Below are positions 1 to 40,548 of a stretch of DNA of 40,548 nt, one piece after another. The notes below the pieces were generated by a model. It was given only the letters and a program-made list of their open reading frames with translations. It ran no database searches and was not told where the DNA came from. Within the stretch, counting starts at the first letter, position 1. The number at the start of each line of letters is the position of its first letter. The position numbers and the translations under genes are program-made. Source of the stretch: an uncultured bacterium (GTDB taxonomy: Bacteria > Cyanobacteriota > Vampirovibrionia > Gastranaerophilales > Gastranaerophilaceae). The stretch is from contig CADBNI010000043.1 of NCBI GenBank assembly GCA_902795965.1, positions 1-40,548 of the forward strand, read 5' to 3'.

Positions 1-53
1 GCGCATGCCTGTCACGCATGAGGTCGCGAGTTCGAGCCTCGTCGTTCCCGCCA
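1..53 (+). tRNA. tRNA-Asp (GTC), 5' part cut off by window start
   Basis: The anticodon arm is complete: stem CATGC at 4-8, seven-base loop at 9-15 with anticodon GTC at 11-13, stem GCATG at 16-20. It is followed by a T arm (GCGAG, TTCGAGC, CTCGT at 26-42), the 3' acceptor strand at 43-49, discriminator G50 and an encoded CCA at 51-53. The D arm and 5' acceptor strand lie outside the window. GTC reads aspartate codons. Confidence 0.93.
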
Positions 54-60
54 TTATTAA

Positions 61-86
61 AAGCCCGCATTGCGGGCTTATTTATT
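61..86 (+). terminator. Rho-independent terminator after tRNA-Asp
   Basis: An 8-bp GC-rich stem (AAGCCCGC at 61-68 with GCGGGCTT at 72-79) has a 3-nt loop and is followed by a T/A-rich tail, eight bases after the tRNA CCA. The hairpin contains an ATG at 69 that is in frame with the next gene, but its position makes it an unlikely start. Confidence 0.85.
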
Positions 87-96
87 AGGAGATACA

Positions 97-843
97 ATGT
101 ATAATAATTGTTTTGCAGATAATGATGAATACAAGATAAAAATTGACAGTTATCGACCGTTAGATAAGGATGCTGTAAAACAAATTCAAGAATACTATCG
201 AATTGGTCTAACATATTCTTCAAATGCATTAGAAGGTAACACACTTGATTTGGCAGAAACAAAGGTTGTATTAGAAGATGGTTTAACTGTTAGCGGAAAA
301 CCAATGAAAGACCATCTTGAAACTATCGGACACTCTGATGCTTTTTATGAATTATTAAAATTAGCTAAATCAGATATTATCACTGAAGAAAATATTAAAT
401 ATCTGCATAAATTATTTTACAAGCGAATTGATGAAGAAAATGCCGGTCAATATAGAAAAAAAAGTATTATTGTAACAGGTTCAGATGTTGAATTTCCAAA
501 ACCTGAAGTCTTACAGGATAAAATGTCGGAGTTTGCTCAAAGTATTTCTGAAATGAAAGCAAATCTTCACCCTGTTGAATTTGCAGCAATGTTACATGCA
601 AAGTTTGTAAATATTCACCCATTTATTGATGGTAATGGCAGAGTGGCAAGGCTCTTGATGAATTTGGCATTATTACAATCAGGATATAATATAACAATTA
701 TCCCGCCTGTTGTAAGAGCTGATTACATAAGAGCAATTCAAGATACTAATCATAATAATTTTATTCCTTTTATAAACTTCATTTCAGAAATGGTATTGGA
801 AAGTCAGAAGGAATATTTAAGAATAATTGAAAGATTAAAATAA
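97..843 (+). CDS. Fic family protein, predicted AMPylating (adenylyltransferase) enzyme
   Basis: Fic enzymes transfer AMP, or other nucleotide parts, to hydroxyl side chains of target proteins. The active-site motif HPFIDGNGR is present at residues 174-182, with the catalytic His174. An N-terminal helix carries SNALEG at residues 42-47, matching the [S/T]xxxE[G/N] inhibitory motif with Glu46 as the inhibitory glutamate, so this looks like a self-inhibited class II type Fic protein of 248 residues. Start ATG97 is chosen because AGGAGA lies at 87-92; the in-frame ATG at 69-72 sits inside the tRNA terminator. It stands alone after tRNA-Asp, a common place for accessory genes. The target is unknown, and no toxin/antitoxin partner is visible beside it. 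Confidence 0.9.
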   Translation: MYNNCFADNDEYKIKIDSYRPLDKDAVKQIQEYYRIGLTYSSNALEGNTLDLAETKVVLEDGLTVSGKPMKDHLETIGHSDAFYELLKLAKSDIITEENIKYLHKLFYKRIDEENAGQYRKKSIIVTGSDVEFPKPEVLQDKMSEFAQSISEMKANLHPVEFAAMLHAKFVNIHPFIDGNGRVARLLMNLALLQSGYNITIIPPVVRADYIRAIQDTNHNNFIPFINFISEMVLESQKEYLRIIERLK

Positions 844-924
844 TTATAGTTATACTACTAATTTTATTATCGTATCACATATCTTTCGGGCAGTGTGGGT
901 ATCATTCAAGTGTTATTAATATCT

Positions 925-957
925 CTTAGTTTGAACCTTGCAACATCAACCCAGCCA
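925..957 (+). other. tRNA-like 3' fragment (T-loop, acceptor strand and GCCA)
   Basis: The sequence has a T-loop-like TTTGAAC, a possible acceptor strand CAACCCA and an encoded GCCA ending at 957, then a terminator hairpin, the same order as at the real tRNA-Asp. The T stem does not pair properly and no full cloverleaf can be drawn upstream; only TGGGTAT near 895 partly matches the acceptor strand. It is best read as a tRNA relic or att-like remnant. Otherwise I see nothing in the 209 bases between the fic gene and the next gene. Confidence 0.35.
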
Positions 958-962
958 TTAAA

Positions 963-988
963 AGAAGCCGTCTTGTGTGGCTTTTATT
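963..988 (+). terminator. Probable intrinsic terminator
   Basis: GAAGCC at 965-970 pairs with GGCTTT at 980-985 around a 9-nt loop, followed by TTTATT. The stem is short (6 bp with one G-T pair). It could end transcription of the fic gene or of a former tRNA. Confidence 0.5.
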
Positions 989-1052
989 GTATAAAATATT
1001 ATTAGAGTATAATATTTTTATAGCGATACTATTTGTGAGGTTATGCTTTATT

Positions 1053-1460
1053 ATGAAAAAATTTGTTTTAATTTGTTTACTGTTTACTACCACCTGTGCA
1101 TATAGTTGGGAAACCTTTATGGATAGGTGTATAAAGTCTTGGATAGGCTATCCTCTTGATGCTATGATAAAGCAATGGGGCTATCCGGACGAAACAAAAA
1201 ATGTTGCGGGGAAAAATTTATTCATTTGGATTGATTACGATTATAGTAATAGTAAAAATTCCGGCGGAATTTCTATTAGCTCTACAGATAAAAAAGGTAA
1301 TGAAACAGTTTTTAGCGTGGGAGGAGAAACCATAGTTGATTTTTGCAAAAAAACTATCGAAACCGATGAAAATAACATAATAATTAACGGTAGTTGGAAA
1401 GGTAATTCCTGTCCGCTTTTATACGGATCAAAATTGATGAATCCACAAAACAAGCGTTAA
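1053..1460 (+). CDS. Small secreted protein of unknown function
   Basis: The 135-residue product starts with a clear Sec signal peptide (MKKFVLICLLFTTTCAYS, cleavage likely near residue 18). The mature part has a WIGYPLDAMIKQWGYPDE segment and later an FIWIDYDY strand, a pattern I associate with small uncharacterised envelope proteins of Gram-negative bacteria. The cysteine in the signal peptide does not form a convincing lipobox. ATG1053 is chosen over an earlier in-frame start because it begins the signal peptide; GAGG at 1037-1040 is a somewhat distant ribosome site. I do not recognise a named family. Confidence 0.7.
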   Translation: MKKFVLICLLFTTTCAYSWETFMDRCIKSWIGYPLDAMIKQWGYPDETKNVAGKNLFIWIDYDYSNSKNSGGISISSTDKKGNETVFSVGGETIVDFCKKTIETDENNIIINGSWKGNSCPLLYGSKLMNPQNKR

Positions 1461-1623
1461 TTATAAAAATTAAATTTCTAACATTGTATAATTGTTCAAC
1501 CGATATATATTCTATTATATTAATTGTCACAATTTATTTTAATATATTTAATTTTTCAATTTTTAATAAAATTTTTTTTTAAATCTCTTTTTATGGTATG
1601 ATGACGGAGTTGGAGATTAATTT
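1461..1623. other. AT-rich spacer before the PAP2 gene
   Basis: This is 163 bases of very AT-rich DNA with long T runs around 1550-1585. No gene or clear hairpin is visible. A promoter for the PAP2 gene probably lies near its 3' end (a TATGGTATGAT stretch at about 1592-1602), but I see no convincing -35 box. Confidence 0.3.
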
Positions 1624-2601
1624 ATGATTGATTGTTTGTCAAACCCGTTATGGTTAAAACCCCAGATTGATTTTTTACTGTTTTTACAAAATTTCAGAAT
1701 TGGGAATTTGGAAATTTTTGACAAATTATTTTTATCAATTACAATTTTCGGTGAATTTTGGCTGCCTACTCTTGTTTGTGCCATTACATACTGGTGTATG
1801 GATTTTAGGGCAGGTATTTATCTGTTTTCTTTAGAAGGATTTAACGTATTTTTGACACATTTTTTCAAAATGTTAGCCTGTGTCTACCGTCCCTGGGTTT
1901 TGGACGGCAGTATTCAGCCTTCAAAACTTGCCGTTCCGTATGCAAAAGGATATTCTTTCCCGAGCGGACATTCGGCTATGGCGTCTTCGGTTTTGGGCGG
2001 ACTTGCTTTCCTTTTAAGAAAAAATAAAAAGTTATGCGCAATATTGATTGCCCTAATACTTCTTGTAGGATTTTCAAGACTTTGGCTCGGAGTTCATACT
2101 CCTCAAGATGTTGTTGGCGGATTTACGATAGGAATTTTTCTTATTTTCATTGTTAACAAAATGATAAATTGGGCTGAAAAAGATACTGACAGATATTTGT
2201 ATTTGCTTGCTATTATTGATGTATTAGCAGTTTTAGCCCTAATTTATATCTATTTTTTCAATACATACAGGATTGATTATGTTTCGGGGGAACTTTTGGT
2301 TGATCCTCAAAAATCAAAATACGTAACAATTATTGCTTATGCTTACGCGTTGGGACTTATTAACGGAAGTTTTTTGTGCAGAAGATTTTTCCCGTTCAAT
2401 CCTAAAGAAATATCTGTCAAACGTCGCATTATTCGCGGGCTTGTCGGTTCTGTCGGACTTGTTTTAATGCTTAAATATGCACTTGAAAACGTATTTTTAA
2501 ATGTTGTGGATTTGAAAATCGGATTTCCTGTTGTATTCTTTATAGGTATAGTTGTAACTTTGGTTTATCCTGTTATTTTCAGCAAGTTTAAGAGGACTTA
2601 A
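1624..2601 (+). CDS. Membrane PAP2-superfamily phosphatase
   Basis: A 325-residue inner-membrane protein with several hydrophobic segments. All three PAP2 phosphatase motifs are present: K82-x6-R89-P90 (KMLACVYRP), P113-S-G-H116 and S151-R-x3-G-x-H158-x3-D162 (SRLWLGVHTPQD). The histidines are the catalytic pair expected for lipid phosphate phosphatases such as undecaprenyl-pyrophosphate or phosphatidylglycerol-phosphate phosphatases; the actual substrate cannot be told. The C-terminal third (about residues 190-325) adds more membrane helices than a minimal PAP2 enzyme has. GGAG at 1611-1614 precedes the start. The stop codon overlaps the stop of the opposite-strand gene (TTAA at 2598-2601). 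Confidence 0.9.
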   Translation: MIDCLSNPLWLKPQIDFLLFLQNFRIGNLEIFDKLFLSITIFGEFWLPTLVCAITYWCMDFRAGIYLFSLEGFNVFLTHFFKMLACVYRPWVLDGSIQPSKLAVPYAKGYSFPSGHSAMASSVLGGLAFLLRKNKKLCAILIALILLVGFSRLWLGVHTPQDVVGGFTIGIFLIFIVNKMINWAEKDTDRYLYLLAIIDVLAVLALIYIYFFNTYRIDYVSGELLVDPQKSKYVTIIAYAYALGLINGSFLCRRFFPFNPKEISVKRRIIRGLVGSVGLVLMLKYALENVFLNVVDLKIGFPVVFFIGIVVTLVYPVIFSKFKRT

Positions 2602-3014
2602 ACAGCACCTATACCGCGAAGAATTCCTATCATACCTTCTGCGGCAATATCATTTGTAACTTTGCCGTCTTTGTTAATGTAATAAAAATTCATAACGCAA
2701 ACGGAGATTTTTTTACCGGTCGGTTCAATTCCCATAAAGTTTCCGTCATGAGTTGCCGTCAAATCCCATTTTACTGCGACTTTGTCTTCATCTGCAACCA
2801 AATCTGTTATGTGCCATTGAACATCCGAAAATCCTTGACGCATCCAGTGAACTACCGACAAATAACCCTTTCCTCCATATAAAGGGTCAGGACTTGCGGG
2901 TGTGTAAAACGGAGCGTCCGAAGCGACAAGTTCTTCCGCCAATTTTTCATCGGCTGTATTTATCATTGTTTCAAATTTTTTTATTATTTCTTTGTTGCGT
3001 TCAATTAAATTCAT
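2598..3014 (-). CDS. SnoaL/NTF2-like fold protein
   Basis: 138 residues with the pattern of the SnoaL-like family of small cone-shaped alpha+beta barrels: an N-terminal helix (ERNKEIIKKFETMINTAD), a middle segment FSDVQWHITDLVADEDKVAV and strands around WDLTATHDGNFMGIEPTGK. Related proteins are polyketide cyclases, isomerases or simple ligand-binding proteins, so no substrate can be assigned. It has a strong GGAGGA ribosome site just before the ATG at 3014 and is divergent from rarA. It is a cytoplasmic, single-gene unit ending tail-to-tail on the PAP2 gene. Confidence 0.8.
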   Translation of the reverse strand: MNLIERNKEIIKKFETMINTADEKLAEELVASDAPFYTPASPDPLYGGKGYLSVVHWMRQGFSDVQWHITDLVADEDKVAVKWDLTATHDGNFMGIEPTGKKISVCVMNFYYINKDGKVTNDIAAEGMIGILRGIGAV

Positions 3015-3078
3015 ATTTCCTCCAAATAAATTATATTAAGCTAATATGTTAACGTCAAGATAAAAAATCTTGTTTCTG

Positions 3079-3095
3079 TGCTAAAATGCAGATAT
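3079..3095 (+). promoter_or_regulatory. Extended -10 promoter for rarA, close to the start codon
   Basis: TG-C-TAAAAT (3079-3087) is an extended -10 element whose last base lies 8 nt before the ATG at 3096. No good -35 or Shine-Dalgarno is seen. The expected transcription start is at or within a base or two of the ATG, so the mRNA is likely leaderless. Confidence 0.5.
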
Positions 3096-4412
3096 ATGGA
3101 ACAACAATCACTTTTTGAAGATAATCACAATCAGCCTTTGGCATCACGCTTACGACCGAGAAATTTGGACGAATTTGTCGGTCAAAGACACTTGATTGGC
3201 GAAGGAAAAGTTTTAAGAAAACTGATAGAAAGTGATAATATTTCATCAATAATTTTTTGGGGAAATCCCGGTATTGGAAAAACAACGCTTGCAAGAATTA
3301 TTGCAAACAAAACTCATTCGGAATTTATAGATTTTTCTGCGGTTACTTCAGGCATAAAAGAGATTAAGGCCGTTATGACACAGGCGGAAAATAATCGTAA
3401 ATTCGGACAAAAAACGATAGTTTTTGTTGACGAAATTCACAGGTTTAATAAGGCACAACAAGATGCATTTTTACCGTTTGTTGAAAAGGGAAGCATAATT
3501 TTAATCGGAGCAACAACGGAAAATCCTTCATTTGAGATTAATTCAGCACTATTATCCCGTTGTAAGGTGTTTGTGTTTAAACCGTTGGAAACGGAAGATT
3601 TGGTTACGCTTTTGAAGCGGGCTGTCACTGATGAGAGAGGGTTTGGAAATACAAATATCAATATTGATGATGAATTTTTGACGATGATAGCGGAATTTGC
3701 AAACGGTGATGCAAGGAGTGCTTTATCAACGCTTGAAATGGTTATCTTGAACGGTGATACTGATGAAAACGGCACCGTTAATATTACAAAAGAAACTTTG
3801 GAACAGTGTATTTCAAAAAAATCGCTTTTGTATGATAAAAACGGGGAAGAACATTATAATATAATATCTGCCCTGCATAAATCAATGAGAAATTCCGATC
3901 CTGATGCTGCGGTTTATTGGCTTGCGAGAATGCTTGAGGCGGGAGAAGATCCCTTATATATTGCGCGCAGGATAACGAGATTTGCCTCGGAAGATGTCGG
4001 ACTTGCGGATCCGCACGCGCTTGAACTTGCGGTTGCAGCTTATCAGGCATGTCATTTTATCGGAATGCCCGAATGCAGTGTGCATTTGACACAAGCGGTA
4101 ATTTATCTTTCGATGGCACCAAAATCTAATGCAATGGAAGTTGCTTATATGCTTGCGAGAAAAGACGCAAAAGAGCATATAGCCGAGCCCGTTCCTTTGC
4201 AGATAAGAAACGCTCCGACAAAATTGATGAAAGAATTGAATTACGGTAAGGGTTATCAGTATGCGCACGATTATGAAGAAAAAATGACAAGTATGCAGTG
4301 CCTGCCTGATTCTCTTGTCGGCAGAGAATACTATATCCCGACGGAACAGGGGCTTGAAACAAAATATAAAGCTAAATTACAACAAATCAAAGATTGGAAA
4401 AAATCACATTAA
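3096..4412 (+). CDS. rarA: Replication-associated recombination protein A (RarA/MgsA), AAA+ ATPase
   Basis: RarA is a clamp-loader-like AAA+ ATPase that acts at stalled replication forks. The 438-residue product opens with the family signature PLASRLRPRNLDEFVGQ. It has Walker A GNPGIGKT (residues 56-63), Walker B VFVDEIHRF (Asp112, Glu113) and a sensor/arginine-finger region ATTENPSFEINSALLSRC. The C-terminal half (MRNSDPDAAVYWLARMLEAG, then PLYIARRITRFASEDVGLAD) is the RarA/WRNIP1-specific tetramerisation domain. A GTG at 3078 is in frame, but ATG3096 matches the family start. The gene is full length. Its stop overlaps that of the opposite small regulator gene. Confidence 0.97.
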   Translation: MEQQSLFEDNHNQPLASRLRPRNLDEFVGQRHLIGEGKVLRKLIESDNISSIIFWGNPGIGKTTLARIIANKTHSEFIDFSAVTSGIKEIKAVMTQAENNRKFGQKTIVFVDEIHRFNKAQQDAFLPFVEKGSIILIGATTENPSFEINSALLSRCKVFVFKPLETEDLVTLLKRAVTDERGFGNTNINIDDEFLTMIAEFANGDARSALSTLEMVILNGDTDENGTVNITKETLEQCISKKSLLYDKNGEEHYNIISALHKSMRNSDPDAAVYWLARMLEAGEDPLYIARRITRFASEDVGLADPHALELAVAAYQACHFIGMPECSVHLTQAVIYLSMAPKSNAMEVAYMLARKDAKEHIAEPVPLQIRNAPTKLMKELNYGKGYQYAHDYEEKMTSMQCLPDSLVGREYYIPTEQGLETKYKAKLQQIKDWKKSH

Positions 4413-4624
4413 CAAATATTATTTTTTTCAAATTTAATATTGTATCCTAAAAGATTTATCAGCATTTCGGCTTCGTTATATTTCATAGTTTCGTTTTGAA
4501 GTTTGCGTGAAAGACTATCTACGGTATAAGGCTTTTGTGTCGTTGCAGAAACCATTTTAGCAAGCTCGGTCAAAGTTATATTCTCTTTTAACAAAAGCGT
4601 TTTGATACTTGTTCTTACTGACAT
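4409..4624 (-). CDS. Small helix-turn-helix regulator paired with prepilin A
   Basis: 71 residues with a compact helical, HTH-like layout: TSIKTLLLKENITLTELAKM for the first helices, then TVDSLSRKLQN as the probable recognition helix, ending in an EAEMLINLLGYNIKFE segment. It resembles small XRE-like single-domain regulators. AAAGGA stands 5-6 nt before the ATG. It is transcribed divergently from the prepilin gene at 4753, and the 128-bp gap holds a strong promoter and a palindrome array, so the likely role is a local repressor of that gene. This is inferred from layout repeated at three other loci in the window; no ligand domain is present. Confidence 0.65.
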   Translation of the reverse strand: MSVRTSIKTLLLKENITLTELAKMVSATTQKPYTVDSLSRKLQNETMKYNEAEMLINLLGYNIKFEKNNIC

Positions 4625-4656
4625 ACATATCCTTTTACTTTAACATTTTGGCATAC

Positions 4657-4685
4657 TTGACAAAATATAGAAAATTTGTTATATT
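4657..4685 (+). promoter_or_regulatory. Strong promoter of prepilin A
   Basis: A perfect -35 TTGACA (4657-4662), 17-bp spacer and -10 TATATT (4680-4685) drive the prepilin gene with a leader of about 60 nt. Confidence 0.8.
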
Positions 4686-4725
4686 ATTAGTAATAAATTA
4701 CTAAAATTAGAAAATTATTACTAAT
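4686..4725. promoter_or_regulatory. Palindromic operator candidate of locus A
   Basis: TTAGTAAT-AA-ATTACTAA (4687-4704) is a perfect 8-2-8 palindrome beginning one base after the -10 box. A third half site ATTACTAAT lies at 4717-4725, so that an 11-bp inverted repeat ATTAGTAATAA / TTATTACTAAT also spans 4686-4725. A protein bound here would block the transcription start region of the prepilin promoter. Confidence 0.6.
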
Positions 4726-4752
4726 ATCTTGAAACATTATGGAGAACATTTT

Positions 4753-5427
4753 ATGAGAAATAGCACAAAAAGTGTAAATACTAAAGGTTTCACACTTGCC
4801 GAAGTCCTTATCACCCTCGGAATTATCGGTGTCGTCGCCGTAGTAACTTTACCAACATTGATTAAAAATTATCAAAAAACCGCTACCGCAAATCGTTTGA
4901 AAGAAACATACACCATGCTTTATCAAGCTATCAGAATGTCGGAGCTGGATAACGGTCTGACCACCGAATGGACTTATCCCGAAAACAACGCTGACGGTTA
5001 CAACGAGTGGTTTAATAAGTATCTGCACCCGTACATTAAGCACACATCAATAAAAAATGCAGATGGTATACTTTATTTTATGCTACCTAACGGTGTTATT
5101 CTAAGATTTTGGAATAACGCTTCTACACAACAAGTACATGCTTATGTATATTTGAATGGTATTGAAAATCCTATAATGGGGAAAAATTATTTTGTTTTCT
5201 ACATTGGTTACAATAATGCAACTTCTTACCGCTTATTCAACTCAAATAAAGAAATACGTCCTTATGACTACGCACCTTGGGTAAAAGGTTACAAAGCTCC
5301 ATCTGATATCCGAGCAAAATTGATTAATCATCCTCAACACGGCTGTAACAATAATGCAAACAAAAACCTATGCACTGCACTCATAATGTATGACGGTTGG
5401 AAAATCTCACCCGACTACCCTTGGTAA
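4753..5427 (+). CDS. Type IV prepilin-like protein A
   Basis: 224 residues. The N-terminus has a short polar leader ending in KG followed by FTLAEVLITLGIIGVV, the prepilin peptidase site (cleavage after Gly, Phe at +1, Glu at +5) and the hydrophobic assembly helix of type IV pilins and type II secretion pseudopilins. The rest is a soluble head ending in YDGWKISPDYPW, a tail shared with prepilin C at 17060. ATG4753 is chosen because GGAGA lies at 4741-4745; the in-frame TTG upstream is unlikely. No pilus assembly genes are nearby, so it must use machinery encoded elsewhere. Divergent from a small HTH gene. Confidence 0.88.
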   Translation: MRNSTKSVNTKGFTLAEVLITLGIIGVVAVVTLPTLIKNYQKTATANRLKETYTMLYQAIRMSELDNGLTTEWTYPENNADGYNEWFNKYLHPYIKHTSIKNADGILYFMLPNGVILRFWNNASTQQVHAYVYLNGIENPIMGKNYFVFYIGYNNATSYRLFNSNKEIRPYDYAPWVKGYKAPSDIRAKLINHPQHGCNNNANKNLCTALIMYDGWKISPDYPW

Positions 5428-5512
5428 AATTATTACAAAATGTAAAATATATACTTTTTATATATTAAAAAAGTCAATTTTTTCGGGGATTACTTTTTTA
5501 TTTATATAGAGG

Positions 5513-5524
5513 TATAATTATTTT
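5513..5524 (+). promoter_or_regulatory. -10 box directly before a small ORF
   Basis: TATAAT at 5513-5518 is followed by six bases and then the ATG at 5525. The 16-base string from -10 to ATGG is identical to that before the mlaD-like gene on the other strand at 19310-19295. This points to a leaderless transcript. Confidence 0.55.
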
Positions 5525-5686
5525 ATGGACAAGAGAGATTTTACCGTAATCGAAAACGAAAAAATCACCGAACGTGAGGAAAAGCATTCCGTTCACACAA
5601 ATCCGATTGCGAAAAAATTTGTCAAATTCCATAATGAAAAAGAAAAATTCAGTGTGAAGAATTTATTCAAAAATGTACCAAATTAA
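5525..5686 (+). CDS. Small basic protein of unknown function (53 aa)
   Basis: A short open frame, MDKRDFTVIENEKITERE at the start and FSVKNLFKNVPN at the end, rich in Lys and Glu, with no signal peptide or membrane segment. Support comes from the perfect TATAAT six bases before its ATG, its position as first gene of a tight cluster, and its 14-bp overlap with the next gene (5673), followed by overlap with prmC. I do not recognise a family. Confidence 0.6.
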   Translation: MDKRDFTVIENEKITEREEKHSVHTNPIAKKFVKFHNEKEKFSVKNLFKNVPN

Positions 5687-6185
5687 AAGTCAAATATACC
5701 TTGAGATGACAAAAACACAGAAATCCGCTCTGTGTAATTTTTTGCGCGCGCTTGTAAAAAAATCCCCCGAACTTTCGGTTGATGATATCCTAAACAAATT
5801 TATCGAGGACGAAGAATATTATTTTGAAATCAACAACCCGCATTTTGAGTTTTTGAAAGACTATTTGGACAGTAACAAATTTTTGGAAGAAACATTGCTT
5901 TTTCTTAAAGAGTGCCGCAAATATTACGATTACAAGAAAAAACAAGAACCGATAATTCAGGCACAAAAAGAATTTGAAAAGAAAAAACGCGCATTTCTTC
6001 GCGAAGTAAAAATGTCAAAAGAACAACCGACAAAAAAACAACTTTACTATTACGAAAAATTGTGCAAAAAATATAACTTGGAAAAGAAAGAACTTACCTC
6101 AAAACTTGAGGCACGTGACGAAATAGACAGGATATTAAATGAGTATACAAGAGATTTTGAAAATATTGACGAACTCGGGGATTGA
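5673..6185 (+). CDS. Helical protein of unknown function, upstream of prmC
   Basis: 170 residues, strongly charged and helical, probably coiled coil from about residue 80 to the end (for example KKQEPIIQAQKEFEKKKRAF). No signal peptide or membrane segment. It overlaps the preceding 53-residue gene by 14 bp and prmC by 47 bp, so the three are one transcription unit with coupled translation. Start ATG5673 is taken from this overlap; an internal ATG at 5706 is an alternative, since neither has a good ribosome site. Function unknown. Confidence 0.75.
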   Translation: MYQIKSQIYLEMTKTQKSALCNFLRALVKKSPELSVDDILNKFIEDEEYYFEINNPHFEFLKDYLDSNKFLEETLLFLKECRKYYDYKKKQEPIIQAQKEFEKKKRAFLREVKMSKEQPTKKQLYYYEKLCKKYNLEKKELTSKLEARDEIDRILNEYTRDFENIDELGD

Positions 6186-6969
6186 ACCAAACGAAGCAAA
6201 TGTTGAAGTAAAGCTCCTTTTGGAGCATTTTGCAAATTACGGGGTCAAAGATATTATAACGGGTAAAAAACTTACACAAAAACAACTTGAAATCGTAAAA
6301 GAAAAAGCCGAACTTCGCGCAAAAACCCGTCAACCGATACAACACATAATCGGATTTGCCGACTTTATGGGCGAAAAATTTATCGTAAATCCTTCCGTCC
6401 TTATTCCGCGTGACGAAACAGAGATTTTAGTGAGAAAAGCAATAGAAATAATTAATGAAAACAACCTCAAAACCGCCCTCGATATCGGAACGGGATCCGG
6501 TTGCATAGCCTGTATGATTGCAAAACTTACGGATTGTCAAATTATAGGTACGGATATTTCGACAGATGCATTGAATACGGCACTTGACAATGCATCAAAA
6601 CTAAATCTTTACAACAAAGCAATTTTCAGAAAATCTGATATTTTTTCAAACATAAAGCCAGATGAAAAATTTGACATTATTATCTCAAACCCGCCCTACA
6701 TACCTCCTCAGGAAAAAGAAAAAATTCAAAAGGAAGTGACTTTTGACCCGGAAACTGCCTTATATACGACAGACAAAGAAGGTTTGGAATTTTATAAAAA
6801 AATTACAAACAATCCGCCTTTAAATCCGAAAGGTTATATGCTTTTTGAATTAGGAATTAATCAATCCCAATCCGTAAAAAACATTATGCTTGAAAACGGG
6901 TTTCAAAACATAGAAATCATCAAAGATTTGGCAAATATCGACAGAGTAATTGTCGGGCAAAAAATTTAG
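6139..6969 (+). CDS. prmC: Peptide chain release factor N5-glutamine methyltransferase PrmC (HemK)
   Basis: PrmC methylates the glutamine of the GGQ motif in release factors RF1 and RF2 using S-adenosylmethionine. The 276-residue product has the helical N-terminal domain, the QPIQHIIGFADFMG linker with VLIPRDETE, the SAM-binding motif DIGTGSG (residues 115-121) and catalytic NPPY (184-187), followed by YIPPQEKE. All are intact. AGGA lies 6 nt before the ATG, inside the upstream gene. The stop overlaps the stop of emrB on the other strand (TTAG at 6966-6969). The usual partner prfA is not in the window. Confidence 0.96.
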   Translation: MSIQEILKILTNSGIEPNEANVEVKLLLEHFANYGVKDIITGKKLTQKQLEIVKEKAELRAKTRQPIQHIIGFADFMGEKFIVNPSVLIPRDETEILVRKAIEIINENNLKTALDIGTGSGCIACMIAKLTDCQIIGTDISTDALNTALDNASKLNLYNKAIFRKSDIFSNIKPDEKFDIIISNPPYIPPQEKEKIQKEVTFDPETALYTTDKEGLEFYKKITNNPPLNPKGYMLFELGINQSQSVKNIMLENGFQNIEIIKDLANIDRVIVGQKI

Positions 6970-8525
6970 CCTCTGCTTTTGCTTTTCTTAAACAGGAACA
7001 AAAGCGGAACAAGTGCAAAACACATAACGCCAAAAATCCTGAATGCGTCCATAAATGCCCACAAAGTAGCTTGTTTTACCAAAGTTCCGTACTGAACATA
7101 ACTTGCCATGTGCCTTGCAACTTCGGGACTTGTATATTGCATCAAAGCTCCCGAGATTGCCTGAACTCGTTCAATAAACACAGGATTAAGTTCGCTCAAC
7201 TTGCCGACCATCATATATTGATGAACCTGTGCAAATCGTGTCAACATAGTTGCAACAAGTGAAGTTCCTATCGCACCGCCAATATTTTTAAACAGGTTTT
7301 GCAAACCCGATGCATTTGTCATCTGCTGATTGGAAAGCGTTTCCAAAGACAAATTGATAATAGGAACCATTGAAAGCCCTAATCCAAAACCCATCAGGCA
7401 GTTCGGAATCATAATATTCATCTGTGCAATCTGAAGGTTCAAAAATCCGAATGAAACACCTGCCGCACCGATACATAACAGTCCCGCAATAACCAGTTTT
7501 CGCTTGTCAACTTTATCAGCAATAAAAGCGCAAACTATCGTTGCGGTCAAACTTCCGATACCGCGAGGCATCATTGACATACCGCTTAAAAATGCCGTAT
7601 ATCCCATCATACTTTGTAAAAATTGAGGTAAAATTGCAATAGATGCGTACAAAACCGATTGCATTATGACTTGTATAAACGTACCGATTACAAAGTTCTT
7701 ATCCTTAAATACGCTCAAATCAACAAGTGTATCTTTTCTTACAATCTGCGATACAAAAAAGCAAACTGCCGAAATACAAGAAATTGAAAATATCCAGCAA
7801 ATCCAAGGAGCATTGAACCAATCCGCATTATTACCCTTATCAAAAAATACCTGAAGGCACAAAAGCCAAATAATCAAAAAAGTAAATCCGAGTCCGTCAA
7901 TTTTAACATTCTTTTGACGTCTTGCATACGGAGGGTTAAAGAGTAAATTCTTAGCCAAAAATGCCGCCAAACAGCCTAAAGGTACGTTTATAAAAAATAT
8001 CCAAGGCCATGACCAGTTATCCGTAATCCAACCGCCCAAAACAGGCCCGATAATAGGTGCAAGAATTACCCCCATACCGAAAATAGCCATTGCCGAACCG
8101 CGTTTTTCTTTCGGAAAACTCTCCATCATAATAGCCTGAGACAACGGAACGATACCGCCGCCGCCCGCGCCCTGCAATATTCTGAAAATTACCATTTGTC
8201 CCAAACTCGTTGCCATACCGCAAAGAAATGAGGCTATCGTAAACATCAAAATACTTATTACATAAAAGTTTTTACGTCCGAAAAGTTTGCTGAAAAAGTC
8301 TACCGACGGAATAACAATACCGCTCGCAATCAAATAACTCGTCAAAATCCATATACTTTCATCACGTGTAGCAGAGAAACTTCCTGCCATGTGAGGTAAT
8401 GCAACGTTTGCAATCGTTCCGTCCATTACATAAACAAATACGGCAAGCAAAACGGGCATACATGCCAGCCACGGATTTTCGGGTAAATATTTATTCTCAT
8501 CTTCTGCTATTGCTTGAGTAGACAT
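6966..8525 (-). CDS. emrB: DHA2-family drug:H+ antiporter, EmrB/QacA type
   Basis: A 519-residue major facilitator with the 14-helix layout of the DHA2 group. Motifs include VMDGTIANVALPHMAGSF at the end of the first helix (motif D1), GRKNFYVISI after the second helix, and the antiporter motif C GMGVILAPIIGPVLGGW. It exports drugs or other hydrophobic compounds through the EmrA-like adaptor and a TolC-type channel. It follows the emrA-like gene after a 119-bp spacer containing an inverted repeat and is the last gene of a marR-emrA-emrB operon. AAAGGAAA precedes the ATG. Confidence 0.93.
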   Translation of the reverse strand: MSTQAIAEDENKYLPENPWLACMPVLLAVFVYVMDGTIANVALPHMAGSFSATRDESIWILTSYLIASGIVIPSVDFFSKLFGRKNFYVISILMFTIASFLCGMATSLGQMVIFRILQGAGGGGIVPLSQAIMMESFPKEKRGSAMAIFGMGVILAPIIGPVLGGWITDNWSWPWIFFINVPLGCLAAFLAKNLLFNPPYARRQKNVKIDGLGFTFLIIWLLCLQVFFDKGNNADWFNAPWICWIFSISCISAVCFFVSQIVRKDTLVDLSVFKDKNFVIGTFIQVIMQSVLYASIAILPQFLQSMMGYTAFLSGMSMMPRGIGSLTATIVCAFIADKVDKRKLVIAGLLCIGAAGVSFGFLNLQIAQMNIMIPNCLMGFGLGLSMVPIINLSLETLSNQQMTNASGLQNLFKNIGGAIGTSLVATMLTRFAQVHQYMMVGKLSELNPVFIERVQAISGALMQYTSPEVARHMASYVQYGTLVKQATLWAFMDAFRIFGVMCFALVPLLFLFKKSKSRG

Positions 8526-8544
8526 TTAATTTCCTTTCAATGAA

Positions 8545-8644
8545 GATGTATAGAGATATAGTCATTATAGGTTTTCCACAAAAATTTTGCCAAGACTGCA
8601 TTTATTAAATAGCCGTTCCTCTATACATCTATACCTCCATACCT
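8545..8644. repeat. Inverted repeat with 8-bp tandem units between emrA and emrB
   Basis: GATGTATAGAG (8545-8555) is perfectly repeated in inverse at 8619-8629, where the arm continues as tandem TAGAGGTA-like units (minus strand GAGGTATG, GAGGTATA, GATGTATA) right up to the TAG stop of the emrA gene at 8645-8647. The element could form a long hairpin between the two pump genes. Its arm structure resembles the elements at 13297, 14778 and 36403. Confidence 0.6.
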
Positions 8645-9637
8645 CTACTTAACTCTGACTTTCGGTACAACCGACATTCCCGGCACGATATTAAACTCGT
8701 TCGGGTCGATTTTTTCCGTAAATACAATTTTTACGGGAATTCTTTGTACGATTTTTACAAAAGAACCGACTGCGTTTTCGGGCGGAAAAAGACTTGATTT
8801 TGCACCGGAAGCTCTTTGAATACTGTCAATTTTACCTTTGAATATATGGTTAGGATACGTGTCAATTTTAATATCTACTTCCTGACCGGGTTTCATATGG
8901 CGAAGTTGGTTTTCTTTATAGTTTGCAACAACCCAAACATTTTCGGGAACAATTACAAACAAAGGAGTTCCGACATTTACATACATACCTTTTTCAACAC
9001 GTCTTGAAGAAACGGTACCCGATTGAGGAGCTTTCACTTCGGTATAAGAAAGGTTCAATTTCGCTTTATCCCTTTGAGCTTTAGCTTCTTTCAAATCCGC
9101 ATCGGCAACCTTTTTACCTTCATTTGACAACAAAGCCTGTTCTGATTGGGTTCTGTTAGCCAATGCCGCATCATATTTTGCCTGAGCATTATCAAGAATT
9201 TGTTTTGAAACCGCACCCTGCTCATACAAAGTTGTATATCTGTCAAGATCTTTTTTTGCAACATCAATATTTGTCTGAGATGCTTTAAAATTAGCCTGAG
9301 CATTTTTTTGGTTTAACAAAATTCTTTCGTATCTTGCATCAGCCTGCGCAAGTGCAACTTCATAATCAACAGGATCTATTTTTGCAACCAAATCACCTTC
9401 CTTAACTTTTTGGTTATCGGTTATAAATACTTCCGTAATTTGTCCGCTGACTCTTGGTGCAACCTGAACGGTTGTCGTTTCAACATACGCATCATCGGTT
9501 GATTCATACATCAAAGAGTCATGAATAAAGTACGCACCCGCACATACACCCAAAATACCGACTGCAATACCGATATATCTTTTGAACGGTTTATGTTCTT
9601 TTTTTACTTCCTGTTCGTTTGTGTTTTGTTCTTCCAT
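8645..9637 (-). CDS. emrA: EmrA/HlyD-type membrane fusion protein
   Basis: A 330-residue periplasmic adaptor: short cytoplasmic N-terminus, one membrane segment (IGIAVGILGVCAGAYFI), then YESTDDAYVETTTVQVAPRV, the typical start of EmrA proteins. A barrel-sandwich (lipoyl) domain encloses an alpha-helical hairpin (about residues 90-190), and the second lipoyl half reads LSYTEVKAPQSGTVSSRRVE. It links the EmrB-like exporter to the outer-membrane channel, probably the TolC-like protein encoded divergently at 10229. AGAGGT precedes the ATG. The MarR gene ends 9 bp upstream, so the genes are co-transcribed. Confidence 0.93.
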   Translation of the reverse strand: MEEQNTNEQEVKKEHKPFKRYIGIAVGILGVCAGAYFIHDSLMYESTDDAYVETTTVQVAPRVSGQITEVFITDNQKVKEGDLVAKIDPVDYEVALAQADARYERILLNQKNAQANFKASQTNIDVAKKDLDRYTTLYEQGAVSKQILDNAQAKYDAALANRTQSEQALLSNEGKKVADADLKEAKAQRDKAKLNLSYTEVKAPQSGTVSSRRVEKGMYVNVGTPLFVIVPENVWVVANYKENQLRHMKPGQEVDIKIDTYPNHIFKGKIDSIQRASGAKSSLFPPENAVGSFVKIVQRIPVKIVFTEKIDPNEFNIVPGMSVVPKVRVK

Positions 9638-9646
9638 TTTTACCTC

Positions 9647-10120
9647 TTATATTTTCATTTCTACTTTATTTTCCAAATTTAATCTGAAATCCCTCAATAC
9701 ATTGCGAACCTTGAGCATCTCCTCATGCGGAACAACACCCGTAACATTTTCAAGATAAGATATTATTTTATCCGAAATTTCACGCAATGCTTTTAAACCT
9801 TTTCGTGTCATGCCCATTTTTTTAACGAGCCTGTTATTTTTAGTATCAACAAATCTTTTTATAAATCCTTTTTCTTCCAGCGAATCCAAAATACGTCCCG
9901 TATTCGCTCTGTCCTTCAATATAAGTTTTGCCAAATCTCTCTGACAAATCCCATCGTTACAAGCAATCATATCAAGAGCAGAACATTCATCAAGAGATAT
10001 TTCAATTTTCAACTTGTCAAACAACTGCATGGTAAGCATTTTCATAAGTTTTGCAGTTTTTGCCAACTCATAATGAATACTGTCCGTAAAATGTATTTCC
10101 CTTATATTAGTATTTTCCAT
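9647..10120 (-). CDS. MarR-family transcriptional regulator
   Basis: 157 residues with the MarR winged-helix fold: dimer helices at both ends, and a DNA-binding core CQRDLAKLILKDRANTGRIL followed by DSLEEKGFIKRFVDTKNNR (wing). MarR proteins usually repress their own operon and release DNA upon binding a drug-like ligand. It heads the emrA-emrB operon and is divergent from the tolC-like gene; TTGTTG-N6-CAACAA in the shared intergenic region is a fitting operator, so it likely controls the whole pump. No clear Shine-Dalgarno is seen before its ATG. Confidence 0.92.
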   Translation of the reverse strand: MENTNIREIHFTDSIHYELAKTAKLMKMLTMQLFDKLKIEISLDECSALDMIACNDGICQRDLAKLILKDRANTGRILDSLEEKGFIKRFVDTKNNRLVKKMGMTRKGLKALREISDKIISYLENVTGVVPHEEMLKVRNVLRDFRLNLENKVEMKI

Positions 10121-10149
10121 GATTTCGTAGCTTATGTTGCAAAAAAAAT

Positions 10150-10181
10150 TTGTTGCATTTACAACAACATTATGCTAACAT
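10150..10181 (+). promoter_or_regulatory. MarR operator candidate and promoter of the tolC-like gene
   Basis: TTGTTG-N6-CAACAA (10150-10167) is a perfect palindrome of MarR-box type. It overlaps a -35 TTGCAT (10154-10159); 16 bp later is an extended -10, TGC-TAACAT (10173-10181). A further TGTTGC copy lies at about 10135-10140, towards the marR gene. Binding here would shut off the tolC-like gene and probably the divergent marR operon. Confidence 0.55.
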
Positions 10182-10228
10182 ATCATTATAAAAAATGCAA
10201 GCAGTTTAAAAGAGGAAAATAAAATTTT

Positions 10229-11620
10229 ATGAAAAAAATTATAACAACAGCATTATTGGCAAGTATACTCGGTATGAATTTCATACCCGTTCTTGCGGTT
10301 GAAAATAAAACAACAAATACACCAAAACAATTCAAAAGCATGGTGAATAAAAACAAAAAAGTATCAAATGATTACAAATTTGCCTATATTAATATGGATT
10401 GGTGGAAAAACTTTGATGATGATATTTTGACCGAATATATAGAAAAGGCTGTTTTGAATAACTACGATTTAAAAATGGCGACTTTGAGCGTTCAAGAATA
10501 TTATCAAAACGTCAAAATGCAATTTTCACAAGAATTACCGCAAGTCGGAGCGGCAGGCGGAGCAGGTTTGACTAAAATGCCGGGGTACACTAATACGGGC
10601 GGAAATTTCGGACTTCCTATTTTGGTCAGTTATGAAGCGGATATTTTCTTGAAAAACCATGACAAAACAAAATCAATCAAAAAATTATACGAAGGTTCAA
10701 AACTTGATGAACGCGCGGCATATATTTCGATTGCATCTGCGGTAGGAACGGTTTATTTTAACATAATCAACCTTGATAAAATTATTGCTTTGCAGGAAGA
10801 AATCGTGAATATAAGACAGGAAATTTATGATTTGTTCCTTGCGAGAAACAAAGAAGGCTTGACCTCAACCGCCGATACGGTAAAAGCAAATAAATCATTG
10901 ATTGCGGGTCAAACAACTTTGATTGAATTAAAAAAACAGAGAAAACAACTTCTTTATCAGCTTTGCGTTCTGATAGGCGAAAGCCCCGAAAATGCGGATT
11001 CGCTAAAACGAGCTTCAATAGACGATTTAAAATGGGATTTGAATATTCCCGAATATGTTCCGTCAGAAATCATTGTTCAACGTCCGGACTATATGAAAGC
11101 GGAATTGATGGTGGAAAAAGCGGGTATTGATGTCAGAGTAGCAAAAAAAGAATTTCTGCCTTCATTGAATTTGGGCGGACTGGCTCTGTTTAACGCAACC
11201 AATTTGGGTAGTCTTTTTACTACAAGAAACATGCTTCTCGGACTTGGCGGAGGACTTGTGGGTTCTTTGTTTACGGGCGGAAGAAAAATTGCTAATTTAA
11301 GACTTAAAAAAGCTGCTTATGAAAGAATATTACAGAATTACTACAAAACTAATTTGACGGCTATACAGGAAATTAACGATTCCCTCGTAGTTGCAAGACT
11401 TGACAGAGAAAAAATGGCTCAAACCGAAAAACAGTTGAATTTGGAAAAATCCGACTACGGTTATAACGAAAAGAAATACGAACAAGGTATAATCTCCAGA
11501 TTGGATTTAATCCAATATCAAGAAAACCTTCTATCTATCGAAAAACTTGTTGCTCAGCAAAAAGTTGAATGCATGACGGATTCAATCAGCTTGTATAAAG
11601 CAACAGGCAGTAAAATATAA
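10229..11620 (+). CDS. TolC/NodT-type outer-membrane efflux channel
   Basis: 463 residues with a signal peptide (MKKIITTALLASILGMNF to about Ala23) and the two-fold repeated helical domains of the outer membrane efflux protein family; for example MDWWKNFDDDILTEYIEKAV near the N-terminus and later QRPDYMKAELMVEKAGIDV, typical of OprM/NodT members. There is no lipobox cysteine, so it is not lipidated like OprM. It forms the outer-membrane duct of a tripartite pump. Divergent from marR-emrA-emrB, the natural partner set. A GAGGA ribosome site lies about 12 nt before the ATG. A strong terminator follows. Confidence 0.9.
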   Translation: MKKIITTALLASILGMNFIPVLAVENKTTNTPKQFKSMVNKNKKVSNDYKFAYINMDWWKNFDDDILTEYIEKAVLNNYDLKMATLSVQEYYQNVKMQFSQELPQVGAAGGAGLTKMPGYTNTGGNFGLPILVSYEADIFLKNHDKTKSIKKLYEGSKLDERAAYISIASAVGTVYFNIINLDKIIALQEEIVNIRQEIYDLFLARNKEGLTSTADTVKANKSLIAGQTTLIELKKQRKQLLYQLCVLIGESPENADSLKRASIDDLKWDLNIPEYVPSEIIVQRPDYMKAELMVEKAGIDVRVAKKEFLPSLNLGGLALFNATNLGSLFTTRNMLLGLGGGLVGSLFTGGRKIANLRLKKAAYERILQNYYKTNLTAIQEINDSLVVARLDREKMAQTEKQLNLEKSDYGYNEKKYEQGIISRLDLIQYQENLLSIEKLVAQQKVECMTDSISLYKATGSKI

Positions 11621-11642
11621 CCCATCTTTTTATAAAGTATTG

Positions 11643-11666
11643 TGCCGGCAATAAGCCGGCATTTTT
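11643..11666 (+). terminator. Rho-independent terminator after the tolC-like gene
   Basis: TGCCGGC at 11643-11649 pairs perfectly with GCCGGCA at 11655-11661 around a 5-nt loop, followed by TTTTTGTT. It sits 22 bp after the stop codon and just before the stop of the convergent regulator gene. Confidence 0.9.
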
Positions 11667-11667
11667 G

Positions 11668-11871
11668 TTATTCATCAACTTCAATCAAAATATCATAAAT
11701 TGAGCAACCGAAAAATTTGCTGATTATTTCTAATGTACTTAATTTATAATCGTGATATTTTCCGCTAAAAAGATTGCTGACAGTTCCTATACTGAGATTA
11801 GTGGCTTTTACAATTTCTTCTTGAGTGTACTTACGTTTCCATCTGACATTATACAAATTCACAATATACAT
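11668..11871 (-). CDS. Small XRE-type HTH regulator paired with prepilin B
   Basis: 67 residues, a single Cro/C1-type helix-turn-helix: KYTQEEIVKATNLSIGTVSN (helices 2 and 3) followed by LSTLEIISKFFGCSIYDILI. A longer reading frame exists upstream, but its extra residues look non-coding and run into the prepilin gene. The ATG at 11871 is chosen because a perfect TATAAT (minus strand, 11884-11879) ends 7 nt before it with no Shine-Dalgarno, suggesting a leaderless message; ATG11880 is the alternative. Divergent from the prepilin gene at 11981, with palindromes between; likely its local repressor by analogy with the other three pairs here. Confidence 0.75.
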   Translation of the reverse strand: MYIVNLYNVRWKRKYTQEEIVKATNLSIGTVSNLFSGKYHDYKLSTLEIISKFFGCSIYDILIEVDE

Positions 11872-11901
11872 AGTAAACATTATATTTTGTTTATAATGCA
11901 G

Positions 11902-11949
11902 TTGACATTTTATATATTGCAATATAATATATATTCTATTACAATAGAA
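11902..11949 (+). promoter_or_regulatory. Prepilin B promoter with two palindromes
   Basis: Perfect TTGACA (11902-11907), a 17-bp spacer and TAATAT (11925-11930). The spacer contains a 14-bp palindrome TATATTGCAATATA (11913-11926), and TTCTATT-AC-AATAGAA (11934-11949) covers the start-site region. Both are good operator candidates. Confidence 0.75.
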
Positions 11950-11980
11950 GATATGACATAAAACTTTAAAGGAGAAAATC

Positions 11981-12946
11981 ATGGCAAAAAATTTCGGTTT
12001 TACTTTGGCAGAGGTTTTAATCACCCTCGGCATTGTTGGTGTTGTAGCCGCTGTGACTTTGCCGACACTTATAAATAATATAAAATATCAATCCTACGAC
12101 AACGCAAAAAGAAAAATCCTTAATTCGGTCGGTGAGGCGGGTCGTCTTTTGGCAATAGAAGGAGATTTAAACGGAGCAACAGACGCGGAAGATTTTGTTA
12201 AAAATCACCTTTCAAAAAAACTTTCAATCGCAAAAATGTGTGATAGTTCTCACTTAGGTGATTGCGGATTGCCGAGTACTTTTTACAAAACAAACGGCAA
12301 AACAACCATGAGCATGCCAACCAAAATGAAAGGTGGTACCGCTGCATACGTATTCAACTACGGAAGTACCGAAACACAAGCATACGCAAACAAAAACAGT
12401 TATGGTTTTTTAACAGGTAACGGATACGGTGTAAATTTGTTCTATAACGGAGCATGTGAACCTGACATTAAAAATACTAAAGCAATGTTAACAAACCAGG
12501 ACGGCTACAAATATTATTGGTCACAAAATCACATGTGCTTTTTTGCGATTTATGACATGAACGGCAAGGGTGGTCCGAACGTAGTCGGAAAAGATATAGG
12601 ACTTGTGGGCGTCTATTATCCGAACGAGGAAACAAGAGCAGTGGCAGTACTGCCTGCGGATTACAGTTACAGTTCAAGTGGTCGTGGACAGTCAATGACA
12701 CCGGCAAGTTTTACCGGTGCAGCAAAAATGTGTTATGAACAATTCGGCAAGGATTATCGTATGCCTGATAGAGATGAACTTTCTCTCATGGCTATGGCAG
12801 GAAACTTAATTGGTCATAATGCCTCTAATTTTTGGTCAGGAACTGTAATCGGCTCAGATTTAGCTTGGATGCAGAATTTTTATGGCGGTAATCGCTATAC
12901 GTGGACAATTACCCGTAACAACTATATTCATTGCATAAGAAAATAA
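11981..12946 (+). CDS. Type IV prepilin-like protein B with a DUF1566/Lcl-like C-terminal domain
   Basis: 321 residues. A 6-residue leader ends in Gly, then FTLAEVLITLGIVGVVAAVT gives the prepilin peptidase site and assembly helix. The head domain is larger than in the other three copies. Its last 80 residues (FGKDYRMPDRDELSLMAMAG, then NFWSGT, NFYGG and a terminal CIRK) match the layout of DUF1566/Lcl-type adhesin-like domains (LPTRDEL, WSST, CVR). This suggests a surface-exposed tip or minor pilin with a binding role; that is inference. AAAGGAGA precedes the ATG. Divergent from a small HTH regulator. Confidence 0.87.
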   Translation: MAKNFGFTLAEVLITLGIVGVVAAVTLPTLINNIKYQSYDNAKRKILNSVGEAGRLLAIEGDLNGATDAEDFVKNHLSKKLSIAKMCDSSHLGDCGLPSTFYKTNGKTTMSMPTKMKGGTAAYVFNYGSTETQAYANKNSYGFLTGNGYGVNLFYNGACEPDIKNTKAMLTNQDGYKYYWSQNHMCFFAIYDMNGKGGPNVVGKDIGLVGVYYPNEETRAVAVLPADYSYSSSGRGQSMTPASFTGAAKMCYEQFGKDYRMPDRDELSLMAMAGNLIGHNASNFWSGTVIGSDLAWMQNFYGGNRYTWTITRNNYIHCIRK

Positions 12947-12972
12947 TCTATCGGGCAATACAAAATTTCAGC

Positions 12973-13002
12973 ATCTCCTTTATACTGCGTTATGAAGGAG
13001 AT
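12973..13002 (+). promoter_or_regulatory. Hairpin that would cover the ribosome binding site of the next gene
   Basis: ATCTCCTT (12973-12980) is perfectly complementary to AAGGAGAT (12995-13002), which contains the Shine-Dalgarno of the gene starting at 13007. If transcribed together, translation would be shut off until the 8-bp stem melts. A possible -10 (TATACT, 12981-12986) lies between the arms, in which case only the second arm would be in the RNA. Confidence 0.4.
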
Positions 13003-13006
13003 ATTT

Positions 13007-13300
13007 ATGTCAAAAAATTTACTCAAATCTATAGGAAAAATTATCGAATCGAACGGTTCGGATAAAATTACTCTTTTTACAAACCACCTCAAAATTGACG
13101 GGAAACTTTTTATTCCCGAAGGTAAATGTGAAGAATGTCACGACGATTTTATCACGCTTGAAGATGCTCTAATGTGCAGGCTTTCTGATTATTGCACCTG
13201 TGACGGCGAAGATTGCGACTGCAACGATTACGTGTGTTTTAAATACGATTGGCTAAATGTTGCAATAGACGACATAGTCGCGTTTAGTGTAATTAAGTGA
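13007..13300 (+). CDS. Cysteine-rich small protein of unknown function
   Basis: 97 residues. The N-terminal half is mixed (LLKSIGKIIESNGSDKITLF); the middle has CEECHDDF and the C-terminal half a dense cysteine/aspartate run (CTCDGEDCDCNDYVC). Seven or more cysteines suggest metal or iron-sulfur binding, or disulfides, but there is no signal peptide and no family I recognise. ATG13007 is chosen over 12992 because AAGGAG lies 6 nt before it. The TGA stop is part of the first unit of the repeat element that follows. Confidence 0.75.
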   Translation: MSKNLLKSIGKIIESNGSDKITLFTNHLKIDGKLFIPEGKCEECHDDFITLEDALMCRLSDYCTCDGEDCDCNDYVCFKYDWLNVAIDDIVAFSVIK

Positions 13301-13407
13301 GAAGTGAGAGGTGAAAAAGTGAAAAGTTCATTAAGCTCGCTTCGCTCGTAATATATTATTTATGTTGTATAGTAAACCGTTTTGGTCTTTTCACATCTCA
13401 CTTTTCA
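13297..13407. repeat. Hairpin repeat element with GTGAAAA-type arms (copy 1)
   Basis: The left arm is made of 7-8-bp units (GTGAGAA, GTGAGAG, GTGAAAAA, GTGAAAA), the right arm of the inverse (CTTTTCAC, ATCTCAC, TTTTCAC). Between them is a core with ATTAAGCTCGCTTCGCTCG, then an AT-rich part and AAACCGTTTTGGT. The core is shared with the copy at 36403. The left arm supplies the TGA stop of the cysteine-rich gene and the right arm the TGA stop of the convergent HD-GYP gene. Confidence 0.8.
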
Positions 13408-14664
13408 CGACATTACCGCTTCAGCCAACGCATTCACGACAACGGGATCCCATTTTGAACCCGCTTCGGATTTTACAATTTCAAGGGCTTTTTCGACAGG
13501 CATTGCCTTTCTGTAAGGTCTGTCGGAGGTCATTGCACAATAGACATCTGCAACGGCAATAATTCTTGAACCGAACGGAATGGATTGACCTTTCAAACCT
13601 TCGGGTGAACCCGATCCGTCATATCTTTCCTTCTGATAAGTAATATAAGGAACGACCTCGGACAAGAAATTAATATTCATCAACAAATGAACACCAACGT
13701 TTGAATGCTCCTGAATTTTTTTCAGATTTTCGGGAGAAAGTTTGCCGTTAGTTGCGAAAATTTCTTCGGGCAATGCAATTTTTCCGATATTTTGCAAAAG
13801 TCCTGCATAATAAATCAAATCCGTTGTTTTTTCGTTCAATTTCAACTGTCTGCAAATCTGTCTTGCAAGGTTTGCCGTATTTTGAGAATGCGAAACTTTA
13901 TACTGACCTTTTGTATCAACCGCATTAGCCAAATGTTCGACAAAACTCTGCTGATAATCGCACAAATCTCCGATTAGTGCGGTCAATTCCGCCCTTATAT
14001 GCTGTAATTCACCAACGGTAGAACCCTCATCTGCAATAAGTTTGTTTGTTTCATCAATAGTTTGCTGTAAAGTTACGGAAGTTGCAAAAAGTACCCCGAT
14101 ACTTTCAACAAGTTCAATAAATTCTTCATTAATCGGTTTGTCATTATTATAATTAATAACAATTACACCGGCAGACTTGATATTGCAATGCATAGGAACG
14201 GCAACAACGTCTTCAAAAACGGTTTCTTTATTAACAAAAGCCTTGCCGATTGCAGAATTTTCATCAATATCAATAGTTTGAACCGTATCTGACGTAGCAC
14301 CGACAAGTTCTAATTTATTGTTTTTTTCAAGATAAATTGCACAATTTTCCGCATCAAGCATCTGTTTAACCGAATGTGCAATAGATGTATAAATAGCCTG
14401 CGCCTCATTGTTGTCAAAACTCAAAACGCAAAGGGTATTTTGCAAAGAATAAATCGAAATCAATTCTTTTAACTGTCCGATTAAACCTGCTTTTTTATCT
14501 TTAACATTGGCACCGATTTTTCGTGCCAAATCTTCGGAAATAAGATTTTCCGCTATAAAATCACCTAAGTTAAGTGCAAAAATTTCTTCAATGGGGTCTT
14601 GATCAATTAAAAATTCCGACTGGGAAAATAATGAAACACCTTTATTCTTCTCTTCTTTTGCCAT
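13405..14664 (-). CDS. GAF and degenerate HD-GYP domain protein
   Basis: 419 residues: an N-terminal segment, a GAF-like sensor domain (about residues 95-220, with CAIYLEKNNKLELVGATSD and AVPMHCNIKSAGVIVI), and a C-terminal HD-GYP domain (about 240-419). HD-GYP enzymes normally hydrolyse cyclic di-GMP through an HD pair, an HH pair and other metal ligands. Here the HD pair is Gln291-Asn292 (GLLQNIGK) and the HH pair is Tyr343-Gln344 (TYQKERYDGSGSP), and GYP is GSP. The domain is therefore probably inactive and may sense or scaffold. ATG14664 is chosen because AAGGAAA precedes it; an upstream frame adds a hydrophobic stretch without a ribosome site. Confidence 0.88.
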   Translation of the reverse strand: MAKEEKNKGVSLFSQSEFLIDQDPIEEIFALNLGDFIAENLISEDLARKIGANVKDKKAGLIGQLKELISIYSLQNTLCVLSFDNNEAQAIYTSIAHSVKQMLDAENCAIYLEKNNKLELVGATSDTVQTIDIDENSAIGKAFVNKETVFEDVVAVPMHCNIKSAGVIVINYNNDKPINEEFIELVESIGVLFATSVTLQQTIDETNKLIADEGSTVGELQHIRAELTALIGDLCDYQQSFVEHLANAVDTKGQYKVSHSQNTANLARQICRQLKLNEKTTDLIYYAGLLQNIGKIALPEEIFATNGKLSPENLKKIQEHSNVGVHLLMNINFLSEVVPYITYQKERYDGSGSPEGLKGQSIPFGSRIIAVADVYCAMTSDRPYRKAMPVEKALEIVKSEAGSKWDPVVVNALAEAVMS

Positions 14665-14777
14665 AAAAAATTTCCTTACATTCCTACCGATTATTATAAC
14701 GGCAAAGATTATAAAAAACTTTAACAAATTTTACAAAAATTCATACTTTTGTATGGCAAAGTTCTAACTAAAGTTGG

Positions 14778-14918
14778 AGAAGTAAGATAAGTGAGGTAAG
14801 TCGGATAAGTGCATTTCGGTATGCCAAAGGCGCACATAAAAATTAAAGTGATTTAATTATTTCGTGCGCAAAGCGCACCATAAAGTACTTACCTAACTTA
14901 TCGAACTTATCAAACTTT
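14778..14918. repeat. Hairpin repeat element with AAGTnnGAT-type 9-bp arms
   Basis: The left arm (about 14778-14811) consists of 9-bp units (AAGTAAGAT, AAGTGAGGT, AAGTCGGAT, AAGTGC). The right arm (about 14884-14918) is the inverse of AAGTTAGGT, AAGTTCGAT and AAGTTTGAT and ends on the rsmD stop. The core has GGCGCAC and the hairpin GTGCGC-AAA-GCGCAC; read on the minus strand this GGTGCGC-nnn-GCGCACGAAA core recurs at 20594-20616. The 14665-14777 part upstream shows no gene. Confidence 0.7.
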
Positions 14919-15428
14919 TTACTTTAAAAAAGTAATATATTTATCGCCGTATTTTTTCCGTTTTATGACTTCAAAATCCCCAAAATCAACTTCCGTGACA
15001 TGTTCCAAAATAACTATTTCGCCAATATTTTTAACGGCATCAAGGCTTTTTTCGTAAATTCCCGAAAAATAAGGAGGATCAATATAAACTACATCAAATT
15101 TTTCATCTGATTTTTCGATAATTTTCAGACTGTCACCGACAATAAGTTTTGGGAATTTGTCAAATTTTTTAAAATTAGATTTTATAACATTTGCGGATTT
15201 CGGATTTTTTTCTATTGCAACGGCATATTCAAAGCCTCTTGAAATCGCCTCAAGCCCCATAATCCCCGAACCTGCAAACATATCAAGAAAAGTGCTTCCC
15301 TCAAAATCAATAAGGGATTGCAAAGTGTTAAAAACACTCATCCTAACCTTTGAAAGTGTCGGGCGGGTGATATTTTCGTCCGGTGCTGTAATTTTTCTTC
15401 CCTTAAATTTACCTGCCGTAATTATCAT
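14919..15428 (-). CDS. rsmD: 16S rRNA (guanine-966-N2)-methyltransferase RsmD
   Basis: RsmD methylates G966 in 16S rRNA of the small ribosomal subunit. The 169-residue product, of normal family length, has all landmarks: AGKFKGRKI at the start, RPTLSKVRMSVFN, the SAM-binding stretch LDMFAGSGIMGLEAISRGFE and the catalytic DPPY (VVYIDPPYFSG). There is no good Shine-Dalgarno before ATG15428; a TAAAAT lies 7 nt upstream, so the transcript may be leaderless. Divergent from the fixC-like gene with only 44 bp between the starts. Confidence 0.95.
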   Translation of the reverse strand: MIITAGKFKGRKITAPDENITRPTLSKVRMSVFNTLQSLIDFEGSTFLDMFAGSGIMGLEAISRGFEYAVAIEKNPKSANVIKSNFKKFDKFPKLIVGDSLKIIEKSDEKFDVVYIDPPYFSGIYEKSLDAVKNIGEIVILEHVTEVDFGDFEVIKRKKYGDKYITFLK

Positions 15429-15435
15429 ACTTACT

Positions 15436-15466
15436 ATTTTACAATGAATAAAATTTGATGTATAGT
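15436..15466. promoter_or_regulatory. Two fully overlapping divergent promoters (rsmD and fixC-like)
   Basis: Plus strand: TTTACA (15438-15443), 17 bp, TATAGT (15461-15466), then 6 nt to ATG15473. Minus strand: TATACA (15464-15459), 17 bp, TAAAAT (15441-15436), then 7 nt to ATG15428. Each -35 lies on the other's -10, so one polymerase would exclude the other. Confidence 0.6.
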
Positions 15467-15472
15467 TTTGTT

Positions 15473-16780
15473 ATGGAACATCTGCATAACAAAACCGAAG
15501 TTATTGTTGTAGGAGGCGGACCTGCGGGAATTTCCTGTGCAATTACGGTTGCAAGGGCAGGATACGAAGTTGTTTTAATTGAACGCGGAAAATTTTCGGG
15601 CAGTAAAAATGTCTTTGGCGGTGCAATATATGCAAAGCCTACACGCGAAATTTTTCCTGATTTTGAAAAATCCGCACCTCTTGAACGCAAAACAATCGAG
15701 CATAAATACGCACTTTTGGGCGAAAATGACGGAACTGTAATTTCTTACAGAAAAAAAACCGAAGAAAACGAAAGTTATTCCGTTATTAGAGGGAAATTTG
15801 ACCGTTGGATGGCGGAAGAAGCCAAAAAGGCGGGGGTAATTCTTGTTGAAGAAACCGTTGTAACTGATTTAATCCTTGAAAACGGCTATGTGAAAGGTGT
15901 TGTTACCGAATTGGAAAGTTATTATGCGGATATTGTCGTGCTTGCTGACGGTGTAAACTCACTTTTGGCAAAGCAAATCGGACTTCGTTCGGATTTAAAA
16001 CCAGAAGACGTGGCATTGAGCGTAAAAGAAGTTATAAAACTTCCCGAAAACGTTATCAATGAAAGATTTCACGTAACGGGTGATGAAGGCTGTATTTACG
16101 AGATTTTTGGCGGTTCAATGCTTGGCATGCTCGGACTCGGATTTCTTTATACAAACAAAAATTCAATAAGTATAGGTTTGGGTGTGACTTTAAGTGAACT
16201 GACAAAGAGAGGCTTGCGCCCCTATGAGCTTTTGGATAAACTTAAATCTCACCCCGAAATTGCACCGCTTTTAAAAGACGGTGAATTGGTTGAATATTCG
16301 GCACATTTAATTCCCGAAGGCGGATACAAAAAAATCCCCGCAATATATTCAAACGGAATAATGATATGCGGTGATGCCGCAATGTTTGTCAATAATATGC
16401 ATTGGGAAGGCACAAATCTCGCAATGATTTCAGGCAAATTTGCGGGTGAAACTGCGGTTGTTGCTCTTGGCAGACGAGATTTTTCCAAAAATATGCTTTC
16501 GCTTTATGCCGATAAATTGGAAAATTCTTTTATTATAAAGGATTTGAGAACTTATAAAAATTTAATGAGCGGAATAGAAGGTCGTGCAAGCGAATTTTTA
16601 GGTTATTATCCGAAAAAAATCAATTCGTTTATGGAGATGTTTGTGACAACCGACAGTATCCCGAAACGCGAAAAATATCACAAATTTATAAAAAGTATTT
16701 TTACTGACAGAAAAATTTTGGATTTATTCAAAGATTTTTGGGCAGGGATAAAACTTTTATGGAGTATTTTGGTAAAATGA
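15473..16780 (+). CDS. fixC: FixC-like FAD-dependent electron-transfer flavoprotein:quinone oxidoreductase
   Basis: 435 residues with an N-terminal FAD-binding Rossmann motif (VIVVGGGPAG, glycines at about 14, 16 and 19). A second FAD region reads ADIVVLADGVNS, and GIMICGDAAMFVNNMHWEGT is the flavin-contact segment typical of FixC/ETF-QO. The protein ends in a hydrophobic patch (FWAGIKLLWSILVK) that may touch the membrane. FixC passes electrons from an electron-transfer flavoprotein to quinone or ferredoxin together with FixX, encoded next with an ATGA overlap. No FixA/FixB genes are in the window, so the electron donor is open. ATG15473 is preferred to upstream starts; a -10 box lies 6 nt before it. 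Confidence 0.88.
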   Translation: MEHLHNKTEVIVVGGGPAGISCAITVARAGYEVVLIERGKFSGSKNVFGGAIYAKPTREIFPDFEKSAPLERKTIEHKYALLGENDGTVISYRKKTEENESYSVIRGKFDRWMAEEAKKAGVILVEETVVTDLILENGYVKGVVTELESYYADIVVLADGVNSLLAKQIGLRSDLKPEDVALSVKEVIKLPENVINERFHVTGDEGCIYEIFGGSMLGMLGLGFLYTNKNSISIGLGVTLSELTKRGLRPYELLDKLKSHPEIAPLLKDGELVEYSAHLIPEGGYKKIPAIYSNGIMICGDAAMFVNNMHWEGTNLAMISGKFAGETAVVALGRRDFSKNMLSLYADKLENSFIIKDLRTYKNLMSGIEGRASEFLGYYPKKINSFMEMFVTTDSIPKREKYHKFIKSIFTDRKILDLFKDFWAGIKLLWSILVK

Positions 16781-17055
16781 GCGAACTTGAAGATAAATTA
16801 TACACCGTAAAATATACACCCGACAGTGAATCACACCTAAAACCCGTTCAAGAATACTGTCGAATATGCAAATCAAAAATTTGTACGATAATTTGTCCTG
16901 CCGGGGTTTATGAGTGGGACGACAAGGCGCAAAAGTTGATCGTGAATTTTGAAAACTGCCTCGAATGCGGTGCATGCCGAATAGCTTGCGAAACCAAAAC
17001 CCTCGGCTGGCAATACCCGAAAGGCACAAAAGGCGTTATGTTTAAGCAGGGGTAA
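16777..17055 (+). CDS. fixX: FixX-like ferredoxin
   Basis: 92 residues, normal FixX length. Cysteines occur at 28, 31, 36 and 40 (CRICKSKICTIICPAGVYEW) and at 61, 64, 67 and 71 (CLECGACRIAC), the pattern of FixX-type iron-sulfur proteins. The start ATG overlaps the TGA of the fixC-like gene (ATGA at 16777-16780), indicating coupled translation; in-frame starts further up, such as 16759, are less likely. It forms a two-protein oxidoreductase with the FixC-like protein. Confidence 0.9.
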   Translation: MSELEDKLYTVKYTPDSESHLKPVQEYCRICKSKICTIICPAGVYEWDDKAQKLIVNFENCLECGACRIACETKTLGWQYPKGTKGVMFKQG

Positions 17056-17059
17056 AAGT

Positions 17060-17713
17060 TTACCAAGGATAATCGGGGGCTATTTTCCAACCGTCTTTGT
17101 ATATAACAGTGGAGCAGTCAATGTTTCCATTGTTCGTTTGCTCGTCAGTTAATCTATCTCTCCATTGTGATTTGCAAGATTGTAAATTTCTTTCTCTTGT
17201 ATTTAACAAGTTAGGAGGTTCGATTACCCCTGAAGCGTTTAACTTAAAATAAAATCTTTCTCTTGTAGGATTTTTTAAATATTTGCTACTCAAGTCCGAA
17301 TGTTTGTGAGTATTTGTATAGAATATAAATACCGGAGAGCCGACAAAATTGCTTGTTTTCGAAAATATTGCTTGTGTACCATCTGAAAATATAAATTTAA
17401 TACCGCTTGTAAAATCTCCATGCATATATATAAAACTTGTTTTATCAACATTTTTTATATAAGGTTCTATATATTTTTTGTAAAAGTCCTCACTATTTTC
17501 ATATGACCAAGTATTGTATTCCCCATTATCTATAATTGCCATTTGTAATACCTGATTAATATTTGTGTAAAATTTCTTTATTTTATTAACCGTTGACTGC
17601 TTTTGATAATTTGCAATCAATGTCGGCAAAGTCACTGCCGCGACAACTCCGATAATACCCAATGTAATAAGCACTTCCGACAGTGTGAATGCGCATTTGT
17701 TTAATTTTATCAT
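17060..17713 (-). CDS. Type IV prepilin-like protein C
   Basis: 217 residues. The leader MIKLNKCA is followed by FTLSEVLITLGIIGVVAAVT. The residue before the cleavage site is Ala rather than Gly, and Ser replaces Ala at +4, but Glu+5 is kept. The head ends in YKDGWKIAPDYPW, the same tail as prepilin A, and the region after the helix (YQKQSTVNKIKKFYTNINQV) also resembles A, so A and C are close paralogues. AAAGGAA precedes the ATG. Divergent from the small HTH gene at 17838. The stop lies 4 bp from that of the convergent fixX-like gene. Confidence 0.87.
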   Translation of the reverse strand: MIKLNKCAFTLSEVLITLGIIGVVAAVTLPTLIANYQKQSTVNKIKKFYTNINQVLQMAIIDNGEYNTWSYENSEDFYKKYIEPYIKNVDKTSFIYMHGDFTSGIKFIFSDGTQAIFSKTSNFVGSPVFIFYTNTHKHSDLSSKYLKNPTRERFYFKLNASGVIEPPNLLNTRERNLQSCKSQWRDRLTDEQTNNGNIDCSTVIYKDGWKIAPDYPW

Positions 17714-17745
17714 AGCAAATTCCTTTGTACTTTTTGTTTATTTTA

Positions 17746-17782
17746 ATGATGTTTAAATAATATTTCATGATATAAACATCAT
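17746..17782. promoter_or_regulatory. Inverted repeat, operator candidate of locus C
   Basis: ATGATGTTTA (17746-17755) is repeated in perfect inverse as TAAACATCAT (17773-17782), separated by 17 bp. It lies in the start-site and leader region of the prepilin C transcript. Confidence 0.6.
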
Positions 17783-17791
17783 CTAAAAGAA

Positions 17792-17820
17792 AGATTACTA
17801 TATGGATTAATATTTGTCAA
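17792..17820 (-). promoter_or_regulatory. Promoter of prepilin C
   Basis: On the minus strand, a perfect TTGACA (17820-17815), 17-bp spacer and TAATCT (17797-17792). The -10 is weaker than at the other three prepilin genes. Confidence 0.65.
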
Positions 17821-17837
17821 GTCTTTATTATAAAAAT

Positions 17838-18047
17838 ATGTTTGATGAAAGATTAAAACGTTTTGGTAAAAATATTAAAATAGAGCGAATAAAAAACGAC
17901 TACTCTCAAGAGCAGCTTGCGGAACTTTTGGGGGTTTCTCCACGCACAATAAGTTTGATTGAAAACGGTTTACAGCACCCAAAATTCTTTTTGGTTGCTA
18001 AAATCGCTGAAGTATTGAATGTAGATATTAATGTATTCTTAAATTAG
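17838..18047 (+). CDS. Small XRE-type HTH regulator paired with prepilin C
   Basis: 69 residues forming one canonical Cro/C1 helix-turn-helix domain: RLKRFGKNIKIERIKNDYSQ, EQLAELLGVSPRTISLIENG and HPKFFLVAKIAEVLNVDI. ATG17838 has no Shine-Dalgarno; TATTAT lies at 17826-17831, 6 nt before it, so a leaderless mRNA is possible. An in-frame TTG upstream overlaps the prepilin promoter and is rejected. Divergent from prepilin C with an inverted repeat between. Its stop overlaps the upp stop (TTAG at 18044-18047). Confidence 0.87.
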   Translation: MFDERLKRFGKNIKIERIKNDYSQEQLAELLGVSPRTISLIENGLQHPKFFLVAKIAEVLNVDINVFLN

Positions 18048-18709
18048 AGCGTATTAAAAATTCTGTCACCCGCGTCTCCCATGCCGGGAACGATATAACC
18101 TTTTTCGTTCAAGCATTCGTCCACCGCTGCGGTTATAATCTCTATATCGGGATAGTGTTTGTGAATGTTTTCAATCCCCTGCGGAGCCGCAATTATACAA
18201 ATACATTTGATATTTTCAACAGGAATGCCCTTATCCGCATACAATTTTATCGCCTCAAGCAATGAATTACCCGTAGCAAGCATCGGATCCGTAATATAAA
18301 CATAAAATTTTTCGGGATTAGGAGCTTCCATAGGCACTTTATTGTAATACCAAACGGGTTTTAGAGTTTTTTCATCTCTGTACATTCCGATATGCCTGAT
18401 TGTTGCCTGCGGTAAAATATCAATGGCTTCATCAGTAAAAATCAATCCCGCACGCAAAATCGGTGAAATAATCAAATTTATCTCAGGGTCAACCGTCTTT
18501 GCTTTAAACGTTGTCAAAGGTGTTGTAACATCACGTTCCACAAGCGGAAGATTTTTGGCAGCTTCATACAAAAGACATCTCGTAATCTTTCTCGTTGCAA
18601 TCCTAACCCCCTGACTGTCGGTGTCTTTATCGCGCATTGTACACAAATTCAAAAGTACAACGGGATTATTAATTATTCTCACTTTCTCCGTCAAGCTCAC
18701 CTTTTCCAT
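18044..18709 (-). CDS. upp: Uracil phosphoribosyltransferase
   Basis: Upp makes UMP from uracil and PRPP in pyrimidine salvage. The 221-residue product has the PRPP-binding loop ITDPMLATGNS (Asp141 onward), the SPILRAGLIF segment and the uracil-binding C-terminus GYIVPGMGDAGDRIFNT, all conserved in the family. ATG18709 is chosen because GGAGAG precedes it; an upstream in-frame ATG at 18727 lacks this. The start lies 41 bp inside the end of the MlaD-like gene, so the two are co-transcribed and probably translationally coupled. Confidence 0.96.
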   Translation of the reverse strand: MEKVSLTEKVRIINNPVVLLNLCTMRDKDTDSQGVRIATRKITRCLLYEAAKNLPLVERDVTTPLTTFKAKTVDPEINLIISPILRAGLIFTDEAIDILPQATIRHIGMYRDEKTLKPVWYYNKVPMEAPNPEKFYVYITDPMLATGNSLLEAIKLYADKGIPVENIKCICIIAAPQGIENIHKHYPDIEIITAAVDECLNEKGYIVPGMGDAGDRIFNTL

Positions 18710-19298
18710 TAAACTCTCCTTTTTCAAACTTTTTCATAATCAAATCCGCAGTATTCATATTTTCCTCAATAGATTTGGTGTCAATGCCCTCTTTTATATC
18801 AACAACACCTGTTTCTTTGGCAAAATATGACGTCCTTACAATGATTGAGTTAATCTTGTTATACATATCACCCAAAAGCGACGTTGCATCATTCAATCTT
18901 ACAGGCTTTTGAATAGCAATAAGTTTGCCTTCCGCTTTGCTCATAGGGCTTGGCGGATACAATTCCAAGGATTTTGAACCGCCCATTCCGTTAAATTCTA
19001 CCGTAGCAATTACCCCTTTCGGAAGCTGTAAATCCTTATCGGTTACGACAAACTTTAAATAAACTTCGCCTGAAACTATTCTGACTTTTTCAATATAGCC
19101 AACCTCAACTCCCATATATCTGACGGGCGAGCCGACAATTAAACCGTCAACATCAGGTAAAAATATCTGGTATGATACCAATTTTTTTGCCTCATTGTGA
19201 TTGTGAATTTTTATCCCCGTAACGGCAATACATATAATAAAAAACCAAATACAAAACTCAATCCAAATATATTTGTGAATGTCTTCGAGCTTACCCAT
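18669..19298 (-). CDS. MlaD/MCE-domain protein
   Basis: 209 residues: a short cytoplasmic N-terminus, one membrane anchor (IWIEFCIWFFIICIAVTGIK) and a periplasmic MCE domain (YQIFLPDVDGLIVGSPVRYM, GVEVGYIEKV), as in MlaD, the lipid-binding subunit of phospholipid transport systems between the two membranes. Its usual partners, MlaE permease and MlaF ATPase, are not in the window, so it may work with components encoded elsewhere. ATG19298 is chosen because TATAAT ends 6 nt before it with no Shine-Dalgarno; the upstream ATG at 19334 would lie before this promoter. Confidence 0.82.
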   Translation of the reverse strand: MGKLEDIHKYIWIEFCIWFFIICIAVTGIKIHNHNEAKKLVSYQIFLPDVDGLIVGSPVRYMGVEVGYIEKVRIVSGEVYLKFVVTDKDLQLPKGVIATVEFNGMGGSKSLELYPPSPMSKAEGKLIAIQKPVRLNDATSLLGDMYNKINSIIVRTSYFAKETGVVDIKEGIDTKSIEENMNTADLIMKKFEKGEFNGKGELDGESENN

Positions 19299-19310
19299 AA
19301 AATAATTATA
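19299..19310 (-). promoter_or_regulatory. -10 box directly before the mlaD-like gene
   Basis: Minus strand TATAAT (19310-19305), then TATTTT, then ATG. The same 16 bases including ATGG occur at 5513-5528 on the plus strand. The -35 is poor. Confidence 0.55.
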
Positions 19311-19386
19311 CAACAACTTGCAAATTTTTGCCACTTGCCAAAATATTTTTTGTATTATAAGATAGATATACGAAATGAGGTAAATT

Positions 19387-19629
19387 ATGATGGATCAGAT
19401 TATAAGAGTTGCGTGGGATTTAAACGACAATACGGAAAACAGATACCAACTCGTGTATGAGATTGCTGAATTGGCAAAGAAATTGGTTGATGAAACTCAA
19501 GCAAAAAAAGCTCACGATGAGTTTAATTTTGAAGAAAATTTCGACACGACTTACAAGAAAGAAAATCCCGTTGAACATGCAATCATGGTAAAAGCAGCAG
19601 AAGCTGATGATGACAGATTAGTAGGTTAA
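19387..19629 (+). CDS. rpoZ: Probable RNA polymerase omega subunit
   Basis: 80 residues. The stretch NRYQLVYEIAELAKKLVDE matches the conserved NRFELVLLAAxRAKxL core of omega, and NPVEHAIMVKAAE fits the later KPVxxAIxEIAEG part. Omega helps assemble and stabilise RNA polymerase. The protein is short but within range for the family. GAGG at 19377-19380 precedes the ATG. Single-gene unit ended by a strong terminator. The family call rests on short motifs, so an unrelated small helical protein is possible. Confidence 0.65.
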   Translation: MMDQIIRVAWDLNDNTENRYQLVYEIAELAKKLVDETQAKKAHDEFNFEENFDTTYKKENPVEHAIMVKAAEADDDRLVG

Positions 19630-19637
19630 TTATTATA

Positions 19638-19672
19638 AATACACAAAAGTTTTGGCTTTTGTGTATTTTTGT
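19638..19672 (+). terminator. Strong rho-independent terminator after the rpoZ-like gene
   Basis: A perfect 12-bp stem (AATACACAAAAG at 19638-19649, CTTTTGTGTATT at 19656-19667) with a 6-nt loop is followed by T residues. Confidence 0.9.
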
Positions 19673-19690
19673 ATCCAAAAGGAGTTTTAT

Positions 19691-20494
19691 ATGACCGATA
19701 CCGTTGAATTTATCAATCAAAAAACAGGCAATTTCAAACCCGAAATCGGTATAATTTTGGGTTCGGGGCTTGGGGAACTTGCTGATGAATATTGCGATAC
19801 GGCAATTCCTTACAATGAAATCCCGAATTTTGTAAAATCAACTGTAAAAGGTCACAAAGGTCGTCTTGTTTTCTCGCAAATTAACGGCAAAAAAGTTGTT
19901 ATGATGCAGGGCAGAATCCATTTTTACGAAGGTCATACAATGAGCGAAATAACTTACCCCGTCAAAGTTATGAAATTGCTCGGAGTCAAAACTCTTATAC
20001 TTACCAATGCGGCAGGAGCGGTAAACGAAAGTTTTCGTCCTGCAAATCTTATGCTTATAACGGATCATATAAATTTTACGGGAACAAATCCTCTGATAGG
20101 AATAAATGACGATTCTATGGGCGAAAGATTCCCCGATATGACGGAAGTTTACGACAAATCTCTCATAGAGCTTGCAGAAAAATGTGCAAAAAATTTGGGA
20201 ATTGATATTCAAAAAGGAGTGTACTGGGCAAATTCAGGCCCCGCATACGAAACCCCCGCCGAAATAAAAATGGCAAAACTGCTTGGTGCGGACGCAGTCG
20301 GAATGTCAACGGTTCCGGAGGCAATAGTCGCAAATTGGTGCGGAATGAAGATTTTGGGCATAAGTTGTATTACAAATGCCGCTACCTCAAATTCGGGTGA
20401 AAAACTTTCACATGACGAAGTTATTAAAGCCGCAAATATCGCCAAAACGAAATTTAAGGCACTTGTTTTGGAAGTGGTTGGCAAAGTATCGTAG
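19691..20494 (+). CDS. punA: Purine nucleoside phosphorylase (trimeric PNP family)
   Basis: PNP splits inosine and guanosine with phosphate in purine salvage. The 267-residue product carries the phosphate-loop IGIILGSGLGELADEY, GHKGRLVFSQINGKKV, MQGRIHFYEGHTMSEITYPV, the base-binding SGPAYETPAEI and ADAVGMSTVPEAIVA, all hallmarks of the trimeric PNP family. AAAAGGAG at 19677-19684 precedes ATG19691. An earlier in-frame ATG lies inside the terminator hairpin of the preceding gene and is rejected. Monocistronic, followed by a long repeat-rich spacer. Confidence 0.95.
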   Translation: MTDTVEFINQKTGNFKPEIGIILGSGLGELADEYCDTAIPYNEIPNFVKSTVKGHKGRLVFSQINGKKVVMMQGRIHFYEGHTMSEITYPVKVMKLLGVKTLILTNAAGAVNESFRPANLMLITDHINFTGTNPLIGINDDSMGERFPDMTEVYDKSLIELAEKCAKNLGIDIQKGVYWANSGPAYETPAEIKMAKLLGADAVGMSTVPEAIVANWCGMKILGISCITNAATSNSGEKLSHDEVIKAANIAKTKFKALVLEVVGKVS

Positions 20495-20514
20495 TGAAAA
20501 GGTATCGTTAAATA

Positions 20515-20640
20515 AAGTTACTAAGTGGCTAAGGCTCTAAGGCACTAAGAAAATTGAAAGTTGTATTGGTGTGAGAGGTGAGAGGCCCTTATCGGTGCGC
20601 CTGTGGCGCACGAAACTTCTTATAATCACCACTTACAACA
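20515..20640. repeat. Composite short-unit repeat with GGTGCGC hairpin core
   Basis: Downstream of the PNP gene, 8-bp units CTAAGTGG, CTAAGGCT, CTAAGGCA and CTAAG run head to tail (about 20522-20550). They are followed by GTGAGAG units (about 20571-20584) and the hairpin core GGTGCGCC-TGT-GGCGCACGAAA (about 20594-20616). This core is the same as in the element at 14778. No clear inverted right arm is seen, so this may be a decayed or composite copy. Confidence 0.6.
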
Positions 20641-20653
20641 ACTAAAACTCAAT

Positions 20654-20950
20654 CCGACCTCAACGTAGTGAGCAATAATTGTAGGCGAAACAACAACAAA
20701 GGCGGACACTGTCTGAACGATAAAAATTGATAGACCCTGAAACAAGTTCAGGGTGACACCGAGTGAGTTTGTCCGCCCTTTATACTATGTTCGTTGATTT
20801 TGGTTCAAACTTAGAGTATCTACGTGCGTAGCACTTGAGCCGTACAAATTATTAGCGAACAAAGTTATGGTCGGGAGTTTCTTTGGGTACTTTCTTGTCG
20901 GTACAAGAAAGTACCTGCGGGGTGCAGGGGCGGCATAAGCCCCGCAAATA
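20654..20950. repeat. Nested-palindrome dispersed repeat, copy 1
   Basis: Outer imperfect inverted arms CCGACC (20654) and GGTCGG (20869) extend over about 38 bp each. Inside is a 77-bp module bounded by GGCGGACA (20701-20708) and TGTCCGCC (20770-20777) with an innermost hairpin ACCCTGAA-ACAAG-TTCAGGGT (20734-20754). After the right arm come a 13-bp hairpin (20886-20915, loop CGGT) and a GCGGGG...CCCCGC hairpin (about 20918-20945). The second copy is at 37852; the 77-bp modules differ by one base. It ends about 20 bp from the stop of the small gene at 20971. Confidence 0.85.
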
Positions 20951-20970
20951 TAAAAATTTAATAAAATATT

Positions 20971-21201
20971 TTATTTTCTAAAATAGTCACAAATCAGCGT
21001 CTTTTTATGCGGGATAATATTTCGCAAATTATCCAAAAATTTACTCTTATCCATGTCGTCAAGTTCTTTTTTTAGGATTGCTTTTTCCAAAACGACTTTA
21101 TTATACAAATCAGAACAAACAGAACTCTTATCTACATGCTCTCTCAATTTGGCTAACTGTATTTCTTTCTCTCTGATTGATTTAATTAATTCTCTTTTCA
21201 C
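20971..21201 (-). CDS. Small coiled-coil protein of unknown function
   Basis: 76 residues, highly charged and helical (KRELIKSIREKEIQLAKLRE, VVLEKAILKKELDDMDKSKF), with no membrane segment. It starts with GTG at 21201, supported by GAGGT five bases upstream. I do not recognise a family. Isolated between a repeat element and the kor operon; it could be an accessory gene associated with the repeat, since the other repeat copy also abuts the 3' end of a small gene. Confidence 0.65.
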   Translation of the reverse strand: MKRELIKSIREKEIQLAKLREHVDKSSVCSDLYNKVVLEKAILKKELDDMDKSKFLDNLRNIIPHKKTLICDYFRK

Positions 21202-21267
21202 TTTGACCTCTTACACATATAAGAATAAAGCTAATTTTCAAATTTTAAATCGACTTTTTAGTTGATT

Positions 21268-21813
21268 CTACACAGGTAACAACTCATACTCATAGCCTAT
21301 TTTTAAAGCCTTAATATTCAAAGGCAGCAAGTTCTTTCTGTGAGGCGGAATTACATTATCTAAAGCCTTTTCCAGTGCTTCCAAATTTATAAAATTACCC
21401 GCCTTTGCAAGAATGCCGAGCGAAAGAATATTAGCCATCTTTATATTTCCGACTTCTTCCGCAAGTTTTGTAATCGGCGCAAACAAATAATTTATATCCG
21501 CTCTTGTCTTAATCTCTTTAACAAGCGTAGAATTTGCAATCATCAAACCGCCTTTTTTAATCTTTGACAAAAATCTGTCAAAAGATGCCTGATTTAACGC
21601 AATAACAAAATCAGAATCCGCCTTATTAACTTCACTGACTTCCTCATCACTCATAACAATTTCGCAATTAACCGTTCCACCGCGCATCTCTGCACCGTAA
21701 GAAGGATACCAAGTAACATTCTTACCCAAAAGCATAAAAGCGTTCGCCAAAACTTCGCCCGCCAATAATACGCCCTGTCCGCCAAATCCTGCTATTATAA
21801 AGTTTTTCTCCAT
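21268..21813 (-). CDS. korC: 2-oxoglutarate/2-oxoacid:ferredoxin oxidoreductase, gamma subunit
   Basis: 181 residues of the gamma domain of the pyruvate/2-oxoacid:ferredoxin oxidoreductase family: NFIIAGFGGQGVLLAGEVLA at the start and YPSYGAEMRGGTVNC, both diagnostic. The subunit helps bind CoA and structure the complex that oxidatively decarboxylates a 2-oxoacid to acyl-CoA while reducing ferredoxin. Last gene of the operon korD-korA-korB-korC, but separated from korB by 180 bp; there is no good ribosome site before its ATG, so it might also have its own promoter in that gap. Confidence 0.92.
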   Translation of the reverse strand: MEKNFIIAGFGGQGVLLAGEVLANAFMLLGKNVTWYPSYGAEMRGGTVNCEIVMSDEEVSEVNKADSDFVIALNQASFDRFLSKIKKGGLMIANSTLVKEIKTRADINYLFAPITKLAEEVGNIKMANILSLGILAKAGNFINLEALEKALDNVIPPHRKNLLPLNIKALKIGYEYELLPV

Positions 21814-21993
21814 TTTTTTTATTACAGCTTACGATATTCGTTAAGCCGCCTTTCCTTATTTACCTGTATTAACTTTATTTGTTGCCTTGTTATCGGCTTT
21901 TAGCAATTCATGCACTCGGTGTATTTTGATTGAACTTTACCAATATTCATACAACTTTTCACCTCGCATCTGTTTTGCTTAAAAATTTTCACT
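21814..21993. other. Spacer between korB and korC
   Basis: An unusually long 180-bp gap inside an otherwise overlapping operon. I find no reading frame, no strong hairpin and no recognisable repeat; TGTAATAA just before korC is a weak promoter-like string only. Confidence 0.3.
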
Positions 21994-22743
21994 TCACGCT
22001 TCCGTCACATCTTTGAAAACACCCGGTTTGAATACGGGCATCATTTCATTTTTTACTCTGTCGTGAGCTTTTTCCGGTGACATTTTCCAGTTTGTCGGAC
22101 AAGTTGAAAGAATTTCAACAAACCCGAATCCGAGTCCTTTAATTTGAACCTCAAACGCTTTTTTGATTGCTTGTTTTGCTTTTTTGATATTCGCAACCGT
22201 ATCCAAAGAAACCCTTGCCGAATATGCCGTTCCGTCACAAAGAGCAATGTGTTCGGCAATCTTTATCGGATAGCCGTAGTATTCTGTATTTCTTCCTGTC
22301 GGAGAAGTTGTAGTGACTTGCCCGACAAGCGTTGTAGGCCCTAACTGACCTCCCGTCATGCCGTATGTTGTATTGTTTATGCAAATTGCACTCAAATTTT
22401 CTCCGCGCAAAGCGGCATGCAAACTTTCCGCCAAACCGATTGACGCAAAATCACCGTCACCTTGATAAGTGAATACAAATTTGTCCGGTTGCGCTCTTTT
22501 TATACCCGTTGCTTCCGCTAATGCTCTGCCGTGAGGAGCTTCAAGAGAATCAACGTTCAAAAAGTCATAAACCGTAACCGAACAACCGATAGAAGCGACA
22601 AAAATCGTCTTTTCTCTCAGACCTAATTCTTCAAGCACTTCCGCAACAAGTCTGACGGCAACACCATGATCGCAGCCCGGACAGAACGAATATTTTGTAT
22701 TTTCCCTTAATGTTTCGGGTAATTTAAAAACCTGAACAGCCAT
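21994..22743 (-). CDS. korB: 2-oxoacid:ferredoxin oxidoreductase, beta (TPP-binding) subunit
   Basis: 249 residues. YSFCPGCDHGVAVRLVAEVL is the N-terminal cluster/CoA region, and GDGDFASIGLAESLHAALRG with NNTTYGMTGGQLGPTT forms the thiamine-diphosphate and magnesium site. Size and sequence fit the KorB group of four-subunit enzymes. Its start codon overlaps the korA stop as TAATG, so translation is coupled. Together with KorA it performs the decarboxylation of 2-oxoglutarate or a related 2-oxoacid; the exact substrate is not certain from sequence. Confidence 0.93.
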   Translation of the reverse strand: MAVQVFKLPETLRENTKYSFCPGCDHGVAVRLVAEVLEELGLREKTIFVASIGCSVTVYDFLNVDSLEAPHGRALAEATGIKRAQPDKFVFTYQGDGDFASIGLAESLHAALRGENLSAICINNTTYGMTGGQLGPTTLVGQVTTTSPTGRNTEYYGYPIKIAEHIALCDGTAYSARVSLDTVANIKKAKQAIKKAFEVQIKGLGFGFVEILSTCPTNWKMSPEKAHDRVKNEMMPVFKPGVFKDVTEA

Positions 22744-23807
22744 TACAGCACCTCGATTCTTGAAACTATTTCCTGAGCGGAAGGCGGAACTCCAACCCCT
22801 TTGTTTATAAGTTCAACAGGGCATGCTCCGTTGACGGCAAGTTTTACGTCATTAACCATTTGCCCCATATTTACTTCAACCGTAATAAATTTCTTAACTT
22901 TTCTTGAAAGTTCCGCCAATCGTTTTGACGGGAAAGGATAAAGGGTTATGGGTCTGAAAAATCCGACTTTCAATCCTTTTTCTCTCAAAATTTTCATCGC
23001 GGTCTTGACATTTCTTGAAGTACTTCCGAAACTTACAAGAACGATATCCGCATCTTCCGTATTAATTTCTTCCCAATCCGTTTCGTTTTCTTCGATTGCT
23101 TTATATTTTTCAAAGAGTTTTTCGAGAAAAACGCACTGATTATCGGCAAGCGGAGCATAAGAGCGAATAATCCTGCCGTCACGACCTTTTGCACCCGAAA
23201 GCGCCCATTTTGAATTGTCGATTTCGGGGTACGGGTAATCATAAAATTCAACGGGTTCCATCATTTGACCCAACAAACCGTCAGCCAAAAGCATGGTCGG
23301 ATTGCGATATTTTTGAGCAAGATAAAATGCTTTGTAAGTCAAATCAACGCATTCCTGAACCGTTGAAGGCGCGAGAACAATTAAGTTGTAATCTCCGTTT
23401 CCGCCGCCTTTGGTCGCCTGATAATAATCACCTTGAGAAGGATAAATATTACCGAGCCCCGGCCCGCCTCTCATAACACTGATTAATACAACGGGTAATT
23501 CATCAGCCGTAGCATAAGAGAGTGCCTCCTGCATTAAAGAAACAGCACATGAAGATGATGAAGTCATGGCTTTTACACCCGTAGATACCGCACCTATTAC
23601 CATATTTATTGCGGCAAGCTCGCTTTCCGCAGAAACATACCCTCTGCCAAGCTCCTGCATTTTGCCGCTCATAAATTCGCCTATTTCACTCTGCGGTGTA
23701 ATCGGATAGCCGAAATAACATTGGCAACCCGCCAAAACCGCAGCATTTGCAATAGCATAATTACCTTTTGTCAAAACTTTTTTACTTGTTAAACAATTAA
23801 CCGTCAT
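22743..23807 (-). CDS. korA: 2-oxoacid:ferredoxin oxidoreductase, alpha subunit
   Basis: 354 residues. GNYAIANAAVLAGCQCYFGY followed by PITPQSEIGEFM is the signature of the alpha (pyrimidine-binding) domain; SAESELAAINMVIGAVSTG with MTSSSSCAVSLMQEALSYA contains the conserved glutamate that activates TPP. The later VLVSFGSTSRNVKTAM-like segment is domain II. The stop overlaps the korB start and the ATG overlaps the korD stop, each as TAATG. It supplies reduced ferredoxin and acyl-CoA in an anaerobic metabolism. Confidence 0.94.
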   Translation of the reverse strand: MTVNCLTSKKVLTKGNYAIANAAVLAGCQCYFGYPITPQSEIGEFMSGKMQELGRGYVSAESELAAINMVIGAVSTGVKAMTSSSSCAVSLMQEALSYATADELPVVLISVMRGGPGLGNIYPSQGDYYQATKGGGNGDYNLIVLAPSTVQECVDLTYKAFYLAQKYRNPTMLLADGLLGQMMEPVEFYDYPYPEIDNSKWALSGAKGRDGRIIRSYAPLADNQCVFLEKLFEKYKAIEENETDWEEINTEDADIVLVSFGSTSRNVKTAMKILREKGLKVGFFRPITLYPFPSKRLAELSRKVKKFITVEVNMGQMVNDVKLAVNGACPVELINKGVGVPPSAQEIVSRIEVL

Positions 23808-24019
23808 TATCCTTTAAAAACCCCCGTAATTGCCAAATCGGGACATCTTGTCGCACACATTGCGCATGCCAGACATTCATGATTAGGATCGCAAAATTCA
23901 ACCGTATGATTTCCGAGGTTGTTGGTTTGTTGTCCGATTTTTATTAAATTTTTCGGACACTCCTTAATACACAAATAGCACGCTTTACATTTATCCCTGT
24001 CTATTTCTATATAATTCAT
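23807..24019 (-). CDS. korD: 2-oxoacid:ferredoxin oxidoreductase, delta (ferredoxin) subunit
   Basis: 70 residues with two [4Fe-4S] motifs: CKACYLCIKECP (Cys11, 14, 17, 21) and CLACAMCATRCP (Cys49, 52, 55, 59). It passes electrons from the KorAB active site to free ferredoxin. ATG24019 has a GAGG five bases upstream; the in-frame GTG at 24025 is part of that ribosome site. First gene of the operon; an extended -10 (TGA-TATAAT, minus strand 24047-24039) lies just upstream. Confidence 0.93.
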   Translation of the reverse strand: MNYIEIDRDKCKACYLCIKECPKNLIKIGQQTNNLGNHTVEFCDPNHECLACAMCATRCPDLAITGVFKG

Positions 24020-24038
24020 CTTCACCTCTCCTCCTTTT

Positions 24039-24047
24039 ATTATATCA
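24039..24047 (-). promoter_or_regulatory. Extended -10 promoter of the kor operon
   Basis: TG-A-TATAAT on the minus strand, 19 nt before the korD start with a strong ribosome site between. No good -35 is seen, as is usual with extended -10 elements. Confidence 0.55.
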
Positions 24048-24104
24048 CTTAAAGAAAAAAGGCAAACTTATTCTTTACTATTTGTAATATATTCGCTTAA
24101 CAGT

Positions 24105-24132
24105 TTGCACAAGTATATAATTCTGTTAAAAT
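24105..24132 (+). promoter_or_regulatory. Promoter of the giant coiled-coil gene
   Basis: TTGCAC (24105-24110), 16 bp, TAAAAT (24127-24132), then a 29-nt leader to the ATG at 24162. Confidence 0.5.
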
Positions 24133-24161
24133 AAAGAGGGATAAAAGAAAAGAGATAAAAA

Positions 24162-27100
24162 ATGGCACAAACTGTTGACGAAATTGCTGAATTATTAAAT
24201 AAAATGCGCGAAGATAACGAGCGCAGTAAAGATACTATTGAAAAAACATTGACTTCAATAGATAACAGACTTGAGTTTATTGAAGATGATGATGAGGCGG
24301 AAGAACTTATCAAAATGTATATTGCCGATTTGAAAAAATCGGTTGATAACAAATATTCCGATGCCACTGTAAAACTCGAAAAAATAAAAAGTCACTTTGA
24401 TGAAATTCTTAATAAACAAGCTGATGTTGCCCTCAGAAAAGATGTCGAAAGCCTTTCGGAAACATTTTTCTTAAACACAAGCGCAATTACGTCAGACCTT
24501 GCCGAACAAAAAAAAGCTCTTGAATATCTCAAAGGACATTTAATCGAAATTCAGGAAAGTTCGTACAACAAAGGTGAAATAGAAAACCTTTTTAAAGAAT
24601 TCAAAAAAAATCTTATTAGCTTAAACTCCGGAATTGATAAGGCTCTTGGTCAAACCGTTGATGTTTTGCGAAACATAAATATTACGGATACAATCAATGA
24701 AATTAACGGAAACTTTTCAAACATTTCATTGGAAATTAAAAAGGTTCCGGCACAAATAGCCAAAAATGATGAACGTTTCAGGCAGATGCTTTCCCTGCTG
24801 AACGAAAAAGTTGACGTTATTGCAACTTATTCTTCCAATTCGGAAATCCTTGACGATTTGAACGAACAGGTAACGGAAATAACTTCTGCTTTGGAAACTT
24901 TAAAGTCCTTTATTTCCGAAACTTATGACAGTACGGATAATTATTTCAGAGAAAAATTTTCTCAGCTTGAAAACGAATTTTCTTCCATAGTAACAGACAG
25001 TGATTTTTCAAAATTCAGAACCGATTTGGGAGATTTTGTCCAAAAAATTATTGATAATTCGGCAGCGTTAAATTCCGAACTCTCTTACAGTACGGAAAGA
25101 ATAGAAAGCATTTTAACAACCGTAAAAGCACTTGATTTTAGAGATGATTTTGAAAATATTGTAAGCAGAATCATTGAATTGAGAGATGCTTTTGAAGAAG
25201 GTCTACAACTAAATCATCAAAATATTGCATCTTCTATCATTGAATTATCAAAGAAATTCAACGACAGTTACGAAAAACAAGATGAACGCAGACGGGAAAT
25301 TTATTCCGATTTGAAAAATGATTTGGAGTCAATAACCGAAATTTTGAAAAACATTTCGGGCGATAATCTTACGGAAATTGTGAATACTCTTGAGGATAAA
25401 ACAAACAAAATTTCCGAAATTGTTTCATCTATCAATGAGAACAGCGACAATAATTATAACAGAATTATTAACAATTTTGATGACATAAAAGAAAATATCG
25501 GTCAGGTATCTTCTGATATCAGCGATTTGCAGGTTGAATTTAAAAACACCGCTAATGAAAATTCCGACAGGATTATTTCCGAGATTTCAGACATCAAAAA
25601 TACCGCTCACGAAAATTCCGACAAGATTATTTCGGAAATTTCCAATATAACAAATGTAATTAACGAAAATAACGAACCATCAGAAAAACTTTTGTGGGAA
25701 ATTTCCAACATTTCATCTGAGGTAAATGGTTTGCGTGATGAATTTCGTCAATCTTCTGCGGCTGATTTTCAAAATTCATCAAAAATTGTTGATGAAATTT
25801 ACAATATTTCGGACAGAATTGTTGATTTGCGAACAACAATAAATGAAACTCCGAATTTTGATATTGATGAAGTTAAACATCTTATTGAAGATTTGTCGGA
25901 AAAACTTTCAAACGATTTGGCAAGACAACGGGAACTTTTTACAAATCAAAGCTCCGACATTGAAAAACTTGAAAGTTTAAACACTCTTTTTGAAGATATC
26001 AAGAATATTGAAAATGTTTTACACGAACAATCCGATTTATTCAAAAATTCGCTTGACAACAATATTGCGGGAATTAGAAATTACATTGACGAAATTAACG
26101 ATAAATTAAACAGTTCGGGATTTGAAATCGGAAATCTGCAAAATATTCCGGAAGATATCAAAAATCTTGAACAAACCCTTGAACAACAAACTCAATCAAT
26201 TCAAACTTCGGTTGTTGAGGCTAATGACAGTATTAAAAATTATATCGGTGAAATTCGCTATTTAATTGAAAGCAACGACAATTCGGCTGAGAATTTCCAA
26301 GCAATAAATGAAAATATACATAGTTTGGAAAATATTTTAATTCAGCAATCAAACGGTTTGCAAAATTCCATAAGCGAACATATTGCCGAACTAAAAGAAA
26401 ATTTTAGCGAAATAAACAGCTCTTTTGAAAATTCAAGACTTGAAAATTATGAAAAGATTTCGGCTAAATTAAATGAAATCGAAGAACTGAATCGTTCTTA
26501 CGAAACTTCCGTTTCAACTCTGAACGTCAGCCTTGCCGAAGTTTTGCAAAGTATTTCAAATACACGGGAAAACAATACGGAACTTAACAATTCCGTTAAT
26601 AACGTTGTTGATTCCATAAATCACCTCATCTCAAGAATAAATGATGAAGAAAACAGATATAGCGAAGTTTCATCAGTTATTACGGCACTTTTGGAAATGA
26701 CTGCCAAAAAAGAAGACATTGCTGATATCGACAAAAGGCTTGATTCTTTTGATTATACGGAAAACTTGCAGCAAATTTCGGATAGAATTGATACTTTATC
26801 ATCAATTTTTGAAACTTCTTCAAGAACAAACTTTGAAAATCTGTCGGAAAAAATCGGCGGGATTTCGCAGGTTATTTCGGATTTCCAAAATGTTCTTGAA
26901 AATCAAACAGAAATTAATTCACTCAATTTAACCAATCATTTTGAAAAATTTCGCGAAGATTTGTCAAATATTTTAACCGTTGATGATTTTGCGGTATTTA
27001 AAACGAATTTTGAAGAATTTGTTCAAAATATTATTAACAATACGGATATTGCAAACGCAAATTCCGAAGCCGTAAAAGATGAAATCGCAAAACTCTTTGA

Positions 27101-30100
27101 AAAACTTGACAATATGAGTTTTAGTGAAGGTTTTCAAGATGTCAACAACAATATCGCAAGTATTAATTTGACAATAGACAACTTGGCATCGGAAGTCAGA
27201 ACGCTGAGCGATTTGTCGACACAAAAATATTCGGAAGTATTGGATAACATTTCGTTTGAACTTCAAAAAACCGCGGGCGAAATTTCCGATAAAATCAGCT
27301 CCGATAATGAACTCAATTTCGGCGATATTAAAGGAAATATCGACAATATTTCATCACAAATTTTTGATTTGAAAAACGATTTAACAAATTCGCACGATTC
27401 GTCTTTGTTTGCATTGTCGGCGAGGTTTGACAATCTTAAAACGAATTTTGAAGATATCACAAATTCGATTAATTCATTGAGTTCGTTGTTTGAAAATAAA
27501 TCAGATAATAACGTAAATCAAATTATTGACAATATCAGAGAAATTACGGCTCATGTTGAAGAATTGAAATATGAACTCAGCCAATCAGATTACGTTAATA
27601 AAATCTTGGACACCGTTAACGAACTTTCTTTAAAGGTAGATAATCTTGCGGATAACGAAGAATTGAAGGAAAAAATTTCTTCAATAAAAGATGCCGTTAC
27701 ACTTCTTTCTTCCGACATAAAGATGTCGCAAGAAGAATATTCCGATATCTTGAGAGTTAATAATGAAGAACAACTCAACAATTTATCCAATATTTCGGCT
27801 AATGTTGAAAGTATTAAATACCATATTGATGATACGGTTGAAAGTCTTAGAAATTACATAGAAGAACTTGACAATATTTCCAAAACATCTAACGCAATGA
27901 CAGAAAATACCGTTTCGGAAAAATTAATGGATTTGCAAACCATATTGTCTGATAATTCAAATTTATTTGAACAAAAATTTACGGATTTGGGTATTAAATT
28001 GCAAGAATTTGCCCACATTGTAGAAAACAGTAACTCCGATACCGAAGGTAAAATTTCGGCATCTTTGGACGAAATTTCCGCAATAAAAGATGAACTTCTG
28101 TCTTTGGATAATATTTTAAAATCATTCAAACTTTCAAATGATGAAAAATTGAATGAAACAACTTCCGTTTTGGATGCGGGTATTGAAAATATCGTATATT
28201 CAATAAATTCAATTAACGATAATATCAATAACGGAGTTGAAAATTCTCTGAAAGACGGAATTGCCTCATTAGACGAAAAATTCGCGGAAATTTCGGGAAT
28301 TTTGACAAATATAAAAGAAGAATTTTCTTATAATGATGCATTTGTTGATATTTCCGACAAAGTTTTGTCTTTAAGAGATGAGATGAAGCTCATCAGTACC
28401 GATATTATGCATATTTCGGAAATGAAAGCCGAAGAAATAATATCCGCTTTTGAACCCGTTAAAGAGGTTATGAAGGAGTTTACAAACTTTGAGTTTGATA
28501 AAGTCATATCTGATTTAAAATCTCAAATTGAGCTTTCTTTCATGAATTTGGGTGCTGATGTTAACGGTGAAATAGCTTCTAACGGCGAGTCTTTGAACAG
28601 ACTGGAACAGGCCTATAAAGAAACTTACGAAAAAATTTCATCAATAGAAGAATGTGTAAGTGAAAAGTTCCGCGAAGAAATTGAACTTTTAAATACCACA
28701 TTTGAAAAAGGAATTGTTGATTTAAGATACGGTTTTGAAGATAAGTTTGAAGATAAAATCAATGATATCAAAGCATATTTTGATATTGCATTTAATGATT
28801 CCAAAATTTATGATTCAATCGACAGTTTCAAAAACAATTTAGATGAAATTGACGACAGAATTCAAAATTCAATCTCAAGTGTAAAAACCGATTTGGACGA
28901 AATTAACACAAAACTTGATATTGCGGTTGCAAATTCCAATCAAAACGCTTTACAGGAAAGCCTTCAGCTAAAATTCAATGATTTGACCGACAGTAACAAT
29001 CAAATCAATGAAAAATTAGATATTCTGGCACTTAATGACAATAATGAAGAATTACAGTCAAGATTTGACGATTTGGAAGACTGTATTGATGATTACAGTG
29101 AACACATTTCAGCTCAAATTGCGTCAATAGATGACAAAATTGATGTCCTTGTTGCCGACAATGCAAACGAAGAAACTCAGCTTCGTTTTGATGAAATGCT
29201 TGAACTTCATAACAAAATTTCCGAAATTCTTTCGACATTGAACGAAAAAGTAACAACTATTGCAAATGACGATACCAAGACGGAAATTGTTGCAGAGATT
29301 AGCAGTATCAAAAATATATTGTTTGAACAGAAAAAATTCTTTGAAGATAATACTAACGAAAAATATTCGGAAATTGACACATATTTGAAAGATGTTCTGT
29401 CCAAATTAGACAGCGTTGATATTGACAAAAATACCGAAGATATCAAAGACTCCGTAATGCAGGCTATTGTATCTTTGACGGATCAAATTTCTTTCATTGA
29501 AGAAACAGAAGAAATTAAAGATTTTGTTGAAGAAAAAACCGACAAATTGAACGAAAAAATTACGGAAGTTCAAAAACAGTTGAAACAACTCACAAGCCCT
29601 GATGATGATTTTAATTACACATATACTTTACAAGATGTTGAATCCGATATCGCACGTTTGAGAATGTCAATCAACAATATGTCAAATTCTGATTTTGATG
29701 ATTTGAATGACGAAATCAAAAAGATTACAAATTCAATCGAAAACCTTGAATCTTCTCTGACTCAAGAACAAATAACCGATTTGAAGGACGATATCGAAAA
29801 ATTAAGTGAAGAAATTGTAAGTATAAGTTCAAGAACAAACAAACTGCTGCTTAATTCGGACGAATCCTATAAAGCTCTTAATGACGGACTTAATTCGTTC
29901 AGCGACACAATTTACAAACTTGAGGACAGAATTAATTATCTTGATAATACGGAAATTAACGAAAGATTGGAAAGAAAAATTGACAATATCCAATCTTTGG
30001 CATCAGCGTCAACAAATGCCGATAAAGTTTTTCATCAGGCAATGATGTATTTGGGTGAATGGGTTGATGCGACAACCGAAAGTATTTCATCCGTTTCCGA

Positions 30101-30482
30101 TAAAATTTCACAAATTCAAGATTATAAAAATCTTATTCCGAATAAAAATGACATTGTTAATGATGTTGTAAGTGATATAAAAGATTACACAGACGGAACG
30201 GTATTTGGTACAATACGCGAAATGATTCCCGATAACAAGGAAATTATCGACAGTCTTGAGGAAAAATTCAACAACCAGGAAGAATTGATTGACAGTCTTG
30301 ATCAAAAGATTACAAATCAGAAAGAACGCATTGAAAACCTTGAAAACAAAATCGAACAAATTTTGTCGATACTTGAAGAAAAAGATGATATGATATTAAA
30401 CAGAAAAGTCGATAAAATCGAAAAAATGTTATCAGGCTTAAATGCCAATATAGAAAAACTCACATCTTATGTTGAAGAATAG
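24162..30482 (+). CDS. Giant coiled-coil protein (2106 aa)
   Basis: A single intact frame encodes a very long, acidic, almost wholly helical protein with regular hydrophobic I/L/V spacing, rich in Asn, Ser, Asp, Glu, Lys and Ile. It has no signal peptide or membrane segment, only a few Cys and Trp. Internal repeats show growth by duplication: an 18-residue tandem (462-479 and 480-497, ENSD(R/K)IISEIS), three repeats of roughly 60 residues around 605-780 (LEQQTQSIQTS, LHEQSDLFKNS, LIQQSNGLQNS), and a distant duplicate of the block beginning DFSKFRTDLGDFVQ (about 282) at about 941 (DFAVFKTNFEEFVQ). It ends in KVDKIEKMLSGLNANIEKLT. A continuous coil this size would be roughly 0.3 micrometre long; a cytoplasmic filament or spacer is the likely role. 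No known family recognised. Overlaps the next gene by 14 bp. Confidence 0.85.
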   Translation: MAQTVDEIAELLNKMREDNERSKDTIEKTLTSIDNRLEFIEDDDEAEELIKMYIADLKKSVDNKYSDATVKLEKIKSHFDEILNKQADVALRKDVESLSETFFLNTSAITSDLAEQKKALEYLKGHLIEIQESSYNKGEIENLFKEFKKNLISLNSGIDKALGQTVDVLRNINITDTINEINGNFSNISLEIKKVPAQIAKNDERFRQMLSLLNEKVDVIATYSSNSEILDDLNEQVTEITSALETLKSFISETYDSTDNYFREKFSQLENEFSSIVTDSDFSKFRTDLGDFVQKIIDNSAALNSELSYSTERIESILTTVKALDFRDDFENIVSRIIELRDAFEEGLQLNHQNIASSIIELSKKFNDSYEKQDERRREIYSDLKNDLESITEILKNISGDNLTEIVNTLEDKTNKISEIVSSINENSDNNYNRIINNFDDIKENIGQVSSDISDLQVEFKNTANENSDRIISEISDIKNTAHENSDKIISEISNITNVINENNEPSEKLLWEISNISSEVNGLRDEFRQSSAADFQNSSKIVDEIYNISDRIVDLRTTINETPNFDIDEVKHLIEDLSEKLSNDLARQRELFTNQSSDIEKLESLNTLFEDIKNIENVLHEQSDLFKNSLDNNIAGIRNYIDEINDKLNSSGFEIGNLQNIPEDIKNLEQTLEQQTQSIQTSVVEANDSIKNYIGEIRYLIESNDNSAENFQAINENIHSLENILIQQSNGLQNSISEHIAELKENFSEINSSFENSRLENYEKISAKLNEIEELNRSYETSVSTLNVSLAEVLQSISNTRENNTELNNSVNNVVDSINHLISRINDEENRYSEVSSVITALLEMTAKKEDIADIDKRLDSFDYTENLQQISDRIDTLSSIFETSSRTNFENLSEKIGGISQVISDFQNVLENQTEINSLNLTNHFEKFREDLSNILTVDDFAVFKTNFEEFVQNIINNTDIANANSEAVKDEIAKLFEKLDNMSFSEGFQDVNNNIASINLTIDNLASEVRTLSDLSTQKYSEVLDNISFELQKTAGEISDKISSDNELNFGDIKGNIDNISSQIFDLKNDLTNSHDSSLFALSARFDNLKTNFEDITNSINSLSSLFENKSDNNVNQIIDNIREITAHVEELKYELSQSDYVNKILDTVNELSLKVDNLADNEELKEKISSIKDAVTLLSSDIKMSQEEYSDILRVNNEEQLNNLSNISANVESIKYHIDDTVESLRNYIEELDNISKTSNAMTENTVSEKLMDLQTILSDNSNLFEQKFTDLGIKLQEFAHIVENSNSDTEGKISASLDEISAIKDELLSLDNILKSFKLSNDEKLNETTSVLDAGIENIVYSINSINDNINNGVENSLKDGIASLDEKFAEISGILTNIKEEFSYNDAFVDISDKVLSLRDEMKLISTDIMHISEMKAEEIISAFEPVKEVMKEFTNFEFDKVISDLKSQIELSFMNLGADVNGEIASNGESLNRLEQAYKETYEKISSIEECVSEKFREEIELLNTTFEKGIVDLRYGFEDKFEDKINDIKAYFDIAFNDSKIYDSIDSFKNNLDEIDDRIQNSISSVKTDLDEINTKLDIAVANSNQNALQESLQLKFNDLTDSNNQINEKLDILALNDNNEELQSRFDDLEDCIDDYSEHISAQIASIDDKIDVLVADNANEETQLRFDEMLELHNKISEILSTLNEKVTTIANDDTKTEIVAEISSIKNILFEQKKFFEDNTNEKYSEIDTYLKDVLSKLDSVDIDKNTEDIKDSVMQAIVSLTDQISFIEETEEIKDFVEEKTDKLNEKITEVQKQLKQLTSPDDDFNYTYTLQDVESDIARLRMSINNMSNSDFDDLNDEIKKITNSIENLESSLTQEQITDLKDDIEKLSEEIVSISSRTNKLLLNSDESYKALNDGLNSFSDTIYKLEDRINYLDNTEINERLERKIDNIQSLASASTNADKVFHQAMMYLGEWVDATTESISSVSDKISQIQDYKNLIPNKNDIVNDVVSDIKDYTDGTVFGTIREMIPDNKEIIDSLEEKFNNQEELIDSLDQKITNQKERIENLENKIEQILSILEEKDDMILNRKVDKIEKMLSGLNANIEKLTSYVEE

Positions 30483-31845
30483 ACTTATCTCTGATTTAAA
30501 AAAAATTACAAACGACGTATTGGATACGTTGGAGGAGTGCTATGCTTATGCTCAAGATGCTTCAAATTTAAAAAGTATAAGCAATCTTCCCGATGCGGTT
30601 GTATTTGTGCAATCCGTTGAACAAATACAAAAAATCCTCAAAATCGCCTCAAAATACAAAATTCCCGTTATATGCAGAGGTGCGGGAACTAATGTTGTAG
30701 GTTCATGCGTTACGGAACACGGCGGAATTGTTTTGAATTTCTCTAAAATGAATAAAATCATTGAGATTAATCGTGAAAATATGACCGCAACGGTTCAACC
30801 GGGAGTTGTTGTAGGAGATTTGCAAAAAGAAGCCGAAAAAGTCGGTCTGTATTACCCGCCCGATCCGTCAAACCTTGCCGTTTCCACTGTCGGAGGAAGT
30901 ATTGCACAATCCTCGGGCGGTGCAAAATCTTTCAAATACGGAACTACAAAAGATTATGTTATAAATATGAAAGTCGTTCTTGCAAACGGTCAAGTTATTG
31001 AAACGGGTTCAAACACCATAAAAAACGCTACGGGTTACAATCTTAACACGCTTTTTGTCGGTTCTGAAGGTACACTCGGAATTGTAACGGAAGCAACCCT
31101 CAAACTTATTCCGAAACCTCAAACAAAAAAAGTCTTTATGGCATATTTTGATACGGTTAAAGATGCCGTTTTCGCGGTAAACAGAATTATTGAACAGCAA
31201 ATTTATCCCGCATGTATTGATTTTATGGATAAAAATGCGATAGTAACCGTTGAAAAATTTTATCCCGCAAACCTTTTAACCGATAAAGAATCCGCACTTG
31301 TTATTGAAGTTGACGGACTTGAATGTTCAATGGAATATCAGGAAAATCTTATTGTCAAAATTCTTGAAAAATCTAATGCATCAGCCATTCAAGCCTCACA
31401 TAACGAAGAAGAATACAACAGGATTTGGACGGCAAGAAGATCTTCAATGGGTGCTTGTACAAAGTTAAAACCGAATGTAACGACTGATGATGTGATTGTT
31501 CCGCGCGAAAATCTTGCGGAATTGGTTTTGGGTATAAGAGAAATTTGTACAAAACATAATCTTGAAGTTTGTATGGTCGGACACGTAGGTGACGGAAGTA
31601 TTCACCCTCAAATTCCGATAGATTATAATGATGAGGACGAATACAAAAGATATAAATCGGCAAAAAGTGAAATTTATGATTTGACCGTAAAATTGGGGGG
31701 AATTTTGTCGGGCGAACATGGTATCGGTACGGTAAAACGCAACGATATCAAACGGGTTGTAAACCCAATGGCACTTGAATGCATGCGCCAAATCAAAAAA
31801 ACATTTGACCCCGAGAATATCCTAAATCCGTATAAGATATTTTAA
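30469..31845 (+). CDS. glcD: GlcD/D-lactate dehydrogenase-type FAD-binding oxidoreductase
   Basis: 458 residues of the vanillyl-alcohol oxidase-type FAD family. The FAD-binding part has VICRGAGTNVVGSCVTEHGG, YYPPDPSNLAVSTVGGSIAQ, NATGYNLNTLFVGSEGTLGI; the C-terminal substrate domain has VGHVGDGSIHPQIP with the metal/substrate histidines and GGILSGEHGIGTVKR. Such enzymes oxidise 2-hydroxyacids (glycolate, D-lactate, 2-hydroxyglutarate) to 2-oxoacids. The partners GlcE/GlcF are absent here. The start lies 14 bp inside the coiled-coil gene, so the two are co-translated. The stop overlaps that of the convergent outer-membrane gene. Confidence 0.9.
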   Translation: MLKNRLISDLKKITNDVLDTLEECYAYAQDASNLKSISNLPDAVVFVQSVEQIQKILKIASKYKIPVICRGAGTNVVGSCVTEHGGIVLNFSKMNKIIEINRENMTATVQPGVVVGDLQKEAEKVGLYYPPDPSNLAVSTVGGSIAQSSGGAKSFKYGTTKDYVINMKVVLANGQVIETGSNTIKNATGYNLNTLFVGSEGTLGIVTEATLKLIPKPQTKKVFMAYFDTVKDAVFAVNRIIEQQIYPACIDFMDKNAIVTVEKFYPANLLTDKESALVIEVDGLECSMEYQENLIVKILEKSNASAIQASHNEEEYNRIWTARRSSMGACTKLKPNVTTDDVIVPRENLAELVLGIREICTKHNLEVCMVGHVGDGSIHPQIPIDYNDEDEYKRYKSAKSEIYDLTVKLGGILSGEHGIGTVKRNDIKRVVNPMALECMRQIKKTFDPENILNPYKIF

Positions 31846-33257
31846 TCGGTTTTTTCAAGTTCTACAACATCTTCGGTATTTGCTGCAAGGTTTTTGCCTA
31901 TCGCTTTTTCAAGAGCAGCTTTTGCCGAATTGTACTGATAAAGCGCACTGTAATAAGTTAACTGCGCCTGCTGATAGCTTATTTGAGCATCTTTCAGTTC
32001 GGTCGGGCTTGCCTCACCGACACGATATCTGCCGTAAGAAAGTTCGTAATTCTCTTTTGCCTGTTTAACATTCAACATTGCAACGGGAATTTGATTTTTC
32101 TTTTCTTCAAGTGTCAAATATGCATTTTGAATTTCCAAATAAATTTGGTTTTGGGTGTTTTTGGCATTTGCAAGCTCTTTGTCATATAAATGCCTTGCCT
32201 CTTTAATTTCATTTTTTATCAGCATTCCGTTAATTGTCGGAAAATTTAAATACCCGCCAAAGTTGTAACCGTAATTTGATGCCCAGCTCTTACCACCGAT
32301 TTGGAGCTGACCTTCAACCGACAATGTCGGAAAATATGATTTTTTAACGAGTTTTAAGGTTTGATTTGCACTTTCGACTTTTAATTCTGCAAGTTTCAAT
32401 TCAGGTCTTGCATCTCTTGCAATTTCTATCGACTTTTTAAAACTTATATCAGCAGGCATATAACGCAATCGTTCTTCAACATTGTATCTGTCAATAAAAG
32501 GAACGCCCATAACATTATTCAACTTTGCAACCGCAAGATTTACGCCGTTATCTGCCTGAATAAGCTGTAATTTTGAATTACTCAGGTTTACTTCCGCAAT
32601 AGTAACGTCAACCTTCGGATTCATACCGATTTCATAAAACGCTTTTGCCTGATCGTAAAACATCTCAAACTTTTTAACCGTATCTTCGGCAACCCTTCTT
32701 CTCTCAAACGCATACAACAAATTGTAATAAGCATCTTTTGTCTGATAAATAACATCATTTATAGTCGCACCGAGAGTGGTTTTGTAAGACTCATAGTCCA
32801 AACGTTTAATTGTGGCCTGATTTTGAGTAACCCCAAAATCATAAAGCATTTGCTGTAAAGTAACCTGCCCCAACAGAAAATAATTAAACGTCAAATTTTC
32901 ACCCAAAGCATCAGACAACTGCAACTGACGAATTCTTGTATAACCCGTCTGCCAGGTAAATTGCGGAAACCAATTTGACCAAACCTGTTTTATCCTTGCA
33001 TCAGATGCAAAGATATCGTTGAAAGCCGCATTAATTCTCGGATTGTTGCCAAGTGCAATTTCAAGACATCTTTCAAGCGTTAAGTCTATATTTTTTTCAA
33101 CAGAACCTTCAATAATGAAATCCGCTTTGTTTTGAGGCAAAACTTCTTCAGCCTTCGGATATTCTTTTTCATTGACTTTATTTCCGATATTTTCCGAAAA
33201 TGCGGTTAATTGACTTAAACTTAATATTATAGATAATAAAACTATTTTCCTAATCAT
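31842..33257 (-). CDS. TolC family outer-membrane efflux protein
   Basis: 471 residues with a signal peptide (MIRKIVLLSIILSLSQLTAF, cleavage near Ser22) and the duplicated helical barrel of TolC: DLTLERCLEIALGNNPRINA in the first repeat and ADISFKKSIEIARDARPELK in the second, each followed by long helices. It is the outer-membrane channel for the RND pump encoded just upstream, which it overlaps by 8 bp; AAGGGAAAA inside that gene is its ribosome site. Differs clearly from the TolC-like protein at 10229, so each pump has its own channel. Confidence 0.92.
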   Translation of the reverse strand: MIRKIVLLSIILSLSQLTAFSENIGNKVNEKEYPKAEEVLPQNKADFIIEGSVEKNIDLTLERCLEIALGNNPRINAAFNDIFASDARIKQVWSNWFPQFTWQTGYTRIRQLQLSDALGENLTFNYFLLGQVTLQQMLYDFGVTQNQATIKRLDYESYKTTLGATINDVIYQTKDAYYNLLYAFERRRVAEDTVKKFEMFYDQAKAFYEIGMNPKVDVTIAEVNLSNSKLQLIQADNGVNLAVAKLNNVMGVPFIDRYNVEERLRYMPADISFKKSIEIARDARPELKLAELKVESANQTLKLVKKSYFPTLSVEGQLQIGGKSWASNYGYNFGGYLNFPTINGMLIKNEIKEARHLYDKELANAKNTQNQIYLEIQNAYLTLEEKKNQIPVAMLNVKQAKENYELSYGRYRVGEASPTELKDAQISYQQAQLTYYSALYQYNSAKAALEKAIGKNLAANTEDVVELEKTD

Positions 33258-36200
33258 TTTTTCCCTTTTTAAATCTTTTTAATTTTTCGGCAGTATAAAT
33301 TTTAAATTCTTCAATCAACACATAAAATGCGGGAACAAGGAAAGTTCCGATAAACGCTACCGCCATCATACCGCCAAATACGGTCATACCAACCGAATTT
33401 CGGCTTGCGGCTCCCGCACCTTTGGCAAATACAAGCGGTAACAAACCTAAAATAAATGCAATGTTTGTCATCATTACGGCTCGGAATCTTAAATGTGCCG
33501 CCTCTATTGCAGCCTCTTTAATACCCATGCCCCCTTCATGAGCCTCTTTTGCAAACTCAATAATCAAAATTGCCTGTTTAGTAGACAAACCGATTAACAT
33601 TACAAGCCCGATTTGCGAATACAAGTCCAGCGAATATCCCGAAACATACTGGAAGAACAAAGCTCCAACCAATGCAACGGGAGAAATCAACATTACCGCA
33701 AGCGGTAACATCCAACTTTCGTACAATCCGACCAAAAACAGGTAAATAAATACCAATGACATAGCCAAAATCGGCCCTATCTGTCCGCTTGATTGTTTTT
33801 CCTGCAAAGAGCTTCCCGACCAATTATAGCCCATATCTTTGGGTAAAATTTTGTCCGAAAGTTTTTCCATTTCACTCATGGCCTGACCCGAACTTACACC
33901 CGTACGTGCTTGTCCGTTAATCGTAATTGCAGGATACAAATTAAATCTTGTCAAACTGTAAGGTCCTACCATATTTTCAACATTCACTACGGAAACCAAC
34001 GGAACCATAGCACCTGCTCTGTTTTTAACAAATATTTTTTCCAAATCGGCTATATTTTCTCTGTAATCGGCATCAGCCTGCAAAAATACACGATAAACAC
34101 GACCATATTTGTTGAAGTCGTTTACATAGGCTTTTCCGAAATATCCCGCCAATGCAGAATAAATCTCGTTAATATCAACACCCTGCGCAAGAGCTTTTGC
34201 TTCATCAACTTTTATCATCAACTGAGGCATGCTTGATGTATAAGAAGTATAAACCATTTGAAAAGCCGTATTTTTATTTGCTTCCGCAATAAATTTTTGA
34301 GCTTCTTCATAAAGTGCCTGCGGAGATCTGTCCCCTTTGTCCAAAAGCTGATATTCAAAACCGCCGAACATACCCAGCCCTGAAATTGCGGGCGGTGAGA
34401 AAATCGCAACAGTCGCGGAAGGATAATTTGAAAATTCCTTTTTCATTTTTTTCATTATTGTGTCAAGAGAAAGTTCATTATTCTTACGTTTTGACCACTC
34501 TTTCAGTCTTGCAACGACAAATGCGGTATTTTCGCCCGAAAATCCTACAAGCGTAATCGTTGTTTCCACACCGTCAATTTTCAAAACTCTTTTTTCAATT
34601 TCGTTGGCAACCTCGTTTGACCTTGATGCGGTTGAGCCGTCAGGCAACTGAATTTGAAGAAATACCGCACCTCTGTCCTCAGACGGCAAAAATCCTTTCG
34701 GGATTAACCAAAACATTACACCGATTGAAATTATAATTAACGAATAAATTGAAATAACCAATTTCGGTGAATTTATAAAGGATTTAACCCCTTCCAAATA
34801 TTTATCTCTTACATTGTTAAACCATTCGTCAAATTTTTGAATAAATTCAAAATCGGCTTTTTCCTGTCCGGATTTCAAAATCATTGCACATAAAGCAGGC
34901 GACAAAGTCAACGCAACAAGTGTCGAAAGTCCGATTGCGGAAGCAATACACAGTGCAAACTGCCTGAACATCTGACCCGTAATACCCGCCATAAACGATA
35001 CGGGAACAAATACCGCCATCAATACCAATGAAGTTGCAAGTACCGCGCTGAAAACTTCTTTCATTGTTATTTCCGTTGCATCAGGAGCATTTTTACCTTC
35101 CTGAATATGCCTTTGAGTATTTTCAAGTACAACGATAGCATCATCAACAACCAGACCGACAGCCAAAACAAGACCGAACAAAATCAAAAGGTTTATTGAA
35201 AATCCCAACAGATTCATAAATATAAACACACCGATAAGCGAAACGGGAATTGCCGCAAACGGAATAAGTGCCGCCCTGAAAGTTCCGAGGAAAAGATACG
35301 TAACAATACCTACCAACAAAACCGCAAGCCCGATTGCACCGATAACTTCGTTGATAGATTCACGCACAAAGTCTGTTTCATCACGTTCAATATGGTATTC
35401 AATCCCCTGCGGAAAAGTCTTGCTCAACTCCTTCATTTTCTTTCTTATTCTGTTTGAAAGATCGATAGCATTCGCTTCGGGGAGTTGTGTAACCGAAATT
35501 ACCGCAGAATCCTTACCGCCGATACGTGAGAAAAATGCATAACTTTCCGCACCCAACTCAACTCTTGCAACATCTTTCAGTTTTATTTGAGAACCGTCGG
35601 GTTTTGAACGAATAATAATTTCTTCAAATTCTTTGGCATCTTTAAGACGTCCCTTTGTTCTCATGGTAAGTTTCAGCATTTGAGGGGTTTTCATGGGTTC
35701 ATCACCCAAATCACCTGTCGGAACTTGAGTATTTTGAGTTTGAATTGCGTAATTAACTTCATCAACCGAAACCCCAAGACTCGCCATTTTTTCGGCATCA
35801 AGCCATATTCTCATTGCATAGTCAGACGTTCCGAAAACCTGAACTTTACTGACACCTTTAACGCGGGCAAGTTCGTCTTTAATATTTATTGAGGCATAGT
35901 TTGCGACATACAAAGAATCGTACGTATGCGTGGGTGAATTTATCGTAATCATCATAATCCCCGGACCGCCCGTAGATTTTTTAACCGTCAAACCGTATCT
36001 TTTAACTTCTTCGGGCAAACGCGGAGTAACAAGCTGTAATTGGTTCATAACGTTTACAACCGCCATATCGGGGTTTGTACCGATATTAAAATATAAAGTA
36101 AGCTGATAAGAACCGTTTTGCGAAGTTGACGACATATAAATCATGTCCTCAACACCGTTAAGCTGAGCCTCAACGGGAGCTGCAATCGTATCCGCAATTA

Positions 36201-36381
36201 CGTCCGAACTCGCACCCGCATATGTTGCATTAACAACAACCTGCGGAGGAGTAATTGACGGATATTCTTCCAAAGGAAGCTGAGTAATCATCAATATACC
36301 CGCAAGCATAATTGCCAAAGATATTACAATCGCCAATTTTGGACGTTTTATAAATAAATTTCCCGATTTTTCGTTAGTCAT
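33250..36381 (-). CDS. RND multidrug efflux transporter, HAE-1/AcrB type
   Basis: 1043 residues, full length. It begins with the AcrB-like sequence FIKRPKLAIVISLAIMLAGI and QLPLEEYPSITPPQVVV. It has the proton-relay pair in VGLVVDDAIVVLENTQRHI, the Lys-containing GLSTKQAILIIEFAKEAHEG in the second half, and GMTVFGGMMAVAFIGTFLVP near the end. Twelve membrane helices and two large periplasmic loops are expected. It exports drugs or other amphiphiles powered by the proton gradient. Ribosome site AAAGGAT. Preceded by a hairpin repeat that separates it from the adaptor gene. Confidence 0.95.
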   Translation of the reverse strand: MTNEKSGNLFIKRPKLAIVISLAIMLAGILMITQLPLEEYPSITPPQVVVNATYAGASSDVIADTIAAPVEAQLNGVEDMIYMSSTSQNGSYQLTLYFNIGTNPDMAVVNVMNQLQLVTPRLPEEVKRYGLTVKKSTGGPGIMMITINSPTHTYDSLYVANYASINIKDELARVKGVSKVQVFGTSDYAMRIWLDAEKMASLGVSVDEVNYAIQTQNTQVPTGDLGDEPMKTPQMLKLTMRTKGRLKDAKEFEEIIIRSKPDGSQIKLKDVARVELGAESYAFFSRIGGKDSAVISVTQLPEANAIDLSNRIRKKMKELSKTFPQGIEYHIERDETDFVRESINEVIGAIGLAVLLVGIVTYLFLGTFRAALIPFAAIPVSLIGVFIFMNLLGFSINLLILFGLVLAVGLVVDDAIVVLENTQRHIQEGKNAPDATEITMKEVFSAVLATSLVLMAVFVPVSFMAGITGQMFRQFALCIASAIGLSTLVALTLSPALCAMILKSGQEKADFEFIQKFDEWFNNVRDKYLEGVKSFINSPKLVISIYSLIIISIGVMFWLIPKGFLPSEDRGAVFLQIQLPDGSTASRSNEVANEIEKRVLKIDGVETTITLVGFSGENTAFVVARLKEWSKRKNNELSLDTIMKKMKKEFSNYPSATVAIFSPPAISGLGMFGGFEYQLLDKGDRSPQALYEEAQKFIAEANKNTAFQMVYTSYTSSMPQLMIKVDEAKALAQGVDINEIYSALAGYFGKAYVNDFNKYGRVYRVFLQADADYRENIADLEKIFVKNRAGAMVPLVSVVNVENMVGPYSLTRFNLYPAITINGQARTGVSSGQAMSEMEKLSDKILPKDMGYNWSGSSLQEKQSSGQIGPILAMSLVFIYLFLVGLYESWMLPLAVMLISPVALVGALFFQYVSGYSLDLYSQIGLVMLIGLSTKQAILIIEFAKEAHEGGMGIKEAAIEAAHLRFRAVMMTNIAFILGLLPLVFAKGAGAASRNSVGMTVFGGMMAVAFIGTFLVPAFYVLIEEFKIYTAEKLKRFKKGKND

Positions 36382-36402
36382 TTGATATCCTTTATTTTGT
36401 CG

Positions 36403-36521
36403 GGTGAAAAGTGAAATGTGAATAGTGAAAAGTTTATTAAGCTCGCTTCGCTCGAAAAATATAATTTATGTTTGCGCAAGCAAACCATACGGTCTTTTCA
36501 CCTTTCACTTTTCACTTCTCA
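36403..36521. repeat. Hairpin repeat element with GTGAAAA-type arms (copy 2)
   Basis: Left arm units GTGAAAA, GTGAAAT, GTGAATA, GTGAAAA; right arm the inverse (CTTTTCAC, CTTTCAC, TTTTCAC, TTCTCAC). The core TTATTAAGCTCGCTTCGCTC is followed by an AT-rich part with AATTTATGTT and AAACCATACGGTC, matching the element at 13297. The right arm contains the TGA stop of the adaptor gene at 36519. It sits inside the MFP-RND-TolC operon. Confidence 0.8.
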
Positions 36522-37700
36522 CCTGCTTTTCTCTCCTTTATTCTCCGTCACATTTTCGGATTTGAATTTTTTCATTTCTTCAGCCGAAATTATCGTAACG
36601 GGTTTTCCGGGGATAACCTTTTGCAAGCCGTCAATAACAACCCTATCGCCTTTTTGCAGCCCTTCCGTAACTATCCAGTTATCACCGCTTTGACCTGCGG
36701 TTTTTATATAAACAAGTTGAGGTAAATTTTGTTCATCAATCTTGTAAACATATCTTCCCGCCTGATTTTCCTGTACTGCCGTCACGGGAACAATCGGAAT
36801 ATTTACCGGTCGATTTGCATACAATTTTACGGTAACAAATTCACCGTGAATAAGTTCGTTATTGGGGTTTTTCAAAGTCGCTCTCAAAGTAACCGTACCT
36901 GTTGACAAATCGACTTTGTTATCTTGAAAATCCTGCACCCCTTGATATTTGTACTTTTTACCGCCTGCAAGAGTAACCTCAACGGTTCTGTTTCGGTTAT
37001 CGTCACCGTCAGAATTTGCAAGTTCTTGAAAATCTTTTGAATCAAGCGGAAAAGTAATATAAATCGGATCGGTACTGTTAATTGTTGTCAAAGCACCTGA
37101 TGAGGGTGTAACATAGTTTCCTACCGTAACGTTTATTATACCGACTTTTCCGTTAACGGGAGATTTTACGCTTGTGTAGCCAAGATTTCTGTTCGCATCA
37201 CTCAGTTCGGCTTTTGCCGAATTTAACTGCGCTCTCAAAGAATCTCTTTGGGACAAAATTTCATCATATCGTGATTTTGCAATATAATCTTTTTTTACAA
37301 GTTCGCTTGCACGTACAAGTTGTTTTTCCGCAAAATTTAATTGCGCACTCAAATTGTTAACATGTGCCGCTGCAGCGTTTGAAGCATTTTTGTATTCCGC
37401 AGGTTCAATAAGAAAAAGCACCTGCCCTTCTTTAACCATATCCCCTTCTTTAAAATAACTTTGTTGTAAATATCCCGCAATACGTGCCAAAACATCAACT
37501 CTGTACTTTGATACAACCCTTCCCGGGGCATCATAGTTTTTGATAACGCTCTGCTCACCGACTTCATGCAGTGAAACCGTAGGTGCAGGGGCTTTTTTAT
37601 CATTTATGCCCTGTATAATATCCGTAATCTTTGAATATCCTAATCTGAAAAGAACTGCGCAAATAACAACTGTTATAAATATTATAATATTTTTCTTCAT
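36519..37700 (-). CDS. RND efflux periplasmic adaptor (membrane fusion protein, AcrA/MexA type)
   Basis: 393 residues: an N-terminal membrane anchor or signal (NIIIFITVVICAVLFRLGYS), then APTVSLHEVGEQSVIKNYDA. Lipoyl half-motifs GYLQQSYFKEGDMVKEGQVL and SVKSPVNGKVGIINVTVGNY enclose a helical hairpin of about 60 residues, followed by beta-barrel and membrane-proximal domains. It bridges the RND pump and TolC channel encoded downstream. No lipobox is seen. GGGAGA precedes the ATG. First gene of the efflux operon. Confidence 0.93.
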   Translation of the reverse strand: MKKNIIIFITVVICAVLFRLGYSKITDIIQGINDKKAPAPTVSLHEVGEQSVIKNYDAPGRVVSKYRVDVLARIAGYLQQSYFKEGDMVKEGQVLFLIEPAEYKNASNAAAAHVNNLSAQLNFAEKQLVRASELVKKDYIAKSRYDEILSQRDSLRAQLNSAKAELSDANRNLGYTSVKSPVNGKVGIINVTVGNYVTPSSGALTTINSTDPIYITFPLDSKDFQELANSDGDDNRNRTVEVTLAGGKKYKYQGVQDFQDNKVDLSTGTVTLRATLKNPNNELIHGEFVTVKLYANRPVNIPIVPVTAVQENQAGRYVYKIDEQNLPQLVYIKTAGQSGDNWIVTEGLQKGDRVVIDGLQKVIPGKPVTIISAEEMKKFKSENVTENKGEKSR

Positions 37701-37734
37701 TGCATCTCCCTTATATCAACAAAATCCTAAGAAG

Positions 37735-37763
37735 ATTGTATTATCAAGGAAATTCAATGTCAA
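37735..37763 (-). promoter_or_regulatory. Promoter of the MFP-RND-TolC operon
   Basis: On the minus strand, perfect TTGACA (37763-37758), 17-bp spacer and TACAAT (37740-37735), about 35 nt before the adaptor start. Confidence 0.75.
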
Positions 37764-37851
37764 TAATTAAAGGTAAATGAAGTATGTACGAATTAAATAT
37801 TTCATATTTTAATAAATTATTTACAACAAAATAAAAATAAAAAATTGTACC

Positions 37852-38203
37852 GACCTTTACGTAGTGAGCAATAATTGTAAGCGAGACAACAACAAAGCGA
37901 ATTTGCGTACGGACGGAGCGAAGCGAGTCCGGGTAGCGAACAGATTGAGCATACTGTGACGAAGTCACATGTGCGAAATTCTGTGAGCGTGAAGCAAATT
38001 TAAGACGGCGGACATTGTCTGAACGATAAAAATTGATAGACCCTGAAACAAGTTCAGGGTGACACCGAGTGAGTTTGTCCGCCTCGGGTTGAGCCGTACA
38101 AATTATTAGCGAACGGAGTTCAGGTCGGGAGTTTCTTTGGTTTCTTTCTTGTCGGTACAAGAAAGAAACTGCGGGGTGCAGGGGCGGCATTAGCCCCGCA
38201 AAA
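37852..38203. repeat. Nested-palindrome dispersed repeat, copy 2
   Basis: The same framework as at 20654: outer arm CCGACC near 37853 and GGTCGG near 38123, the 77-bp module (38007-38083) differing from copy 1 at one base, a 13-bp hairpin (38140-38169, loop CGGT) and a GCGGGG...CCCCGC hairpin (about 38171-38200). Copy 2 carries an extra stretch of roughly 110 bp before the 77-bp module, with small hairpins TGTGAC-GAA-GTCACA and CGGAC...GTCCG, and lacks about 60 bp that copy 1 has after it. It ends 3 bp before the stop of the regulator gene. The 37764-37851 part shows nothing else. Confidence 0.85.
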
Positions 38204-38206
38204 TAT

Positions 38207-38530
38207 TTATGCATTCTTTTGCACTGCAATAATGATATCTTTAATCAACTGCAATTCAGACCTGCTCGACGTCTGCACAAGGTCATAAATTTCTTTGCGC
38301 AAACTGTCTTTATTATCAACATTCAAATTAAAAAAAGAATTGATATCTATATCAAGAATTTTAGAAATATTAACAAATGTTTCTATTGAGGGAAATGAAT
38401 TTCCGTTCTCAATCGTACACATATGACGTGGAGAAATATCTATTTTTTCGGAAAGCTGTTCCTGCGAAAATCCTTTTTCCAAGCGTAATTGACGTATTTT
38501 TTTACCGATAATTTTTTTGTCTAAATTCAT
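38207..38530 (-). CDS. XRE-type HTH regulator paired with prepilin D
   Basis: 107 residues. An N-terminal Cro/C1 domain (about residues 8-62: IGKKIRQLRLEKGFSQEQLS, EKIDISPRHMCTIENG, SFPSIETFVNISKIL) is followed by a 40-residue helical tail that may mediate dimer formation or bind another protein. It is larger than the other three paired regulators. GAGG lies five bases before the ATG. Divergent from the prepilin gene at 38660; repeated TGATA-N4-TATC(A/G) sites lie between the genes. The 3' end touches the nested-palindrome repeat. Confidence 0.9.
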   Translation of the reverse strand: MNLDKKIIGKKIRQLRLEKGFSQEQLSEKIDISPRHMCTIENGNSFPSIETFVNISKILDIDINSFFNLNVDNKDSLRKEIYDLVQTSSRSELQLIKDIIIAVQKNA

Positions 38531-38574
38531 TACTGCCTCATTTAAAATATATAGATAATTCTAAATTGATTAAA

Positions 38575-38617
38575 TGATATTTGTATCAATAAACTTGACA
38601 AATTGATATATATATCG
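38575..38617. promoter_or_regulatory. Pair of operator candidates of locus D
   Basis: TGATA-TTTG-TATCA (38575-38588) and TGATA-TATA-TATCG (38604-38617) share a 5-4-5 inverted layout. Their centres are 29 bp apart, and they flank and overlap the -35 and spacer of the prepilin promoter. Confidence 0.6.
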
Positions 38618-38623
38618 TATAAT
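38595..38623 (+). promoter_or_regulatory. Consensus promoter of prepilin D
   Basis: TTGACA (38595-38600), 17 bp, TATAAT (38618-38623): a full match to the housekeeping sigma consensus. Confidence 0.85.
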
Positions 38624-38659
38624 AGACATGTAACATAAGAAGAAAGGTGGAAAATTATT

Positions 38660-39415
38660 ATGGAATTTTCAAAAAAGAGTTCAGCTTTTACTTTGGCTGA
38701 AGTATTGATCACATTGGGTATTATTGGGGTTGTTGCGGCAATGACCATGCCGACATTGATTAACCAAACAAACGGCGCGCAATACAAAGCAGCGTACAAA
38801 AAGGCTTTGTCAGCGATTTCACAAGGCGTAACCCTGAACGTAGCACTTGACGACATCAGCTTTGCGGATACGGTTAAAGGCAAAACGGGCGAAACAGCAT
38901 GTAGCGACACTAATTGCACGGGAACAACAATCGCAAAATTAATTAACGACAGAATGAATGTTGTAAGTATGACTAAACCTGCAGATTACACTATACCTCA
39001 AATTACTGCAGGTCATAAATGTACTGCAGCTGAAGTAACTGAAACAACAGGTCCGTGTGCAGGAAAAACCGCAGACCAGGTAGTACAAGCTACAACCGTT
39101 ACACCTGATACATATTTGTTCTTTAACGATGGCAGTATGTTTGCATTTGATGCCGCAAATGCTTATTCTTGTACAAAAGCCATTGAAACGGAAACGGAAA
39201 CAAATAAAAACAAAATTTGTTTAGGTGTAATTGATGTTAACGGAGCAAAAGGACCTAACAAAGTGGTTACTTGTGATGAAACAAATACAGGTGATGCTAA
39301 TGCATCTAAAGTTTGTACAATTAAATCACCGACAGATATCTATCCTGTTGAATTTTACGATCAAACGATTTTGCCCGCATCTGACGCTGCAAAAGCAGTA
39401 TTGTACGGCAAGTAG
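38660..39415 (+). CDS. Type IV prepilin-like protein D
   Basis: 251 residues. Leader MEFSKKSSA, then FTLAEVLITLGIIGVVAAMT; the residue before the cut is Ala as in prepilin C. The head is rich in Thr and Ala with several Cys pairs (CSDTNCTG, CTAAEVTETTGPC), suggesting disulfides after export, and a central LFFNDGSMFAFDA that recalls the DGT segment of pilin heads. It ends in FYDQTILPASDAAKAVLYGK. AAAGGTGG precedes the ATG. Divergent from the XRE regulator at 38207; followed by a strong terminator. Confidence 0.88.
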   Translation: MEFSKKSSAFTLAEVLITLGIIGVVAAMTMPTLINQTNGAQYKAAYKKALSAISQGVTLNVALDDISFADTVKGKTGETACSDTNCTGTTIAKLINDRMNVVSMTKPADYTIPQITAGHKCTAAEVTETTGPCAGKTADQVVQATTVTPDTYLFFNDGSMFAFDAANAYSCTKAIETETETNKNKICLGVIDVNGAKGPNKVVTCDETNTGDANASKVCTIKSPTDIYPVEFYDQTILPASDAAKAVLYGK

Positions 39416-39488
39416 CGAGAGCGAGCCGAGCGCTCAATCTCATAAAAATTTTAAAACTCGAAATGTTTAAAAAATCGAATCTTTTTGG

Positions 39489-39522
39489 GACCGGAAAATC
39501 TTTTCACGCCGGTCTTTTTTTT
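39489..39522 (+). terminator. Terminator of prepilin D
   Basis: GACCGG (39489-39494) pairs with CCGGTC (39509-39514), followed directly by eight T residues (39515-39522). Six of these T residues are also the outer end of the left inverted repeat of the DUF559 cassette. Confidence 0.88.
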
Positions 39523-39575
39523 ATGTAATAATTGTACCCCTCACCCTAACCCTCTCCCCGTTGGGGCGAGGGGAA
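39517..39575 (+). repeat. Left terminal inverted repeat of the DUF559 cassette
   Basis: 59 bp, perfectly repeated in inverse at 39948-40006. Outer part T6-ATGTAATAATTGTA, then a C-rich part CCCCTCACCCTAACCCTCTC and an inner hairpin-prone end CCCCGTTGGGGCGAGGGGAA. Confidence 0.95.
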
Positions 39576-39596
39576 TTTTTATGGTAATATAAGGAT

Positions 39597-39977
39597 ATGA
39601 ATTCTAAACACAATTACACAGATAAGGCATTAGTTAATGCCAGACAGTTACGAAAACAAATGACGGATTGTGAACAAAAATTGTGGTACTATTTGAGAAA
39701 CAGACAATTCGCAGGTTTAAAATTTACACGACAAGTACCTATTGGAAATTATATCGTTGATTTTTTATGCAAAGAAAAAAGATTTATTATTGAGCTTGAC
39801 GGTTCTCAACATATGTCAGAGGAGCAAGAAAGTCATGATAAAATAAGAGATGAATATTTAAAAAATTTAGGATATAAAATAATAAGAATTTATAATAATG
39901 AATTGTCGAATATTGATAATGTTTTGGAGTATATAAATCAAAATATTTTCCCCTCGCCCCAACGGGGAGAGGGTTAG
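39597..39977 (+). CDS. DUF559 (very-short-patch/restriction-like endonuclease fold) protein
   Basis: 126 residues of the DUF559 family. NARQLRKQMTDCEQKLWYYL and FAGLKFTRQVPIGNYIVDFL are conserved, and the catalytic residues of the endonuclease fold are visible as Asp55 (IVDF) and E66-L-D68-G in IIELDGSQH. Function of the family is not established; the fold suggests a DNA nickase or nuclease. The last residues (PSPQRGEG) and the stop codon are encoded by the right inverted repeat. An extended -10 (TGG-TAATAT, 39582-39590) ends 6 nt before the ATG, and AAGGA is too close to work as a ribosome site. Gene and repeats form one cassette between two terminators. Confidence 0.92.
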   Translation: MNSKHNYTDKALVNARQLRKQMTDCEQKLWYYLRNRQFAGLKFTRQVPIGNYIVDFLCKEKRFIIELDGSQHMSEEQESHDKIRDEYLKNLGYKIIRIYNNELSNIDNVLEYINQNIFPSPQRGEG

Positions 39978-40006
39978 GGTGAGGGGTACAATTATTACAT
40001 AAAAAA
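39948..40006 (-). repeat. Right terminal inverted repeat of the DUF559 cassette
   Basis: Exact reverse complement of 39517-39575 over 59 bp. It encodes the C-terminal end and stop of the DUF559 gene. Its outer A6 (40001-40006) is the U-tract of the fusA terminator read on the minus strand. Confidence 0.95.
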
Positions 40007-40027
40007 GAGAGGTTTTTCAACCTCTCT
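40001..40027 (-). terminator. Terminator of fusA
   Basis: AGAGAGGTT (40006-40014) and AACCTCTCT (40019-40027) form a perfect 9-bp stem with a 4-nt loop. On the minus strand it is followed by six U residues (40006-40001, partly shared with the stem base). ATTTTT on the other side may make it bidirectional. Confidence 0.88.
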
Positions 40028-40046
40028 ATTTTTCGCAAAATAATTT

Positions 40047-40548
40047 TTATGCTTTGCTCGCTCCCGCTTTTTCAATGATTTCTTTTTCAACATTTGCAGG
40101 AACTTGTTCGTAGCACTGGAATTCCATTGAGAATGTTCCGCGACCTTGAGTATTACTTCTCAAGTCTGTTGCGTAACCGAACATATTCGCAAGAGGAACG
40201 ATAGCTCTGACAATTACGTTACCCGTATTGCCTTGAGGTTCTTGACCTTCGATTCTTCCGCGGCGTCTTGAGATGTCACCGATAATCGTACCCGTAAATT
40301 CATCAGGGATTTCGATTTCAACTTTCATCATAGGTTCAAGTATGCAGGGTTGTGCTTTTTTACAGCCGTCTTTGATAGCCATTGAACCTGCGATTTTGAA
40401 CGCCATTTCAGACGAGTCAACTTCGTGGTAACTTCCGTCATAAAGTTCAACCTTAACGTCAATCATCGGGAATCCTGCTAAGATACCGCCTTCAAGAGCT
40501 TCTTCCATACCTTTTCTTGCAGGTTCGATGTATTCTTTCGGAACTGCA
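40047..40548 (-). CDS. fusA: Elongation factor G, C-terminal part (5' end outside the window)
   Basis: EF-G drives translocation on the ribosome with GTP. About 166 residues are present, covering domains IV and [93 protein letters not shown] and a terminal [16 protein letters not shown]. The frame runs open through the window end, so the ATG at 40508 is internal, not the start. The GTPase domain is not visible. Ended by a strong terminator next to the DUF559 cassette. Confidence 0.95.

Follow-up and report, generated by a model that had tools for sequence, protein, structure and literature searches.

Near one end of the window, by which we mean the whole 40,548-nucleotide stretch of DNA analysed here, a single gene for a DUF559 protein lies between two long inverted repeats. 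The first-pass annotation had read this arrangement as a minimal mobile unit whose putative nuclease acts on its own palindromic ends. The locus raises the question of whether gene and repeat belong together and, if so, which of them moves the other: the DUF559 gene may spread the repeat, or may be carried by it.

The DUF559 gene and its inverted arms

The perfect 59-bp terminal inverted repeats around the gene were confirmed (Table 1), and they are the core of longer arms of 63 nt (39513-39575 and 39948-40010) that are 98% complementary, with one mismatch. The 20-mer CCCTCACCCTAACCCTCTCC picked out in the first reading has exactly two occurrences in the window, which form an inverted pair, against an expectation of 0 in 100 shuffles with up to three mismatches allowed. 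The open reading frame matches PF04480 (DUF559) with an E-value of 1.6e-38 (131 bits; gathering cut-off, 20.6). Its translation bears out that the right arm encodes the C-terminal PSPQRGEG and the stop codon TAG (39975-39977).

Table 1. Coordinates of the DUF559 locus and of its arms in the window
Feature	Position	Strand	Basis or remark
Left inverted repeat, 59 bp, perfect	39517..39575	+	Self-complementarity; 63-bp version from 39513
Left TM (boxC/PIT-type) unit	39537..39573	-	Sequence and repeat identity with PMC4666352 Table 1
Left TM unit, third strand (outside)	39537-39546		
Left TM unit, spacer TAA	39547-39549		
Left TM unit, stem	39550-39559 / 39563-39572		
DUF559 gene, 126 aa, putative EDxHD/Vsr-fold endonuclease	39597..39977	+	ORF, profile, relatives, predicted fold
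Right inverted repeat, 59 bp, perfect	39948..40006	-	Self-complementarity
Right TM unit	39950..39986	+	Sequence and translation
Right TM unit, stem	39950-39960 / 39964-39973		
Right TM unit, spacer TTA			
Right TM unit, third strand (outside)	39977-39986		
Outer repeat extension	39987..40006, left match 39517-39536	.	Adjoins fusA terminator; outside dispersed TM motif

Each arm is a composite of a conserved part of about 38 bp, A-CCCCTCACCC-TAA-CCCTCTCCCC-GTT-GGGGCGAGGGG, and an outer part of about 21 bp (TTTTTTATGTAATAATTGTAC) that does not belong to the dispersed repeat. A literature search with the string of the arm identified it as the G/C-rich intrastrand-triplex motif, formerly named PIT or boxC and now TM, or TMECO in E. 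coli (PMC4666352, where Hoyne & Maher 2002 is cited as an earlier source on these repeats). The motif consists of a pyrimidine arm, a loop, a purine arm, a short loop and a G-rich third strand, the short loop being TTA in type A and CCG in type B. There are 23 copies in E. coli K-12 and many in more than 260 genomes. In vitro, an E. coli oligonucleotide adopts a stable triplex fold; DMS footprinting in vivo did not reveal the triplex, and remnants of transposases or integrases were never found near the E. coli copies (PMC4666352).

The window arm has this same layout, with a G-rich third strand that is mirror-related to the stem. The E. coli string CCCTCGCCCCTTTGGGGAGAGGGTTAGGGTGAGGGG and CCCTCGCCCCAACGGGGAGAGGGTTAGGGTGAGGGG of the right arm are the same repeat sequence, and the stem loop is the sole difference between the right arm and TMECO no. 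7. The first-pass annotation had missed this identity, and also that an arm is not a plain palindrome but is built of a stem and a mirror-image third strand. As plain single-stranded DNA, the isolated arm has an only moderately stable fold (z -1.7), by a score that leaves the triplex out. The window repeat thus shares with the boxC/PIT/TM repeats its sequence and its dispersal, including in inverted pairs, but differs in having a nuclease gene between the arms, no gene having been linked to the known copies before, and in the diverged arm types recognised here. In the searchable literature, which leaves subscription papers largely outside, we found no paper connecting the TM repeat with DUF559. 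The link, by which standalone DUF559 genes and TM arms make up one unit across bacteria, is, as far as that literature goes, new here.

The inverted repeat does not stop at the border of the TM unit: it goes on outwards for about 21 bp in the window and is much longer in Legionella anisa (L172), at about 147 bp in all; few other loci show such an extension. It is as though flanking sequence on one side had been duplicated onto the opposite side. In the closest relative by fusA, the DUF559 element is absent from the fusA flank; this was the single flank compared, because that relative does not have the pilin gene at this position. In the window's genome, contigs C43 and C18 each contain a match to the C-terminal part of fusA, and these two matches are 96% identical, reflecting either a second EF-G gene or an assembly or strain mixture. 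An ORF on the minus strand of the window (37744-38229) that contains CHPELVSGS is probably spurious, and similar sequence occurs near fusA in relatives. We take CHPELVSGS to be the translation of another dispersed repeat, of the GTCATCCTGAACTTGTTTCAGGATC type.

Co-occurrence of gene and repeat

The genome of the window (85 contigs, 1.8 Mb) contains 25 matches to the motif at up to three mismatches, as compared to six for a control pattern, and solo copies are among them, as the first-pass annotation had anticipated. It also contains eight matches to the DUF559 profile, namely four full-length genes, three partial ones truncated where a contig ends, and a C-terminal match within a gene of another type. 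The DUF559 relatives and the genes nearby hint at a gut bacterium that is probably Gastranaerophilales-like. The full-length genes are flanked by similar hairpin arms whose sequence differs from element to element. Gene and ends form one unit, and the ends are dispersed as solo copies.

Within the genus, 17 of 33 genomes have a full-length DUF559 gene, each with at least four copies of the motif, and the 16 genomes without the gene have none or one (17/17 versus 0/16; Fisher 8.6e-10, the related genomes not being independent). More than one TM copy thus occurs in the genus only where a DUF559 gene is present. Beyond the genus but within its family and class, the link is weaker, with at least three copies in 9/12 versus 3/16 genomes (p=0.006), and for this one motif it is not significant in the rest of the phylum (12/32 versus 6/25 genomes, p=0.39). 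There, other variants of the arm flank the DUF559 genes; G112:C1:2794762-2795082, for example, has ACCCCACCCTAACCCTCCCC at 2794721 and 2795262. These counts bear on the idea that DUF559 is a free-standing homing gene, which entered the middle of a TM pair, of the kind seen in E. coli, that something else had spread as its target. That gene-less genomes of the genus keep at most one TM is not predicted by a pre-existing TM target.

To extend the comparison across phyla, we scanned GTDB species genomes once and obtained 80 DUF559 loci, from Gastranaerophilales, alpha-, beta- and gamma-proteobacteria, Desulfobacterota-type bacteria, Dadabacteria, Nitrospira, Binatia, FCPU426, Patescibacteria and others. 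Hairpins were defined as Y-loop-R structures of at least 8 bp with no more than one mismatch. Their density was 6.55/kb within 200 bp of DUF559 and 0.158/kb beyond 500 bp, and 70 of the 80 loci (87.5%) had a hairpin on both sides within 200 bp, as compared to 0.12% of random positions on the same contigs. In agreement with the earlier suggestion, repeat and gene therefore go together elsewhere. In the genus, control loci of HNH, Y1_Tnp and fusA remained at background (0.085-0.096/kb), whereas DUF559 loci reached 1.15/kb. The simplicity of the motif alone could invite the reading that G+C-rich hairpins lie beside a small gene by chance or composition; the near/far and random-position controls refute it, the shuffles, the genus co-occurrence and the control loci speak against it as well, and we give it virtually no probability.

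The two arms of one locus are far more alike than the arms of different loci (p=5e-25), and this specific match of left to right is a second point against a homing gene that entered a foreign pair. In 34 of the 35 loci whose arms could be scored, the two agree in their inverted sense, so that the inverted pairs predicted around DUF559 genes elsewhere were indeed found. The third strand faces the gene in 27 loci and faces away in seven, the outward orientation being that of the window copy and of the copies in priA and mpaA. A few elements (L154, L189) combine a type A with a type B end, as E. coli pairs do; a rule of one end of each type for DUF559 elements was rejected, given that only few are mixed. 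The downstream arm is entered by 32 of 95 ORFs, whose C-termini read, for example, SPHPNPLPQAGEG or PSPQPSPRRERE. The first-pass remark that DUF559 proteins end in PSPxxGEG-like peptides thus applies to this third of the ORFs, but not to the other two thirds, which stop short of the arm.

The TMs could instead be moved by another factor, for instance a RAYT/Y1 or DDE transposase, with DUF559 as cargo or as a host repair or restriction gene. Three genomes of the family with TMs but without a DUF559 gene would fit such a passenger role, as would the general instability to which TMs have been tied (PMC4666352). On the other hand, the HNH, Y1 and fusA loci are at hairpin background, no Y1 transposase (PF01797) was found in the window's genome, and among the 33 genomes of the genus just six have Y1_Tnp, including 4 of the 17 that bear TMs. 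A RAYT/Y1 transposase was rejected as the mover because it is absent from the window's genome and from most TM-bearing relatives. PADLOC returned weak matches or none and no convincing defence family, which argues against a host restriction role too, and we regard the passenger reading as rather improbable. That no transposase domain is present had been noted for this unit, and it holds more widely: the coding copies carry DUF559 alone, without any known transposase, and differ in this from a MITE or an insertion sequence.

Two further classifications were considered and rejected. A defence system was dismissed on the same PADLOC result, and a phage or plasmid origin on finding two phage records and 46 records of plasmid collections, several of them megabase-sized.

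Triplex complementarity of the arms and fold of the protein

Many different stem types are found among the arms, which have diverged, and the third strand has changed along with the stem. An antiparallel purine-motif triplex needs the mirror image of the purine stem, whereas an alternative duplex would need a direct copy. Among asymmetric stems, the third strand fits the mirror image better than the direct copy in 25 of 29 types (p=1e-4), and it fits its own stem better than the stems of other types (p=4e-19), although the stem types in both tests are not fully independent by descent. Examples are GGGGAAGG with GGATGGGG, GGGAGAAGG with GGATGAGGG and, at NGO0050 of N. gonorrhoeae, GGGAGAGAG with GAGAGAGGG. 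This covariation is evolutionary evidence that triplex complementarity, beyond the sequence itself, is kept.

The AlphaFold2 model of the window protein has a pLDDT of 90. In Foldseek, the predicted fold matched 3hrl (NGO0050; 1.5e-7), the homing endonuclease I-Bth0305I (3r3p; 1.6e-4) and, more weakly, Vsr (0.014), and a profile search likewise gave 3hrl (1e-38) and I-Bth0305I (1.8e-4). The residues E26, D55, E66, D68, H72 and R97 are invariant among 55 relatives. The fold and the catalytic residues are thus predicted to be of the EDxHD (Vsr-like) type, the equivalence of the active site being suggested by the invariance of these residues. Structures have been solved in the DUF559/YcjD family, which is common in bacteria; in the literature within reach we found no demonstrated activity or function for any DUF559 protein.

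Tentatively, the DUF559 elements may be autonomous mobile elements of a new class. Their enzyme, a nuclease of the Vsr/EDxHD fold and no transposase, would recognise triplex-folded ends, move itself and gene-less TMs, and be the origin of the boxC/PIT/TM repeats in hundreds of genomes, including that of E. coli; stem and third strand would covary because the nuclease reads the triplex. The link joins two orphans, namely the TM/boxC/PIT repeats, familiar from E. coli for a long time but lacking a known source of spread, and the DUF559/YcjD family. If it is true, the DNA triplex gains a natural protein partner, and both the source of the repeats and the function of DUF559 become testable.

Insertion sites, signs of mobility and putative derived copies

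Near-identical copies occur at different sites in one genome. At the ends of contigs C70 and C28 of the window's genome, two halves of elements are about 98% identical through the gene, the arm and some 35 more bases, after which the flanks diverge completely. One element of this genome (L002) and one of another species (L037) are 87% identical over 407 bp, and the similarity covers the element only. The alleles of priA, a host gene named by eye from translations, as were mpaA-like and ispE, are occupied, scarred or empty. Many relatives (L215-L225) have priA without an insert, and the empty site carries no TM; L214 retains a left arm in frame as a scar; and L001, L035, L036 and L044 contain a whole DUF559 element in frame. 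The empty sites that the first-pass annotation had proposed to look for in relatives thus exist. That reading would have fallen had the repeats not been kept elsewhere, or had all relatives been syntenic and without empty sites; neither was what we observed.

A good share of the copies are in frame. Of the 47 full-length copies in the genus, 14 lie in frame within larger genes, including priA, an mpaA-like carboxypeptidase and ispE, where by eye the inserts contribute the DUF559 domain and arm peptides only. The nuclease domain is thereby placed in frame in PriA and in the zinc carboxypeptidase (mpaA-like; L003, L047, L048 and L061); inspection by eye recognised no intein domain in these two host proteins. 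Solo TMs occupy the leaders of prepilins, where seven of the 25 motif copies in the window's genome lie in frame just before the FTLAE cleavage motif (L026, L027, L028, L014, L020, L031 and L033; for example MKKFIIKNLTPTLTLPHGGGKNCLMSIANLAIRERAKGFTLAEVLITLG). The added peptide would presumably be removed there by prepilin peptidase.

In the same priA linker, five other loci (L233, L234, L236, L237 and L242) have unrelated palindromic inserts, in frame, with the purine arm first (for example AGAAGATAGGAAGG...CCTCTTATCTTCC) and with no DUF559 element there. Two families of inserts thus share this linker as a hot spot.

The window locus is probably a copy of a minimal nuclease-driven mobile element that is present in many phyla and has the inverted TM pair as its ends. 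A single-stranded end, for instance on the lagging strand, would fold into the hairpin and its third strand. The DUF559 nuclease would then recognise its own ends and cut or nick there or at the target, and repair of the break would copy in the element or a gene-less TM, as with homing endonucleases and REP/RAYT. Tolerated sites would be intergenic terminators, prepilin leaders and protein linkers, and solo TMs as well as the paired TMs of E. coli would be non-autonomous derivatives. Recognition of the ends, folded single strands as the substrate and copying by repair are inferred. No target-site duplication was found at several E. coli TM loci or at the priA alleles, all of them old, decayed, collapsed or diverged, and the boundary of the element, for which no exact position was found in these alleles, is known to within a few bases. 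Other observations also weigh against this reading: the weak co-occurrence beyond the family, the three family genomes with TMs but no gene, the ORFs that stop before the arm, the mixed orientation of the arms and their direct arrangement in N. gonorrhoeae, the negative footprinting in vivo, the lack of a demonstrated activity for DUF559 proteins in the literature within reach, and the largely phylum-wise tree.

Sequences in the DUF559 tree mostly cluster with others of their phylum, and the priA copies and most mpaA copies group by insertion site, with modest support. The latter grouping would fit inheritance or homing at a site. It favours the homing gene introduced above, as do the existence of TM pairs without a gene and the fact that, among relatives with a solved structure and a known function, the homing endonuclease I-Bth0305I is the closest. 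Since the empty priA site has no TM for such a gene to enter, and given the points made earlier, we consider it unlikely. DUF559 resembles the EDxHD homing endonucleases in fold and in the persistence of copies at one site in priA and mpaA, but is not known to home, and differs in that no intron or intein was recognised here by eye, that the bracketing repeats also occur alone, and that several copies per genome lie at unrelated sites.

The sole DUF559 gene of E. coli K-12 is ycjD, with TMECO no. 9 at a distance of 168 bp. The gene ends with the codons ...S P S P stop, which fall within CACCCTCTCCCTGA, a stem belonging to a TM arm that has decayed. After this stem comes GCGAGGGGGCAGACCGAG, similar to the GGCGAGGGGACTGACCGAG found after a different TM copy of E. 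coli. YcjD (DUF559/COG2852) thus belongs to the same family and its gene ends in a TM arm, but a left arm is not recognisable. Many E. coli strains lack ycjD and have the eefRABCD operon at that place. The paired TMs of E. coli mostly read stem, third strand, gap, third strand, stem, an order that, by sequence layout, is that of an inward-type DUF559 element minus its gene. At several E. coli loci, TM alleles are present, absent or collapsed between the stem repeats.

Such collapse, a sign of cutting or slippage at stems, would also suit a domesticated DUF559 that removes or resolves extruded TMs and is autoregulated by the flanking TMs as terminators or mRNA hairpins. By this logic the gene would be kept where TMs are common because it resolves their structures, in line with the coincidence of gene and TMs and with the Vsr-fold repair nucleases among the relatives. 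We hold it to be very improbable, as it leaves unexplained both the gene-bearing in-frame inserts in priA, mpaA and ispE and the near-identical copies with different flanks.

In architecture the element resembles REP/REPIN sequences and their RAYT genes, the comparison already drawn in the first reading. In both, one nuclease gene lies between palindromic repeats that are also dispersed singly or in pairs, and gene and repeat co-occur. However, RAYT is a Y1/HUH enzyme whereas DUF559 has the EDxHD/Vsr fold, and triplex-forming ends and in-frame inserts within genes are found here. Because a Y1 enzyme is absent, the DUF559 unit is not a member of the REP/RAYT group, and the likeness is one of architecture. 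Rickettsia palindromic elements also sit in frame within protein-coding genes, with which they are translated, a likeness to the in-frame palindromes described above; to our knowledge they carry no gene, and they differ from the present elements, which have a nuclease and occur in other phyla.

The N. gonorrhoeae gene of PDB 3hrl, NGO0050, belongs to the same family and lies between two TM-type repeats that are direct, not inverted. Here (L252) the two copies are of a longer repeat, which contains the perfect mirror-type triplex motif CTCTCTCCCTGTGGGAGAGAGCTAGAGAGAGGG.
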